In this document: one piece after another, positions 1 through 51,496 of the stretch
Position numbering within the stretch: position 1 is the first letter of the stretch
Layout of the letters: each line of letters opens with the position of its first letter
Made by a program: the position numbers and the translations under genes
Virus record (IMG/VR): IMGVR_UViG_3300021178_000015
Coordinates: 1 to 51,496 of that record
Reading direction: 5' to 3' (one strand)
Length of the DNA: 51,496 nt
Source: a virus
Notes under the pieces: model-generated
Database searches by the model: none
What the model was told of the DNA's origin: nothing
The model's input: only the letters and a program-made list of their open reading frames with translations

Positions 1-51
1 GGTGGTGGTGGTGGTCCCGGTGGTGGCGGTCCCGGTGGTGGCGGTCCCGCG
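1..51 (+). repeat. 15-base tandem repeat coding Gly/Pro linker (left contig end)
   Basis: Units of GGTCCCGGTGGTGGC encode PGGGG repeats. The same unit closes the right end of the window, so the true copy number across the join is unknown. Confidence 0.9.
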
Positions 52-2211
52 CCAACGCCCATCACGATTGCCGGCCAACCGGTCGCGCCCCGCGTACCCC
101 CAGGCGGGACGCCCGGTTACTTCCCGGCGATGCAGCGCATTGAAAGCGGCAACGAAAAAACGCCGTGGACTGCCGGTACGCCGAAGACCAGCGCGAGCGG
201 CGCATTTCAAATGACGGATGCAACGTGGCTGGAAAACCGCCCGGCCGGCGTGACCGCGATGCGCGCCAAAGATGCGACGCCGGCACAGCAGACGCAAGCG
301 GCCGAAACGTTTACGGCGAAGAATGCCGGAAAGTTGCAGCAAAACAACCTGCCCGTGAACGATGTTAACTTGTACGTCGCGCATAACCTGGGCGCAAACG
401 GCGCTGCGAAACTGCTGCATGCGGACCCGAACGCCGACGCCCGTACGGTTGTCGGCGACGTGGCTGCGAACAACAATCCGATGTTCTACAAGGGCAGGCC
501 TACGGTTGCGGTAGCCATGCAGCGCTACGCTGCGGAAATGGGCAAAGGCACGGCACAGCAGCCGGTCAATACCGCTTCGCTGCCCGACGTCGGCGCGGCG
601 CCATGGAACGGCGCAACGACGCCCCAGGGTGACCGCATTGCAACGCCGGCAGAGCGTGCTGCCGGGCCGGTAGTAGGCAACGCGCCCGCGATCGGCAGCA
701 CCGTAGGCAGCATTGCCGGCGCGGCGGCTGGCGGGCCCGTGGGTTCTGTGGCGGGTGGCGCGGCTGGTGGCGGAGCCGGCCAAGCGTTTCAGAGCTGGAT
801 GCGCGGCGAAAGCCAAGACCCGGTGAAGATCGCGAAGCAAGCCGCGCTCGGTGGCGTCCTGGGTATCGCGCCGGAAGCAAGGCCGTTGCTTGGCGCTGCG
901 GCTCGTGTTGGCGGCGCTGCGGCAGTTGATGCCGGCGCGACCGCGGCAGGGGGCGGAAGCACGGCGGACGTAATCGACAGTGCGGTGGAAGGCGGGAGCT
1001 ATGCGCTTGGCGGCGAAATGCTGGGGCGCTTCATTTCCGCGCTGGGCCCGGCTGCGCATCGCGTGTTGTCGAACTACAAGCCGGATGCGCAAGTACAAAT
1101 GTCGGAAATGGCCGGCAAGTTGTCCGAAGCACGCAAGACGCTGGAAACGGAGGAACCGAAGATTGCCGGGGCTGCGGGTGCCAGCTCGCCCAATCCGAAG
1201 TACGACGCAGCGAAGGCCCAGGAAGAAGCCGCGAGCGAATTTATCAAGGCGCACGGGCAGAGCCCTGAAGACATGGTGTACGCATACGATCAGGCGAAGG
1301 GCCCGACGCCTACATCTGCCGGTGAAGCGTTTACGATGCGCCGAGCCAATTCGGAGCGCGCCAACGTATCGGCCGGCTATAACGAGCTGCGCCAGCAAGT
1401 GAACGATACCGGCGTTGGCGCACCGAAGCCGAACCAGCCCGTACCAGACGGTCCGGTTGCGCAGCTCCGTACGGCAGACAACATGACCGGCAGCGTTCCG
1501 GAACAGTTCCGGCCGCAAGCTGAACATGCGGAAATGCTGATAAAGGCGCCGGCTCAGAACTGGGGTCAGAAGTGGCAACAGTTGCAAGACGCCGGTTCTG
1601 AGCTGATTAGGCAGCGCATGGACTTCTTGAACGCGGGAGACAAGACCAGCGCCACCGCAATGAACAATCTTTTCCAAGGCGTACGGAACCAACAGAAGGC
1701 CGCAGCCGAATACGTGTTCGGTGCCGATCGCGGCAAGGCGATTATCAGCAACCTTGAAAATCTTGACCAGCGTTACGCCAAGGTCATGAACGCCACCAAC
1801 GGCATGAATTACGAAAAGATGCGAACGACGCTCGCGGCCGGCAACACGCCGGAAGCGCGCGAGCTGGAAAAGAATTTCACCGAATTTGCGAAGGGCGACC
1901 CATCGGCAATGCGCGCGTTCAACGCAATGAAGGCCGGCGCGAAGGGCGATTGGAAGTCAGAAGCGGCGCTGATGACGCCGATCATTGCCGGCGAAGCTGC
2001 GACTAACGCCAGCGGCATCCCGACGCTGGGCGCGGTAAGTGCTGCGATCGGCGGGTATCGTCTGTACAAGATTGCGCAAGGCTACATGAACGCGCGCATT
2101 CTGGGCAAAGCCGTGATGTTCAAAGATTTCTTAGCCAACGAAGCGAAGAACGGCTTTCCGAGCCTCGCCCAAGGTGCGGCGCAACGCGGAGCCGTACAGG
2201 GGGCGCAGTAA
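1..2211 (+). CDS. Ejection protein with lytic transglycosylase domain (C-terminal part of a gene split by the contig ends)
   Basis: An open frame enters at base 1 and ends in TAA. It continues the frame that runs off the right end, so both pieces are one gene of roughly 1,340 aa. After a Gly/Pro repeat comes an SLT-type lytic transglycosylase domain with the probable catalytic Glu in RIESGN (codon at base 142), followed by SGAFQMTDATW. Such domains cut peptidoglycan so that DNA can cross the cell wall. Next is an Ala/Gly-rich, weakly hydrophobic stretch (about bases 650-960), then a long helical tail. The fold order recalls T7 gp16-like internal virion proteins; that assignment is inferred. 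The gene is followed by overlapping small virion genes (TAATG junction). Confidence 0.85.
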   Translation, partial: GGGGGPGGGGPGGGGPAPTPITIAGQPVAPRVPPGGTPGYFPAMQRIESGNEKTPWTAGTPKTSASGAFQMTDATWLENRPAGVTAMRAKDATPAQQTQAAETFTAKNAGKLQQNNLPVNDVNLYVAHNLGANGAAKLLHADPNADARTVVGDVAANNNPMFYKGRPTVAVAMQRYAAEMGKGTAQQPVNTASLPDVGAAPWNGATTPQGDRIATPAERAAGPVVGNAPAIGSTVGSIAGAAAGGPVGSVAGGAAGGGAGQAFQSWMRGESQDPVKIAKQAALGGVLGIAPEARPLLGAAARVGGAAAVDAGATAAGGGSTADVIDSAVEGGSYALGGEMLGRFISALGPAAHRVLSNYKPDAQVQMSEMAGKLSEARKTLETEEPKIAGAAGASSPNPKYDAAKAQEEAASEFIKAHGQSPEDMVYAYDQAKGPTPTSAGEAFTMRRANSERANVSAGYNELRQQVNDTGVGAPKPNQPVPDGPVAQLRTADNMTGSVPEQFRPQAEHAEMLIKAPAQNWGQKWQQLQDAGSELIRQRMDFLNAGDKTSATAMNNLFQGVRNQQKAAAEYVFGADRGKAIISNLENLDQRYAKVMNATNGMNYEKMRTTLAAGNTPEARELEKNFTEFAKGDPSAMRAFNAMKAGAKGDWKSEAALMTPIIAGEAATNASGIPTLGAVSAAIGGYRLYKIAQGYMNARILGKAVMFKDFLANEAKNGFPSLAQGAAQRGAVQGAQ

Positions 2212-2453
2212 TGAGTGACGATAATGATACCCGGCCGAAGTCACCGAGAGAGCTGGTGGAGCGGCTAGAGTTTTATGGAAAGGCTGTGAGCGCGCTAGGC
2301 GGATTAAATGATCTTGATTGGTCATTGTATGCGGCCGCAGAAATGCTGACTTATTATTTGGACCGCGATGCCGCGCGAGACGCTGAGCGTACTGCGCTTA
2401 CGGACCCTGTTTCGATTTTGCAAGATGCTAGCGTACGTCGGGGCAAAGAGTAA
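2211..2453 (+). CDS. Small phage protein, unknown
   Basis: 80 aa. The ATG overlaps the upstream TAA (TAATG), so it is translationally coupled to the ejection protein, and its own stop overlaps the next start in the same way. The protein is acidic and mostly helical with no recognisable motif. Its position suggests a virion or assembly role, but nothing in the sequence proves it. Confidence 0.75.
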   Translation: MSDDNDTRPKSPRELVERLEFYGKAVSALGGLNDLDWSLYAAAEMLTYYLDRDAARDAERTALTDPVSILQDASVRRGKE

Positions 2454-2740
2454 TGGCACGCAATGAAGCGCACATGCATTTGCCGCTAATCGACCGGCTG
2501 GCGGAGCAGTTGAAAGACAGCGGCACGCCGAGCCACACAGCGCGAGACATGGCGTTATCGATTTTGCGTGACCGCGGACACGTGCATACCAACTCCGAGC
2601 AGCTTACGGCAGAAGGTGCGCGACGCGATCAGATGGGGGCCGCTGGCAGGGCAATCGACCGTGCTTCGAAGGCCAGCGGCAAGTCGGCGGAGCACTATGA
2701 GTACGATACGAAAACCAACCGCGCCGTACTCAAGAGGTAA
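2453..2740 (+). CDS. Conserved phage protein, unknown
   Basis: 95 aa, basic. It has a helical N-terminal part (PLIDRLAEQL) and a C-terminal run (GRAIDRASKASGKSAEHYEYD then KTNRAVLKR). I recall this pattern from uncharacterised proteins near phage structural genes, a recollection and not a search result. It is coupled to the gene before it by a TAATG overlap. No catalytic motif is visible. Confidence 0.75.
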   Translation: MARNEAHMHLPLIDRLAEQLKDSGTPSHTARDMALSILRDRGHVHTNSEQLTAEGARRDQMGAAGRAIDRASKASGKSAEHYEYDTKTNRAVLKR

Positions 2741-2743
2741 AAC

Positions 2744-2751
2744 GTTTAAAC
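2744..2751. repeat. GTTTAAAC octamer, one of ten genome copies
   Basis: The palindrome GTTTAAAC also begins at 10561, 12562, 16193, 25387, 32066, 35111, 39684, 41438 and 48656. Four copies (2744, 16193, 25387, 48656) extend to CGTTTAAACG. At about 60 % GC roughly 0.3 copies are expected. Coding copies force rare TTA or AT-rich TTT-AAA codons, so the DNA word itself seems selected. Confidence 0.85.
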
Positions 2752-3072
2752 GTGTCGTTATTTCCGTGGCTCAGTCAACCGCCGCCAACGCTCAAAGAGT
2801 TGACGCCACGGGAGCGCATGCTTGAACGGCTCAAGTTCGGCGTGCCGCTAGAGCTTGCGGCGCGTGCGGCCGGGCTCCGTCCGGAAAACCTCAAGGAAGA
2901 CCCGGAAGTTGATAAGGCGATGGCCGAAGGCGAGATTTTGCTATTCGAACGCGCGCGAGACAGCAGCGTAACGGGCATTGTACGGGCCGCTATGCGTCGG
3001 GAAGCGGAGAGTTGGTTACCCAAGGCGGAACCCAGTTCGGCGGGCTCGCTTGAAGACCTTTTGCGGGATTAA
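2752..3072 (+). CDS. Probable terminase small subunit (helix-turn-helix)
   Basis: 106 aa with a GTG start. After a Pro-rich N-terminus beginning FPWLSQPPP, residues ~25-60 contain a helix-turn-helix-like pattern (PLELAARAAGL, then EDPEVDKAMAEGE). An Arg-rich helix follows (ARDSSVTGIVRAAMRREA). This resembles phage small terminase proteins, which bind the packaging site and hand DNA to the large subunit. The large subunit gene is 12 kb away, so neighbourhood gives no support. A general DNA-binding protein is the alternative. The last 83 bases overlap a converging gene. Confidence 0.5.
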   Translation: MSLFPWLSQPPPTLKELTPRERMLERLKFGVPLELAARAAGLRPENLKEDPEVDKAMAEGEILLFERARDSSVTGIVRAAMRREAESWLPKAEPSSAGSLEDLLRD

Positions 3073-3232
3073 TTTTATTCATCCACGGCGCGCGGTTGTT
3101 TGCGTCTCGTTTCAAACACGCGGGGATACCGTCGTACTTTGCGCATTCTGCTGGGTGCAGACAAGACGGACAGTTAATGTTTTCGCAACGGGACGGATAA
3201 GGGTCCAGCTTAGTTTCCCAGGGTAACGTCAT
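2990..3232 (-). CDS. Small Cys-rich protein with N-terminal LPWE motif
   Basis: 80 aa. The chosen ATG has GGAG eight bases upstream; an earlier ATG at 3265 lies in the loop of a hairpin and has no ribosome site. The protein starts MTLPWETK, a motif shared with many proteins of this genome. It then has a four-Cys cluster (RCENINCPSC, ECAKYDGIPAC) that could bind zinc. It is the second gene of a short minus-strand operon driven from 3536, and converges on the small-terminase candidate. Confidence 0.6.
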   Translation of the reverse strand: MTLPWETKLDPYPSRCENINCPSCLHPAECAKYDGIPACLKRDANNRAPWMNKINPAKGLQASPPNWVPPWVTNSPLPDA

Positions 3233-3252
3233 TTCGACGGCTCCGTATTTAT

Positions 3253-3282
3253 GTGCTGCCGACATTCGTACGCCGGCAGCAC
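3253..3282. terminator. Strong hairpin between converging units
   Basis: GTGCTGCCG and CGGCAGCAC form a 9-bp stem around a 12-base loop. On the plus strand it is followed by AAATATTTT, so it can act as a modest terminator for transcription coming from the ejection/terminase block. Confidence 0.5.
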
Positions 3283-3289
3283 AAATATT

Positions 3290-3445
3290 TTAGCGTGTGC
3301 GACCCATGTACACAACGCGAATTGGCTGCGCCGATTTCGTGACCTGCCAACCGACGATATCGGATATCGTCAGAAATACGAGCCCCAACACAACAACGGC
3401 GCCAAAACTCAGGAAAACTCCGACAAGCAAGCGTGCGAGTACCAT
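3290..3445 (-). CDS. Small membrane protein
   Basis: 51 aa. The ATG is preceded by an ideal AAAGGAGG. The protein has one hydrophobic segment (LLVGVFLSFGAVVVLGLVFL) and then a short polar tail ending MGRTR. It is the first gene after a sigma-70-like promoter at 3508-3536. The leader between promoter and gene is packed with TGTACA words. Function unknown; a lysis or superinfection-exclusion role would be guesswork. Confidence 0.7.
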   Translation of the reverse strand: MVLARLLVGVFLSFGAVVVLGLVFLTISDIVGWQVTKSAQPIRVVYMGRTR

Positions 3446-3507
3446 TTCAACCTCCTTTGCGTGTTGTACACATTTTTCTGTACAAACGTAGTACGTACAG
3501 CGCTGTA

Positions 3508-3536
3508 CACATAGTTCCGTACAAGGAACATGTCAA
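3508..3536 (-). promoter_or_regulatory. Sigma-70-like promoter for the 51-aa membrane protein
   Basis: Minus strand TTGACA, 17-base spacer, TATGTG. TGTACA repeats lie just downstream at 3504, 3479 and 3465. Confidence 0.6.
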
Positions 3537-3556
3537 GCCGCTACATTTAGGCCCCA

Positions 3557-3605
3557 TTGTCATACACCCCACAAAATGTGGACAAAAACCCTTGATGTAT
3601 GACAA
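3557..3605. promoter_or_regulatory. Inverted pair of TTGTCATACA sites upstream of a structural gene
   Basis: TTGTCATACA (3557-3566) faces TGTATGACAA (3596-3605) across 29 bases. The same decamer recurs at two other structural control regions (22426, 22440 and 29056). A weak plus-strand promoter (TGGACA, 16 bases, GACAAT) would place the second copy on its -10 box. Repressor or activator operator is inferred. Confidence 0.6.
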
Positions 3606-3665
3606 TCCGGCGTGTTATCGGTGATTTGGTGAAGATTTCCAACCGCGCCCATAGGAGGCTATACC

Positions 3666-4403
3666 GTGCAAATTGTTAACCAGCCCATTTTGGGCGGCGG
3701 CTTCCGCCACTATTCCGGTTTGCTGCCCGCGATCAACGCAGCCGGCGACCCGTTCCACGCTTCTGTGAGGCTTTTCCACGTCCCGGCTGCGGACACCAAC
3801 GCGATGTTCCGCGGTGATATCGCCGTTGCGTCGTCGGGCTCGATCGGTACCCAAGGCGGCGCCGACAACCCGGCCAACATCGGCCCGCCGGCCGCGAACC
3901 CGGCAACCACCGTCATCGGCAATGGCGGTGGTTCGGGTCTGGGCAACCAATCGATTGCGCCGAACATCACGCGTTGGGTGCCCGCCGATACCACGTCGCT
4001 GATTGTCGGCGCCATTGTCGGCTTCGGTCCGATCACGCTGTACATGGCCAAGAACGGCTTCCAGTACAAACCGGCGAGCTTCGAAGCGTGGTTCTGGGTG
4101 GAGACGGACCCCGGCATGGAATTTACCGCGACTGTGCCCACGGTGCCCGGGACCGCGTTCAATTTGCAGCTCATGGACGGTATCGACGTGAAGGCGAACG
4201 CGGGCTTTCAGGCGACGCGCTTCGGCGTCTCCGGTCTTTCGCTGGACCCGGCAACGATTGCGACCACGGCCACGCTGCCATTGCGCATCCTGGGTTCGGG
4301 CGAGCAGATCGGCAACGACCCCACTTCGCCGGGCTTCGTCGCGAAGGTGACTTTCAACAAGAGCCGGCACGCATTCGCCAACGGCGTGAACGTCGCCGAC
4401 TAA
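3666..4403 (+). CDS. Abundant virion structural protein (decoration or head protein candidate)
   Basis: 245 aa with a GTG start behind a strong AGGAGG. The sequence is Gly/Ala/Thr-rich and looks beta-structured, with Gly-rich linkers around residues 60-95 and no catalytic motif. The gene stands alone between an operator-bearing leader and a strong hairpin terminator, the arrangement expected for a highly expressed virion protein. It could be a head decoration or fibre protein; the capsid itself is encoded at 22.6 kb. I do not recognise the family. Confidence 0.7.
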   Translation: MQIVNQPILGGGFRHYSGLLPAINAAGDPFHASVRLFHVPAADTNAMFRGDIAVASSGSIGTQGGADNPANIGPPAANPATTVIGNGGGSGLGNQSIAPNITRWVPADTTSLIVGAIVGFGPITLYMAKNGFQYKPASFEAWFWVETDPGMEFTATVPTVPGTAFNLQLMDGIDVKANAGFQATRFGVSGLSLDPATIATTATLPLRILGSGEQIGNDPTSPGFVAKVTFNKSRHAFANGVNVAD

Positions 4404-4413
4404 CGAGAACATG

Positions 4414-4440
4414 GCGAGAGCGTCCGTACGCTCTCGCTTC
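4414..4440 (+). terminator. Terminator after the structural gene
   Basis: A perfect 9-bp stem, GCGAGAGCG with CGCTCTCGC, around a 6-base loop, followed by TTCTC. The T-run is short, so partial read-through is likely. Confidence 0.65.
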
Positions 4441-4471
4441 TCACTGCACCCTGAAACGAGGATACAGGACA

Positions 4472-5050
4472 ATGAAGGAATTTCTTTCCAAACTGAAGGG
4501 TGCAACGCTCGCGATTGCGGCCGTTGTTGCTCTGTTGCTGCCCACCGATGGCGCCTTGGCGCAGACCGTGGTTGCGCTTCCGAACAACGTTATCATCAAC
4601 AGCGTTCTGGACATGGGCAACGGCCCCATGGAACTGAAGGTGCTGCAAGGCAACGGCTGGCTGTTCACCGCGCAGGGTGCCGGCGTCGGCTCCACGTCGG
4701 GTTCGTCCACCACGTTGACGCTCACGGCGACGGCAGCCGCGGACCCGCCATGTGTGGGTTGCGAAATTTCCGGCGCCGGCATTACGTCGGGCACCACCGT
4801 GGCAGCGTTCAACGGCACGACCACCATTACGCTCTCCGCGGCGATGACGGTTGCGGCGTCCACTCCGCTTGCCTGGGGCATGGCTTGTCCGACCTTCGCT
4901 TCGTTGCTGGGCCTGCCTCCGGTGCCGAACGTCGGCTTGCCATCTAGCGGCGGGCCTGACTTGCCGCTGTACACGCAAGCGCGTGTCTGCCTTCTGGCGC
5001 AGAATGGCCCCGGTCTTACCGTACTTCCGTTCCCGATCGGCGCACATTAA
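4472..5050 (+). CDS. Secreted or virion protein with Sec signal peptide
   Basis: 192 aa. A typical signal peptide is present: KLK, then a hydrophobic core (ATLAIAAVVALLL), then a cleavage site after GALA. The mature part is Thr/Ser/Gly-rich and beta-like (TTLTLTATAA, GTTTITLSAAMTV) with Cys pairs that could form disulfides in the periplasm. The gene is boxed by two hairpin terminators. The repeat style resembles tail-fibre shafts. Why a phage structural-cluster protein should be exported is unclear. Confidence 0.7.
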   Translation: MKEFLSKLKGATLAIAAVVALLLPTDGALAQTVVALPNNVIINSVLDMGNGPMELKVLQGNGWLFTAQGAGVGSTSGSSTTLTLTATAAADPPCVGCEISGAGITSGTTVAAFNGTTTITLSAAMTVAASTPLAWGMACPTFASLLGLPPVPNVGLPSSGGPDLPLYTQARVCLLAQNGPGLTVLPFPIGAH

Positions 5051-5063
5051 CAGCGCCTAGCAG

Positions 5064-5090
5064 CCGGGGGCTTCGGCTCCCGGTTTCACT
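5064..5090 (+). terminator. TTCG-tetraloop hairpin terminator
   Basis: CCGGGGGC-TTCG-GCTCCCGG (one G-U pair) is followed by TTTCACTTT. The UUCG loop is unusually stable in RNA. Confidence 0.65.
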
Positions 5091-5111
5091 TTCAACCGGA
5101 GGATTGCTCCC

Positions 5112-5405
5112 ATGCGTAAATATTTTGCTTGCGCGTTCGCGATGTCGCTTGCTTTCTCCGCTCCGATCGCGGCTGCGGCGCAGACTTCCAAGCAGGGCAT
5201 GCCAACCATTCATGTTCCGTACAGCGGCGCGGTTAAGGTGCCCTTCATGACGACTGCGCAGCTCCCGATTTGCGACAGCTTCAACATCGGCATCATCCTA
5301 GGCGTCACCGATGCAACGACGCCGACGTACAACGGAGCCGTGACCGGCGGCAGCAACGTTGCCGTGCTTGTCGTGTGCAACGGCGCTGCTTGGAAATCGA
5401 TGTAG
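5112..5405 (+). CDS. Small secreted protein
   Basis: 97 aa with a good GGAGG site. The Sec signal peptide is RKYF, hydrophobic core FAMSLAFSAPIA, cleavage near AAAA-QT. The ~75-aa mature domain is beta-like with two Cys (QLPICDSF, VLVVCNGAAW) and looks like one small tail-fibre module. It is the second consecutive exported protein in the structural cluster. Function unknown. Confidence 0.7.
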   Translation: MRKYFACAFAMSLAFSAPIAAAAQTSKQGMPTIHVPYSGAVKVPFMTTAQLPICDSFNIGIILGVTDATTPTYNGAVTGGSNVAVLVVCNGAAWKSM

Positions 5406-5420
5406 CAAGGAGTTGCCGCC

Positions 5421-5738
5421 GTGGCTATGAACCCCATCGTCTCCATTCCGCGCGACTATCAGCAGTGGTCGAACAACGTCATTCCGGTTATCGACTTTCA
5501 GTGCAAAGCCGGTGTGTACACGCTCACGGCGACGGCCTCGGTGTGGGGTACGGCGCAGCTTCAGCGCATGATTGCGGACCCGGTGTTGGGTGCGGAGTAC
5601 ATTAACATCGGTGCTTCGATTGTCGCCAACGGATTGTACGAGTACCACTTGGCGGCGGGGCAGTATCATTTGGCCGTTGCGGGTACGACGGGCTTTTCCG
5701 GCGTGTTCGAGCGTACCGGTTCGTGGGCAGGAAGGTAG
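5421..5738 (+). CDS. Small structural-cluster protein, unknown
   Basis: 105 aa. The GTG start is chosen because AAGGAG lies eight bases before it; an ATG two codons later would sit too far from that site. The protein is beta-rich (YTLTATASVWG, YEYHLAAGQYHLAVAG) with no signal peptide. It is close to the genes on either side and probably in their operon. No family recognised. Confidence 0.7.
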   Translation: MAMNPIVSIPRDYQQWSNNVIPVIDFQCKAGVYTLTATASVWGTAQLQRMIADPVLGAEYINIGASIVANGLYEYHLAAGQYHLAVAGTTGFSGVFERTGSWAGR

Positions 5739-5741
5739 CGC

Positions 5742-6038
5742 ATGCGCGTAACGATTATTCGAGACGACAATTTCGTGAGCGTGGATGGCGAGGGCTACAA
5801 GGTCGATTGCAGTTCGCTGCCCGCCGACTTTCACGCGTTGCAGTGGACTGGTGCCACGGGCGAAGTTGAGTACCGCATGACGGTGTGTACGCATTGCGGT
5901 GCGCGTTCGAAGAAGCCCAACGCGACGATTGCCGATACGACGGAGTTCAAGCCGCAACTTGATGGCTGGCATGCTGCAAAGTTGGCGGCCGATGCAAAAA
6001 AGAAGGCCAAAGCCGATGCTGCCAGACTTGAAGGTTAG
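5742..6038 (+). CDS. Conserved phage protein upstream of lysis-type genes
   Basis: 98 aa. It begins MRVTIIRDDNFVSVDGEGY, has a mid-section ALQWTGATGEVEYR, one CxxC (CTHCG), and ends in a Lys/Ala-rich helix. I recall proteins with this layout in tail-fibre or lysis neighbourhoods of many Gram-negative phages, always without known function. The tail overlaps the next gene by 23 bases. Confidence 0.75.
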   Translation: MRVTIIRDDNFVSVDGEGYKVDCSSLPADFHALQWTGATGEVEYRMTVCTHCGARSKKPNATIADTTEFKPQLDGWHAAKLAADAKKKAKADAARLEG

Positions 6039-6327
6039 GTGCCCCGCGACCGGCTTTACGCGCGCGTGCCGTGAAATCTTGGCGGAGTGCGAATGTCCGA
6101 AATTCGTCAGTATCAAGGGTACGGACCCGCAAACCGGCGCGATCGTTGATCGGCACGGTTGCGTTGACAGCTTCCTGCCGCTACTGTTGATTGAAAACGC
6201 CCAGGTATCGCGGCAGATCGGCGCGGCTATCGAGAGTTTCCGCAATGAAGTTGTGAAGGCAAACGATAGCGCAATGGAGGAACGACAGCGGCTTTTCAGC
6301 GCGGCGCGGCAGCAACTTTTAGGGTAA
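6016..6327 (+). CDS. Conserved phage Cys-containing protein, unknown
   Basis: 103 aa. The ATG lies inside the end of the previous gene. Its Cys-bearing first half (VRCPATGFTRACREIL, ECECPKFV) precedes CVDSFLPLLLIEN. The helical second half (SRQIGAAIESFRNEVVKAN) could form a coiled coil. It resembles uncharacterised proteins common near phage holin genes (recollection, not a search). Confidence 0.75.
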   Translation: MLPDLKVRCPATGFTRACREILAECECPKFVSIKGTDPQTGAIVDRHGCVDSFLPLLLIENAQVSRQIGAAIESFRNEVVKANDSAMEERQRLFSAARQQLLG

Positions 6328-6333
6328 AGCGTC

Positions 6334-6615
6334 ATGCAAATCTATAACCGGGGATCAACAGTGCATCACCACCTTGACACGCTTAACTGGCCGGTAGCCG
6401 GCGTTACGGTGGTGTCTTGGCCGTGGTTGAACGAGCTTTGGGCCTACGTTCCGGCCCCCACGGCGGTCTACATGATTGTGTCGGCGGCCTTTATGTTGTT
6501 CCAGATGTCTGATAAGCTGGGGCTGCTGCATCGTTTCAAGCGCCATGCGCCGGAAACGCCAGAAGATCGGCGGGCAACTTCCATCATCAAGGAACTGCCG
6601 GACGCCCCACAATAG
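6334..6615 (+). CDS. Single-span membrane protein, possible holin or spanin partner
   Basis: 93 aa. An N-terminal hydrophilic part with a Trp-rich stretch (VVSWPWLNELW) leads into one membrane segment (AVYMIVSAAFMLFQ). A charged cytoplasmic tail follows (RFKRHAPETPEDRR). It sits six bases after the preceding gene. The better holin candidate is at 14683 beside the endolysin, so this could be an accessory lysis or injection protein. Confidence 0.65.
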   Translation: MQIYNRGSTVHHHLDTLNWPVAGVTVVSWPWLNELWAYVPAPTAVYMIVSAAFMLFQMSDKLGLLHRFKRHAPETPEDRRATSIIKELPDAPQ

Positions 6616-6626
6616 GAGCACTGAGC

Positions 6627-6956
6627 ATGAGCGTTTTTAAGGGTCACAAGTCCGGCTTTAACCCCAAGGGCAGTAACGCATGCGTGCCCAACGAAATGGG
6701 GCCGCCAACGACGAAGTTCGGCGGGCGCCCTGCGGTGCCGGCCGGGCCGTTGAAGCGCTACCCGGGCGCCGCTGCGGACATTTCGAACGGCAATCGCCGG
6801 CTTGCCAAGGCCAGCCACGGCGAAGGCGAAGGCAGCGGCGTGACCTTCAGTGGCGCCCCCAGCGGCTTCAAAAACACGGGCGGCGTGTCCAGCGGTCGCA
6901 AACCCGGCGGCATGGATGGCAAGCGCAGCAAGGCCATGTCGTACAATAAGAAGTGA
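6627..6956 (+). CDS. Low-complexity basic protein, unknown
   Basis: 109 aa, Gly/Ser/Lys-rich and probably disordered, with repeated SG(F/V) and GRKPGG stretches and a basic C-terminus (KRSKAMSYNKK). A GGAG site is ten bases upstream. It may bind nucleic acid or be a virion filler protein. No domain seen. Confidence 0.65.
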   Translation: MSVFKGHKSGFNPKGSNACVPNEMGPPTTKFGGRPAVPAGPLKRYPGAAADISNGNRRLAKASHGEGEGSGVTFSGAPSGFKNTGGVSSGRKPGGMDGKRSKAMSYNKK

Positions 6957-6968
6957 TGGAGCCGTACA

Positions 6969-7382
6969 ATGTTCTATCGCCCGGGCGGTACGGCTAAGGC
7001 GCCCAACCGGCAGTACGATACGGTCTATGCCGACACCATCGGCCTAGCCACCGATTGGCTGCCGATCAATAAGGGCGATACGATCGCGGTCAACATCGCA
7101 CGCGCGTCCATTGTGTTTGCGAGCGCTGCGCAAAGCGCCGTGACCGCAACGCCGGTTGCGCCGGAAGCAACCGTGGTCATGGAATTGGCCGTTTTGGGCG
7201 GCGCAGCTCCGATCAAGTTCCCGATCGATAACTGGCAGAACGTGGTGGTTGCCACGTCACGCCGGGCACACCGCGCGGGCTTTGTGCGGCTCAAGATTTT
7301 GAATATCAACAACGGCGACGGTACGGGCCTCTTGATGGGCCTGCAAATCAGCCGTACGGGTGAAAGCGGAGCGGTGACCTAG
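6969..7382 (+). CDS. Small beta-rich structural protein
   Basis: 137 aa. A GGAG site lies nine bases upstream, and the stop overlaps the next GTG. It has alternating strands (DTIAVNIARASIVFASAA, ATVVMELAVLGGAAPIKF, FVRLKILNINNG), typical of tail adaptor or fibre-base domains. It heads the tail-fibre array, so a baseplate or adaptor role is a reasonable inference. Confidence 0.65.
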   Translation: MFYRPGGTAKAPNRQYDTVYADTIGLATDWLPINKGDTIAVNIARASIVFASAAQSAVTATPVAPEATVVMELAVLGGAAPIKFPIDNWQNVVVATSRRAHRAGFVRLKILNINNGDGTGLLMGLQISRTGESGAVT

Positions 7383-8011
7383 TGGGCGGTTTCGATAACG
7401 GGTCAATTCAAGGCGGCGTCTTTTTTCAGGCCAAGCAATTCGGCCCGATATTGCGTGGCGCCGGGCCGCCCGTGCCGCAAGCCGGTGTCGTTGGTGACAC
7501 CTATATCGATACGCAAACATGGTTTCTGTACGCTAAACGGAGCGCGGATAATACGGACCCTTGGGGCCGTTATCTGTTTCAGGTGCCGGTGACGTATCGT
7601 ACGGCGCTGAAGTGGTTTAGCGCGTACGCGCCAGACGATAGCGTCGGCATCTCGGGCGACTATTGCTTGCTTTGGGGTGGTTGGTCCAATTACGGCATGC
7701 AACCGTCGATCTACGGGCCCAAGCAAGCTATTTCGTGGCCTGAAAACGGCAACGGTGGTACCGTTTCAATTGCAGTTGCGGGCGCCGGAACTGTGTTGCC
7801 AGTCGGCTTGCTGGACGAAGGCGCACCGTTGACGTACAGCACGTCAACGCAGTTGATCGCGGTCGGCCTAGTGGACGAATTTATCCTCGCCGTGCCGGTC
7901 ACTGCGAATGCCGGCGACCCGGTAACGCAGCAAGGCCTGCAATCGGGTCCGGCTGCCGTCGCTGTCGTGCTCAACCCGTTGTACACCGCCCAGGACGGTC
8001 ACGCATTGTGA
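7382..8011 (+). CDS. Tail-fibre-associated protein, paralogue A
   Basis: 209 aa, GTG start overlapping the upstream stop. It starts GGFDNGSIQGGVFFQAKQFG, nearly matched by the following gene. In the middle is a fibre repeat of the form GDYCLLWGG..YGPK..SWP. The C-terminus SGPAAVAVVLNPLYTAQDGHAL also recurs in the next protein. Relative to that neighbour it carries an inserted ~65-residue beta segment. Probably a fibre or chaperone-like adaptor made by tandem duplication. Confidence 0.7.
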   Translation: MGGFDNGSIQGGVFFQAKQFGPILRGAGPPVPQAGVVGDTYIDTQTWFLYAKRSADNTDPWGRYLFQVPVTYRTALKWFSAYAPDDSVGISGDYCLLWGGWSNYGMQPSIYGPKQAISWPENGNGGTVSIAVAGAGTVLPVGLLDEGAPLTYSTSTQLIAVGLVDEFILAVPVTANAGDPVTQQGLQSGPAAVAVVLNPLYTAQDGHAL

Positions 8012-8436
8012 GCGGATTTGACAACGGAACACTTCAAGGCGGCGTTTTCTTCCAGTCGAAACAATTCGGCTCGATCATTCGCGGCCTGGGCCCGCCGGGA
8101 CCGGCTGCCGGCGTGCAAGGCGATTTGTATATCGACGTGTTGTCGTGGTTCTTGTACACCAAGCGCGCGATTGACGATACGGACCCTTGGGGCCACTATC
8201 TGTTTCAAGTACCAGCGACGTATCAAGCGCAGCTTAAGTGGTTCGGCGCTTCTATTCCGACGAATGACGTAGGCATAAACGGCGACTACTGTCTGGTCTG
8301 GGGTGGATATCCGAACTACGGTCTGCAACCTTCGATCCTGGGACCGAAGGCCGCGGGCGCGTGGCCGGGCTCGCCGAATGCCGTCGCCGTGACGTTGAAC
8401 CCGTTGTACACTGCGGAAGATACCCATGGTATTTAA
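8008..8436 (+). CDS. Tail-fibre-associated protein, paralogue B
   Basis: 142 aa with a GTG that overlaps the preceding TGA. It is clearly a duplicate of the gene before it: shared SGFDNG start, DTDPWG(R/H)YLFQVP core, GDYCL(L/V)WGG fibre repeat and LNPLYTA C-terminus. It lacks the neighbour's insert. Its last 11 bases overlap the next start. Two adjacent copies suggest the tail carries more than one interchangeable fibre type. Confidence 0.7.
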   Translation: MSGFDNGTLQGGVFFQSKQFGSIIRGLGPPGPAAGVQGDLYIDVLSWFLYTKRAIDDTDPWGHYLFQVPATYQAQLKWFGASIPTNDVGINGDYCLVWGGYPNYGLQPSILGPKAAGAWPGSPNAVAVTLNPLYTAEDTHGI

Positions 8437-9580
8437 CCCAGCGACAGATTTCCTCGGTCTTTGGCGTAATATTGCCGGCGTCGTTTCCAAGGTGGAAATG
8501 CCGGGGCTTGACTATGTGGTTGCCGCGCTCGCGCGTACGGGCGTAATTAATCTGTCCGTCTCCGCCACGGCGCCAGTTGCCAATCAATCGACCACCGCAT
8601 GGCTGCAAACGGCCGTTCCGAGCAATTCCGCCGAAGGCGTACTGTTCCTTTGGAACCCCGCTGCGAGTGCCTACGCGCCCGCTACGGCTGCGTTGCTTCT
8701 CGACATGCTCCAAGCGTCGGCCGGACAAAACGGGGTGTCATGGTGGACTTCAATTGGCGGACCGCCGATCAACACAATCGGCAATAACGGTGATTTTGCG
8801 ATACGTACAGACGCGCCGAATGGCGTGTACGGACCCAAAGTGCTGGGCGCGTGGCCTACTACGCCGATACCGGGCACTGCCGACGTACTCACAAGCACGT
8901 CGCTTGACAACACATTCGGCACCGCGGAAGGCGACCTTATTTATCGCGACGCGGCAGTGTGGAAAGCGCTTGGCATCGGAGCGGTGAATACGATTTTGAC
9001 ACCAGTCGCGGGCATACCGGCGTGGGAGACGCTTTCCGTGCTGCTTGACGCTGTTTTTGGTAGCGTGCAAGGCGATGTTTTGTACCGCGATGTTGCGTCA
9101 TGGAAGGCACTCGCGCCCGGTGCGGCCGGATTAGTCCTGACTGCCGGCGGTTTGGCCGGTAACCCGTCGTGGGCTGCGGCACCATCTACGTTCCCGTCTG
9201 GAACAACGATGCTATTCCAGCAAACGGCGGCGCCCGTAGGGTGGACGAAACAAACGGCGCTCAATGACTACGGCTTGCGCGTCGTATCGGGTGCGGTCGG
9301 GACGACGCCCGGGACTGCATTTAGTACGGTGTTCGCGCAAACCTCAGTTGGAAATACGACGCTGAATGCTTCACAAATTCCACCACACGTACATCCGATT
9401 TCTGGTATCTTGTTTAACACGACAGACAGCGGTACTGTTTCGCCGATCGGATATTACGGCAATTCCGGCGGCGCGGGCGGCGTCTCTACGGATAATAACA
9501 CGGGCGGTGGCGGTGCGCACACCCATTCGGTCAGCTTGGCACTGTCGTACGTAGACTGCATTATCGCGAGCAAGAATTGA
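8426..9580 (+). CDS. Tail fibre with adaptor module and collar-type receptor-binding end
   Basis: 384 aa. Residues 1-~95 are the adaptor module (NPATDFLGL, MPGLDYVVAALAR, TAPVANQSTTAWL). This is repeated in the genes at 9580 and 11299. A GDF..YGPK..AWP fibre repeat and two GD(L/V)(I/L)YRD..WKAL repeats follow. The C-terminal domain has SGTTMLFQQTAAPVGWTK, an HVHP pair, an AHTH pair and a conserved end (YVDCIIASKN), as in T4 gp12-like and collar-type fibres. There His pairs hold metal in a trimer. Receptor binding is inferred from that family. Confidence 0.8.
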   Translation: MVFNPATDFLGLWRNIAGVVSKVEMPGLDYVVAALARTGVINLSVSATAPVANQSTTAWLQTAVPSNSAEGVLFLWNPAASAYAPATAALLLDMLQASAGQNGVSWWTSIGGPPINTIGNNGDFAIRTDAPNGVYGPKVLGAWPTTPIPGTADVLTSTSLDNTFGTAEGDLIYRDAAVWKALGIGAVNTILTPVAGIPAWETLSVLLDAVFGSVQGDVLYRDVASWKALAPGAAGLVLTAGGLAGNPSWAAAPSTFPSGTTMLFQQTAAPVGWTKQTALNDYGLRVVSGAVGTTPGTAFSTVFAQTSVGNTTLNASQIPPHVHPISGILFNTTDSGTVSPIGYYGNSGGAGGVSTDNNTGGGGAHTHSVSLALSYVDCIIASKN

Positions 9581-10170
9581 TGGCGTACGATTCGACGACT
9601 GACTATCTTGCACTGCTCCGGTTACTGCCCGGCGGCGTCCGTACGGAACGGATGCCCGGTCTTGACTATATCGTGAACGCGCTCGCCCGCGCCGGCATGT
9701 TTCAGATTGCAATCGGGCAGACCGCGCCAGTTATCAATCAGTCTAAGACGGCATGGTTCAAACCTGCCATGCCGTCTTGGGCCTTCGAAGGCACGCTGTT
9801 TCTTTGGAATGCGGTGACTGTCGAGTACGAACCTGCAACGCCCGCATTGTGGGCTGCGATCTTTTCGAGTGCGTCGTCGCAAACGGTAGTACAGGACGTC
9901 ACGAGTGCGGGCCCCGTGCTTGTAGAAGTGAACGCCGGTATCGTCCGCGTGCAGAATGTTGGGGCTGCGGTTACCCTGCTTATGCCGCCATCCGCAACTA
10001 TGCTGGGTCCGGTTTTGATTTCTGACTGGGCCAATCATGCAGGCTCGCACAACATCCAGATTAATTTGTCAGGCGGTGACGTGCTCCCGCTCGCCGCAAC
10101 TTCATGGACGATAGCAGCCGATGCGGGCAGCGTGTTTTTACGACCCGTACCGGGAGGATTTGCGCTATGA
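9580..10170 (+). CDS. Tail adaptor module protein
   Basis: 196 aa. The ATG overlaps the upstream TGA (TGATG). The first ~95 residues repeat the adaptor module (STTDYLALLR, MPGLDYIVNALARAG, GQTAPVINQSKTAW). The rest is a beta domain with no collar end. It overlaps (ATGA) the fibre gene that follows and probably anchors that fibre, as the third copy at 11299 pairs with the tailspike. Confidence 0.75.
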   Translation: MAYDSTTDYLALLRLLPGGVRTERMPGLDYIVNALARAGMFQIAIGQTAPVINQSKTAWFKPAMPSWAFEGTLFLWNAVTVEYEPATPALWAAIFSSASSQTVVQDVTSAGPVLVEVNAGIVRVQNVGAAVTLLMPPSATMLGPVLISDWANHAGSHNIQINLSGGDVLPLAATSWTIAADAGSVFLRPVPGGFAL

Positions 10171-11297
10171 AAAAGTTACTGGCGCTGATTTTTGCATTTG
10201 CGTTCGGTACGACCCTGCATGCTCAAAATCCGGGTACAGTTACGAGCCATGCTTTTGCAATTGGCAAGGGCCCTACTGTATCGGGCTACACGTCGCTGCT
10301 TTGCGGCAGTGGACAGCTCCCGATCGGAAGCGCGACGGACCCGGTTTGCCAGACAATCACGGGGGACGGCGCGATTTCGGCTGCCGGCGTACTCACACTT
10401 GCAACCGTCAACGCCAATGTCGGTACCTTTGGTTCTGCAACTCAGTGCATCACGACAACGCAAAACGCCAAAGGCCTGACAACGGCTATTTCGGCTGCCA
10501 ATTGCACGCCTCCGATCGGCAACGTTACCGGGCTTGGTACCGGCGTGGCGACGGCGCTGGGTTTAAACGTCGGTACGGCCGGAGCCCCCGTTATCAATGG
10601 CGGTGCGCTTGGCACGCCTTCGTCGGGCGTAGGCACCAATTTAACTGGGGTGCCGATAGGGAGCGGCGTTAGCGGACTGGGAACAGGCGTCGCAGCGGCG
10701 CTCGGTACGGCTGTAGGTTCTGCCGGCTCCCCGGTTGTCAACGGCGGTGCGCTTGGCACGCCTTCAAGTGGCGTCGGTACGAACTTGACCGCGTTAAACG
10801 CTTCTAATCTTGCTAGCGGTACGGTTCCGATAGCTCGGCAGCCTGTACAACCGAACTTCCGGGTTCATTTGGTCGGTAATCAGTCGATTAGCGCCAGTAC
10901 GTACACTAAAGTGTTGTACGATACCGTTGACATAGACAGTAATTCTTTTTGGAGTGCGACCAACCACAATTATCTGCCTACAGTCGCCGGCACGTATCAA
11001 TTTTGCGCGTCCGCATACGTAGGTGCCACCTACTCGCTTGGAAGTCTGATTATCGTACAGTTTTCTAAGAACGGTTTGCACGGGACTGGCACCGAGCAAG
11101 GCAGCGGCGTAACTTTGACGGGGGGCGCCAATACCTTTGAAGGCGTGACCGCAGCGTGTACGGTTGCCACCATGAACGGGTCAACCGACACTATGGAAAT
11201 CGATATCGACACCAACGGAACGACGCCAGTTATCACCGGCTTTACTACGGCCTCGGTCATCGCAAATTACTTCACTGGCACATGGATCAGTCCGTAA
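10167..11297 (+). CDS. Signal-peptide-bearing tail fibre with beta-sandwich tip
   Basis: 376 aa. The ATG is preceded by GGGAGG and overlaps the previous stop. Residues 1-20 are a signal peptide (KKLLALIFAFAFGTTLHA-QN). Residues ~140-215 hold two near-identical shaft repeats (GLGTGVA.ALG, NGGALGTPSSGVGTNLT). The last ~130 residues look like a C1q/TNF-type jelly-roll tip (YTKVLYDTVDID, PTVAGTYQFCASAYV). Such tips trimerise and bind receptors. A Sec leader on a tail fibre is unexpected for a protein assembled in the cytoplasm. Confidence 0.75.
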   Translation: MKKLLALIFAFAFGTTLHAQNPGTVTSHAFAIGKGPTVSGYTSLLCGSGQLPIGSATDPVCQTITGDGAISAAGVLTLATVNANVGTFGSATQCITTTQNAKGLTTAISAANCTPPIGNVTGLGTGVATALGLNVGTAGAPVINGGALGTPSSGVGTNLTGVPIGSGVSGLGTGVAAALGTAVGSAGSPVVNGGALGTPSSGVGTNLTALNASNLASGTVPIARQPVQPNFRVHLVGNQSISASTYTKVLYDTVDIDSNSFWSATNHNYLPTVAGTYQFCASAYVGATYSLGSLIIVQFSKNGLHGTGTEQGSGVTLTGGANTFEGVTAACTVATMNGSTDTMEIDIDTNGTTPVITGFTTASVIANYFTGTWISP

Positions 11298-11298
11298 C

Positions 11299-11922
11299 AT
11301 GACGTACAGCCCCGCAACTGATTTTCTTGCGCTGATCCGCCAGACGGCCGCAGGCGTTGAAGTCACGCAGATGCCGGGACTGGATTACGTTGTTGCTGCG
11401 CTCGCGCGTGCGGGCCTGTTTCAACTTTCCGTTGGGCAGGCACCGCCGACAGCCAATCAGTCCACGACCGTATGGTTGAAGCCGTCCATACCGTCATGGG
11501 TTGCCGAAGGCGCCGTGTTTTTGTGGAACGCAGGCGCGGGCCAATACCAACCTGCTACGCCCGCATTGTGGAGCGCGTTGCTTGCAGGCGCTGGAGCAAC
11601 AAACGGCTATGCTTTTCAATCGGTAAGCGCCGCGTCGGCGGCCATCGTCGCCGGTACGACGCTGCTGGCTGTACAACGCGCTGCGCCATCGGCAACGGCG
11701 TTGCTGCTTCCAGCGCTCGCCGCACAGCGACTTAGCGGGGGTCCGCTTCGGATTGTGGATTGGTCCACGACTGTTGCAGCCCATACGATCACAATTACGA
11801 CACCAGATGGTTCCACAATCATGCGACAACCATCTTGGCAACTGCTCTCTACTGCCGTACAGCTAGCCGGGGTTTTGCTGTATCCCTCGCCTGATTTAAA
11901 TGGATGGGTCATCGCGCCATGA
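11299..11922 (+). CDS. Tail adaptor module protein, third copy
   Basis: 207 aa. The N-terminal module matches those of the genes at 8426 and 9580 (SPATDFLALIR, MPGLDYVVAALARAG, PTANQSTTVWLKPSIPSW). A variable beta domain follows. The stop overlaps the tailspike start (ATGA). The pairing of each adaptor with a different fibre suggests a conserved docking part and exchangeable receptor-binding parts. Confidence 0.75.
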   Translation: MTYSPATDFLALIRQTAAGVEVTQMPGLDYVVAALARAGLFQLSVGQAPPTANQSTTVWLKPSIPSWVAEGAVFLWNAGAGQYQPATPALWSALLAGAGATNGYAFQSVSAASAAIVAGTTLLAVQRAAPSATALLLPALAAQRLSGGPLRIVDWSTTVAAHTITITTPDGSTIMRQPSWQLLSTAVQLAGVLLYPSPDLNGWVIAP

Positions 11923-13508
11923 AAATTTTTTACGTTCTTGCCCTCGGTGCTTTGTTATGTTCGCCTGCCTCCGCGCAATGGCAGACGCCGAAGCACTCCG
12001 TACCGATCGGGCAAGGAGCAGCTATCAGCGGTTTTGGTAACGCAGCGCCGGGGACTGCCGGACAGCCTTTTTTGAGCAATGGGCCGAATGCGGACCCGTC
12101 GTTTCAAACGTCTCCGTTTGCTAGCTTGACGCTTCCCAACGTTTTCACTCATGACCAGATTTTCGGGTCTGGCCGTCCGTGGGTGGACCCGACTGCGTAC
12201 GGCGCTGTGTGTGACGGCATGACCGATAGCGCGCCCGCTTTCCAGCAAGCCGACACAGTTGCGGGGTTGACGGGCGGGGCCATATATGTGCCCCCGTGCA
12301 GCTCATCCTACTGCATCAAAACCGGGCCCGTGATCCTCAATAGTTTGGGGGAAGTGCTCTTTTCCACAAGCCGGTCCACCACTATATCGGCATGCGGTAC
12401 GGACAATTCAGTTGTAGAGTTGTCGCAGCCGTACCAAAGTGTTTACAATTTAACGATCTACGGCAAAGGCGCCCCGACAGACACGGGAACGGTTGGTGCT
12501 ATTACTCCCGCGGTCTTAATCAGGGGCACCGGAGGCGGGTGCAACGATTGTTTTCTGGATAGTTTAAACATCTTTGGCGGTTCGAACTGCCTGTCAATCA
12601 GCCCGCCGGCCGTCAATGGCGAGTTTTTCGTGTGGCGCAGTTACATTTCGTACTGTCATGGCTCACTTGTATACGCACAAAATGCCGGCGGTTGGTTCAA
12701 TCGCATGAAAATAGATCAGGCATGGCCGGAAGGACCGCCCGCAATCGGAACTGCGCTAAACGCGTGGGCTGCGACGACTTCCTATGCGCGGGGGGCCGTA
12801 GTCACTTCCGGCGGGTATATGATTCAGTGCTCCCAAGCGGGCACTAGCGGGGGTAGCGCACCCACGTTGAAGAATTACGGGCAGACAGTCACGGACGGCT
12901 CGGCTCAGTGGATACTTGCGGGTCTTGTCGGCAGCGCTGCTCTGCAACTTGACACCGGAACGTCAGAAATTTACGGTACGGACGTAGACATGACGGGCGC
13001 CACTACGTACGGCGTTCAAATGTCGAACACGCTATCGGGCGCGCCCCCGCAGTTTTTTCGCTGCGTGGACTGCATTTCCAGTCAAACAGCAAGCAACGCG
13101 TACTACTTTCAAAACGGCAACGACGTCTATCTAACCAGCAACATCGTGGCCGGAGGCTGGACGCCAAATTCACCAGCGGTGATTTTTAACGGCAATTTCT
13201 CCGGACAGGCAACCATAACTGGCGGTAAGTACGGCATAGGTTCGGGGTTTGGCGTGATCTTCGCCACCGGTACGAACTATACAATCCAGAACACGATTGT
13301 CGGAGCGACCGTACAGGGCATTGCAATCCAGGTTAGCAACGTAATCGCGCGCGGCAACGTAATCAGTTCGAGCGGCGGCACGGGGGTCAACATCAACAAT
13401 TCTCTAAGTCGCGTCATCGTTGACGGCAACATTTGCCCTAACGGAGCTTCACCCTGCGCCAACTCGCCAACTGGCATGACAAATTCTTCGATCATTAACA
13501 ATTTTTAG
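11919..13508 (+). CDS. Tailspike with pectate-lyase-type beta-helix and signal peptide
   Basis: 529 aa. A signal peptide (MKIFYVLALGALLCSPASA) precedes a Gly/Pro linker. At ~residue 88 the classic spike start appears (WVDPTAYGAVCDGMTDSAPAF), leading into a right-handed parallel beta-helix. At ~residues 276-340 a small carbohydrate-binding-like insert interrupts the helix (TSYARGAVVTSGGYMIQC, GTSGGSAPT, GSAQWILAG). It likely binds or cuts a surface polysaccharide. I cannot pick catalytic acids from sequence alone. It is coupled to the adaptor before it. Confidence 0.8.
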   Translation: MKIFYVLALGALLCSPASAQWQTPKHSVPIGQGAAISGFGNAAPGTAGQPFLSNGPNADPSFQTSPFASLTLPNVFTHDQIFGSGRPWVDPTAYGAVCDGMTDSAPAFQQADTVAGLTGGAIYVPPCSSSYCIKTGPVILNSLGEVLFSTSRSTTISACGTDNSVVELSQPYQSVYNLTIYGKGAPTDTGTVGAITPAVLIRGTGGGCNDCFLDSLNIFGGSNCLSISPPAVNGEFFVWRSYISYCHGSLVYAQNAGGWFNRMKIDQAWPEGPPAIGTALNAWAATTSYARGAVVTSGGYMIQCSQAGTSGGSAPTLKNYGQTVTDGSAQWILAGLVGSAALQLDTGTSEIYGTDVDMTGATTYGVQMSNTLSGAPPQFFRCVDCISSQTASNAYYFQNGNDVYLTSNIVAGGWTPNSPAVIFNGNFSGQATITGGKYGIGSGFGVIFATGTNYTIQNTIVGATVQGIAIQVSNVIARGNVISSSGGTGVNINNSLSRVIVDGNICPNGASPCANSPTGMTNSSIINNF

Positions 13509-13516
13509 GCGTCCAC

Positions 13517-14038
13517 ATGGTTAGCTTTTACGATACCGTCATTCGCAATTCGAAGGCGTTCCGCAGCGACGCGGTGTGCAAAGACGTGGCGTTGCTAGAG
13601 CCCGGCACGCGCGCCGCGGTGCTAGCGTTGGTTGCGGAGGCCAACGCAGACGGTATTGATTTGCGCGTGCTAGAAACGTACAGAAGCCAGACCCGGCAAA
13701 GCTATCTCTTCACGAAGCACGCTACCCAGCTCCGCGTCGTCGGTTGTCACGGCTACGGCGTTGCGGCCGATTTCGGAGTGTTCGTCAAGGGCGTCTATCA
13801 GGAAAAGAACGGTCCGTACGTCTTCTTGCGCGTACTGGCGCGCAAGCACGGGCTTATAAGCGGACAGGATTGGGGTCACGCAAAAGAAGGCAGCTTCGTC
13901 GATAGCGGGCATGTGCAACGTGTTCCGGTGTGGCGCCAATCGGCGCTGTTCGGCAGTTCGTGGTACCCGCCGGTCGATTACGACCCGTACAAAGACAGCA
14001 CAGCGAACCACCAAACCGACGTGGTAGCTACGCTTTAG
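13517..14038 (+). CDS. Endolysin, M15-type peptidase
   Basis: 173 aa. The fold signature of D-Ala-D-Ala/L-Ala-D-Glu peptidases is visible: LRVLETYRSQTRQ, then CHGYGVAADFGV (zinc His and Asp) and, near residue 130, DWGHAKEGSFVDSGHVQ supplying the remaining Glu/Asp and His ligands. Members cut peptide cross-links of peptidoglycan at lysis. There is no signal peptide, so it would depend on the holin coded 0.6 kb downstream. It closes the tail operon and overlaps a converging gene by 11 bases. Confidence 0.85.
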   Translation: MVSFYDTVIRNSKAFRSDAVCKDVALLEPGTRAAVLALVAEANADGIDLRVLETYRSQTRQSYLFTKHATQLRVVGCHGYGVAADFGVFVKGVYQEKNGPYVFLRVLARKHGLISGQDWGHAKEGSFVDSGHVQRVPVWRQSALFGSSWYPPVDYDPYKDSTANHQTDVVATL

Positions 14039-14435
14039 ACGGCGCTGTCTCGCCTTCCGTACCATGATAGGCGTTGCCGTCTTCCCAGCCCTTGGGATTA
14101 GGCTGGGCTGCCTGCAAGGCCGCGAGAGCTGCGGAGCCGGCGGACGGAGCTTTTGCGGGCGCGGATGCGGGAGAGGAAGACGTACCACCGCTCGCGCCGG
14201 TCATAGGGCTAGCTGCCTGGGTCATGTCGGATAAGTCGTCGACCATTTCTTTCATGTCCGCTATCTGGGCGTTCAACACGCCGACGTTGGCTGCCTCCGC
14301 AGCGGCTATGGCGGCATCCACGTTCGGCCCGTAGGCAATCACCCGATCGAACATCGCGGCCATGGCGTCCTGTTTCTGGCCCACCACGCCCATAGCCTGA
14401 AGTCGTTTAGCCTTCAGTTCCTCTTTCGTCGCCAT
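14028..14435 (-). CDS. Small helical phage protein with disordered tail
   Basis: 135 aa. The ATG (MATKEELKAKRL) has AGGAAA upstream. A helical first half (QKQDAMAAMFDRVIAYGPNVDAAIAAAEAANVG) is followed by a Ser/Ala/Pro-rich tail. The frame stays open upstream for ~80 more codons with plausible composition, so a longer form from a TTG or ATG near 14684 is possible, though those starts lack ribosome sites. No function recognised. Confidence 0.6.
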   Translation of the reverse strand: MATKEELKAKRLQAMGVVGQKQDAMAAMFDRVIAYGPNVDAAIAAAEAANVGVLNAQIADMKEMVDDLSDMTQAASPMTGASGGTSSSPASAPAKAPSAGSAALAALQAAQPNPKGWEDGNAYHGTEGETAPSKA

Positions 14436-14682
14436 TCGCTGTTTCCTGTATATCCGTACGATTGCGGTTAGGTCTTCAAGCGACACGGCGCGGAAGGGAA
14501 CCCGGCCGGGCGGTCGCACGATAATCGAGACGGAACCGGGCTTTTCGGAGGGCATCCATTCGAACCCGGTTCCGCTGTTCTCGCTTGGAGGTTTGAACAC
14601 GGCTTTTGTAAGACAAATTTGCCAGCCCGTCAATCGAATGCTATAGGTTGTGCCGGCGCATTCGCGCAAAGGAGCAATCGAC
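14436..14682. other. Gap without a confident gene; minus frame open
   Basis: The minus strand stays open in frame with the gene at 14435 (reading GSVSIIVRPPGRVPFRAVSL, then LEDLTAIVRIYRKQR). It could be an N-terminal extension. I see no good start, promoter or terminator. Confidence 0.4.
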
Positions 14683-14910
14683 ATGCCGCAAGTGGACCCT
14701 AAATTTACCTTTTGGTTCGGTGTCTGGACTACGGTTCTGGTCACCGTCGCGAGCCTCAGTATCGACCACGCGCCCGCGCTGATTGCGCAGTACGCGCCGG
14801 ATGTACAGTGGATTTGCATGGCGGCGTACAAGGTCAACAACGCCGTCTTGGTTCTTTTGATCGGGCTTTCGTCCGATAAAACCGGGCCGTTTATCAGCGT
14901 TCCGAAGTAG
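14683..14910 (+). CDS. Probable holin
   Basis: 75 aa behind AAAGGAG. Two membrane segments (FWFGVWTTVLVTVASLSI and VNNAVLVLLIGLSS) are joined by a short loop, with a short polar tail. Small size, two spans and closeness to the endolysin fit a class II holin, which opens the inner membrane at lysis. Antiholin or pinholin roles cannot be separated by sequence. Confidence 0.65.
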   Translation: MPQVDPKFTFWFGVWTTVLVTVASLSIDHAPALIAQYAPDVQWICMAAYKVNNAVLVLLIGLSSDKTGPFISVPK

Positions 14911-15008
14911 GCTTCGTTGTCAGGGCTCGCCCGGCACGCTATGGTGCGGCGCCGGGCGCCGCTCGTGTGGGCTCCTTCACGGGTGCGAATTAACGCCATG
15001 GGCGTCCG

Positions 15009-16592
15009 GTGACCGCATATCCTTGGGAACAGCCCCCGCAATCTTCGTATCCGTGGCAGCAGTCACAGCCTGCGGAGGCGGAGCGCAAGGCAGCGATGCG
15101 GGCCAAGCTCCGCGATTTTGATTTCTATCGCGAGCGGTTTTTGCGTATTCGTCCGCGTGCCGGCGGCGAGCGCATCCCCTTTATTTTGAACAACGCCCAG
15201 CGCGTCCTGCATGCCCGGCTAGAAGAAGAAAAGAAGCGGTTCGGCATGATACGCGCGCTCGTGCCCAAAGCGCGGCGCATGGGCGTGAGTACGTATATCG
15301 GCGGACGCAACTTCCATCAAATCGGAACCATGTTCGGTCGGCGGGCCCAAGTGGTGGCGCACCGTGGAGACAGCGCAGCTAACCTGCATCGTGAAATTAA
15401 AGAATTTGCTAACAGCTTGCCGGGCGCCGTACAGCCGTCGATTGGTGCCACCAACTCTTATGAAGTGATATTTGACGTCCTTAAGTCGCTGTACAAAGTG
15501 GCGTCGGCTGAAGGTGGCGACATCGGCCGTTCGGATGACTTCCATAATCTGCATCTGTCGGAAGCCGCGTTCTTTGATAACACGGAAGACCTTTCGTCTG
15601 GTTTGTTGCAAACCGTACAGGACTTGCCCGGGACGGAAATCATAGAAGAGAGCACGGGCAACGGCCAGTCCGGCATGTTCTATAACCAATGCGAGGAAGC
15701 CGCGCGGCAAGGCAACAAAGGTCCGTGGCGCATCCACTTCCTACCGTGGCCCGTCATGCCGGAGTACCGTCAAACCGTGCCAGTGGGCTGGAAAGCGCCC
15801 CAGGATTTTGAAGAGTACGCGCGCATGCATGGCGTAGACCGGGAGCAGTTATACTGGTTTTGGACCAAAAACTATACGATAGCCGTTATGAATGGCGGGC
15901 AACCGGAGAAAATCCACCGGCTCACGCGTCAAGAGTACCCGGCCATCTATAGCGAATGTTTCATGGCCGACAGCACGCTTGATTTCTTTCCGGCGTCTGT
16001 CGTGTCCGCGGCGATGGTGCGCAAGCCGAACCCGTCCGCCGGGGCGCTGAAGCTGCTTTGCGTAGACCCTGCCGGCGACGGGCAGGACAAGCCATTTGTC
16101 TGCGATCGGCAGGGCTCCGCGATCGGCGCCAAGGTTTGGGGCGAGCTGACAAGCCGGGACTACAACGTGCAAGCTGACTGGCTTGTGGCTACGTTTAAAC
16201 GTTTCGATATGGATGCCATCCTTATCGACGTAACCGGGACCGGCAAAGGGCTGCTAGACGCCGTACGGCTGCGCATGCGCGCGTACGGTCCTGAAAAGGT
16301 GGTTGCGGTCAACTTTGCATGGGGTGCTTTGAATGACACACTGTACGGCAACCGGCGCGCGGAACTGCACGACAAGTTCCAGCGTTGGTTGCAAAGTGAC
16401 GTATCCATGCCGAACGACAAGATGTTGCAGGACGAATGCGCCGCTTATAAATGGGGCGTGGGTGGTTGCCGTCGCGATGAAAAAGCGCGGCTGTTCATGA
16501 CGCCAAAAGAAAAAATCAAGAAGGAATTGAAGCCTACGCGTTCGCCCGACCGCTTGGACGCTTGCGTCGTTTCGATGGCGATGGAAGCTTGA
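15009..16592 (+). CDS. terL: Terminase large subunit (packaging ATPase/nuclease)
   Basis: 527 aa, GTG start. Residues 1-20 carry two motifs, AYPWEQ and SYPWQQ, shared with other proteins here. The ATPase has the deviant Walker A of phage terminases (PKARRMGVST, residues 86-95) and an acidic motor region. The RNase H-like nuclease shows its acidic residues in CVDPAGDGQDK, AILIDVTGTGKG and the final SPDRLDACVVS. It pumps DNA through the portal and cuts it. The small subunit is probably the gene at 2752. Two overlapping genes converge on its end. Confidence 0.92.
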   Translation: MTAYPWEQPPQSSYPWQQSQPAEAERKAAMRAKLRDFDFYRERFLRIRPRAGGERIPFILNNAQRVLHARLEEEKKRFGMIRALVPKARRMGVSTYIGGRNFHQIGTMFGRRAQVVAHRGDSAANLHREIKEFANSLPGAVQPSIGATNSYEVIFDVLKSLYKVASAEGGDIGRSDDFHNLHLSEAAFFDNTEDLSSGLLQTVQDLPGTEIIEESTGNGQSGMFYNQCEEAARQGNKGPWRIHFLPWPVMPEYRQTVPVGWKAPQDFEEYARMHGVDREQLYWFWTKNYTIAVMNGGQPEKIHRLTRQEYPAIYSECFMADSTLDFFPASVVSAAMVRKPNPSAGALKLLCVDPAGDGQDKPFVCDRQGSAIGAKVWGELTSRDYNVQADWLVATFKRFDMDAILIDVTGTGKGLLDAVRLRMRAYGPEKVVAVNFAWGALNDTLYGNRRAELHDKFQRWLQSDVSMPNDKMLQDECAAYKWGVGGCRRDEKARLFMTPKEKIKKELKPTRSPDRLDACVVSMAMEA

Positions 16593-16965
16593 AGAATAGC
16601 GGCCCGCGCGAGTGCTCATACGCCTTCATCAGCTCGGAAAGAATGTTCTGTATCGCGTAAGCTTCCAATTCTGAAGACGGTTTGGTTTCGCCCATTTGTT
16701 TCCGGACGTCCCGCCAGACGTGCATTGCTTCGTGGGCCAGCAATTCAATGGTTTCCCGCGGGGTGCGGTCCTGCACTGTGACAATGGCAATCGGCGTGCC
16801 CGTGTCTTTCCGTACGAGTAACGACGTAGCGCCAGCACTTTCCGGATAGGGCGACGGTCCCCGGCTCATTTTGGACGTCGCTACCTTCCAAGCCCGTTCG
16901 CTGGGGCAAAATGCGTAGCTGTACGGAAACCAACCGGCCTCGAACCAGGCAAGTTTATGCTTCAT
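16534..16965 (-). CDS. Zinc metallopeptidase-like protein (HExxH)
   Basis: 143 aa. HEAMH (~residues 78-82) with a downstream Glu (SSELEAYAIQNI) matches the HExxH...E zinc site of gluzincin-type peptidases. It sits in one helix-rich domain with a basic tail. No signal peptide, so it acts in the cytoplasm or in the particle. The 3' end overlaps the terminase end by 59 bases, and its start overlaps the stop of the gene before it. Substrate unknown; another metallopeptidase-like protein (SprT type) is at 48.7 kb. Confidence 0.75.
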   Translation of the reverse strand: MKHKLAWFEAGWFPYSYAFCPSERAWKVATSKMSRGPSPYPESAGATSLLVRKDTGTPIAIVTVQDRTPRETIELLAHEAMHVWRDVRKQMGETKPSSELEAYAIQNILSELMKAYEHSRGPLFFKLPSPSKRRKRPSGRANA

Positions 16966-17110
16966 TAACGGCCTCTCCTATAACTACGAAAACGTCGGCG
17001 TCGCCCGCCGACAAAATAGGGTACGCGGCACGCAAGAGCAACATTCGTACGATGCGCGTGCGATCTTCTTCAGTTATTGGTTTGTCCGATCGAAGGTGAA
17101 TTTCACCCAC
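16955..17110 (-). CDS. Small protein, unknown
   Basis: 51 aa from a GTG with GGGGAG upstream; an ATG at 17146 in the same frame has no ribosome site. Sequence: VGEIHLRSDKPITEEDRTRI, then a hydrophobic stretch (LLLRAAYPILSAG) and DADVFVVIGEAVNEA. Its stop overlaps the metallopeptidase start by 11 bases, so the two are coupled. The upstream control region is shared with the H1-like gene transcribed the other way. Confidence 0.55.
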   Translation of the reverse strand: MGEIHLRSDKPITEEDRTRIVRMLLLRAAYPILSAGDADVFVVIGEAVNEA

Positions 17111-17131
17111 TTTTACGGCAGCTCCCCGGGG

Positions 17132-17160
17132 TTGACGTGTACACATTCGTACAGTATGAC
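17132..17160 (+). promoter_or_regulatory. Sigma-70-like promoter with TGTACACATTCGTAC element
   Basis: TTGACG, 17-base spacer, TATGAC. The spacer is filled by TGTACACATTCGTAC (17138-17152), which matches 14 of 15 bases at 31086-31100 on another promoter. It drives the H1-like/RHH gene. Confidence 0.65.
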
Positions 17161-17203
17161 GAAGCCGTGTTCAAGCTACCATCACCATCAAGGAGCTGAT
17201 TTT

Positions 17204-17584
17204 ATGGATACCGAAACCGAATTGCTAGAGGCTAGTGAGCGCGCGACCCCGGAACCGGCAAAGAAGGCCCCCAGGAAACCCCGGCCCAGCGAACTTGCCA
17301 AGAAGGTCGCAGCAAAGAAGAAACTGGCTGCGAAGGCCAAAAAGAAGTTCGTCAAGACGGCGAAAAAGCAGGCGCCGGCCCGCAAAGCCAAGCGTTCGGT
17401 TCCGAAGAAGGTCAAGCGTCCCAAGAAGATGGGGAAGCCGCCCTTGACCGGCCCGGCTGCGCTCACACACCGGCTGGACTTGCGCGTGAACCGCGCCACC
17501 AAGGCCCGGGTGACGGCGTACGCGAAGAAGAAGGAGCAGACCATTTCGGCCGTCGTCATCGGCCTGATTGACAAGCTCAAGTAG
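17204..17584 (+). CDS. H1-like basic protein with ribbon-helix-helix end
   Basis: 126 aa behind AAGGAG. Residues ~18-85 are Lys/Ala/Pro-rich like histone H1 tails (KKLAAKAKKKFVKTAKKQ, KKVKRPKKMGK). Residues ~90-126 fit a ribbon-helix-helix domain (LDLRVNRATKARVTAYAKKK, ISAVVIGLIDKLK). RHH dimers read DNA with a beta strand, and the basic tail could coat DNA. The protein could act as a repressor, a nucleoid remodeller or a packaged DNA binder. It has its own promoter and a strong terminator. Confidence 0.75.
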   Translation: MDTETELLEASERATPEPAKKAPRKPRPSELAKKVAAKKKLAAKAKKKFVKTAKKQAPARKAKRSVPKKVKRPKKMGKPPLTGPAALTHRLDLRVNRATKARVTAYAKKKEQTISAVVIGLIDKLK

Positions 17585-17654
17585 CTTCGCGCGGTGCTGA
17601 TACGGTGAAAGCCGCTTTCTCGGTTGAACGGGGGCTGACCCGGCCGCAAACTAA

Positions 17655-17686
17655 AAGGCCCCGGCGATAAACCGGGGCCTTCTTTT
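17655..17686. terminator. Bidirectional terminator
   Basis: AAGGCCCCGG pairs with CCGGGGCCTT around a 7-base loop, followed by CTTTT on the plus strand and preceded by AAAA, so it can end transcription from both sides. Confidence 0.85.
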
Positions 17687-17704
17687 CACGGAACCGTACG
17701 AGCC

Positions 17705-18376
17705 TTACAGGCCGTTGAAGTGCTTCTGAAGCCCGACGCGGAAGGTGGTGTCGTCAGGTAGGCCTTGCTGAGCCGGCGAGTTGTAGAGCTGCGCATAGGT
17801 GGACCAGCCCGCCGAAACGACATAGTCGATTTCCGCGCCCACGGCCATGACCGAGAGGCCATGACGTTGCACACCGCCAAAAATGAAAGCCGGCGTGGAC
17901 GCAGCCAAAAAGTTAGCGGACACCAAGTTGAGAAAGGGATTTTGGGACGCCGCCGGGGCCTGAGTTGCCGACGACGGGAAGAAGTTGTAGCCGAGCTTGA
18001 CAAACTCGGTTCCGACGAAGTTACCGCCGGCCGGCTTCACGCCCGCGGGCGAAAACTCATAGCCCCCGGTCAATTCGATACCGGCGAGCCACTGGCCGGT
18101 CCAAAGCTGGTAGCCGCCGCCGGCAAAGATATCGAGCCCGTCTGAAAACGCACTGTTGACGCCGTTCGCAAGAATGTTCGGAGTGCCGACGTTGTTCTGA
18201 GCCCCCATGCCGAAGCTCGCGAACCAGCCGGAACAATTGCCGGCGGACTGGCACGGCTGTACGGCGGGAACGGCCGGGGCCTTGACGAAGGTCGCGTGCG
18301 TCTGCAAATCGGCAGCAACAGCGGAAGATGCCAGCGCAGCAAGCGCGACGCCGGCAAGAAGTGCAGATTTGAACAT
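17705..18376 (-). CDS. Outer-membrane beta-barrel protein (Omp25/porin-like)
   Basis: 223 aa. The signal peptide (MFKSALLAGVALAALASSAVA-AD) looks bacterial. Alternating amphipathic strands follow (GWFASFGMGAQNNVG, WLAGIELTGGYEF, FVKLGYNFF, TTFRVGLQKHF), ending near an aromatic residue as outer-membrane barrels require. It resembles small barrels of the Omp25/31 type in rhizobial relatives. It lies last in the head-gene operon. Possible roles are blocking superinfection, altering the host surface or acting as a virion protein. Acquisition from a host is likely, but no mobile element is visible. Confidence 0.75.
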   Translation of the reverse strand: MFKSALLAGVALAALASSAVAADLQTHATFVKAPAVPAVQPCQSAGNCSGWFASFGMGAQNNVGTPNILANGVNSAFSDGLDIFAGGGYQLWTGQWLAGIELTGGYEFSPAGVKPAGGNFVGTEFVKLGYNFFPSSATQAPAASQNPFLNLVSANFLAASTPAFIFGGVQRHGLSVMAVGAEIDYVVSAGWSTYAQLYNSPAQQGLPDDTTFRVGLQKHFNGL

Positions 18377-18415
18377 GTTTCTGGCTCCTATTTGGTTCGT
18401 GTGAACCGTACAGGG

Positions 18416-18589
18416 CTAGTAAAAGTCCCGCACGGGCTTGTTTTTCGGCGGGTTCTTTGCGTCCATCAATTCAGCCTTGGCGCTATGAAGACGCGCTTTA
18501 GCCGAGTGCTCCGCCGCTAACTTGCGGTGGTCGGTGGCAGACGGACCCTTGGACTTGCCGCCACCTTTACTAGCTGGTTTCTTTGCCAT
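18416..18589 (-). CDS. Small basic protein, unknown
   Basis: 57 aa with AAGGA seven bases before ATG. It is Lys/Gly/Ser-rich (AKKPASKGGGKSKGPSAT), then has an Ala/His/Lys helix (LAAEHSAKARLHSAKAELMDAK). It is probably disordered and nucleic-acid-binding, similar in style to small basic head proteins. It lies in the head operon between the barrel and the 185-aa protein. Confidence 0.65.
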   Translation of the reverse strand: MAKKPASKGGGKSKGPSATDHRKLAAEHSAKARLHSAKAELMDAKNPPKNKPVRDFY

Positions 18590-18616
18590 GATTAAGTCCT
18601 TAATTTAGAATGTTAG

Positions 18617-18642
18617 CGAGTGTGGCCGTACGGCTACACTCG
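18617..18642. other. 26-base near-perfect palindrome spanning a stop codon
   Basis: CGAGTGT and ACACTCG flank GCCGTACGGC with one mismatched pair (a G-U pair in plus-strand RNA). The stop codon of the upstream minus gene lies inside. No T-run follows on either side, so an RNA processing/stability element or a protein-binding site is as likely as a terminator. Confidence 0.6.
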
Positions 18643-19191
18643 GATGCGCCAGCCGTCGCCCGTGAACATGCCTTTCGAGCTGTCTTTGCCGTCCCTGACG
18701 TTTTCCGTGTACTTACCGTTCAAGTCTTTGTTGCGCGGGTCCATGCCGGCGTACAGGCTGCGCAGCGCGCCGCGGTGACGCTTGCGGATATGTTCGCCGA
18801 TCTTCTTGTGACGGGCCATGAGCACGGGGCGGTAGGCCTTGCCCATCTTGTCGGTGCCGGCCACAAGGTCTTGGAACAGCTCCACCATTTCAGGCGCCGT
18901 GATGCGCTTCCAGCCCTTGTTATGCGCATCGGCGATCTCCTGGGGGATCTCGTTGATGATGCGAAACTCGTACTCCGGATACTTGTCACGGTCCGGAATG
19001 AACAGCTTCAGCGGCCGGTCAAGCACGAGCTGCGCAATGATGGCGTCCACGTCCTGCGCTTCGATGAATGGCGACTTCGGCGTGGCATCGCCGGCCTCAG
19101 GAGCTTCCGGAATGAAGCTTGGCGGGTTCGGACGCAGGTTTTCCGGAAGCCCCGCGCCGGGGAACGGGCTCGCTGATTGAAACGGGTCCAT
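18634..19191 (-). CDS. Head-operon protein, unknown
   Basis: 185 aa. A Pro-rich N-terminus (~35 aa) is followed by a mixed domain (DVDAIIAQLVLDRPLKLFIPD, EYEFRIINEIPQEIADAHNKGW, PEMVELFQDLVAGTDKMGKAYRP) and an Arg/Lys-rich end. It sits four bases after the scaffold candidate in the portal operon. A head-completion or internal head role fits the position. I do not recognise the family. Confidence 0.7.
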   Translation of the reverse strand: MDPFQSASPFPGAGLPENLRPNPPSFIPEAPEAGDATPKSPFIEAQDVDAIIAQLVLDRPLKLFIPDRDKYPEYEFRIINEIPQEIADAHNKGWKRITAPEMVELFQDLVAGTDKMGKAYRPVLMARHKKIGEHIRKRHRGALRSLYAGMDPRNKDLNGKYTENVRDGKDSSKGMFTGDGWRIRV

Positions 19192-19194
19192 GGC

Positions 19195-19872
19195 CTACTT
19201 CTTTCCTTTGTTGTTCTGATGCATGCGGTACTGGCTTGCGAGCGCATCGGTGATGAATTTTTCGCGAACCTCCTTCGCGGCACCTTCCGGTACGAACCGA
19301 TCGGCGGAGCGCTTGACGTCCTTTTGAATATCGGCCGGCGCGTCTGCCAGCTTCGTCCACGGACCAGACCTTGCGCGGGCGGCGGTACCCCGGCTCAAGT
19401 CCCCGTCTTTGGGGCCGTCCGTAGCGCGCTGCTTGCCAGCCGCGGCCTTGGCTTCCGCCGCTTCAGCTTCGGCAGTCTCACGGGCTTCGCGATCTTCGTC
19501 GGTTTCGTTTTCCGGCGGCGCCGTGGTGGTCGTACCGCTGGGCTTAAATTCTTCGTCCACCGCCTTAATGACGGCATCGGCCATCGCTTCGGCGCTGGCG
19601 AACTTCTTGGGGTTCATGGTCTTGGCAAATTCGTTTGCCTTGGCCGACTTCTTGGGGTCTACGCCCAGCCATGGCGCTTTCGCTTCCGCGGCCAGCCACA
19701 CGTCGTTGTTGGTGAAGGCCACGGCCGGTTTCGGCGCCGTGGCGACGTCAAGCTTCGCGATATCGTCGGCGATCTTGCGAGCGGTCGCGGCATCGCCGGC
19801 AGTCACAGCGGCATCAAGTTGTGACTGCAATCCGTTGCGCGCTTGATCGCGCATCATCATATTCAAGTCCAT
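19195..19872 (-). CDS. Scaffolding/capsid-assembly protein candidate
   Basis: 225 aa, strongly helical and acidic in the centre (ENETDEDREARETAEAEAAEAK), with a basic C-terminal segment (FITDALASQYRMHQNNKGKK). Scaffolds of P22-like phages are helical with a basic C-terminal helix that contacts the coat protein. Place in the operon after portal and GroES-like genes also fits. The assignment is by architecture only. Confidence 0.55.
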   Translation of the reverse strand: MDLNMMMRDQARNGLQSQLDAAVTAGDAATARKIADDIAKLDVATAPKPAVAFTNNDVWLAAEAKAPWLGVDPKKSAKANEFAKTMNPKKFASAEAMADAVIKAVDEEFKPSGTTTTAPPENETDEDREARETAEAEAAEAKAAAGKQRATDGPKDGDLSRGTAARARSGPWTKLADAPADIQKDVKRSADRFVPEGAAKEVREKFITDALASQYRMHQNNKGKK

Positions 19873-19884
19873 TTGGGCGGCTCC

Positions 19885-20400
19885 TTATTTTTTGTACACG
19901 ACGCGTTCACGGACGCCGGTATTGTCCGGCAGCGGTTTGTCAAATAGACGCGGGCGGCCCTCCGCCATTTCCTGCGCTTGCGTTTGCAGGTTGTCCAGAA
20001 CGCCCGCGTCCGTCCATTCGAGCGTGGACGCTTCCGGCATCGCCGATGCCGGAATGATCTTGATGACATCTTGGAAGGTGGACAGGTAGCGCCACCCGCT
20101 GATGCTGTTGAGGATACCTTTGCCAGCTTGGAACATGGTGCCGGCGCCCCAGCGTATCAGCACCCAATCGCCGATGTCGGCCCGCTGGCGTTTCAAGCCT
20201 TCGCCGTCTTTGTAGGTGAAGGCCATCGGACCCATGGCGCGGATGATGCCGGCCTGTACGCCGTGTTCGCCGAGTTGGCGCGCAAGATCGGGAATAAGAA
20301 TGCTGCCAACTTTTGACGGCGGGTACGGAATTTGTACGGCGATGATGTCGCGGCACGGTTCGCCCGCGTCGTGCGGAATGTCGAAACCATAGATGCTCAT
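19885..20400 (-). CDS. GroES-like head-assembly protein
   Basis: 171 aa. Residues ~15-110 follow the GroES order: PCRDIIAVQIP (first strand), SKVGSILIPD, GVQAGIIRAMGP, then GDWVLIRWGAGTMF. In GroES a mobile loop contacts GroEL; here the loop is around PPSKVGS. Phage GroES homologues such as T4 gp31 help fold the capsid protein with host GroEL. A C-terminal extension of ~60 aa is unlike host GroES. The start overlaps the preceding gene's stop. Confidence 0.6.
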   Translation of the reverse strand: MSIYGFDIPHDAGEPCRDIIAVQIPYPPSKVGSILIPDLARQLGEHGVQAGIIRAMGPMAFTYKDGEGLKRQRADIGDWVLIRWGAGTMFQAGKGILNSISGWRYLSTFQDVIKIIPASAMPEASTLEWTDAGVLDNLQTQAQEMAEGRPRLFDKPLPDNTGVRERVVYKK

Positions 20401-20633
20401 GCCTTGTGCTCCTGTTTTAAGGCGTTTGAAAACTGCTTTGCGACTTCCTCCGGCGTACAGCCTAGAAGCTGCTCAATTTCACGAAGGCCCGCCGCTTTGC
20501 CCTGCGTCATGGGGTCCACTGGCCTGCCCGCTAGGAATTGGTGCACCGCCTCCCGCTGGCGCTGGCGGAGGAAGTTGACCAGCAATTTCGTTTCCGGGCT
20601 GGTTAACCATTCCGTCAATTGTAGAGCTAACAT
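20397..20633 (-). CDS. Small helical phage protein nested in the portal gene end
   Basis: 78 aa. It overlaps the last ~155 bases of the portal frame in another frame and ends 4 bases inside the GroES-like gene. The text (LVNFLRQRQREAVHQFLAG, GKAAGLREIEQLLG) matches a pattern I recall in small proteins beside phage portal genes. The overlapped portal tail is low complexity (PPPAPAGGGAPIPSG), consistent with the second frame being the constrained one. Confidence 0.65.
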   Translation of the reverse strand: MLALQLTEWLTSPETKLLVNFLRQRQREAVHQFLAGRPVDPMTQGKAAGLREIEQLLGCTPEEVAKQFSNALKQEHKA

Positions 20634-22416
20634 TGGCGCTTTCCTGCATCATTTGCTGTACGGCGTGTTCAAGCTGCGCCATCTGCAACAACCCTGCACG
20701 TTGGTCTTGCATGCCGCCGCTGGCTTGTACCATGTTAAGTACGGCTTGTGTCAACTGCTGTGCAACGGCGCCGATAACTTTGATATTTTCGTTGCGCTGC
20801 TTCAACACCCCAATCATGCCCTGCATCTTCTCGTGTGGAGTGGCCTGGGGCTGTGGCGGCTGCCCTAGCAGCTTTTCCGGATTGGGGAGCCGCAGGCACT
20901 TATACAGCCGCATGCGAACTTCGTCCCATTTCGTCATGGGGTCTTTCATCAACTCCATATAGATGCCGGCGAGCGCGCTGCGCTGCATTTCCGTCGCCAA
21001 CTGCGGGTCCGCGGTGACCGCCACGCCGTTGCCATCGGACGGCGAAACGCCGCTGGGCAGCATTTCGTATGCGTCGGCCATGATGACGAACATGCGAAAT
21101 TCCTGCGTAAGCATCGCCACAAGCCGACGATGTACGGCCGATTGTACTTGCCCTTGGCCATCGATGATGCCCTTGGCCATCGTCGCCGACATGGACGCCG
21201 GGGCGTTTTCCAAAAGGTTGAGCGTACCGGCCAAGCGATCGGCTAGCGTAATGATCTTGTCGAGTATCTGTACGGACGACGGCGAAACTTGTTTTATCGG
21301 GAACTGTGAAAACGTGTCGGATAGCGGACGGCCATCCGTGGGGATTACGTTAACGCGGTTGGTTTTAAGCTCGATTTTGTCGGGCAGCCCGAACGAACTA
21401 CCGCCCAGCACACCGCCATCGGATGCGGCGCTTTCCGCGGTGTCGATAATGGCAGCTAGCAGCCGGTCGGCGGAGCCTTCAACGCGGTTCAATAGCTTGC
21501 CGAAGCCCATCGGGAAGAAACCACCCTTAGGGTCCGGCAACAATCGGTACGGATAAAAGCGATGGATGGGATTGAAGAAAAGCTTTTCGTCGTCGTCGAC
21601 CACAGTTTTGCGCGACCAACGCGGCTTGATCTTGACGACTTCGGCCACGTCATCTTTCGAGATAACAACTGTCCAAGGTTCGTCTATACCGTCGCCGTCA
21701 AGATCAAGCCAACAATCGCACTCGGCAAAGTTCTTCGGTGCCTGGGGGTCTTTTTCGTCGAACACCGGTTTGTAATCAATCCAGCTATTGCGCTGGATGG
21801 CGCGCTGAATTTCGTACGGGTAGCGTTCAAATTCGTCCGTAATGCGCGGGGCGCGTTCCACCGACCGGACGTTTTTGTTGATCTTGACCCGCGTGCACGG
21901 CAGCCATTCGGTGGCGAAAGCTTTCTCCACTTCGTCAAAGCTGCGCTTGCGCCACGCGAGCCCGGTAGCTGCCATGTGCACAACTAGCGGGTCCGTGTCC
22001 AAAACCCAATTTTTGTCATTCGTACGGACTTGACTGGACACCCACGAAGCGAGCTTTTCGCCGCCTTCTTCGCTGGAACGGGCCAAGTCCGGTTCGCCTA
22101 GCAAAGCGTCCGTGGCTCGCGCGGAAAACTGGATGACTGCACCTAGCGTCAGCTCGGTAGCCGGCGGCGGTTCCTCCCCGGAGCCTTCTTGCTCGCGGTT
22201 CTGCGGTGTGGCGTTGCCGCTGTCTTCGCTGTCCAGCTTGTCAAGGTAGCCTTGGGCTTCGAGAAGCCATTCCGACATAGAGCTATCGTCAACGGCTATC
22301 AGCTCCAGAAGGTCGATTGCGAGAATGCGTCGGTCGTCTTCCGTCAACTTTTCGGCCACGTTGCCAAAGGTTTCGGGTTTCTTCAGGTCCAAATCTAAAG
22401 CTGTGATCTCGCGCAT
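20479..22416 (-). CDS. Portal protein (P22-like)
   Basis: 645 aa. Length and text (FRYTFLD-free; key stretches WLPCTRVKINKNVR, HRFYPYRLLPDPKGGFFPMG, MSATMAKGIIDGQGQ, LTQEFRMFVIMAD) fit P22-type portal proteins. These form the dodecameric ring for DNA entry and tail docking. The N-terminal ~90 aa are acidic and variable; the C-terminal ~110 aa are Gln-rich and helical, then a Gly/Pro tail. It leads the minus-strand head operon, divergent from the capsid gene. Confidence 0.85.
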   Translation of the reverse strand: MREITALDLDLKKPETFGNVAEKLTEDDRRILAIDLLELIAVDDSSMSEWLLEAQGYLDKLDSEDSGNATPQNREQEGSGEEPPPATELTLGAVIQFSARATDALLGEPDLARSSEEGGEKLASWVSSQVRTNDKNWVLDTDPLVVHMAATGLAWRKRSFDEVEKAFATEWLPCTRVKINKNVRSVERAPRITDEFERYPYEIQRAIQRNSWIDYKPVFDEKDPQAPKNFAECDCWLDLDGDGIDEPWTVVISKDDVAEVVKIKPRWSRKTVVDDDEKLFFNPIHRFYPYRLLPDPKGGFFPMGFGKLLNRVEGSADRLLAAIIDTAESAASDGGVLGGSSFGLPDKIELKTNRVNVIPTDGRPLSDTFSQFPIKQVSPSSVQILDKIITLADRLAGTLNLLENAPASMSATMAKGIIDGQGQVQSAVHRRLVAMLTQEFRMFVIMADAYEMLPSGVSPSDGNGVAVTADPQLATEMQRSALAGIYMELMKDPMTKWDEVRMRLYKCLRLPNPEKLLGQPPQPQATPHEKMQGMIGVLKQRNENIKVIGAVAQQLTQAVLNMVQASGGMQDQRAGLLQMAQLEHAVQQMMQESANVSSTIDGMVNQPGNEIAGQLPPPAPAGGGAPIPSGQASGPHDAGQSGGPS

Positions 22417-22423
22417 GGTGCCC

Positions 22424-22453
22424 CGTGTATGACAAAAGTTGTATGACAGTCAA
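22424..22453 (-). promoter_or_regulatory. Portal promoter overlapping two TGTATGACA sites
   Basis: Minus strand TTGACT, 18-base spacer, TACACG, close to the portal ATG. Direct copies TGTATGACAA (22426-22435) and TGTATGACAG (22440-22449) lie on it, 14 bases apart, placed to control both divergent units. Confidence 0.55.
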
Positions 22454-22472
22454 GGCCTTACCGTACACTAAT

Positions 22473-22501
22473 TTGACGAAATCCGCAGCATCAGCTATTT
22501 T
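22473..22501 (+). promoter_or_regulatory. Sigma-70-like promoter for the capsid gene
   Basis: TTGACG, 17-base spacer, TATTTT. It lies next to the operator pair shared with the portal promoter. Confidence 0.65.
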
Positions 22502-22560
22502 GTACCAATTCGCACGCGCCGGCCTGCAACGCCGGGGAACCATTGAAAGGGGTTATTCGC

Positions 22561-23493
22561 ATGCAGGTTATCGACAGGTCACTTCAATCGAGCCAGTATT
22601 GGCCGGGGTTGTTTGCGCTGTTCGGCATGGACTATGAACGGCTTTCGCCGATCTACAAGCAATTCTACGATCGCAAGCCGTCCGAAAAGGCGTTCGAAGA
22701 GTTCATGACGGAGCGTGCCGGCCTGGGCCTCGCCGTACAGCAGCCGGAACTAGAGCCGGTGCAGTTCGACGTTCCGAACGAAGGTTACCGCACCCAGGTC
22801 ACCCACGCGTCGTACGGGCTCGCCGTGGCGATTTCGCGCGAAGCCAAAGACGACAACCTATACGAAGACGTCGGCGGCCGGATGATGAAAGAGCTGGCGT
22901 TCTCGGCGCGGCAGACCGAAGAGTACATTGCGCATGCTCCGCTGCAAGTTGCGTTCGATGCCGTCAACGGTCTGCGTGCGGACGGCGTGCCGGTTTGCTC
23001 GCCTTCGCATCCGACCGCGGTCGGCCTCCAGTCCAATCAGCTCATTTCCGCCAACGCGTCGGAATTGGCTTTCGAGAACGCGGTTATCCAGATCGCGTAC
23101 ACCCGCAACGGCCGCGGCTTCGTCGTCAACGTGCTACCCAAGCGCGTCATCACGTCAACCGAGAACGGGCCAGAAATCCGGCGCATCCTGGGTTCGCCTT
23201 TGCAGTGGAATGCACAGACGAACAATATCAACGTGCTGCGTTCGACCGGCGCGCTTCCGGAAATCGTCGAGACGCCCTACTTGGTCGATAAGGACAACTA
23301 TTTCGTCCAGACTTCTGAGCAGGACAAAGACAACGGGCAGGGCTTCACCTTCTGGGAACGTTCCTCGCTCGAAACTCGCGAAGACAGCAATTGGAGCAAT
23401 CAGGCATCCCTGATCGCGATTTGGTTCCGCTGTGCCGCGTCTGTGGTCGATTTCCGAACCGTGTACGGTTCGGCCGGTTCCGACAACCTGTAA
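22561..23493 (+). CDS. Major capsid protein (HK97 fold, Mu gpT-like)
   Basis: 310 aa. The ATG is chosen for its AAAGGGG site. The text GLAVAISREAKDDNLYEDVGGRMM, then RQTEEYIAHAPLQVAFDAVNG, and the DG-VPVCSPSHP turn, follow Mu gpT-like major head proteins. It is flanked by its own promoter and a strong terminator, as expected for the most abundant virion protein. The GroES-like protein in the opposite operon may help it fold. Confidence 0.85.
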   Translation: MQVIDRSLQSSQYWPGLFALFGMDYERLSPIYKQFYDRKPSEKAFEEFMTERAGLGLAVQQPELEPVQFDVPNEGYRTQVTHASYGLAVAISREAKDDNLYEDVGGRMMKELAFSARQTEEYIAHAPLQVAFDAVNGLRADGVPVCSPSHPTAVGLQSNQLISANASELAFENAVIQIAYTRNGRGFVVNVLPKRVITSTENGPEIRRILGSPLQWNAQTNNINVLRSTGALPEIVETPYLVDKDNYFVQTSEQDKDNGQGFTFWERSSLETREDSNWSNQASLIAIWFRCAASVVDFRTVYGSAGSDNL

Positions 23494-23560
23494 GGGTTGA
23501 CGCCCGCTTCGGAGTAGCGTACGTATCGCGTGCCCTCCTTGGGCGTTTCCTCCCAGACTT

Positions 23561-23598
23561 ACGGCCCCGGTACTGACAAGCCCCGGGGCCGTCTTTCT
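23561..23598. terminator. Terminator after the capsid gene
   Basis: ACGGCCCCGG pairs with CCGGGGCCGT around a 12-base loop, then CTTTCTGTCT. It separates the capsid gene from the converging ParB-like gene. Confidence 0.8.
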
Positions 23599-23600
23599 GT

Positions 23601-24500
23601 CTACGCGGCCTTCGCCATCGGCGGCAGCCAATCGGGCGGTGCCGGCAATTCTTCCCCAGGAGCCAAACGCGCGTTAGCCGGCCGGCGAAAGTCGATTACC
23701 GACAGCAACGCCCGCCCCGCCTCTTCTGCCTTCGGCCTGGGGCCTACCGAGCGCGCGGCCATGTCGATACGCGGCCAACCCAGGTCAAGCAACCGGCGGG
23801 CGTGGTCGCGAAACGCAGGGTAGTTGTGTACGAGCCACACAAAGCCAAGCGTTGCGTGTTCCGTTACCAACGCATTCGGCGGCGCCAGTGTGGCAATCAT
23901 TTCCAGCGCCGTCACAAGCTCGCCCGGCGGCACGGGGGTTGCTCGCTTGGCATAGCTTGCACTGCCGTGACCATACAGCGATTTCAGCGCGCCGACGCAA
24001 GCGAGCTTCGGCACGGAAAATTCGTCACGTTGATTGTTGGCGTCCACAACGGCCAAACCGGCATTCTGTACGAGCCGATTGAGCTGCACGGCACTTTCAT
24101 CGCCGGCTGCAACTTCCGCCATGAACAGCATGGTTTGCGGCACTTTCCGCATTTTGGTATTGCGCGAAAGAAAAATCTCGATTTCGCGCTTGCGGTCATG
24201 CACGTTGTAGATATCGCAGGGGACAAACAGACGCGCAGATGCCTTCGCGCCTTCCCAGCGGTGCCGCCCGTCCACGACAAACAGCGCACCGTTTTCGCGC
24301 CGTACGACCATGAGCCGGCCGAACAGTGTCAAGTCGAAAGTCTTACCGATTTCCTTCACTAGTCGTGGGTTGCGCGGCTTCATTGCTTGATACGTCGTAT
24401 CCACGTTCAACAGCCCGATCGGAACTTCGGTCGGTTCCGGTTTTTCTTCGATGACGACTATGGATTTCTGTTCCCAAGGGAACATCTTCGCGGTACTCAT
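23601..24500 (-). CDS. ParB/Srx-fold protein with FPWE N-terminus
   Basis: 299 aa. ATG follows AAAGGAG. It starts MSTAKMFPWEQK, the shared PWE motif. Residues ~30-110 form a ParB-like nuclease/CTPase fold with VVDGRHRWEGAKA. The remainder is helical (VPQTMLFMAEVAAGD, LVTALEMIATLAPP). Phage relatives are usually called ParB-like transcriptional regulators or nucleases; which applies here cannot be told. It is transcribed alone from its own promoter. Confidence 0.75.
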   Translation of the reverse strand: MSTAKMFPWEQKSIVVIEEKPEPTEVPIGLLNVDTTYQAMKPRNPRLVKEIGKTFDLTLFGRLMVVRRENGALFVVDGRHRWEGAKASARLFVPCDIYNVHDRKREIEIFLSRNTKMRKVPQTMLFMAEVAAGDESAVQLNRLVQNAGLAVVDANNQRDEFSVPKLACVGALKSLYGHGSASYAKRATPVPPGELVTALEMIATLAPPNALVTEHATLGFVWLVHNYPAFRDHARRLLDLGWPRIDMAARSVGPRPKAEEAGRALLSVIDFRRPANARLAPGEELPAPPDWLPPMAKAA

Positions 24501-24540
24501 TTGTACGGCTCCTTTGCTAGCTGTGCCCCCTACGTGAGTA

Positions 24541-24569
24541 CAAATACGGATGACGTGTGAATATGTCAA
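24541..24569 (-). promoter_or_regulatory. Sigma-70-like promoter for the ParB-like gene
   Basis: Minus strand TTGACA, 17-base spacer, TATTTG, about 40 bases before the ATG. The rest of the gap up to 24649 holds nothing else I can identify. Confidence 0.65.
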
Positions 24570-24649
24570 TACCAAGCTTGACTTGCGGCGGCAAATCACC
24601 GCATGTGCGCACAACTGCACACTTCACAGTCAGGGCGGAGGGGCGCTAC

Positions 24650-24895
24650 ATGCAGGGGTACTGGTGGGCACGGACACCCGAAAATGCGCTATTTGTAGTC
24701 ATGGTTGTGGGTGAAAAAGGCTATGTTCCCGGGGTGGAAGGTGCTATAGATTTGAGCGACTTTTTCATGATCGAGCCCGTCCCATGGCCGCGACCCGCAA
24801 CCCAAAGCCAAAATTCGGTTCTGCCGTCACCTGGGGCGCGTGTTCTCGTTGCAACGCCCGGGTCAAATATTCTACCCTTTGTCGCGAGAGGCTGA
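24650..24895 (+). CDS. Small protein, unknown, overlapping the next gene
   Basis: 81 aa. The ATG has GGAGGGG upstream. Text: GYWWARTPENALFVVMVVGEKGYVP, GVEGAIDLSDFFMIEPVPWPRP. This resembles small DUF551-like proteins with a W/Y-rich strand and a final Pro-rich end. The last 112 bases overlap the zinc-containing gene in another frame. Confidence 0.5.
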   Translation: MQGYWWARTPENALFVVMVVGEKGYVPGVEGAIDLSDFFMIEPVPWPRPATQSQNSVLPSPGARVLVATPGSNILPFVARG

Positions 24896-25392
24896 CCGGC
24901 CTTCTGGTTTGCGGGCCCGCCAGCGGCCGGCCGGTGCGCTACTGTCTTGACCCTTGGCCTCCGGTATACGATTTCCAAGCCTTTCCCGACAAGTCAATCG
25001 AGCCGCCGGCAGAACCGCTGCCGCTGCGCTACAACCTGGATGCTATCTGGGGCAACGGTCCGGTGTCCGGCAATACCAGCGACTTCGCCAACGCGCCCGC
25101 CGCGGCGCCGGACGACGCTACCCGATTGAACAACTTGCTTCGCATGGTGCCGTATTACGCGGCTGCCGGCAAGACCGCTGCGTTTATGCCACGCACGCAA
25201 GGTATCGACGTTGAAGTCGCAAAGGTGCTTTTCATCAATCCCGCGAATTACGACGGGACGTTTCTGCCGTCCAGTTCCGTACGGACGGTAACGCCGCCGA
25301 TCGAAAGTCCGTCCAGCGTTACGCAGACGGACAACGACGTGCCTTCGGATCAACTTTGGACGCCCCCATGGGCGGTAAATCAGGGCGTTTAA
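24784..25392 (+). CDS. Neck-region protein with N-terminal zinc motif
   Basis: 202 aa. The N-terminal ~45 residues carry a Cys cluster (ACSRCNARV, TGLLVCGP) of a type I recall near phage head-tail joining genes. The remainder is Pro/Asp-rich (LNNLLRMVPYYAAAGKTAAFMP, NPANYDGTFLPSSSVR) and looks structural. It is the first of four plus-strand genes leading to the P22 gp4- and gp10-like proteins. Confidence 0.65.
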   Translation: MAATRNPKPKFGSAVTWGACSRCNARVKYSTLCRERLTGLLVCGPASGRPVRYCLDPWPPVYDFQAFPDKSIEPPAEPLPLRYNLDAIWGNGPVSGNTSDFANAPAAAPDDATRLNNLLRMVPYYAAAGKTAAFMPRTQGIDVEVAKVLFINPANYDGTFLPSSSVRTVTPPIESPSSVTQTDNDVPSDQLWTPPWAVNQGV

Positions 25393-25395
25393 ACG

Positions 25396-25557
25396 ATGCC
25401 TGTACCGCCTTCACCGGAGCTATCGTCTTTGTTGAAACAGTGGTGCGAGCTGCAACGTGTCCGGTACGGAGCGGACTGGAAAAGCAAGTTGGCGGCCGAA
25501 ATGGCTGCGCAGTCGGCACCCATGCTTGAAGCATTTTTGAGGATCGTTAACAAATGA
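25396..25557 (+). CDS. Small helical protein, unknown
   Basis: 53 aa (LSSLLKQWCELQRVRYGADW, AAEMAAQSAPMLEAFLRIVNK). The ATG lies just after a GTTTAAACG word and its stop overlaps the next ATG, so it is coupled to the neck gene. Amphipathic helices suggest an assembly partner; no family recognised. Confidence 0.65.
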   Translation: MPVPPSPELSSLLKQWCELQRVRYGADWKSKLAAEMAAQSAPMLEAFLRIVNK

Positions 25558-26243
25558 CCACAACCGCGCTAGCCCTCATTACCGAAGCCATGCGGCTATA
25601 CGGCATCATAGACGTCATGGAAAGCCCGACTCCGCAAGACGTGGCCAACGTGGTTATCACGCTCAACAACCTGTTGCGCAACGAACACGCGGACGGCGCA
25701 GCGCAGTATCTCATGGGCTTGCAAACCGTGACACTGCCGCCGGGCGTTCTGGGTAGTGTGTACAGCTTCAGCATCGGCACGGCGCAAAGCAGCTATCTTG
25801 TGCAGCAAGACGCCGTAGGTCTGAAATCGCTGTGGATGAATGACATTCAATTGACGGTCAACCGTGAGACGCGCCAAGCTCCGAAAGCCGATATTGTCCG
25901 TACGACCTACCCCGGCATCATCACGAAGTGGCATACCGAAAAACAGGTAGACGGTTCGATATTGGTCTATGCTTGGCAGCCTCCGCGCGCTGCATCGCAA
26001 GCTCTGCTTGAAATCGGCGGACGCATTCCGGCTCTGACGAACAGCGCCGGCACCGATATCGTCGCGCTGCCGCCGGAAGGCATCCACGATGCAACGCTGT
26101 TGCTGGGCTTGACCATATGCGGCTCGTACGGACGTCCGGTCGACAAGATCGATCCTGTACTGGCCGCGCGTGCAAAGTCCGTTGATGACAGATGGAAACA
26201 ATGGGCGCGGGGCCAGCAATGGTTGCGGCTTGTGAGAGCTTAG
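25554..26243 (+). CDS. Head-tail connector, P22 gp4-like
   Basis: 229 aa. Family features are the N-terminal helix (LALITEAMRLYGIID), a helix with VVITLNNLLRNEHADG, a beta insert (TLPPGVLGSVYSFSIG) and a C-terminal helix (RAKSVDDRWKQWARG). P22 gp4 binds beneath the portal ring and closes the filled head. It is followed directly by the gp10-like gene, the P22 order. Confidence 0.75.
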   Translation: MTTTALALITEAMRLYGIIDVMESPTPQDVANVVITLNNLLRNEHADGAAQYLMGLQTVTLPPGVLGSVYSFSIGTAQSSYLVQQDAVGLKSLWMNDIQLTVNRETRQAPKADIVRTTYPGIITKWHTEKQVDGSILVYAWQPPRAASQALLEIGGRIPALTNSAGTDIVALPPEGIHDATLLLGLTICGSYGRPVDKIDPVLAARAKSVDDRWKQWARGQQWLRLVRA

Positions 26244-26244
26244 G

Positions 26245-27720
26245 ATGCCAGCAATCAATGTAATGGGGTCTTTTCAAGACCCTTTAAATCTGGATCAGGG
26301 CGCCGGCAAGCTCGTGAACGTGCGCGTTGTCCCGCGCGAAATGAAGGAGGGACGCGTCGCCAAGGTGCGTTTCCTCGGTTCGCCGGGGCTTACCACCGTA
26401 TGCCAGCCCACCGCGCAACCTTGTATCGCGCTCTGCCACGCGCTCGATACGATATGGAGCGGTCACGGTGACGGTTCGATATACTACGGCATTGAAACCG
26501 GAGTACCCGTGTTGGCGGGCTTCGTTGCCGTACAAGCCGGCCAGCCGGTAATTCGGTTTGCGGAAGATCGCACGGCGCTTGCCATCGCATCAAATAAGAA
26601 CATTCTCAATCCGTTGCTGTTTGGTACGGGTTACGTTGGTGTGAAGACCCCCACGGCCGGCATAACCAACGCCGGCTTTGACACGTCGATTGATTTTGAT
26701 CCGTCCACCGTGGCAGAGTTGGACAACATGACGATATGGTCCGGCGCGTCAAATGTGTACGCCAATCAAGATAGTAAGATGTACAACTCGAACCCGCTCG
26801 CGCCGGGCACGGTGCAGCCGAATAGCTTCGCCACGAAAGAAGCCCGCGCCGATCGCGTGGTTGACTTGGCGATTTCCGGCCGCGTCATGTGGCCGCTGGG
26901 TTCCCGGTCACTGGAGCAATGGTACGATAGCGGCAACGGCGCCGATTTCCCGTATCAGGCGTTCCCCAATTCACTCAATTCGGTAGGCATCGCATCGCGG
27001 CTCACGTTGGCGGTGCTCCGCGACCTTATCATGTTCGTGGGCACCAACCGTCGTGTGTGGCTTTGCTCGGGTCAATCCGGGGCCCCGGTGTCGCCGACCT
27101 GGGTTGACAGTCTGCTGCAAGAGTTGACGCTTACGCAGTTAGGCCAACTCACGGCCTATGCCTACGCACACGCGGAAAGTGATTTCTATGTACTCACGCT
27201 CCCTGGGTCTTGGACCATCGAGCTGTCCGGCGCGACGGGTTCGTGGTCTTACCGTCAGTCACCCGGGCGGCTTGACCATGCCAGCCGATGCGCTACGGAA
27301 CACGATGGGGGTTCGACTTACGTCGGTCTGGATACGGGCCACATATGTACGGCTGATATGAACAATCAGACCGAGCCCGCCGGTACGATTTCCCGAATGA
27401 TTGTGACCCCATGGGTTGGCGACGAAGAATACCGCAGCACGTATGCTACGGTTGATGCAACGTCATCCATGGGTCCGCAAGCCGGCACCTTTCAGCTCGA
27501 TTGGTCGGAAACTGCTGATGTCACCGAAGGCGGCGTCGTGGTGTCGAACCGTACGTGGCGCGGAGTACGACAAATTCAGATGCCGACGCCGGGCGCGCAA
27601 CGCGCGATCGGACGTGATTTTGGTACGGGCCGGCGCCGTCAATTCCGATTGCAGTACAGCGGCACGCAAGCGCCCTTCACAATTGACGAAATGTTTATCA
27701 ATACGATCAAAGGGACTTAA
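26245..27720 (+). CDS. Packaged-DNA stabilisation protein, P22 gp10-like
   Basis: 491 aa. The text DPLNLDQGAGKLVNVRVVPRE, FLGSPGLTTV, GHGDGSIYYGIETG and DRVVDLAISGRVMWPLGSRSLEQWYDSG matches P22 gp10-family proteins. These form the tail hub between the gp4 ring and the needle/spikes. Its length agrees with the ~470-aa family size. Placement right after the gp4-like gene supports the call. Confidence 0.85.
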   Translation: MPAINVMGSFQDPLNLDQGAGKLVNVRVVPREMKEGRVAKVRFLGSPGLTTVCQPTAQPCIALCHALDTIWSGHGDGSIYYGIETGVPVLAGFVAVQAGQPVIRFAEDRTALAIASNKNILNPLLFGTGYVGVKTPTAGITNAGFDTSIDFDPSTVAELDNMTIWSGASNVYANQDSKMYNSNPLAPGTVQPNSFATKEARADRVVDLAISGRVMWPLGSRSLEQWYDSGNGADFPYQAFPNSLNSVGIASRLTLAVLRDLIMFVGTNRRVWLCSGQSGAPVSPTWVDSLLQELTLTQLGQLTAYAYAHAESDFYVLTLPGSWTIELSGATGSWSYRQSPGRLDHASRCATEHDGGSTYVGLDTGHICTADMNNQTEPAGTISRMIVTPWVGDEEYRSTYATVDATSSMGPQAGTFQLDWSETADVTEGGVVVSNRTWRGVRQIQMPTPGAQRAIGRDFGTGRRRQFRLQYSGTQAPFTIDEMFINTIKGT

Positions 27721-27941
27721 GAAGCGGACGCAAATTCGCGGGCGTAGCTACTGAGCATCGCTGCCGGGCGGTTTCGCAATTCTTGGCGAACAGCCTTGGT
27801 AATCGGAGTGGTCTGTTCGTATACGGCGATAATGGGACGCTGAAACCGGGACAGGTGCTTTACGAGTACATAGCGCCTGTCACTATCGAGGGTCTGCATA
27901 AGGTGCGCGCCGCTGGACGCTTCGTATTGGATAGTAAACAT
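27717..27941 (-). CDS. Small protein, unknown
   Basis: 74 aa. ATG with GAGG upstream and a strong promoter with DnaA-box-like site. Text: FTIQYEASSGAHLMQTLDSD, LVKHLSRFQRPIIAVYEQT, then Arg-rich AVRQELRNRPAAML. It converges with the gp10-like gene (4-base overlap) and interrupts the tail genes on the other strand, a pattern of inserted 'moron'-type genes. Confidence 0.6.
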   Translation of the reverse strand: MFTIQYEASSGAHLMQTLDSDRRYVLVKHLSRFQRPIIAVYEQTTPITKAVRQELRNRPAAMLSSYAREFASAS

Positions 27942-27969
27942 GTCAACCTCGTATGTTGATTTGTACACA

Positions 27970-27998
27970 AATATACGGCAACTCTGTGGATAAGTCAA
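27970..27998 (-). promoter_or_regulatory. Strong promoter containing a perfect DnaA-box sequence
   Basis: Minus strand TTGACT, 17-base spacer, TATATT. The spacer begins with TTATCCACA (27985-27993), the consensus DnaA box. One copy in the window could be chance (~0.4 expected). Confidence 0.6.
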
Positions 27999-27999
27999 C

Positions 28000-28440
28000 A
28001 TGGCAAGCACGCCGCAAAAATTTCCGCCGCCTCCGTTCTTAGTCGGTACGGACCAAAATACGCAGATGCTTAACCGCTGGTTACTGGAAGTGCAGAATGT
28101 GCTTGCCGCTGCCGGTGGCGTAGACCCAAGCAACATTGCAGGTTTTACGGCGCTTCAAACTCAAGTCGCAACTAATACGACTAACATCGCGACGTTGGAG
28201 ACGGGGCAAGGTGGGCAGGGCACGGCTATCACGCTCTTAGAAAGCGACGTGGCAACGTTGTTCGCCGACGTGGCGACAATCAACGGCCAAATTACGACGC
28301 TCAGCTCACGAGCCCAAGTCTTTAACGGCGTCGGCGGACCCGGCGGCGGCCTGGGCAACGTTAATGACTGGTACGCCGACACGACGAACAAGCATATCTA
28401 CGTAAAAACTGCGGTGGGCACGTGGACGATGATAGTTTAG
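28000..28440 (+). CDS. Tail needle-like coiled-coil protein
   Basis: 146 aa. A short N-terminal domain (PPPPFLVGTDQNTQMLNRWLLE) precedes ~75 residues of heptad-like repeats with Thr/Asn/Val a/d positions (LQTQVATNTTNIATLETG, LLESDVATLFADVATINGQI). A small beta tip follows (GNVNDWYADTTNKHIYVK). P22 gp26, the trimeric plug/needle, has this layout and follows gp10. Shorter than gp26 (233 aa), so assignment is by position and architecture. Confidence 0.6.
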   Translation: MASTPQKFPPPPFLVGTDQNTQMLNRWLLEVQNVLAAAGGVDPSNIAGFTALQTQVATNTTNIATLETGQGGQGTAITLLESDVATLFADVATINGQITTLSSRAQVFNGVGGPGGGLGNVNDWYADTTNKHIYVKTAVGTWTMIV

Positions 28441-28865
28441 GCAATAAACAGCATCAGGGCGTCAATTGCGCCTTTAAACTCCGCGAGCGTCCGTACGATA
28501 ATGTAGGCATTGCCGGCGGCTTCCCAAGCGAGCTGGAAGCTTTCTTGGCCCTTCCGCTGTTTGCCGTCTGGACGTTTCAGCTCGATAGCGACGCGCCGCC
28601 CCGGCGGGAAGGCCAGATAGTCGGCCACGCCATCGCGCACGCCCAGCCGCTTGAAATGCATAATGGCGCCGATGCCGCCCATGCGTTCGTTAGGGACGTG
28701 GAAAATCAGGAGCCGGCGCCAGATGCCCGACTTTTCGAGCCACTGCTGGGCATTCATGTGCAGGCATTCCTCGCCGAAGTCTTCCGGATTGCCGGGCGTC
28801 TTTGGCGGGGTTTTGCGGGCCTTCTTAGGCGCCTTAGCGCGCTTTCTCGGGGGGTGCGAGGCCAA
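28437..28865 (-). CDS. VRR-NUC nuclease
   Basis: 142 aa. A basic N-terminal tail (KRAKAPKKARKTPPK) leads into a VRR-NUC (PD-(D/E)XK) domain: HVPNERMGG, KRLGVRDGVADYLAF, then the catalytic ELK (AIELKRPDGKQRKGQ), and NAYIIVRTLAEF. Phage members act as Holliday-junction or structure-specific nucleases in replication or packaging. Its end overlaps the needle gene's end, and its start overlaps the upstream RHH gene by 32 bases. Confidence 0.8.
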   Translation of the reverse strand: MASHPPRKRAKAPKKARKTPPKTPGNPEDFGEECLHMNAQQWLEKSGIWRRLLIFHVPNERMGGIGAIMHFKRLGVRDGVADYLAFPPGRRVAIELKRPDGKQRKGQESFQLAWEAAGNAYIIVRTLAEFKGAIDALMLFIA

Positions 28866-29037
28866 GTTGTTTCAACCTTCTCTCTTCTTCTGGGAGCCAC
28901 GTTTCTAGGGCCGCGCGGACCGCTTTGGAACGGTTGGTAGCATCGCCTTCCGTGTTCCGGGTCACAAAGTCAACCCGCTCCACAAGGGCGCGCGGGAGCC
29001 GCGCCGAAATCATGGGGCTTTTGCATTCGTCTGCCAT
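28834..29037 (-). CDS. Ribbon-helix-helix DNA-binding protein
   Basis: 67 aa. The domain fits RHH regulators: strand MISARLPRALVERV, then helices DFVTRNTEGDA and NRSKAVRAALETWLPEEER. A TTGTCATACA site lies 19 bases upstream of its start, shared with the divergent ejection gene. It is therefore the best candidate to bind that operator family and control itself and the structural genes. This link is inferred. Confidence 0.75.
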   Translation of the reverse strand: MADECKSPMISARLPRALVERVDFVTRNTEGDATNRSKAVRAALETWLPEEERRLKQLGLAPPEKAR

Positions 29038-29055
29038 GGGGTATAGTTAGACGAA

Positions 29056-29065
29056 TTGTCATACA
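29056..29065. promoter_or_regulatory. TTGTCATACA site between RHH and ejection genes
   Basis: Same decamer as at 3557, 3596 and 22426. It lies in the 46-base divergent gap, where it could control both genes. Confidence 0.55.
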
Positions 29066-29083
29066 TTTGCAAGGGCTTCTGAC

Positions 29084-29710
29084 ATGTCATCTTTCGGCGC
29101 GGGCCTGGGCTCGGTTATTGGCAGCTCCCTGGGGGCGAGCGATTTGCAGGGCGGCTTGAACGATGTAGGCAACGACACGGCGAACTTTGGCGCCATCGTA
29201 CAGCCGTACAATTCCTTCGGTCAATCGATGCTCCCCGGCGCCACCAACTCAATCAATAACATCAACAACGTTGCCAGCACTGGACCCCAGGGGTACGAAC
29301 AGTTTCTTCAGGGCTACCAGATGACGCCGGGCGCCCAGTATCAAGAAGGTGTCGCGAACGCAACGCAGAACCACAGCGCGGCAGCGAACGGTCAATTGCT
29401 GTCCGGTTCGAATGAGCGGGCGCTATCAACCATCGATCAGGGCATCGCGAACACCGATGCAAACAGCTCGTACAACGAATATTTGCAGGGCAACAATCAG
29501 CAGTTCAGCCAGCTCGAAAGCGCTTTGGGCAACATGTTTAGCGCGATCGGCGTCGGTACCACTGCCACCGGGCAGAATGCCAGCGTAACAAATGCCGATA
29601 TCGGCGCAACGTCACAGATCGCGCAAGCTCAGGCAAAGAACGACCAATCGAAGGGCTCGGGCTTGGGTTCGATGTTTAGCGGCTTGGGCAGCATGGCGGC
29701 GTCGTTCTAA
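29084..29710 (+). CDS. DNA ejection protein, P22 gp7-like
   Basis: 208 aa, rich in Gly, Ser, Asn, Gln and Ala. N-terminal GLGSVIGSSLGASDLQGGLND, centre QMTPGAQYQEGVANATQNHSA and a helical Gln-rich C-terminal half. P22 gp7 and relatives are ejected from the head and help form a DNA conduit. The partner is presumably the large transglycosylase protein at the window ends. The first residues could be a processed leader. Confidence 0.65.
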   Translation: MSSFGAGLGSVIGSSLGASDLQGGLNDVGNDTANFGAIVQPYNSFGQSMLPGATNSINNINNVASTGPQGYEQFLQGYQMTPGAQYQEGVANATQNHSAAANGQLLSGSNERALSTIDQGIANTDANSSYNEYLQGNNQQFSQLESALGNMFSAIGVGTTATGQNASVTNADIGATSQIAQAQAKNDQSKGSGLGSMFSGLGSMAASF

Positions 29711-29829
29711 CGGGGAAGGCACAGAAAAGGCGTCGGTTTCCAGTTGCGAGACTTCCATTGAAAGCGGATTTCGCGGTATGCCAGAACTGTGAGCGTAGCG
29801 GCGCCGATTAAAGCAAGTACGTAAGTCAT
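29707..29829 (-). CDS. Tiny membrane protein
   Basis: 40 aa: MTYVLALIGAATLTVLAYRE, then a basic tail (RFQWKSRNWKP). One membrane span with basic residues inside. The ribosome site is weak. It converges with the ejection gene (4-base overlap) and ends the long leftward block. Confidence 0.45.
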   Translation of the reverse strand: MTYVLALIGAATLTVLAYREIRFQWKSRNWKPTPFLCLPR

Positions 29830-29850
29830 GTGGGTTGCTCTGTTGTGATG

Positions 29851-30114
29851 TTAACGCAAAAGCTTTTTCATCAAAGCGACGCCGGTTGATTTTAGGGTAA
29901 ACTTCGCCTGCTCTTTTTCCGGCAGTGCTAAAACGGCGTCCGGTCCATACGCCTTGACAAAACATTCATCGTGCCACGGGCCATCGCGCTCGAATAGATC
30001 GGCCTGGATCATAACTCTATTGTCGCCGATCTCGCCGCAGGTATGGCAGATCGCCAAATGGCGAACGTCATGCGCCCGTAGCTCTGTCCGACCGTCCGGC
30101 AATCTGTATTTCAT
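29851..30114 (-). CDS. Small zinc-motif protein, unknown
   Basis: 87 aa. CHTCG in the first third plus HDEC further on give a possible Cys/His zinc site (ICHTCGEIGD, GPWHDECFVKAYG). The C-terminus is basic (STGVALMKKLLR). The start overlaps the upstream stop (ATGA). Last gene but one in the leftward block. Function unknown. Confidence 0.65.
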   Translation of the reverse strand: MKYRLPDGRTELRAHDVRHLAICHTCGEIGDNRVMIQADLFERDGPWHDECFVKAYGPDAVLALPEKEQAKFTLKSTGVALMKKLLR

Positions 30115-30311
30115 GTCGGTTCCTTTAACTGCTGATTAAGAGCAGCACGAATGATCTGCATTACTTCATCGGAAGTATCGCCGCAGACAATGCAAGCAAG
30201 TGCTACGAACTCGTTTGAAACAGCTCTGCTGTCTGGCGGTTCATACTGCGAAAGCATGTTGACTGCTAGTTCAAGTGCGGTCTTCATGTCATCCATGGTC
30301 GGTGTATTCAT
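30111..30311 (-). CDS. Small helical protein, unknown
   Basis: 66 aa, acidic and helical (MDDMKTALELAVNMLSQYE, SDEVMQIIRAALNQQ), with CIVCG in the centre. It lies between the acetyltransferase (4-base gap) and the zinc-motif gene (overlap). No family recognised. Confidence 0.6.
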   Translation of the reverse strand: MNTPTMDDMKTALELAVNMLSQYEPPDSRAVSNEFVALACIVCGDTSDEVMQIIRAALNQQLKEPT

Positions 30312-30314
30312 TTG

Positions 30315-30827
30315 CTACCTAACAATGCTGTACGTATATGCATCCTGCGGTTCTGTACTTACGTTGGGAAAGTGAGCAAATCGCCGCAGCCGGCCTTCAC
30401 ACTGCGCCCCCATGCGTTCTAATACGCGTTGTACGGGCACATTGTCAACGTGACAGTAAGCCCAGGTTCGCCAGATATGCGGATGCGACATAATCCATTG
30501 CACGAATGGCTCGGAAAACTCCCGGCCGGCGCCGCGCGCTTTCCGGTCCCGTCGAAACATGATGGTGACCGCGGCTTGATGGCCCTGCACTTCTAAGCCG
30601 ACGATGCCCAAGATATCCGGCGGGCTGTCTTCTTGGCACACGGCCTGATACCGCGCCTTGTTCTGCTGATAGAGCTGGATTAGCGCCGTGGCGTCATCCA
30701 CCGATTTATGTACGGGGAAGCCCATGTAACGCATCACATTGTGGTCGCCGGTCAACGCAAACACCCCTGGGCCCTCCCAGGGGTGGATATCGCGGATGAT
30801 GAAACGGCTGTTGCCGACTTTGACCAT
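30315..30827 (-). CDS. GNAT-type acetyltransferase
   Basis: 170 aa. RimJ-like order: FIIRDIHPWEG, then MRYMGF and a cluster of strands (DILGIVGLEVQG, AAVTIMFRRD). An acetyl-CoA loop variant (RKARGAGREF) and the late motif WAYCHVDNVPVQRVLERMG follow. Transfers acetyl groups, usually to protein N-termini or small molecules; the substrate here is unknown. It is coupled to the gene before it by TAATG. Confidence 0.75.
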   Translation of the reverse strand: MVKVGNSRFIIRDIHPWEGPGVFALTGDHNVMRYMGFPVHKSVDDATALIQLYQQNKARYQAVCQEDSPPDILGIVGLEVQGHQAAVTIMFRRDRKARGAGREFSEPFVQWIMSHPHIWRTWAYCHVDNVPVQRVLERMGAQCEGRLRRFAHFPNVSTEPQDAYTYSIVR

Positions 30828-31054
30828 TATTTATAGCTGCCTTCATAGACGCCCGTTTTGCGGGTCAAATGATAAGCGTAAGCCAAAGGCAGCGGGTCAT
30901 ACTCGCTGAAGGCCCCGGCGTATTCGAAGCCGCGGAAACCGGAACCGGGCTTAGCCACGCTATAAATGTGCAGACCGCGCGCAAAGTCAGTGCGGTACGT
31001 AGCGTGATGAAACTCGCGGGCGGCAAAGAGGGTCTTAAGTTGATCTATGGTCAT
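30827..31054 (-). CDS. Small early-type protein with hairpin ribosome site
   Basis: 75 aa (MTIDQLKTLFAAREFHHATY, RGLHIYSVAKPGSGFRGFEY). The start is fixed by a CCGCTGGAGAGCGA leader shared with four other genes. It has its own promoter inside the gene upstream. Coupled to the acetyltransferase. Function unknown. Confidence 0.7.
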   Translation of the reverse strand: MTIDQLKTLFAAREFHHATYRTDFARGLHIYSVAKPGSGFRGFEYAGAFSEYDPLPLAYAYHLTRKTGVYEGSYK

Positions 31055-31057
31055 TTT

Positions 31058-31069
31058 CGCTCTCCAGCG
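31058..31069 (-). promoter_or_regulatory. Ribosome-site hairpin CGCT-GGAG-AGCG
   Basis: The Shine-Dalgarno GGAG is the four-base loop of a 4-bp stem just before the ATG. Identical hairpins occur at 39697, 44540, 46265 and 48692, and a covarying form at 41075. Confidence 0.75.
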
Positions 31070-31070
31070 G

Positions 31071-31310
31071 TTAAGATGCCACAACTGTACACATTTGTAC
31101 GGGCGCGTCAAGCACTATTTTGACCCCTCGGAAACAAAATCTATGGGTTTTCGGCGGAGCGCGGCGAATATTGTTTGACCGAAGCCAGCGCCCTTGGCCG
31201 CATTCGCACACGCAAAACCACGAAATCGCACCATGTATCGTGGCTTTTTCTGCTCGGTAAGCGACGGTGACCAAGCCGAATTTCTTTCCGGGTTCTATGA
31301 AGTCGTTCAT
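31071..31310 (-). CDS. Small zinc-knuckle protein, unknown
   Basis: 79 aa. The text GKKFGLVTVAYRAEKA, then WFCVCECGQGRWLRSNNI, and a late Cys (THRFCF) resembles the CxCG zinc-binding unit seen beside AP2/HNH domains in phages. The start overlaps the polymerase stop (ATGA). The C-terminal ~20 codons run through the promoter of the next gene, so the true end may carry little function. Confidence 0.6.
   Translation of the reverse strand: MNDFIEPGKKFGLVTVAYRAEKATIHGAISWFCVCECGQGRWLRSNNIRRAPPKTHRFCFRGVKIVLDAPVQMCTVVAS
31084..31111 (-). promoter_or_regulatory. Promoter with TGTACACATTTGTAC element
   Basis: Minus strand TTGACG, 16-base spacer, TACAGT, preceded by AAAATAGTGC as at 39725. TGTACACATTTGTAC (31086-31100) fills the spacer and matches the H1-like gene promoter. 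Confidence 0.65.
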
Positions 31311-33274
31311 TTGCGCATCCGATCGGCCTCATAACCCTCACAATCGAGTGGCAATCCTGCGGTCCACGACCGGGGCCGGCGCATGATCTCGCGCATCTGC
31401 TCCGATCGCTGCTTGGCAATGGAAGCCGGCGCCAGCGAGAGTATGCTATCATAGACATCAAGGATCAACACAACATCCGGCAGCTCGTTTTCTATATCAG
31501 CTTCGGCCGCGGTCACCAAGTCACGCGTGCAGCTCTGACAGAAGATTTCGAGCAGCGAACCGCCGAAAGCTTTCTGTCGCATCATGGCGCCGAACTTCGC
31601 TCGGAAAAACTGCATTTCTCCGGTCGGCGAAATGTGTGCGGAATAGTGCGGCACGGCGCGGCCGGACGGCAGTAGCATCCACACCGTACCGTGGCTGTCT
31701 TTCTGGAATGCAATTCTGTTATTAACCGGGAAGATACGGCCGGGCTGTTCATAGATCGCAAACTTGAAGGCGTCGGCCAAGTCGTACCAAAGCCGTACAA
31801 GTAGCGGATTGGCTTGGCGGTAGCCGTTGATATCGATCATGGCTTTTTGGTCGGTTATCTCGTGACGTTTCAAACCGTTTTCCGCAGCCGTACGAATAAG
31901 GAATGCGAGATACGTACGCCATCCTAGCTGATAGTTACCGCCAAGCGTCACGCTCTTGAACGTCTGTCGTTCTTTGGGGTGGGTGGACTTAGTAGCGGTT
32001 TCCGGCAGGTTCAAGCACTGCCGGGCGTTGTACATGTATAAGTCGCTGCCCGGTGTTGCGATGATGTTTAAACGTTCCGTGTCGCCCGCGAGCCAAAGCG
32101 CGAAGCGCAACTCTGCTTGGGAAGCGTCGTTGTCGCACACCATCCAGCCCGGGGGCGCCACAATGCAGCCGCGAAGGCAGTCCGTCAGGGCACTGTTGCC
32201 TAGCGACGTGTGACCCTGCTTCAGCCGGTCGATAAGCTGGTCTATGGTGGCGCGGCCTTCCTTGCCGTCGTACTTACCGGACGGCCGCGCAATGTTGAAC
32301 ATGTTCGCGCCTTCGGACGTGCCGCGCCCCGATCGCGCACCGAAGTATCGTGTAGCGTCTTTGTAAAAGCCGTTGACGTGCCGGTCTAGCAGGGCTTGTG
32401 CTTTGAGCGGAGCCGAACCGCCTTCCGCCTGTAGCAGTTCCAGAACAATCCGTACGTCAGGATGCAGGTTTTCGTCAGTGAGTTTTTCCGCAATAATGTG
32501 CTTCTGCGTGTTTTCCAGTCCGGCAGCGCGGTTGCCGCTGTTGGCCCAATCGAGGATACGCTGGCGTTGCGAAAGCTTGGTCACCGCATTGTTGGTGATT
32601 TCCATAAGCTTCGCGGTGCTCTCTTGTTCGATTTCCTGCCGGCGCATCGCAATCGCGGTTGCCAAGCTGATATCGATCGGGAGCCCGATTTCGTTTTTAC
32701 GCCACGTACGCTCAAAGATCAGGCGTTCGGCTGGCGACAGCGGCGGCAGGCGCGCGTCAACATCCATGAGGCATTCAACGTCGCGCAAGTTGTACGCGAG
32801 CAGCTTTACGAACGTCTCGATTTTTTCGTGGAACGTGCCATCTTTTTGCGGCTTGCACGTCAGCATCACGAGCGCGCGGCCTTGCGGGTCTTTGCCCCGG
32901 ATGCCCAGCGCCATGCATAATTCGTCAAGGCCGCCCGGGAAGGCAATCGCCTGAGCGCGGCCCATGGTGCAATCAATCTTGCTCAGTTCGATCTGTACGA
33001 ACGGATTTTGCCGCTTAATCACGTTCACGTCGAAATTGGCGTGATGCGCAACGAAGCGCCGGCATTGCCGGATATCTTCGTAAAAGTCCGCCATCGTATG
33101 GGAGCCGATAGACGGATGTAATGTGCACGCAGTTTTGTACACACCGCGGAACCACCAACACGCCGTGGTTATCTGGGTGGATGGGCAAGCTGCATAGCGC
33201 CGCGCGCCCGCTGTCTTCAGGTTCGTACGGCTGCGTGTTTCTACGTCGGCGAATAAATCGTCAAGCTGCGGCAC
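31307..33274 (-). CDS. Family A DNA polymerase with 3'-5' exonuclease
   Basis: 655 aa, GTG start forced by an in-frame TAG just upstream. Exonuclease motifs: D10/E12 (LFADVET), AHHANFD (76-82), Y161xxxD165. Polymerase motif A is DASQAELR (383-390). Motif B is RQTFKSVTLGGNY (436-448) with Leu at the position of E. coli F762. Motif C is DVYDS (606-610) where VHDE is usual. It replicates the phage genome. The leucine and the altered motif C should lower speed or fidelity relative to T7-type enzymes; that is inferred. Confidence 0.92.
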   Translation of the reverse strand: MPQLDDLFADVETRSRTNLKTAGARRYAACPSTQITTACWWFRGVYKTACTLHPSIGSHTMADFYEDIRQCRRFVAHHANFDVNVIKRQNPFVQIELSKIDCTMGRAQAIAFPGGLDELCMALGIRGKDPQGRALVMLTCKPQKDGTFHEKIETFVKLLAYNLRDVECLMDVDARLPPLSPAERLIFERTWRKNEIGLPIDISLATAIAMRRQEIEQESTAKLMEITNNAVTKLSQRQRILDWANSGNRAAGLENTQKHIIAEKLTDENLHPDVRIVLELLQAEGGSAPLKAQALLDRHVNGFYKDATRYFGARSGRGTSEGANMFNIARPSGKYDGKEGRATIDQLIDRLKQGHTSLGNSALTDCLRGCIVAPPGWMVCDNDASQAELRFALWLAGDTERLNIIATPGSDLYMYNARQCLNLPETATKSTHPKERQTFKSVTLGGNYQLGWRTYLAFLIRTAAENGLKRHEITDQKAMIDINGYRQANPLLVRLWYDLADAFKFAIYEQPGRIFPVNNRIAFQKDSHGTVWMLLPSGRAVPHYSAHISPTGEMQFFRAKFGAMMRQKAFGGSLLEIFCQSCTRDLVTAAEADIENELPDVVLILDVYDSILSLAPASIAKQRSEQMREIMRRPRSWTAGLPLDCEGYEADRMRK

Positions 33275-33286
33275 GTAGCGCGCTTT

Positions 33287-33394
33287 CTAAATCTGAGAGA
33301 GCGGGTAAAGCCCTTCGTCTGCCAGTTCGATGCACCGCGCCGGGAAACCGGAAAAATCGACGCGTTGACCGTCCCCGCTGTGTCCGGTCGACAC
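33287..33394 (-). CDS. Possible 35-aa mini-gene
   Basis: A GTG frame encodes GDGQRVDFSGFPARCIELAD then EGLYPLSQI. It reads like protein but has no ribosome site and is in frame with the SSB gene upstream. It could be a real leader peptide for the polymerase or the remnant of a lost gene. Nothing else is seen in this gap. Confidence 0.3.
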   Translation of the reverse strand: MSTGHSGDGQRVDFSGFPARCIELADEGLYPLSQI

Positions 33395-33397
33395 TCT

Positions 33398-33430
33398 CAA
33401 AAAGGTGCCCGGGACCGAAACCCCGGGCAG
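33398..33430 (-). terminator. Terminator after the SSB gene
   Basis: TGCCCGGG and CCCGGGCA form an 8-bp stem around 8 bases, followed on the minus strand by CCTTTTTGAG. Confidence 0.75.
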
Positions 33431-33436
33431 TTCGTA

Positions 33437-34351
33437 TCAGCGTGACGGCCAAGCACCGCCTTGCGGAGCGGCGCCCGGGAAGGTTTGCTGCGGCTGGTTA
33501 GAAGGGAATGTCGCATTCCCATTTGGCGCGCCGGGCATCCCACCATGGGCCGGGGCACCCCCGAAAGCAGGCCCCGCCGTATTCTGAGAGGCAAACCCCC
33601 CTTGGGGGCCTTGGTGTGGGTTCCCAGGGAAACCGTTGCCGTTCTGCGGTCCCTGGGGTGCCGTAAAACCCCCGTGCTGCGGAGCCCCGCCGAAGCCCTG
33701 GGGCGCGGTCCCAAAACCTCCGTTCTGCGGACCGCCAAACCCACCCGGCGACGGATTGAAGCCGCTGGGCCGGTAGCCCTGGGCCTGGGCAGCCTGCATC
33801 AGCTCGGCACCGCTAATCGAGTTGCCAATAGCGATTTCCTCGCCGGGCGCCGTGAACACCACGTTGTTGATGTAGAGTTTGATCGCACGGGCATTCTGCG
33901 AGTTGACCGCCGCCGCTCCGCCGACGATGCAGAAATCGCCGGGCTTCACAATGTTGCCGCGGGCCTGAAGTGGTACGAGCGTGGCGCCCTGCGACAGTTC
34001 GACCTTGATCGCGTCACCGGAATTGCCGGAAAACATCCACTGGCCGCGCGCCCAGTCGGCCGGCGGCTGCTGGGGGTCTTGCGGCATGTCGCCGTCACGA
34101 ATGGGCCACGTCACAGCCTCGTAACCGAGCCCGCCCATGGTCGCGGCGTGGATTTTCTGCATCGCACCCCAAAGGTTCTGAAAAACGGGCTCCATAGACC
34201 AATGCGGTTGAGTTTTTGGCACGAGGAAACCGCCGAGCCAATTTGGTTTTGTCGTCTGGCCTTTGTATTCGGTGCTGGGTTGCCAAAGATTTTTCATTCC
34301 GTAGACCCGCGCGCCGAAACACATGAAATTTTCGTACTGCTTTTTCGCCAT
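33437..34351 (-). CDS. Single-stranded DNA-binding protein (DUF2815-like)
   Basis: 304 aa. Residues 1-~190 fit the OB-fold ssDNA-binding family related to T7 gp2.5 (MCFGARVYGMKNLWQP, GGFLVPKTQPHW, GDFCIVGGAAAVNSQN, IKLYINNVVF). Residues ~195-304 are Gly/Pro/Gln/Phe-rich and disordered. The tail ends GGAWPSR, without the acidic tip by which most SSBs recruit partners. Protects ssDNA in replication and recombination. It has its own promoter and terminator. Confidence 0.75.
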   Translation of the reverse strand: MAKKQYENFMCFGARVYGMKNLWQPSTEYKGQTTKPNWLGGFLVPKTQPHWSMEPVFQNLWGAMQKIHAATMGGLGYEAVTWPIRDGDMPQDPQQPPADWARGQWMFSGNSGDAIKVELSQGATLVPLQARGNIVKPGDFCIVGGAAAVNSQNARAIKLYINNVVFTAPGEEIAIGNSISGAELMQAAQAQGYRPSGFNPSPGGFGGPQNGGFGTAPQGFGGAPQHGGFTAPQGPQNGNGFPGNPHQGPQGGFASQNTAGPAFGGAPAHGGMPGAPNGNATFPSNQPQQTFPGAAPQGGAWPSR

Positions 34352-34403
34352 AGCTTCGTATCCTTCATTTCTTCACACCGGAAGCCGCCGGCACGGTACG
34401 CCA

Positions 34404-34431
34404 ACCGTACAAGACGGCCGGAATTAGTCAA
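34404..34431 (-). promoter_or_regulatory. Promoter for the SSB gene
   Basis: Minus strand TTGACT, 16-base spacer, TACGGT. The -35 box overlaps the stop codon of the 56-aa gene upstream. Confidence 0.55.
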
Positions 34432-34598
34432 CCGAAATGCGAAAGTTTCTTCGCGAAGTCCAGCAATTCGACGTCGCGGAACGGCCCCAAGCTGGCACCC
34501 TTCGCAGTCAGTATGCCGACAACGGCGGCCGCGTATTCTTTGCCGGGCAGCTTGCCTTGCAAATGATCGCGGGAAAGCGCTTCTAGCTGTTGCAGCAT
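34428..34598 (-). CDS. Small protein, unknown
   Basis: 56 aa with GAGG upstream (LQQLEALSRDHLQGKLPGKE, AAVVGILTAKGASLGPF, ELLDFAKKLSHFG). Compact and helical. It lies between the DUF2800 nuclease and SSB and is probably cotranscribed with the nuclease. Function unknown. Confidence 0.65.
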   Translation of the reverse strand: MLQQLEALSRDHLQGKLPGKEYAAAVVGILTAKGASLGPFRDVELLDFAKKLSHFG

Positions 34599-34613
34599 GT
34601 CAGTACCTCGCTG

Positions 34614-35603
34614 TTAATAGGCGGCTTTAAGCTCGCCTGTCGGTTTGTGGGCGGCAACCGCAACATACTGCTTGCCAGCGAGGCCCTGCTTTTCGAGCTG
34701 TGCCGGTGTAAGCGGCCTTACACCCTTGGCCCCGTACGTTTGGTAACCAAATTCTGCCGCGTGCTGCGGGTCGTTGAACGCGCGCCAAGATCGTACGGGC
34801 TTCAATGTTGCGCCTTCGGCTTGCCGGCCCATTTTAAGATGGGTCGTTAATGCATCATCATAGACAGGTTTCATGTCGCCAAGCGCACGGATAAGGCGCA
34901 ACAGCCGTACAAGGTCTTCCGTTGTCAGGTCTTCAATGCGCCGCGTCATCGCGCCCATGACGAAACCGGCGTCGGTGGACATGGCTGGGCATTGCTGGAA
35001 CGCCTTGCACCAACGACACCACGGCCCAGGACGCGGCGGGCTGCGATCGGCGATGGCGCGCAACATGCGGTCCCGATGCGCTTCAACCTGGGACCGATGG
35101 GCTATCCACTGTTTAAACGGCTTTTCATCCAGTCCGTTCGGCTGGAAGATCACGAACCGCCACCATTCGGCATCCGTCATCGGCAGCGCCATGGCGCCGT
35201 ACGATAGCATCTGCGTGTTGTGATGCGCGTCAACGTCCCACTTGCCGTTTTTCAAATCGAGCCATGTAACGATGCGCGGCGCTTCGTTCCAAAGATCGGT
35301 CGTGCCGCCGCATTCTTCGGTAAGACGAAGCTTCAATTCCGTGTGGATGGTGCCGGGCTCTAGCTGCCGTACGAAATCTAGGCCTAAGGCAATGGCGTCG
35401 GCTGCGGTGTCGCCTTCTTCCGGCATTTCCATTTCGGAAATCGCCACTTCGAACAGCGTGTGTACGCGCGTGCCTTCGTCGGCGGCAAGCTTCGTCTTCA
35501 GCGGTTTCGGCGGTTCCGGTACGCTGTGGCGAGCGCTGTACGTGCACTCCAGCCATGTTGACGAACTGGACGGCGCGTAAATATCGTGGTGCTGATCGGA
35601 CAT
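34614..35603 (-). CDS. RecB-like PD-(D/E)XK nuclease (DUF2800)
   Basis: 329 aa. N-terminal SSSSTWLECTYSARHS and DEGTRVHTLFE are DUF2800 hallmarks. The nuclease core is GGTTDLWNEA, then IVTWLDLKNGK (catalytic D..DLK) and NTQMLSYG. A CRWCKAFQQC cluster may hold an iron-sulfur or zinc site as in RecB/Cas4 relatives. Likely a recombination exonuclease working with the SSB and helicase. The start overlaps the preceding stop (TAATG). Confidence 0.8.
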   Translation of the reverse strand: MSDQHHDIYAPSSSSTWLECTYSARHSVPEPPKPLKTKLAADEGTRVHTLFEVAISEMEMPEEGDTAADAIALGLDFVRQLEPGTIHTELKLRLTEECGGTTDLWNEAPRIVTWLDLKNGKWDVDAHHNTQMLSYGAMALPMTDAEWWRFVIFQPNGLDEKPFKQWIAHRSQVEAHRDRMLRAIADRSPPRPGPWCRWCKAFQQCPAMSTDAGFVMGAMTRRIEDLTTEDLVRLLRLIRALGDMKPVYDDALTTHLKMGRQAEGATLKPVRSWRAFNDPQHAAEFGYQTYGAKGVRPLTPAQLEKQGLAGKQYVAVAAHKPTGELKAAY

Positions 35604-35770
35604 TACTTCGCGCCTTTTTCACGGAACCGCGAAGCAAGTTCGCCGAACGTTATTTTCTCGCCGTAGTGGTCAAAGACTTCTTCAATGTCCGGCTTTTCAT
35701 CGCAGCCCAGCTCGTTCATGGCGAGCTGTTCCGCTGTGAACCTTCGAAAGAAATCGTCTGCTCCGCACAT
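35603..35770 (-). CDS. Small acidic protein, unknown
   Basis: 55 aa after AGGAG (CGADDFFRRFTAEQLAMNEL, KPDIEEVFDHYGEKITFGEL). Coupled to the DUF2800 nuclease, so probably a partner in recombination. No family recognised. Confidence 0.7.
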   Translation of the reverse strand: MCGADDFFRRFTAEQLAMNELGCDEKPDIEEVFDHYGEKITFGELASRFREKGAK

Positions 35771-35796
35771 TGTATGTCTCCTAAGAATGGTGGCCG

Positions 35797-35931
35797 GGGT
35801 GACTAGGCTTTGCAGCCGGCTGCCTAGTCACCCTTGCGGCCCGCTGGCTATTTAAGGAGTGGAAGGCACCAACCCCGCGCCAGCGTTTTCGAATTGGGTG
35901 ACTGGGACCGCAGTGCGGCTACGGTCCCAGT
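35797..35931. ncRNA. Two tandem strong hairpins (structured leader or small RNA)
   Basis: GGGTGACTAGGC pairs with GCCTAGTCACCC (35797-35833, perfect 12 bp). ACTGGGACCG pairs with CGGTCCCAGT (35901-35931, perfect 10 bp). Both carry GTGACT-GG-type sequence, no open frame and no U-run. They separate two minus-strand genes. A terminator pair, a structured 5' leader or a small RNA are all possible. Confidence 0.45.
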
Positions 35932-35970
35932 ATGAACGAAATCGGCCCGCGAGAGTACCGTTCCGTTCAA

Positions 35971-36459
35971 TCAGCCGCCCATCAACTTCGCCATATTCTC
36001 CAACTGAGGCATGCCGAGCGTGGGAACCTTGAACTGCCAAATCTGGTCCGGTGTCATGTTCGCCAGATCGGGCGTGTTGCCGCACTGTCCGCGGAGCCAC
36101 GCCAAGGCCTGGGCGGCGCTTTCCGTGCTCATGGCGGCGCCGGCATCGTACTTGGCCTTGATGCGTTCGATAAGGGCCGCAGCCGCGGGCGCGACCAGGG
36201 GGGCGCCTTGCGGCTGCGCGTTCGGAAAGCCTCCGCCGTTGCCCGTCTGTCCAGCGCCGGGGAAACCGCCGCCCTGGGCAGCGCCCGGGTTGAACGTCTG
36301 CCCCTGAGGCGGCATGATCGGGTTTGGCGCGGTATGGCCGCCAGCGGCACCCGCCGTACCGGTTTCGCCTTCGTCGGCGCCGCCCTTGCCGGTCCGTGGC
36401 TTCTTCAGCTTGGTCACGAAGTCCAAGACTTCTTCGATGGTGTCGAAAGTGAATTGCAT
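35971..36459 (-). CDS. Protein with disordered centre, unknown
   Basis: 162 aa. A helical N-terminus (MQFTFDTIEEVLDFVTKLKK), a Gly/Pro/Gln-rich disordered middle (~25-90), then a folded C-terminal part (ALIERIKAKYDAGAAMSTE, LAWLRGQCGNTPDLANMTP). The middle resembles the SSB tail in composition. AGGAG and a promoter precede it. Function unknown; a replication accessory protein fits the location. Confidence 0.65.
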   Translation of the reverse strand: MQFTFDTIEEVLDFVTKLKKPRTGKGGADEGETGTAGAAGGHTAPNPIMPPQGQTFNPGAAQGGGFPGAGQTGNGGGFPNAQPQGAPLVAPAAAALIERIKAKYDAGAAMSTESAAQALAWLRGQCGNTPDLANMTPDQIWQFKVPTLGMPQLENMAKLMGG

Positions 36460-36491
36460 GATGTCTAGCTCCTAAAAGTTGTGAGACGCCT

Positions 36492-36520
36492 TATCTATCT
36501 TGTGTCGTGAACGGCGTCAA
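36492..36520 (-). promoter_or_regulatory. Promoter for the 162-aa protein
   Basis: Minus strand TTGACG, 17-base spacer, TAGATA. The -10 match is weak. Confidence 0.45.
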
Positions 36521-36546
36521 TAGGTTCACGATATCCGTACAAGTGA

Positions 36547-36747
36547 TTAGTCGCCCTTGAAAGAAAATTCTCGAATTTTGCCGGTCCAAAAATCTTGCGC
36601 TTTGGCCGCAGCTTCACAGTCGGCTTTCGTCTTACCGTACGTGACGACGTGCACGCGTTCGCCATCCCACCCGATAAGCAAAACTTGCTTCAGATTATAT
36701 TTGTCGGCGATGTTTTCGGCTGCGAGTATCGGAATGCGCTTTGGCAT
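36547..36747 (-). CDS. Small phage protein, unknown
   Basis: 66 aa. ATG with AAAGGTG upstream, 5 bases after the helicase stop. Text: PKRIPILAAENIADKYNLKQ, LLIGWDGERVHVVTYG, KTKADCEAAAKAQDFW. The pattern LIGWDGERVHVVTYG...AA resembles a small alpha/beta phage family I recall as uncharacterised. Confidence 0.7.
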   Translation of the reverse strand: MPKRIPILAAENIADKYNLKQVLLIGWDGERVHVVTYGKTKADCEAAAKAQDFWTGKIREFSFKGD

Positions 36748-36752
36748 ATTTT

Positions 36753-38426
36753 TCACCTTTGATGTAAAACCCCATGCACGTCGTAAACTCCGCCGACAAG
36801 ATATCGACCGTTCTGCGCCCGCTTCAGATAAACCGAATGCGGCGCCGGCAAATCCTCGTACGGCCAGATCGCAGTCGCATACATCGTTGTCAGTAGCCAG
36901 CCGCCTGAGCTGTTCTTGACCGGTGGCGAGACGATTTGCTGCCATGGGTTCTTTTCGATCAGAGCTTTGACGTTGACGGCTTCAGCTCCGCCGCCGCGCG
37001 TCTTCAGGTCTTTGCCTGGGGCCTGCGATATCGTGTTGTCGAAACCGCAGAACGGGCACAGCGGATGCAGGAACGCGGCGTAGACTTCTTCGCATGCGGC
37101 ACACTGCTTGACTTCGGTTTGCTGCTGTCCGCAATGAGGGCAGCGCATACCGTGGAAGTGCGGGTCAAAACGTTCCGTACACATTTTGCACTTGGGCGCG
37201 CTCTTGTGGATTTCGCCGCAACCCGGGCACGTCTTGCCGTGTTCCCAGGTCTCCCACTCTCTGCCGCAACCGATGTATAGCTTGCCGCCCTTGGTGACTT
37301 CTTCGCACGTCAACGCGCGGCCGGGCGAGGCCATCACAGCGTCAAGCGTGCCGTGTCGGTCGAGATTGCCGCCAAAGTCCGATAGCAAACAATTGGCAGC
37401 GTACGGCGTGATCCGCGCTCCGCGGCCTAAACCTTGAGCATAATAGACGGCTGATTTGGTGGCGCGACAGAAAGCCATATAATCGATATGCAGCATGTCA
37501 AAGCCGGTGTTGAACATGTTGCACGAAACTAGCAGCGGTATTGCTCGCGCCTTGAAGGCAATCACTGCCTTGTCGCGCTTGCCGGGTGGCGACTGCGAAT
37601 GAACGCCAACGGCGCAGCCTGGGTGAATTTTGTTAAGCTGCCATTCCAGCTTATCGACGTGTTCGACGTTGCAGCAGAACGCGAGTGCGCAACGCCGGTT
37701 AAATTTCGTCATTACCTCGATTATCGTCTTGGCGTGCGAAGGCGCCAGCTTGATCGCCCTGGGCGCCATTTCGTCAAGGTCAAAATCGCCCTTCACAGTG
37801 GCGAGGCCGGCAACGTCGATTACTTCATCTTCGCCGGCATCAACGGGAACGATGGGCTTCACGTAGCCGTCCCGCAACGCGTCCAAGAAGGTATAGCGGA
37901 ATACGATCGGGCCGAAGGTCTTTGCCAGATCGCCAGTGCCATCGGCGCGGAAAGGCGTGCCAGTGAGCCCGTGGATTTTGGTATGCGAGAGCTTTTCGAA
38001 CAGCCGGCGATATTGCGACGACTTGGCTGGCGGCACCATGTGAACTTCGTCAACCAAGATTGCGACAACATCGCGAAACAGATTAACACGGTTGATGATG
38101 GTTCCGATGGTGCCCACGGTCACGCGAGCAAAGGCATTCGTACTTATCGATGACGAACAGATACCCGGGCTTATGCCGTGGTTCTTTGCCGCGGTGGCGT
38201 TGTGGCCTACCAGTTCTTTGTTGTGGGCAACGATCAGAACGCGGCCGAATTGGCTGTAATGCAGTGCCAGCATGCCCAACATATCGGACTTGCCGCCGGC
38301 TACTGTAATTTCGGCCACCGAGAAGCGTTCCTCGTACGCGATCAGGGCGGAGACGCCAGCCGTTTGGTGCGGCCGGGGAACCCACGGTACGGGCGTTAGT
38401 GCTGTTGTGTTGTTCCAGAAATTCAT
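36753..38426 (-). CDS. SF2 DEAD/DEAH-box helicase with zinc fingers
   Basis: 557 aa; the ATG (MNFWNN) right after the upstream stop is preferred to an overlapping ATG at 38480. Motif I is a variant (TVAGGKSDM, ~residues 40-48), motif II is DEVH, motif III GLTGTPFR, motif VI QGLGRGARI. After the helicase core come four CxxC zinc pairs (CPGC, CKMC, CPHC, CPFC). UvsW- or RecG-like roles in recombination-dependent replication are likely. An NPWQQ stretch lies in the C-terminal part. Confidence 0.85.
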   Translation of the reverse strand: MNFWNNTTALTPVPWVPRPHQTAGVSALIAYEERFSVAEITVAGGKSDMLGMLALHYSQFGRVLIVAHNKELVGHNATAAKNHGISPGICSSSISTNAFARVTVGTIGTIINRVNLFRDVVAILVDEVHMVPPAKSSQYRRLFEKLSHTKIHGLTGTPFRADGTGDLAKTFGPIVFRYTFLDALRDGYVKPIVPVDAGEDEVIDVAGLATVKGDFDLDEMAPRAIKLAPSHAKTIIEVMTKFNRRCALAFCCNVEHVDKLEWQLNKIHPGCAVGVHSQSPPGKRDKAVIAFKARAIPLLVSCNMFNTGFDMLHIDYMAFCRATKSAVYYAQGLGRGARITPYAANCLLSDFGGNLDRHGTLDAVMASPGRALTCEEVTKGGKLYIGCGREWETWEHGKTCPGCGEIHKSAPKCKMCTERFDPHFHGMRCPHCGQQQTEVKQCAACEEVYAAFLHPLCPFCGFDNTISQAPGKDLKTRGGGAEAVNVKALIEKNPWQQIVSPPVKNSSGGWLLTTMYATAIWPYEDLPAPHSVYLKRAQNGRYLVGGVYDVHGVLHQR

Positions 38427-38431
38427 AGAAG

Positions 38432-38701
38432 CTAGGTTCCGTGACGGCCGCAACTGATGATCTGAGTGCAATATGGACACGGGGCGGGCGGCTCGATTAC
38501 GTTGCCGGCGCTATCAAGCTCCACAGTTTCGAGCTGTCCGTTCCTATAACGCAGCATTGTCGGCTTGTTCGGTTCACGACCGCCCATCAAGGTTTCGCGG
38601 AAAGATTTCTCAAGCGCAGCCTCAAAGTAGGCGCGCGTTTGCGGGCTGATTTCTTCGTCGCCGCACTCGATTATTTTATGTTCGATGGTGTACTCGGTCA
38701 C
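38432..38701 (-). CDS. Small protein, unknown
   Basis: 89 aa (TEYTIEHKIIECGDEEISPQ, YFEAALEKSFRETLMGG). It ends with a CPYC and a further Cys (IISCGRHGT), a possible zinc site. The stop is five bases before the helicase ATG. Overlaps the upstream gene (ATGA). Function unknown. Confidence 0.65.
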   Translation of the reverse strand: MTEYTIEHKIIECGDEEISPQTRAYFEAALEKSFRETLMGGREPNKPTMLRYRNGQLETVELDSAGNVIEPPAPCPYCTQIISCGRHGT

Positions 38702-38988
38702 GGCTTGCGCCCCGTCATGTACTGCAAATCGCGGTCCACGTACTCACGTAACTTCGCGACAGTCGCATTGAACACGTCCTCTTTGCCGACGTGCCTGCCG
38801 ACGACAAGCAAAGCAATGACGCCAGCCAAGCCGTTGAGGTACTCCGCGTGTACGGACTTGCCCACGGCATGATCGCGGATAATGACAGGCGTGAAAGTCT
38901 GCAAGTGATCCCGCATCGTATCGCGGATAGTCACGGAAGCTGCGGTTTCGAGCCGCAGGCCCGGCTTGCCGTCTTTGTCGGTTATCAT
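38698..38988 (-). CDS. Small helical protein, unknown
   Basis: 96 aa (ETAASVTIRDTMRDHLQTFT, GLAGVIALLVVGRHVGKED, LREYVDRDLQYMTGRKP). Helical with one moderately hydrophobic stretch, probably soluble. ATGA overlaps at both ends place it in a tight chain of small genes reading into the helicase. Confidence 0.65.
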   Translation of the reverse strand: MITDKDGKPGLRLETAASVTIRDTMRDHLQTFTPVIIRDHAVGKSVHAEYLNGLAGVIALLVVGRHVGKEDVFNATVAKLREYVDRDLQYMTGRKP

Positions 38989-39170
38989 GATTTCATCGCC
39001 TTTGTGATGGCATCCCGCAATGTTTCACCGTGCCACTTTTCGCCCGGAATGGGGTAGTCGTCCCATGTCAACGTAACTTCGTATCCATCGACCACATACA
39101 GAATTTCAACTTTTTGGTGCAGGGTGTGTTTGGCTTCCAGCCAATCAATCATGCGGGCGTCGGTTATCAT
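38985..39170 (-). CDS. Small protein, unknown
   Basis: 61 aa (ITDARMIDWLEAKHTLHQKV, YVVDGYEVTLTWDDYPIPGE, TLRDAITKAMKS). Helix-sheet-helix layout common to tiny phage orphans. Coupled by overlap with the genes on both sides. Confidence 0.65.
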   Translation of the reverse strand: MITDARMIDWLEAKHTLHQKVEILYVVDGYEVTLTWDDYPIPGEKWHGETLRDAITKAMKS

Positions 39171-39268
39171 TGCAACATCCCCGTTGGCAGCTCAACCCAC
39201 GCTGCGAGCCAAATCACGGCGATAAATAGCACGCCGCACAGTTCGAAGGCAATTTGAGTTTTGGTCAT
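39167..39268 (-). CDS. Tiny membrane protein
   Basis: 33 aa with one span (LCGVLFIAVIWLAAWVELP). Its stop overlaps the next ATG and its start overlaps the gene before, so coupling supports it despite its size. Function unknown. Confidence 0.6.
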   Translation of the reverse strand: MTKTQIAFELCGVLFIAVIWLAAWVELPTGMLQ

Positions 39269-39474
39269 GATCGTACCCGAACCTCAAAACGTTCCTTGTA
39301 GTTCCAGTTGCGCGTCATAGCCTGGGCTCGTGCAACAGCTTCCGGCTGCGTGTGGTTACCGAAGCATTCCCCCGTGCGGGTGTTGACAACCTCGTACCGA
39401 ATTTCACGGGACATGTCACCGATGATGCGGACCGGCGCGTGGCGGGCGATGCGGTCGTGCTGCTTCTTGTTCAT
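39265..39474 (-). CDS. Small basic protein, unknown
   Basis: 69 aa, basic (NKKQHDRIARHAPVRIIGDM, IRYEVVNTRTGECFGNHTQP, ARAQAMTRNWNYKERFEVRV). The strand-turn-strand then helix pattern is seen in small phage proteins. Follows the hairpin-led gene by three bases. Confidence 0.65.
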   Translation of the reverse strand: MNKKQHDRIARHAPVRIIGDMSREIRYEVVNTRTGECFGNHTQPEAVARAQAMTRNWNYKERFEVRVRS

Positions 39475-39477
39475 GGC

Positions 39478-39693
39478 TCAGTACCAACGTTCGTTGGCGC
39501 CGACGCCGGCAAACTGGACGGAAGCGAAGCCCGTGAGCGCGGTGCGGGCTTCGGCATAGCCGGAGCGCATTTGCAGGCCCAGGTAATACGAATAGGGCTT
39601 GGTGGCGCGGCCATTGGCCTTAAGCCAAGTGAAGTCTTCCTTGGCGCGGGCGTGGGCTTCGGTCATGATCTTGGAAAGAAGGGGTTTAAACAT
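39478..39693 (-). CDS. Small early-type protein with hairpin ribosome site
   Basis: 71 aa (FKPLLSKIMTEAHARAKEDF, KPYSYYLGLQMRSGYAEA). First gene of the leftward unit that leads to the helicase. Its first codons lie on a GTTTAAAC octamer and its leader carries the CGCT-GGAG-AGCG hairpin. Function unknown. Confidence 0.7.
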   Translation of the reverse strand: MFKPLLSKIMTEAHARAKEDFTWLKANGRATKPYSYYLGLQMRSGYAEARTALTGFASVQFAGVGANERWY

Positions 39694-39696
39694 CTT

Positions 39697-39708
39697 CGCT
39701 CTCCAGCG
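39697..39708 (-). promoter_or_regulatory. Ribosome-site hairpin CGCT-GGAG-AGCG
   Basis: Same 12-base hairpin as at 31058, three bases before the ATG. Confidence 0.75.
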
Positions 39709-39724
39709 GGTTTGTGTGTACGTA

Positions 39725-39753
39725 TCTGTACAGAAGTCCGCAAAAGCCGTCAA
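39725..39753 (-). promoter_or_regulatory. Sigma-70-like promoter
   Basis: Minus strand TTGACG, 17-base spacer, TACAGA; upstream AAAATAGTGC is shared with the promoter at 31084. Confidence 0.7.
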
Positions 39754-39778
39754 GCACTATTTTCAACTTTTTTGAAAA

Positions 39779-40087
39779 TTAATGCAGGGCGTCCCAGAAA
39801 CCGACGATTAAGCCTTCGTCGTCTTGCAAGAAACCGCCGCGCTCCAGCCGAACCCATTCATTCCAGCCTGGGTATGACGTGTACATGCGACGCCACGGGC
39901 TATCTGTACTCTCGATTATGGCCAGATTTGGCGTGTCAAGAGGCTCGGTTTGCTGGCAAATGTCCACGCAGGCCAGATAAGCGCCCCGACCGGGCGGTCG
40001 GCTATGGATGGCGCGTATTTCGTTAGCGTAGGCCGGGGGCGCCAGTGGGCTGCCGGCGACGAATGAGAAAGGCCAATAGCGTGTCAC
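39779..40087 (-). CDS. Small protein, unknown
   Basis: 102 aa from a GTG that overlaps the preceding TGA and follows GGAGG. Text: TRYWPFSFVAGSPLAPPAYA, YLACVDICQQTEPLDTPNLA, DDEGLIVGFWDALH. Trp/Tyr-rich mixed fold; no family recognised. End of an operon that starts at the primase. Confidence 0.6.
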   Translation of the reverse strand: MTRYWPFSFVAGSPLAPPAYANEIRAIHSRPPGRGAYLACVDICQQTEPLDTPNLAIIESTDSPWRRMYTSYPGWNEWVRLERGGFLQDDEGLIVGFWDALH

Positions 40088-40422
40088 GGGACTACCTCCA
40101 ATCCTAGTTGGTGCGCCGTCTCCCAAACTTGCTTCACAAGTTCGTGTACGGATGCAATATAGGGCGTGTTCGGCTGGGGCATGCCGACGTCCTGAAATTC
40201 GAGCGTGCTGCCGTCCGTGAATTTGCACTCCCCGCGCGGAATGATTTGGCCCCGGGGGACGTTCACGAGCCGTTGCAGCGCCGGATGCTTGCTGTGGACT
40301 AGTATGCCAGTGAGCTGCACGGCGATGGCGAAATCACGTTGCAGGGCCGCCACCTTGTCTTCAGTGGTCGGCTGCGCCGGTACGGGCGGTTCCCAAGGAT
40401 AGCGTTGGATTTCAGTGCTCAC
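40084..40422 (-). CDS. Protein with YPWE N-terminus, unknown
   Basis: 112 aa. It opens MSTEIQRYPWEPPVPAQP, the motif in clearest form, then a helical part (KVAALQRDFAIAVQLTGILV) and a strand-rich end (PRGECKFTDGSTLEFQDVG). Overlaps the gene before it by 11 bases and the next by 4. No known domain. Confidence 0.7.
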   Translation of the reverse strand: MSTEIQRYPWEPPVPAQPTTEDKVAALQRDFAIAVQLTGILVHSKHPALQRLVNVPRGQIIPRGECKFTDGSTLEFQDVGMPQPNTPYIASVHELVKQVWETAHQLGLEVVP

Positions 40423-40612
40423 GGTCCGCTCTCTGCTTTTCTTGGCATGATTTCTCCCACTGCTGGCAGCTATCGCTTCCGTACTTGACCGTGCCGAGTT
40501 TCAAACACGGCGCTTTCTTCTTTCCAGTTTCGTCGGCGGTTCCAGCGTCGCCGTACCACATGTTGCAGCGTGAGCACGCACGGAGCGGAAGCGGGTTAAT
40601 CAGCATTCCCAT
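40412..40612 (-). CDS. Small Cys-rich protein
   Basis: 66 aa with AAAGG upstream. CSRC (residues 13-16), then CLKLG and DSCQQWEKSC make a likely four-Cys zinc site. Its ATG lies in the last codons of the previous gene, exactly over that gene's PWE codons. Function unknown. Confidence 0.65.
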   Translation of the reverse strand: MGMLINPLPLRACSRCNMWYGDAGTADETGKKKAPCLKLGTVKYGSDSCQQWEKSCQEKQRADREH

Positions 40613-40836
40613 GGTAACGCCTTTCGTAAGTACGTTGCGTCTTCAGGATAGACTATTGCGCCTAAGTCTTCGTTATAGGCGTCTGTCCAAACCACGGCAA
40701 TTGTTCCGGCTTCAATGATGGTGACGGTTCCGCGACTGGCGCCGGAACAGACGACATCACCCACGGCATACTTTGAAGACTGCGGTGCGTCGCTCCAAGG
40801 ATACACTGCTTTCCGTCCATTGTCGTCTTGCCGCAT
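40600..40836 (-). CDS. Small beta protein with two PW motifs
   Basis: 78 aa. The ATG (MRQDDNG) has CGGGG seven bases before it. VYPWSDAP near the start is followed by a KOW/SH3-like domain (KYAVGDVVCSGASRGTVTII, GTIAVVWTDAYNED). The protein ends ALPWEC. Fully overlapped at the 5' end by another frame (40662-40871) that also opens with LPWE. Possibly an adaptor for whatever reads this motif. Confidence 0.65.
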   Translation of the reverse strand: MRQDDNGRKAVYPWSDAPQSSKYAVGDVVCSGASRGTVTIIEAGTIAVVWTDAYNEDLGAIVYPEDATYLRKALPWEC

Positions 40837-40871
40837 TTGCAAACCCCGTTCCATTCCTCCCAGGGGAGCAT
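40662..40871 (-). CDS. Overlapping frame with LPWEEW start
   Basis: 69 aa. The ATG lies just after the previous stop with GGGGG upstream: MLPWEEWNGVCKCGKTTMDG, then a Ser/Pro-rich end. The first ~12 codons are outside the 40836 gene, the rest share its DNA in another frame. Either a true overlapping gene, or the two frames are joined by a frameshift (natural or sequencing error) into one protein with CKCG and KOW parts. Confidence 0.35.
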   Translation of the reverse strand: MLPWEEWNGVCKCGKTTMDGKQCILGATHRSLQSMPWVMSSVPAPVAEPSPSLKPEQLPWFGQTPITKT

Positions 40872-40872
40872 A

Positions 40873-41070
40873 TCAGCCCCCGAACAACACGGGTTCGGCT
40901 TTGTTGAGCAGTGCACACACCGCGGCAGGGTCTATCCCTTCGGAAACAATGCATACGCGAAAACCCATGCTTGCACCAAAATCGCTCTGTACGGGACGGT
41001 GAAAAATCGCGTCGCCCCGCACGTAGTAGAACGGTGACGTGTCGATCTCGATAACCTTCAATGCTGCCAT
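40873..41070 (-). CDS. Small protein with covariant hairpin ribosome site
   Basis: 65 aa (AALKVIEIDTSPFYYVRGDA, IFHRPVQSDFGASMGFRVCI). The ATG is inside the last codons of the prim-pol gene (over its YPWQ codons). The leader hairpin AGCT-GGAG-AGCT sits in the same place as in the early genes. Strand-rich small fold, function unknown. Confidence 0.7.
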   Translation of the reverse strand: MAALKVIEIDTSPFYYVRGDAIFHRPVQSDFGASMGFRVCIVSEGIDPAAVCALLNKAEPVLFGG

Positions 41071-43121
41071 GGGTAGCTCTCCAGCTTCGTTGTGGGTATC
41101 TGCACAGTCCAGTTGACCGTAAGAGGCTGCTGTACGGACCCGGCGGGCGAGTACACAGCGTAGAAAGGACATCCGCGCATTGTACGGAAGTGTCCGGAAT
41201 TTAGCAAGCTCTGCATGCCCTCTTTTTCAAATAATTTTAGGGCAGCATCCTTGCTGATAACAAACGCAGGCACAGAGCCGTGTACGGACGCGCCTAGCTC
41301 GGCGGCAACGCTATCGAACGGAACCATGTTGCCGGCGCGGAGTGCATCCATTCCGCCGTTAGTGACGCCGGGCAGCATTGCGCCGAGCCGTATCATTGCG
41401 CTCTGTTCGCGCTGCTGCGGTGTCGTGATGACTTCGCGTTTAAACACATTCACAGTTGTTGCGCGCCCCTTGCTGTCGTTGCCGTAGTGCTCCGAAATAA
41501 TTCTGCCGGTGTAGCTCTTTGCCTTTGGCGCACCGCGCGCTTTGCCGCAGTCGATCGACACGATATCTTGCCGGCCGGCGGTGACGCGATACATGAAACC
41601 GCTATTGCCAGCCTTGGCGCCGTTGCCCTTCTGCCAAGCATCCTCATTGCCGAGCGGCAAGTGGTCCGTGACAATCATCGCGGCGCCCGTACGAAAGGCG
41701 ACATTCTTCAAAATGAACATCGCCTTCAGGACGCTTTCGGTATCGTTGTCGGCAAAGCAGAGCCCTGACGACGCCCAGGTATCCAGCACGAGCAAATCGA
41801 CACGCATGCCCATTGCGGCCATCGCAGCGACTTGGCCCAAGCAGTCTTGCTCGAAGGAGCCGGGATTGACGCGCGGTATCAGATGGAAGCGCGAAGCCAG
41901 TTCGTTGCCGTTCGGCTCTTGCCGGATAAGATGCCTTACGCGTCGTTCTGTGCCGTAGTCATCTTCAGCGGCAACCCATAATACGTGACCGTCACTCCGT
42001 TCAACATCAGCCTCAAGCCATCCGCGTCCATTAAGCAAAGCAACTGCCAAGTCCGAAACGACACTAGATTTTCCAGCTCCAGAATGTCCCGTAAAAAAGT
42101 GTACCTCTCCGCAGAGAATACGCTGATACAGAAGCCACGGTAACTCATTTGTGCTATCCTCCAGTTTCAGTTCAAAGCCCGTACGAGCCTGCAACGTCGG
42201 TGCCGTCTGTCCGTCATGCAGGCCTTGCAGAAACGTACGGCGCGACATGATGGCTTGCATTATCAGGTTGCCGCGCAACACCGGCAACTGGTCATGGCGC
42301 ATGATCTCTTCGCCCAGAACACGCCCGCCGTGGCCTTCGGATAGCGAGTGGCCCGCGCTGGTTATCGCGGTTTCGATTTCTTCTCGTGTGCATAAGCCGT
42401 TCTGTTCGGCGAACTTCAGCACCCCGACAAGCGAAAAGATTGTGGAGCCGCGGCCTTCCGTACGGCCCATCAAGTCCTGTTTGAGCAGTCCTAAATAGCG
42501 CTTAGTGGCGTCGCGGCCGGCTTGCCATTCGTCTTGCGTTCTAGGTTTGGCTTCGTGCAGTTCGTCAACACTGGCGGTTTCGTGCTCAGCACTAAAACGT
42601 AAAGACGTTTCAGCTCGTGCAGGTACTTCAGACAGTATTTGCTGGAGTTGCGCCGTCGTGATTTGCGGCCAATCTGCATCCCAATTCTCCCATTCGTACG
42701 GTTGTCCGGTGTCTTTGTGCGGGCCGAAGGCGACGAATTGGCCGCCCATCAATTGAAGCTTGTCTCCGTCCGGAAACGTGAAGGTGCGGCCTTGTACGGG
42801 CGCGTCTCTTAGAAAGAACGGTATCAGGAAGCGCGGTTTCCGTCCCCATCGCACGGGCACAGCCGGGCCAAGCACGCTACGGAACGCCTGTAAGAGACGC
42901 CCAGACATTTCGGGGTTTGATACGTCACAGTCGAATGCTGTAAGACCGCCGTCTCCGCATCGGAGCCCGACGCTGCCGGCGCCTGGGTGGGGTATTGGTG
43001 ATGTCCAAACATTCCAGCCGTCTCCGATCGGGGCCTTAGAGCCCCTTGCGATAGCTAGCGGAAAAAGCCCCCTTGCGCGGGCTTGCTCCCAAAATTCTTG
43101 GATGGTAGAAGGTAACGGCAA
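41058..43121 (-). CDS. Primase-polymerase / RepA-like helicase
   Basis: 687 aa from a TTG start. Residues ~10-160 form an archaeo-eukaryotic prim-pol domain (GLFPLAIARGSKAPIGDGW, TAFDCDV with the catalytic DxD, LMGGQFVAFGPH). Residues ~320-560 are a RecA-fold helicase: GHSGAGKSS Walker A (~345), VLWVAAEDD, DLLVLDTW Walker B. It likely makes primers and unwinds DNA ahead of the polymerase. The protein ends YPWQH. Its ribosome site lies in a hairpin loop. Confidence 0.85.
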   Translation of the reverse strand: MPLPSTIQEFWEQARARGLFPLAIARGSKAPIGDGWNVWTSPIPHPGAGSVGLRCGDGGLTAFDCDVSNPEMSGRLLQAFRSVLGPAVPVRWGRKPRFLIPFFLRDAPVQGRTFTFPDGDKLQLMGGQFVAFGPHKDTGQPYEWENWDADWPQITTAQLQQILSEVPARAETSLRFSAEHETASVDELHEAKPRTQDEWQAGRDATKRYLGLLKQDLMGRTEGRGSTIFSLVGVLKFAEQNGLCTREEIETAITSAGHSLSEGHGGRVLGEEIMRHDQLPVLRGNLIMQAIMSRRTFLQGLHDGQTAPTLQARTGFELKLEDSTNELPWLLYQRILCGEVHFFTGHSGAGKSSVVSDLAVALLNGRGWLEADVERSDGHVLWVAAEDDYGTERRVRHLIRQEPNGNELASRFHLIPRVNPGSFEQDCLGQVAAMAAMGMRVDLLVLDTWASSGLCFADNDTESVLKAMFILKNVAFRTGAAMIVTDHLPLGNEDAWQKGNGAKAGNSGFMYRVTAGRQDIVSIDCGKARGAPKAKSYTGRIISEHYGNDSKGRATTVNVFKREVITTPQQREQSAMIRLGAMLPGVTNGGMDALRAGNMVPFDSVAAELGASVHGSVPAFVISKDAALKLFEKEGMQSLLNSGHFRTMRGCPFYAVYSPAGSVQQPLTVNWTVQIPTTKLESYPWQH
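41075..41086 (-). promoter_or_regulatory. Covarying ribosome-site hairpin AGCT-GGAG-AGCT
   Basis: Same size and loop as the CGCT-GGAG-AGCG sites, but the outer base pair changes from C-G to A-T on both sides. This is evidence that pairing is selected. Confidence 0.7.
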
Positions 43122-43122
43122 T

Positions 43123-43137
43123 CACGCCCCCAGCGTG
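43123..43137 (-). promoter_or_regulatory. Ribosome-site hairpin CACGC-TGGGG-GCGTG
   Basis: A 5-bp stem with the Shine-Dalgarno GGGG in the loop, immediately before the TTG of the prim-pol gene. A different sequence with the same architecture as the GGAG hairpins. Confidence 0.6.
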
Positions 43138-43165
43138 GTTGGCGAGCCTTTCAGGGCCCCGGGTG

Positions 43166-43203
43166 AAGCCTCCGACGTTAGCCGCGTCGGGGGCTTTGCT
43201 TTA
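43166..43203 (+). terminator. Hairpin facing plus-strand transcription
   Basis: AAGCCTCCGACG pairs with CGTCGGGGGCTT (one G-U pair) around 7 bases, then TGCTTTACG. No plus-strand gene ends here, so it may block antisense transcription. Confidence 0.5.
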
Positions 43204-43767
43204 CGACGATTGCCACGGATAAGTCAAATTGCTACCCGTGGTATTTTGTACCGTTTCGCAGCCTATGGCGCGCATGGCCGCCGGCAGCTCGTATTGCGCG
43301 AGCCGGGCTTTCAAGACTTGGACTTCGCTGAACAGTTCGCTGTTGCGTGAGTACAGCCCGGCTAGTTCCTCCTTCATGGTGCTGTTAGCCATACGCAGCT
43401 TATCAGGCTCGCCGACACCCGTACACGCGAAACCTGCCACCACGCAACGCACGGTGCTGTCCCACGCAATAAAACCTTTTTCGAAAGCCGGCAACAAGCC
43501 CCGATGCAGGTCGCATGTACGGTTGCTGAAACGCGAATTGGCGTCTACTTGACCGACTTTTTCGAACACGGAGTATTTCTCTCCGCATATCGCGCACGGC
43601 CGTTGCCACTCTTTCATGTGCCGGTATTGCTTGCCGTTCAATTGAACGCTGTCGTGTTGGGCGGTTTCCACCCATCCTTCACGGTTGTGCCGGCTGGGTA
43701 CGTCAATGGGCAGCTCGCCGGGTTTCGCAAAGCCGCCGCGCATGCGTTCGCCTCTCGTAAAGCTCAT
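43201..43767 (-). CDS. Zinc-motif protein ending in YPWQ
   Basis: 188 aa. The middle carries CAICGEKYSVF and TCDLHRG, a probable CxxC...CxxH zinc site. Then a coiled-coil-like stretch (KEELAGLYSRNSELFSEVQVLKA region). It ends LTYPWQSS, the shared motif at the extreme C-terminus. It lies just upstream of prim-pol, so a replication adaptor is plausible but unproven. Confidence 0.65.
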   Translation of the reverse strand: MSFTRGERMRGGFAKPGELPIDVPSRHNREGWVETAQHDSVQLNGKQYRHMKEWQRPCAICGEKYSVFEKVGQVDANSRFSNRTCDLHRGLLPAFEKGFIAWDSTVRCVVAGFACTGVGEPDKLRMANSTMKEELAGLYSRNSELFSEVQVLKARLAQYELPAAMRAIGCETVQNTTGSNLTYPWQSS

Positions 43768-44043
43768 TCAACAAATCTCCACTGTTTCGACTTCTTCGCA
43801 TTGGTGACCCGGCCAGCATCTTACAGAATACACAGTGCCGTCGATCAAAAAATTGCAGCATGATCGGCTAGGGCTTTCGTCTGTAGAACTGCACAGTTCT
43901 GTTCCGGCATCGGTGTCCGTACGGGTCCAAAACTTGCCGTGTGCGTAGAACGGAGCACCAATCGACAAATCGAGGAACGGCACCTTGACGCCGGTTTTGG
44001 TTAGTGTGATTGCGCGGCGTACGAGCCTAAATTCTGTGGCCAT
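43768..44043 (-). CDS. Small Cys-rich protein, unknown
   Basis: 91 aa. Beta-rich (EFRLVRRAITLTKTGVKVPF) with six Cys in the second half (ELCSS, SCCNF, VRCWPGHQC). The stop is directly followed by the next ATG. Possible zinc site or disulfides. No family recognised. Confidence 0.6.
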   Translation of the reverse strand: MATEFRLVRRAITLTKTGVKVPFLDLSIGAPFYAHGKFWTRTDTDAGTELCSSTDESPSRSCCNFLIDGTVYSVRCWPGHQCEEVETVEIC

Positions 44044-44195
44044 TAAATTGCTCCGTTGACGACAATATACATGACGTACGCGAATGCGCCGAGCGTGGCG
44101 AGCAGCGCTATTTGCACAATCGTACGGGCCGTGCGCTCGCCGAATGCGAACGCTACCAGGCCGACGATAGCGATTAGTCCGATGCCGAAATGCAT
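44043..44195 (-). CDS. Small two-span membrane protein
   Basis: 50 aa behind AGGAGG. Hydrophobic segments GIGLIAIVGLVAFAFG and VQIALLATLGAFAYVMYIVV are split by ERTART. One of several tiny membrane proteins in the early-type regions. Function unknown. Confidence 0.65.
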   Translation of the reverse strand: MHFGIGLIAIVGLVAFAFGERTARTIVQIALLATLGAFAYVMYIVVNGAI

Positions 44196-44208
44196 GTCGT
44201 CAGCCCTC

Positions 44209-44535
44209 CTATATGCTTTGAAGCGGGGTTTTAAGGACGAAGCGAAAATGCGAAGCGTTGAAGCCGTGGCGATCGATAGCTTTTTGGCCCTTGCCGGCGA
44301 TGATGCCGCGCTCGCGGAGTGTTGCCGCATCATAGCGCCATTTCTTGCCGTAGTAGTTTTGCGATGTAGCGGCCTTGGCAAGACAGTCGGCGCCGAAAGC
44401 ACCCGGGAAGCCGGCAAGGCGCACGCCAACCTTTAACGGGCGGCCGCAATGCGAGCAACCGCACTCTTGCTCGTACCCAACGATCTCAACCGGCTCCGCT
44501 GCAAAGAAAACGATGTTGGTAAGGGTCTTGGTCAT
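44209..44535 (-). CDS. Early-type zinc-motif protein, first gene of the leftward block
   Basis: 108 aa. CGCSHCGRPL and GADCLA give a likely zinc knuckle; the rest is basic (QNYYGKKWRYDAATLRERG, KAIDRHGFNASHFRF). It has its own promoter and the CGCT-GGAG-AGCG leader. As the first gene leftward from the divergence point it should be expressed early. A host-takeover role is inferred from position only. Confidence 0.7.
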   Translation of the reverse strand: MTKTLTNIVFFAAEPVEIVGYEQECGCSHCGRPLKVGVRLAGFPGAFGADCLAKAATSQNYYGKKWRYDAATLRERGIIAGKGQKAIDRHGFNASHFRFVLKTPLQSI

Positions 44536-44539
44536 TTGT

Positions 44540-44551
44540 CGCTCTCCAGCG
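44540..44551 (-). promoter_or_regulatory. Ribosome-site hairpin CGCT-GGAG-AGCG
   Basis: Identical to the hairpins at 31058 and 39697; four bases separate it from the ATG. Confidence 0.75.
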
Positions 44552-44569
44552 GTTTGCTTCGATATCCGG

Positions 44570-44597
44570 ACAATAGCACGTTTCAAATGTCTGTCAA
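44570..44597 (-). promoter_or_regulatory. Leftward promoter from the divergence region
   Basis: Minus strand TTGACA, 16-base spacer, TATTGT. Starts the long leftward block of accessory and replication genes. Confidence 0.7.
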
Positions 44598-44850
44598 GTC
44601 CCATGGTGGAATAACTTACATCCTTATGGGGATGCCCCTGGGAAACCGTTATGGTGCTGTGCATTGGTAGTCAGGGGACTATCTTGGGACAGTCCTAAGA
44701 CAGTGCAATTGCCAGTCATCTTAACTCCCGTAGGGAGGGGGCAACCCCTTTGGGGGCGTGCCCCCGACCGCTTGACCGCTGGGGCACGCAAGGATAGGGT
44801 TTGCAAAGAGACGAAGCACCATAGGCACAAAGAGTAACTAGGGCACAGAA
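44598..44850. other. Hairpin-rich divergence region, origin candidate
   Basis: No gene fits. Three small hairpins follow one another: CTCCC-GTA-GGGAG (44725-44737), CCCC-TTT-GGGG (44745-44755) and GGGGGC-GT-GCCCCC (44752-44765; the last two exclude each other). GGGACAGTCCTAAGACAGT gives a short repeated ACAGT. Early leftward and rightward genes diverge here. Replication origin or master control region is an inference. Confidence 0.4.
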
Positions 44851-45294
44851 ATGAACCTACCGGCTACCCGGCTTTCACAGTATGCGATGCAATCGGCTTG
44901 TGAAGAGATTGCACGGATACGGCCATTCGTACGGAAGGAAAGCACAGCTTTGACGACGGCTTGCAGACAGGCGGGCATGCCTATGGAGCTGGCGGAAGTT
45001 TGCGGCGGACTGTTGGCCTCCGTTGTGGACGATTTAGTTGCCGCAAGCGGCTTGCCCAAATCGAGCTTTGAGCGTACCAAGCGAATGGTTCGCGTTTTGA
45101 AGACCGCCCAGGAGCCGGCCAGTCACGCGCTACGGTTGGCCATGGCAGCGTCGCCAATCAACGGGGAAGCGGCTGTGATGCACTGGGACGCTATTTGCGA
45201 AGATCGCGAAAGAGGCAAGTTGGCGTGGCTGCTCGGCATGAGCACTGAGGCAGCTTGGAAGTACGGCAAGCGCATGGAAAAGATGACGGCATGA
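44851..45294 (+). CDS. Helical protein, unknown, first gene of the rightward block
   Basis: 147 aa, almost all helix (LSQYAMQSACEEIARIRPFV, MELAEVCGGLLASVVDDLVA, MVRVLKTAQEPASHALRLAM). No ribosome site stronger than AGGGCACAGA. Coupled by ATGA to the methyltransferase gene. Might be a DNA- or RNA-polymerase-binding early protein; no domain supports this. Confidence 0.65.
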   Translation: MNLPATRLSQYAMQSACEEIARIRPFVRKESTALTTACRQAGMPMELAEVCGGLLASVVDDLVAASGLPKSSFERTKRMVRVLKTAQEPASHALRLAMAASPINGEAAVMHWDAICEDRERGKLAWLLGMSTEAAWKYGKRMEKMTA

Positions 45295-45755
45295 AAATTT
45301 TGGACGTGTCCGCCGGCAACCGCGCTATCTGGTTTGACAAGTCGCACCGTGACGCGCTTTACATTGACGTACGGCCGGAAGTCAAACCAAATATCGTTGC
45401 GGACGCACGAGCGTTGCCGGCGGAGATCGCGGGGCCGTTCGATTTGATTGTGTTCGATCCGCCGCATGAAAATTTTGGCGCAAGCGGCAACATGGTGCGT
45501 AACTACGGTCATTGGACCCATGCGCAAATCAGGGGCATTGTTGAGGGGACGGGCAAGGAAGCGCACCGCGTTGCGACCGTACACGGTTTGAGGGCCCTCA
45601 AGTGGAGTGAGCATTCAATTCGGCTGAAGACGGTTTTGGAACTGCTCGCGCCTTGGTGGGAACCGCTATTTGGTCACGGCGTATCGCACCAACAAAAAGG
45701 CACGTCCTGGGTCATGCTGCGGCGCCGTGCGTATCCATGGGAGCTGGTTGCGTGA
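45291..45755 (+). CDS. SAM-dependent methyltransferase-like protein (DPPH), YPWE C-terminus
   Basis: 154 aa. The text KILDVSAGNRAIWFD, LYIDVRP, NIVADARALP and FDLIVFDPPHENFG gives the class I methyltransferase order with a DPPH catalytic motif, as in N6-adenine or N4-cytosine DNA methyltransferases. Motif I (DVSAGNRA) is a degenerate FxGxG. It is small and lacks an obvious target-recognition domain. The protein ends AYPWELVA. The TGGGAG codons for WE also supply the ribosome site for the next gene. Confidence 0.7.
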   Translation: MKILDVSAGNRAIWFDKSHRDALYIDVRPEVKPNIVADARALPAEIAGPFDLIVFDPPHENFGASGNMVRNYGHWTHAQIRGIVEGTGKEAHRVATVHGLRALKWSEHSIRLKTVLELLAPWWEPLFGHGVSHQQKGTSWVMLRRRAYPWELVA

Positions 45756-45961
45756 GTTACCGCCCGTACAAATGCGAAGCATGTAACCACGTCGTACAGC
45801 ATCCATCCATGCTGCGCTCGATACCGCGCTGTCCGAAATGCTACGGTCCGATGGAAAACATGCAAATCGCAGCGGCGTTCGGCGGGCACGGCAAACAGGA
45901 CTATGACCAATATCTGCTAAGTCAACGGCGGGGGCCGACCAATGAGGGCAACACGGATTAA
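45752..45961 (+). CDS. Zinc-ribbon protein
   Basis: 69 aa from a GTG overlapping the previous TGA, with GGGAG at the right distance. A zinc ribbon is clear: CEAC (8-11) and CPKC (27-30), then a Gly/Gln-rich tail. An in-frame ATG 15 bases upstream lacks a ribosome site. Likely nucleic-acid or protein binding. Confidence 0.7.
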   Translation: MSYRPYKCEACNHVVQHPSMLRSIPRCPKCYGPMENMQIAAAFGGHGKQDYDQYLLSQRRGPTNEGNTD

Positions 45962-46106
45962 AGCTTGGCAACACATTTTCGTGATATCTCGTGAGTACAT
46001 GGCCATTGTTGAGCTGATGCACGCGCACGAATGGGAGAAAGACTATGAACGCACCCACAACCATCCAGTACGACCGTATCGTACAGGCGGAAAAGGCGCT
46101 TATTGA
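45942..46106 (+). CDS. Possible small protein overlapping the next gene
   Basis: 54 aa with GGGGG upstream (RATRIKAWQHIFVISREYMA, ELMHAHEWEKDYERTH). It fills the space before the next ATG but shares 62 bases with that gene in another frame. May be spurious after residue ~34. Confidence 0.4.
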   Translation: MRATRIKAWQHIFVISREYMAIVELMHAHEWEKDYERTHNHPVRPYRTGGKGAY

Positions 46107-46218
46107 CGGCGGCTTCGTACGGGACAATCGAAACGCCATCTGGGTGAACGACGCCGGGCAGCGCGCCAAGGTGATGCGCGACAACGTGACGAAGAAATTT
46201 TACATTTTGCAAAAATAG
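46045..46218 (+). CDS. Small basic protein, unknown
   Basis: 57 aa with GGGAG upstream (TIQYDRIVQAEKALIDGGFV, RDNRNAIWVNDAGQRAKVMR, NVTKKFYILQK). A compact helix-strand pattern. A new promoter begins four bases after its stop. Confidence 0.7.
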   Translation: MNAPTTIQYDRIVQAEKALIDGGFVRDNRNAIWVNDAGQRAKVMRDNVTKKFYILQK

Positions 46219-46221
46219 GGC

Positions 46222-46250
46222 TTGACGGCGGTTCTGTACGGGTCCATATT
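46222..46250 (+). promoter_or_regulatory. Rightward early-type promoter
   Basis: TTGACG, 17-base spacer, CATATT, preceded by AAAATAGGGC as in the leftward promoters, then GCGTACACAC and the hairpin leader. Confidence 0.65.
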
Positions 46251-46264
46251 GCGTACACACAAAC

Positions 46265-46276
46265 CGCTGGAGAGCG
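46265..46276 (+). promoter_or_regulatory. Ribosome-site hairpin CGCT-GGAG-AGCG
   Basis: Identical to the minus-strand copies, now on the plus strand, four bases before the ATG. Confidence 0.75.
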
Positions 46277-46280
46277 ACAA

Positions 46281-46598
46281 ATGACCATCCAAATTAACAC
46301 CGCTGAAGATGCCACCGCAGCCGCACTGTTCAATTCGGCGAATGCCGTTGACGAACTTGGGCTTATCAAGGCGCAGATCGCCGAATTGGAGCAGAAGGAG
46401 GAGGCGCTTACCGAAGCGCTTAAGGCGACCGGCAAGACCAGCTTCGCCGGCACGTTCTTTGACTGCTCGATTTCGCACAGCGAACGCGCCAACTTCGATG
46501 TCAAGCAGCTCCGCGCCGACCTGGGCGAAGATGCTTGCGCGCCGTACGTCAAGGCGCCGACGAAGGTTGTTACGCTGAAGCTGACTGCGAAGAAGTGA
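46281..46598 (+). CDS. Conserved small phage protein with coiled coil
   Basis: 105 aa. A heptad-like helix (ELGLIKAQIAELEQKEEALT) is followed by strands (GKTSFAGTFFDCSISHSERA) and TKVVTLKLTAKK. I recall this helix-then-sheet layout in early-region phage proteins of unknown function. Strong early signals (promoter plus hairpin leader) precede it. Confidence 0.75.
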   Translation: MTIQINTAEDATAAALFNSANAVDELGLIKAQIAELEQKEEALTEALKATGKTSFAGTFFDCSISHSERANFDVKQLRADLGEDACAPYVKAPTKVVTLKLTAKK

Positions 46599-46606
46599 GG
46601 GGCAAC

Positions 46607-46867
46607 ATGGCCAAGAAAGAGCAAGTGAACTGGAACAGCTTCACCAAGGCGGAGCTAATCAAAACCATCCGTACGCTGCATGTGCGACAGACCAAGCTGT
46701 TGAACCGCATTGCAGAGCTGGAGACGAAGCGCGCGCCCGCCATGGAAGACAACCCATACGCTGCCGGGGCCGCCGCGCAGCGGTACCCGTGGGAAACGCA
46801 GCTTGCTAACACCGTCACGTACGAGCCCACCAACGGCAAGCCGAACTGTCGGAAGGAAAATGAATGA
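46607..46867 (+). CDS. Small coiled-coil protein with YPWE motif
   Basis: 86 aa. Residues 1-~45 form a coiled coil (FTKAELIKTIRTLHVRQTKL, LNRIAELETKRA). Then AQRYPWETQL at ~residue 60 in a disordered tail. The motif here is internal, in flexible sequence. Overlaps the next gene by 4 bases. Function unknown. Confidence 0.7.
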   Translation: MAKKEQVNWNSFTKAELIKTIRTLHVRQTKLLNRIAELETKRAPAMEDNPYAAGAAAQRYPWETQLANTVTYEPTNGKPNCRKENE

Positions 46868-47052
46868 GCGACGACAAGCCGACAATCGATCTGACGAAGG
46901 CGGAGCAGCCCAGATACGGCGCTGTCAACGCCACTCGGCAGGACCACATTAACCGGCTCCGTACGCGGTGCCGTAATGCCAGCGGCACTAATCCGGCGCT
47001 AGCCGGCGTGCTTATGGGCATCCTTGACTTGCTCGCGGACGACGGGGTATAA
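46864..47052 (+). CDS. Small protein, unknown
   Basis: 62 aa (SDDKPTIDLTKAEQPRYGAV, QDHINRLRTRCRNASGTNPA, GVLMGILDLLADDGV). Helical with a polar N-terminus. Coupled to the preceding gene by ATGA. Confidence 0.65.
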   Translation: MSDDKPTIDLTKAEQPRYGAVNATRQDHINRLRTRCRNASGTNPALAGVLMGILDLLADDGV

Positions 47053-47090
47053 GCCCCGCCGTACAACCCAACACATTTGGAGCAAACCAC

Positions 47091-47321
47091 ATGCGATTAT
47101 TCTGGCTACTTGTGGCGCTGGCGTGCGCCGTCGTTTACTTCGGCCCGTTCGGCGGATTGGCATCGGCCCAGAATATGAGCGGCATGGGCCGCATCGCGGA
47201 CCCGCCCCCAGCGCCGTATACGCGCGCCGACTTCCAACGTGACTGCATCGCCATGGCGCCCAGGAGCGAACCGGCGCGGCGCGAGTGGATTACGAAGACC
47301 TGCCGCAAGGAAGCGCCCTGA
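47091..47321 (+). CDS. Small secreted protein
   Basis: 76 aa behind GGAG. Signal peptide RLFWLLVALACAVVYF, cleavage near GLASA-QN. The ~50-aa mature part has two Cys (FQRDCIAMAP, ITKTCRKEAP) that could form a disulfide. An exported early protein might act on the envelope, for example in superinfection exclusion; inferred only. TGATG joins it to the next gene. Confidence 0.7.
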   Translation: MRLFWLLVALACAVVYFGPFGGLASAQNMSGMGRIADPPPAPYTRADFQRDCIAMAPRSEPARREWITKTCRKEAP

Positions 47322-47488
47322 TGAATGACCGGCCGTACGCCCAACGCTGGGAGATCGACGGCCAGCGCGTCAAGGTCATGTACGCGGTCGGCACCGCCAT
47401 TACGGAGGACATCGCCGAAGCGCTGCTTTGGCGCAAGTGGTACCCGTCGCTTGGGCTACGGTGGGTTGTTATCGCGGTGTCGGCATGA
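47321..47488 (+). CDS. Small protein, unknown
   Basis: 55 aa (NDRPYAQRWEIDGQRVKVMY, TAITEDIAEALLWRKWYPSL, RWVVIAVSA). Coupled at both ends (TGATG, ATGA). Probably beta-alpha. No family. Confidence 0.65.
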   Translation: MNDRPYAQRWEIDGQRVKVMYAVGTAITEDIAEALLWRKWYPSLGLRWVVIAVSA

Positions 47489-47649
47489 CCAACGAAATCT
47501 GGGTCCAACTTCATACGGCAACGTTGGTTTACGAAGGTACCGGTAACCTTGAATGGGTTGCCGTGCCGGAAGTGCAGGTTGATACGTACAAGGCACTAAT
47601 ACGCGATATTGGGCTGCGGCTCGTTTGCGTCGTACGGAGCAAGAAGTAA
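47485..47649 (+). CDS. Small protein, unknown
   Basis: 54 aa (TNEIWVQLHTATLVYEGTGN, LEWVAVPEVQVDTYKALIRD, GLRLVCVVRSKK). Strand-rich and coupled to genes on both sides by overlaps (ATGA, TAATG). Confidence 0.65.
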   Translation: MTNEIWVQLHTATLVYEGTGNLEWVAVPEVQVDTYKALIRDIGLRLVCVVRSKK

Positions 47650-47786
47650 TGAACGACTTCGGCGGGGGCATGCAGGCATTCGGGTACTTGGAACACTGGG
47701 CTGCGCTGTCAGTGTTTGCGATTGGTGGCGTTGCGGTCACCGTGCTTTGCGCCGTAGTGCTTTGGAGGAACCTGCACAATGGATAG
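47649..47786 (+). CDS. Tiny membrane protein
   Basis: 45 aa, one span (LSVFAIGGVAVTVLCAVVLW). Its start is coupled by TAATG and its end overlaps the next gene by 8 bases. Possibly pairs with the following membrane protein. Confidence 0.65.
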   Translation: MNDFGGGMQAFGYLEHWAALSVFAIGGVAVTVLCAVVLWRNLHNG

Positions 47787-48078
47787 CAAGTACTGGGCCG
47801 GTTTGATGGTTATCGCGGGTGCTTGGCTCATTTGGGTTGTACTCATGAGCGTCACGCTACGTCGCCGTCGCTACCCGGCCGTGCATAAAATGGTGTTCAC
47901 GCTTCTAGACGACGCGTACGCGAATGGCTACTTCGAACCTGGGGAGCACAGCCACGGCATGACCGCAGACGAACTGGCATACGATATGACGCTCTACGCG
48001 CCGGACTGCGAAAATCTGCGACCGGAGTTTCTAACTCCGTACGTACGCGCATGGATGCAACAAAAGGGGCTCGAATAA
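47779..48078 (+). CDS. Membrane-anchored protein, unknown
   Basis: 99 aa with GGAGG in the end of the previous gene. One N-terminal span (GLMVIAGAWLIWVVLMSVTL), then RRRR and an acidic cytoplasmic domain (FTLLDDAYANGYFEPGEHSH, MTLYAPDCENLRPEFLT). The positive-inside rule puts the domain in the cytoplasm. Function unknown. Confidence 0.7.
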   Translation: MDSKYWAGLMVIAGAWLIWVVLMSVTLRRRRYPAVHKMVFTLLDDAYANGYFEPGEHSHGMTADELAYDMTLYAPDCENLRPEFLTPYVRAWMQQKGLE

Positions 48079-48311
48079 TGGACGTGCAGGAATTTTCCAA
48101 GCTCAAGGTTGACGACGTGATACGGAACGAAATGTCCGGCAGCAACGGCGTCATCGTGGAAGTGGAAGGCATGGGCGTACGGGTGCGCTGGCTCGCTTTT
48201 TACGACCCCGCGGTCATACAGCACCCCGGCGCGTCTTCGCCGACGTGGTTTTACAGCGTGCAAGGTACGGCGTGGTTTCATTGGTCTAAGGTGGAGGCAG
48301 AACCGGCGTGA
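48078..48311 (+). CDS. Small beta protein, unknown
   Basis: 77 aa (MDVQEFSKLKVDDVIRNEMS, GVIVEVEGMGVRVRWLAFYD, GASSPTWFYSVQGTAWF). Looks like a small SH3-like barrel (KVDDVI...GVIVEVEG..VRVRW). Coupled on both sides. Confidence 0.65.
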   Translation: MDVQEFSKLKVDDVIRNEMSGSNGVIVEVEGMGVRVRWLAFYDPAVIQHPGASSPTWFYSVQGTAWFHWSKVEAEPA

Positions 48312-48454
48312 CTTGGATACTCGTACAGGAAAAGGACGGTTGGCTTGCTTGGTACAAAATAGACGCGTCGTACCTTGTCCAAGATATCGAGCTTATCAAG
48401 TGCGTACGGCGCGCAATGGGCGAACCTGTCATTGCCGTGATGCGATTGAAATGA
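48308..48454 (+). CDS. Small protein, unknown
   Basis: 48 aa from GTG overlapping the preceding TGA (TWILVQEKDGWLAWYKIDAS, VQDIELIKCVRRAMGEP, VIAVMRLK). Strand-helix-strand pattern. ATGA overlap with the next gene. Confidence 0.6.
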   Translation: MTWILVQEKDGWLAWYKIDASYLVQDIELIKCVRRAMGEPVIAVMRLK

Positions 48455-48651
48455 CGGCGATACTGCGCCGAGCGCGTGAGCTGCAACCGGGTCACAAGCT
48501 GTTCTTCACGCTCGAAACCGTGATACGGACATTTACCGACCGCATGACGCCGGAAGGCTACGTCAACGTGACGCTGCAAAAGCCGTGCGGGAAGACCCGA
48601 ACGGCGGTCTATAAGACCTACAAGCGAATAAAACTGTACATGGACGCTTGA
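48451..48651 (+). CDS. Small basic protein, unknown
   Basis: 66 aa (TAILRRARELQPGHKLFFTL, ETVIRTFTDRMTPEGYVNVT, TAVYKTYKRIKLYMDA). Basic and possibly nucleic-acid binding. The promoter of the next gene begins inside its last codons. Confidence 0.6.
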   Translation: MTAILRRARELQPGHKLFFTLETVIRTFTDRMTPEGYVNVTLQKPCGKTRTAVYKTYKRIKLYMDA

Positions 48652-48676
48652 CAACGTTTAAACGGTGCCGTACAAA
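48648..48676 (+). promoter_or_regulatory. Sigma-70-like promoter with GTTTAAAC in the spacer
   Basis: TTGACA, 17-base spacer, TACAAA. The spacer contains CGTTTAAACG (48655-48664), one of the four 10-base copies. Confidence 0.75.
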
Positions 48677-48691
48677 GGGCCATCTTAACCC

Positions 48692-48703
48692 CGCTGGAGA
48701 GCG
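48692..48703 (+). promoter_or_regulatory. Ribosome-site hairpin CGCT-GGAG-AGCG
   Basis: Fifth identical copy, four bases before the SprT-like ATG. Confidence 0.75.
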
Positions 48704-48707
48704 ACCC

Positions 48708-49319
48708 ATGCCCAACAATTTCCAAACCCGCGAAGAATGGCTTAACTTCGTTATGGACGAAAGCCGCCCCCGCTTCAAAGAGCTGGGCGCCCCCATCCCT
48801 GCCAAGATACGCCTGAGCGTCGGTTTCACGTCGAACGGTTACCGCGGCAAAGCCATCGGCGAGTGCTGGGACAGCAAGGCATCGGGTGACAAAACCTTTG
48901 AAATCTTTGTCAAGCCCGATCAGGACGAAGCCGTACGCGTCGCCGGTATCTTGGTTCACGAGTGCGTCCACGCCGCGGTCGGTATCGATCATGGTCACAA
49001 GCGGCCGTTCAAGCGCGTTGCCGAAGCCCTGGGTCTTGAGGGCAAGATGACCGCGACCACCGAAGGCGCGGCGTTCAAGGAGTGGATTGCGCCGATCTTG
49101 AAGAAGGCAGGCCCGCTGCCGCACAAGCAGCTCCGTGCTTACCGCACCAAGAAGAAGCAGGGAACGCGATTGCTCAAGTGCGAATGCATAGATTGCGGCT
49201 ACGTCGTCCGTACGACTGCGAAGTGGCTGGACACCGCTGGGGCGCCGTTCTGCGGCACCAAGACACACGGCCGGATGATTTGCGACGAAATCGAAGATGG
49301 TGAAGGAGACGACGAATGA
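48708..49319 (+). CDS. SprT-like zinc metalloprotein with C-terminal zinc ribbon
   Basis: 203 aa. HECVHAAVGIDHGH (~residues 84-97) is the SprT-type HExxH..H zinc site. The C-terminal ~45 residues hold a ribbon (CECIDCGYV and CGTKTHG). SprT/Spartan relatives cleave DNA-protein cross-links, and phages often carry such genes in early regions. The substrate here is unknown. It has its own promoter and hairpin leader; the end overlaps the next gene (ATGA). Confidence 0.8.
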   Translation: MPNNFQTREEWLNFVMDESRPRFKELGAPIPAKIRLSVGFTSNGYRGKAIGECWDSKASGDKTFEIFVKPDQDEAVRVAGILVHECVHAAVGIDHGHKRPFKRVAEALGLEGKMTATTEGAAFKEWIAPILKKAGPLPHKQLRAYRTKKKQGTRLLKCECIDCGYVVRTTAKWLDTAGAPFCGTKTHGRMICDEIEDGEGDDE

Positions 49320-49615
49320 AACATCGCTTTGAAGTAGCTAACAACATTTGCGCGTGCTGCGGTGCGGCACGCGAAGAAATTGAAGACAACCTCGTACGGA
49401 AGTTTTGCCGCGTCCCGCACGCGGCGAAACAGCGCCGGCAGGCACACAGACGACGGCTCGCCTTAGGGCGGGCCATGCACCAAGTACGGGCGGCGCGCGT
49501 GGGTTACTGGACCCGTGCAGCGAAACTCCGCAAGCCGTGGCGCATTCAAATCCCGCGCATGCTGCGGAAGCATGCTAAGCTGCTGCACCACACGATGGCC
49601 GTTTTGGGCAGTTGA
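49316..49615 (+). CDS. Basic zinc-motif protein, unknown
   Basis: 99 aa, very Arg/His-rich. CACC (residues 12-15) and FCRVPH give a possible zinc site; the rest is a basic helix (KQRRQAHRRRLALGRAMHQV, RIQIPRMLRKHAKLLHH). Likely binds nucleic acid. Coupled to the SprT-like gene. Confidence 0.65.
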   Translation: MKHRFEVANNICACCGAAREEIEDNLVRKFCRVPHAAKQRRQAHRRRLALGRAMHQVRAARVGYWTRAAKLRKPWRIQIPRMLRKHAKLLHHTMAVLGS

Positions 49616-49645
49616 TAGCTGTGCCCCGAACGTGCTATCGTCGGT

Positions 49646-49664
49646 TCAAATCACGGAGATTTGA
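49646..49664 (+). promoter_or_regulatory. Ribosome-site hairpin TCAAATC-ACGGA-GATTTGA
   Basis: A perfect 7-bp stem just before the ejection-protein ATG. The Shine-Dalgarno GGAGA is half in the loop and half in the stem, so folding should tune translation. Confidence 0.65.
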
Positions 49665-49667
49665 TCC

Positions 49668-51496
49668 ATGGCTAGCGACGACGCAAGCACGTTCGGCGGT
49701 GACAGCGCCCAGAATGCCACGTTCGGGAGCGGTTTGAACTATATCGGCGGAGGCGGCGCAGACCCGGGGAGCAACGGCGCGGATGTACCGCCGGGCTCCC
49801 CGGCCCCCGTGCAGCCGATGGCTCAGGCTCCGCAGCAATCCGCCCCGTCGTTTGGCAGCATGCTAGGCGGGCCGCGCTACACGCCACCGGACCCGAACAC
49901 GTCACCGCTGGACCAGACCGCGGACACGCTGCAACAGCGCATTCAGCGCGCCAACAGCGTCGCCACCAATCCGATGCTTCAGCTTTTTGACCCCGCTTCG
50001 GTGCAAAAAGCGCGGGACTTCGTGCCGGCGGCAACGGAGCAATTGCAGAAGATCAAGCAACAGAAAGCCGATATCGCAGCGGGCCGCGCCGAAGCATCCA
50101 GCCTCGGGCTCAACCCCGGCGACGCGCCCGACGAAGCCACACACGACGACAGGGTTTCGGTTGCGGTGAACAAGTCGCTGCAAGGCGATCTGAAGACGTT
50201 CAAGGGCCTTTCGGCAGTCGATCCGCAGCGCGCCGCGTCCATTCAAGATCAGGTGCACGAGGCCGCATCTACGCATTTGAACAATGCGCAGCTCGCCTTT
50301 GATAGCCTGTCATCCGTACCAAATCAGGGCCAGTACACCGCGAAGCTCAATCAGCTCCGCAAAGACGGCACCTTGACCGATCTGGAAGCGCTGGGCCTGA
50401 AGCTGCCGGAAAGCTATGACGCGTTTAACGCCAGCAAGCCGGCGGAAGGCGAACAGCTCCGGCAAGCGCGCGTCGGCATGGAAAACCTCAAGGCCAAGAT
50501 TGACGAACGTGGCAACGGTACGCCGATGTCTGCCGACGAACAGAAGACGTACGCCGGCCGGTTGACGACTGAAAGCGGACAGGCGATCAACAACGGTACG
50601 TGGTCGCGGATCAACGGCAAGCGCGTGTACACCGTGAACGGTCAAGGCGACATTCGCGACCTGGGGACCAAGTTCAATTACGCCAACGCGGATCAGCGCA
50701 AGCAGTTTGGCGAAGAAACTGCCGCAGCGGTGCCAAAGACCGACTTGGAAAAAGACCGCAATTTTAACCGCCTCTATTCGATTGCGACGGTGGATGCCAA
50801 GGGCAACGCAATCCCGGCATCTGGCGCCGTGGATGAAAAGGGCAACCGTACGTATTTGAACACCAACCCTAACGTACAGCAAGGCATCGCCGAAGGGCTC
50901 GCCAGCATGCTGCGCGGCGGTTCGGGCGGCGCGACAAGCGGTTTGCTCAATATCGAAACCAGCAAGCGCGGCGCCGTACAAGCCGTGCTTGATAAGATCA
51001 TTTCGAACTATGCCGGCGGCGTCAATACGTTGACGGGCGATCAGGTCAAGCCGTACCTGTCGCAGATGACACAAGAGCAAATGCGCTCGGTTATGGACGG
51101 GCTGAAAGGCTACAACGACAAGGCCATGAGCGACCGGCTGGCGCCGATTGCGCAGCGCGCCGGAGAGCTGGGCCTTGATGCGTCGGCGCTGGGGCTGGGC
51201 AAAGACGAAGTGAAGGGCGTTCAAGACGCCATCGAAGCCGGTCGGCAAAGCACGATTGCCCGCTTCACCGCGCGCTCGCGTGCGATCGGCGGCGGTGATG
51301 GCGGTATTTTTCTCGACAACCCGCCGCCCGTGCTGGTCACGCACCCGGACCACCCGCCGGGCTCCGTACCGGAAGTGCCGCCGCCCGTACAGGGCCAAGG
51401 CGGAGCACCGCAGCCGCTGCCGGGCGCAGCGGGAGGCGGCCAGCCCAGCGGTCCCGGTGGTGGCGGTCCCGGTGGTGGCGGTCCCGGTGGTGGCGG
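49668..51496 (+). CDS. Ejection protein, N-terminal part (continues at base 1)
   Basis: 609 codons visible, open at the right end. N-terminus Gly/Ala/Ser-rich (ASDDASTFGGDSAQNATFGS), then long helices (LQQRIQRANSVATNPMLQLF, TEQLQKIKQQKADIAAGRAE). It ends in a Pro/Gly linker (PPPVQGQGGAPQPLPGAAGG) and PGGGG repeats that lead to the transglycosylase domain. The whole protein (~1,340 aa) is comparable to T7 gp16 (1,318 aa). It is probably packaged in the head and ejected. Translation is governed by a hairpin ribosome site. Confidence 0.8.
   Translation, partial: MASDDASTFGGDSAQNATFGSGLNYIGGGGADPGSNGADVPPGSPAPVQPMAQAPQQSAPSFGSMLGGPRYTPPDPNTSPLDQTADTLQQRIQRANSVATNPMLQLFDPASVQKARDFVPAATEQLQKIKQQKADIAAGRAEASSLGLNPGDAPDEATHDDRVSVAVNKSLQGDLKTFKGLSAVDPQRAASIQDQVHEAASTHLNNAQLAFDSLSSVPNQGQYTAKLNQLRKDGTLTDLEALGLKLPESYDAFNASKPAEGEQLRQARVGMENLKAKIDERGNGTPMSADEQKTYAGRLTTESGQAINNGTWSRINGKRVYTVNGQGDIRDLGTKFNYANADQRKQFGEETAAAVPKTDLEKDRNFNRLYSIATVDAKGNAIPASGAVDEKGNRTYLNTNPNVQQGIAEGLASMLRGGSGGATSGLLNIETSKRGAVQAVLDKIISNYAGGVNTLTGDQVKPYLSQMTQEQMRSVMDGLKGYNDKAMSDRLAPIAQRAGELGLDASALGLGKDEVKGVQDAIEAGRQSTIARFTARSRAIGGGDGGIFLDNPPPVLVTHPDHPPGSVPEVPPPVQGQGGAPQPLPGAAGGGQPSGPGGGGPGGGGPGGG
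51450..51496 (+). repeat. 15-base tandem repeat (right contig end)
   Basis: Three copies of GGTCCCGGTGGTGGC, the same unit and frame type as at bases 1-51. The contig most likely broke here because the repeat could not be resolved. Confidence 0.9.

Follow-up and report, generated by a model that had tools for sequence, protein, structure and literature searches.

A terminal hydrophobic-Pro-Trp tail recurs on many DNA-related proteins of a phage clade and is a probable docking motif for one shared receptor

Short motifs by which enzymes that act on DNA dock on a common hub are already known, i.e. the C-terminal tip of single-stranded DNA-binding protein (SSB-Ct), the clamp-binding motifs and the tails of phage T7 replication proteins. 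The bacterial clamp-binding motif is a QLxLF-like pentapeptide, and the Hox hexapeptide, YPWM, is a docking motif for PBC homeodomain proteins. In SSB-Ct, the tip buries its terminal phenylalanine next to a penultimate proline, while acidic residues contact basic residues of the pocket; both the proline and the terminal phenylalanine matter for binding (PMC10164576). In T7, gp4 and gp2.5 have acidic C-terminal tails that dock on the gp5 polymerase, as described for those of gp4 (PMC12593628), and the SSBs of the DUF2815/Enc34 family usually carry an acidic C-terminal tail, described as typical of the SSBs of prokaryotes and phages (PMC5686142).

We analysed a virus record of IMG/VR with a length of 51,496 bases, referred to as the window. 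Both of its ends (positions 1-2211 and 49668-51494) fall within open frames that are rich in Gly and belong to one family (GGGPGGGG); the record may be a circular permutation or may have been cut within a repeat. An initial annotation had described a peptide with Y, F or L before Pro-Trp at the ends of several proteins, and every one of its core sites is present in the window at the place given. The three first residues do occur, but the set was too narrow, as related phages show M, F, Y, L and W: the general form of the motif is [M/F/Y/L/W]-P-W-[E/Q/D/N], placed at the very N- or C-terminus or close to it. The observation is thus confirmed, and is more general than had been said. Tyrosine as a fixed first residue was considered and rejected, the strict form YPW[EQ] being common in the window and in a single close relative but not elsewhere. 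The carriers in the window are:

2752..3072 (+), 106-aa protein, N-terminus MSLFPWLSQ, small-terminase-like only by eye
2990..3232 (-), small Cys-containing protein, N-terminus MTLPWETKLD; LPWE at 3215-3226 (-); the listed frame from 3265 takes in an upstream ATG
15009..16592 (+), large terminase, identified by tblastn, N-terminal tail MTAYPWEQPPQSSYPWQQ with two motif copies; YPWE at 15018-15029 and YPWQ at 15048-15059 (+)
23601..24497 (-), ParB-like protein (phrog_1033, E 7e-10), N-terminus MSTAKMFPWEQ; FPWE at 24471-24482 (-)
40084..40422 (-), 112-aa core protein, N-terminus MSTEIQRYPWE; YPWE at 40390-40401 (-)
40600..40854 (-), 84-aa small protein, motif near both ends, VYPWSD ... ALPWEC; YPWS at 40792-40803 and LPWE at 40606-40617 (-)
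40662..40871 (-), overlapping Cys-rich protein, MLPWEEWNGVCKC..., multivalent with LPWE, MPWV and LPWF; LPWE at 40857-40868 (-)
41058..43121 (-), prim-pol / AAA helicase (PF13481, PF09250), C-terminus ...LESYPWQH; YPWQ at 41064-41075 (-)
43201..43767 (-), zinc (Cys-motif) protein, C-terminus ...NLTYPWQSS; YPWQ at 43210-43221 (-)
45255..45755 (+), DNA methyltransferase (phrog_954), C-terminus ...RRRAYPWELVA; YPWE at 45732-45743 (+)
46535..46867 (+), 110-aa protein, RYPWETQ 23 residues before the C-terminus; YPWE at 46784-46795 (+)

Counted over the 25 residues at each protein end, the form YPW[EQ] occurs 7 times, while 0.008 occurrences are expected from per-protein shuffling of the window, and none of 1000 shuffles reached 7. 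At the DNA level, the degenerate pattern TAYCCNTGGSAR has 7 matches in the window and its reversed form has none. The proline of the motif is encoded by all four codons (CCT, CCG, CCA and CCC), therefore selection acts on the peptide, as had been claimed from the same codons. Three weaker forms had also been proposed. Two of them, HPWEG (acetyltransferase, 30.8 kb) and NPWQQ (helicase), are internal to domains and behave unlike the motif, and were rejected as copies of it. FPWL (2.76 kb) belongs to the family of the 106-aa protein, which has xPW within the first 8 residues in 17 of 19 homologues; a family search with this protein gave no match. Separately, the two small genes at 40600-40871 (-) overlap by about 190 bases in different frames, and both have homologues in relatives.

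For the comparison with related phages, a search with the prim-pol returned 27 related contigs (65-94% identical), 21 of which were fetched to give a clade set of 22 phages, where we called genes and clustered families; the calls are our own and did not use a trained gene finder, and small genes that overlap can escape them, as happened with the gene of the 84-aa protein, which was recovered separately. The pattern [YFLMW]PW[EQDN] is found at 99 terminal sites in all 22 genomes and in 22 protein families, although some single-genome families among these may be false gene calls. The letter-order controls are far lower: the best of 23 other orders gives 17 terminal sites in 7 families of the clade set, and this runner-up (X-Phi-P-W) can overlap the very sites of the motif.

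Within families, xPW (any residue before PW is accepted, including the G, P or N of some few members) is N-terminal in the large terminase in 18/18 genomes, lies within the last 12 residues of the prim-pol/helicase (22/22 homologues) and of the zinc protein (23/23, mostly as MPWE), and occurs in 20 of 20 homologues of the Cys-rich overlapping protein, often in 2-3 copies. The motif is found in 6 of the 6 genomes with a ParB-like gene and in 21/21 members of the 112-aa family, with its proline and tryptophan invariant in the alignment; the 112-aa protein has a confident predicted fold (AF2 pLDDT 89), for which searches of the PDB and BFVD gave no significant match. Homologues of the 84-aa protein bear the motif N-terminally, C-terminally or in both places (e.g. 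MFPWGD ... GFPWQP); several genomes have it near both ends. In the G018 homologue of the 110-aa protein the motif is truly C-terminal (KFPWEQH). Family cl84, which we have paired by eye with the small Cys-containing gene, starts MMPWE or MTMPWE in G009, G016 and G017, and a radical-SAM protein and an AAA-like protein are among the other accessory carriers. At 68 C-terminal sites, 0-3 residues follow the fourth position of the motif, with none in 28 of the 68, and the consensus of the tails is [KRS][MFYL]PW[EQD].

Six outgroup phages (Bcep781, PhiXhv-1, Axy14, BPP-1, H6/1 and ct8d5349) have no such motif network; searches for distant relatives via the SSB, 112-aa and 147-aa proteins returned the same clade only, and a scan of isolate genomes for a relative with a named host found none. 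The motif is kept at protein ends across the clade, and the initial proposal of a short linear motif at flexible ends of DNA-related proteins is upheld by the shuffling and by this conservation, while the single hub protein that it put forward is a hypothesis; we regard the short-linear-motif interpretation of the xPW tails as well supported. Different proteins of one genome also tend to agree in the first residue (0.368 versus 0.250 when shuffled, reached in 0/2000 shuffles), as would be expected from one co-evolving receptor, but this concordance is suggestive only, because the first-residue states need just about 4 changes on the tree and shared ancestry may explain part of it.

The DNA methyltransferases carry the tail in several families. 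With four family models, 25 methyltransferase genes were found in 31 records, and 18 of the 25 end in an xPW tail: PF01555 in 9/9 (which include the near-identical pair G013/G014), phrog_954 in 3/3, phrog_799 in 4/10 and phrog_111 in 2/3. In alignments, the tail is absent from the Dam homologues of a Bradyrhizobium phage (68% identical) and a Pelagibacter phage (70%), as well as from the N6/N4 homologues of a Stenotrophomonas phage (59%) and a Vibrio phage (53%), while tblastn matches of the phrog_954 enzyme end at about residue 160 of 166. As judged from these sequences, the tail is an extra on the clade methyltransferases when these are compared with the Dam and N6/N4 homologues examined from other phages.

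The peptide also occurs outside the clade. At least 120 stretches in viral contigs encode KMPWE followed by a stop, and among the matches listed it is the end of an open frame in 75 of 80 loci; the frames listed are mostly gp4-like primase-helicases (phrog_239, roughly 575 aa); their nearest relatives in culture infect hosts such as Cellulophaga and Flavobacterium. Of the 36 loci where the KMPWE enzyme is full-length, 35 have another open frame that ends in D[LI]PF; where inspected, this frame is of about 100 aa, adjoins the primase-helicase and is SSB-like by tail and position, e.g. at L208 and L205, where the neighbour ends DDLPF. In a different phage (L269), the tails are swapped: the SSB-like protein ends KMPWE and a DEAD helicase ends DDLPF. 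In the loci examined, KMPWE marks one protein only and there is no network, and a scan of viral contigs for RMPWE gave few true C-termini and no new network. Since other phages carry KMPWE on their primase-helicases, the peptide is not unique to the clade; the novelty is the spread of the tail over many proteins.

Most of the recognised carriers handle DNA. Our preferred reading, to which we assign a probability of about 0.72, is that the tails are a short linear docking motif for one receptor that all carriers share, located where the phage DNA replicates: the motif is terminal, selected as a peptide, present on many DNA proteins and sometimes repeated 2-3 times in one of them (the 84-aa protein, the Cys-rich protein and the terminase are multivalent), as a motif for docking on one receptor would be. 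The tail [K/R/S]-[M/F/Y/L]-P-W-[E/Q/D/N], placed on the flexible ends of priming, methylating, partitioning and packaging proteins, would tether its carriers to this single receptor, and the pattern suggests an address tag by which the carriers would be directed to the DNA machinery of the phage itself. That the tails bind a receptor, that it is common to all carriers and that it is associated with DNA, we infer from the carriers and the motif; such a DNA-associated receptor would probably be a protein of the phage replisome. Against docking, the tail is missing from 7 of the 25 methyltransferases, and likewise from several DNA proteins of the core set (polymerase, helicase, nuclease). A phyletic profile, in which a phage-encoded receptor is expected in all members, leaves the SSB, the polymerase, the helicase, the nuclease and several others, next to a host factor, and removes just a handful of families, those of 96, 128 and 86 aa included. 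Two neighbouring genes of the window are the main candidates:

33437..34351 (-), T7-type (DUF2815/Enc34) ssDNA-binding protein with a P/G/F-rich tail, candidate receptor
31307..33274 (-), family-A DNA polymerase, lacks the motif, the other candidate receptor

The SSB is of the Enc34-type OB-fold, its orthologue in L135 matching 4klk (E 2.9e-08), 5odl (E 1.7e-06), 5odk and 5odj in Foldseek, and its tail contains no Asp or Glu in 18/18 genomes; the clade SSB has lost the acidic tail that is normal for its family. The length of this tail varies from 30 to 131 residues, and it ends NPF[A/G]PR in many relatives and AWPSR in the window. A 162-aa core protein of the window (35971-36459, -), for which no family match was found, has conserved ends and a Pro/Gly/Ala-rich middle that resembles the SSB tail. 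In L135, the SSB naturally reads through in frame, with two TGA read as Gly, into a methyltransferase that ends YPWEMP; in the AF2 model of this read-through the SSB is largely confident, the YPWEMP tail has a pLDDT of about 31 and the methyltransferase itself is poorly modelled. The polymerase has a PF00476 match (E 4e-08) just under the curated cut-off, and a match of 99% coverage to the DNA polymerase I of Burkholderia and Xanthomonas phages. In L057 (7937-10741, -), the polymerase frame is of 934 aa, versus about 650 in relatives, and its extra part has no Pfam match at E 0.05.

The acid-free tail suggests the SSB or the family-A polymerase as the receptor. We put the SSB forward tentatively, at less than even odds, while the polymerase is a doubtful candidate; a host replication factor, or something else, we consider unlikely, each to the same degree. 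If the SSB is involved, the polarity of the known system would be reversed, with an SSB that has no acidic tip and partners that carry a hydrophobic-Pro-Trp-acidic tip; this arrangement is favoured because the SSB tail is acid-free and because the SSB-Ct tip and the T7 gp4 tail provide precedents. The full form of this inverted SSB-Ct, where the OB domain of the SSB or the adjacent polymerase would be the single receptor and newly acquired DNA enzymes would readily gain the tag, is rather improbable as a whole; if true, it would amount to a modular code that addresses proteins to the site of replication.

The alternative that survives best is that the tails bind a host protein, e.g. the clamp, an SSB partner or RNA polymerase, and so recruit host machinery. 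DNA is what the carriers act on, we recognised no clamp encoded by the phage, and the KMPWE primase-helicases occur in phages where no family-A polymerase was found; all three would suit a host receptor, but the methyltransferases of other phages manage without a tail, the outgroup phages have no network and the motif is unlike the textbook clamp motif. We hold this alternative to be unlikely. Much less probable is a membrane or virion anchor, which would concentrate the carriers at the membrane or package them into the capsid, to be ejected together with the DNA: a terminal position and a Trp/Pro core would suit a targeting peptide, but so short a tail would be a weak membrane anchor, and the carriers include the terminase, methyltransferases and the prim-pol and are not recognised virion proteins. 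Slightly less probable still is a control of stability, as a degron or a cap against proteases, which would fit the many sites that end exactly at the C-terminus but not the motifs that are N-terminal, at both ends of one protein or in several copies. Chance, shared protein ancestry or a DNA-level repeat without protein function is the least probable account, since, although sites in one family share ancestry and their counts are not independent, the four proline codons and the four methyltransferase families speak against it, and the shuffles and the recurrence across 22 families effectively refute it.

Our literature search on the motif found nothing relevant. We have come across no account of a docking motif across some twenty phage protein families, nor of one that incoming methyltransferases have and their relatives do not. 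If the preferred reading, docking on one receptor at the replicating DNA, is true, the tag would flag which uncharacterised phage proteins act at the replication site, and one peptide pull-down could find the receptor.

Among the known systems, bacterial SSB-Ct is likewise a short terminal peptide, disordered, with a Pro-aromatic core and acidic residues, and is read by many genome-maintenance proteins. The hydrophobic-Pro-aromatic core at the protein end is found at the 99 terminal sites, and their disorder is taken from their position; SSB-Ct, however, has one carrier, the SSB, and many readers, while the clade motif has many carriers, and the clade SSB tails themselves end in NPF[A/G]PR, AWPSR or similar. 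Moreover, SSB-Ct has acidic residues before a terminal Phe with a free alpha-carboxylate, whereas the clade motif has Trp, followed by E/Q/D or more residues, with its acidic residue after the core; a free carboxyl-terminus is not needed by the clade motif, because N-terminal copies exist. To our knowledge, the tails of T7 have no hydrophobic-Pro-Trp core and do not occur on terminase or methyltransferases. They are also longer and acidic, while the clade core has at most one acidic residue, often with K/R before it; the likeness with gp4 and gp2.5 is in the terminal tails on phage replication proteins, together with the presence of a family-A polymerase and a T7-type SSB (PMC12593628, PMC5686142). 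The clamp-binding motifs (bacterial QLxLF and the PIP-box of PCNA) similarly place one short motif on many DNA enzymes, but the clade motif has no Gln and no LF/FF pair, and is not QLxLF-like. The Hox hexapeptide shares the aromatic-Pro-Trp docking core (PMC4392834), but as an internal motif of animal transcription factors, and the resemblance is no more than that. The closest likeness in the peptide itself is with the gp4-like primase-helicases, which carry the identical KMPWE at the exact C-terminus of a replication protein, on one protein only in the loci examined, where the clade has its tail spread over many.
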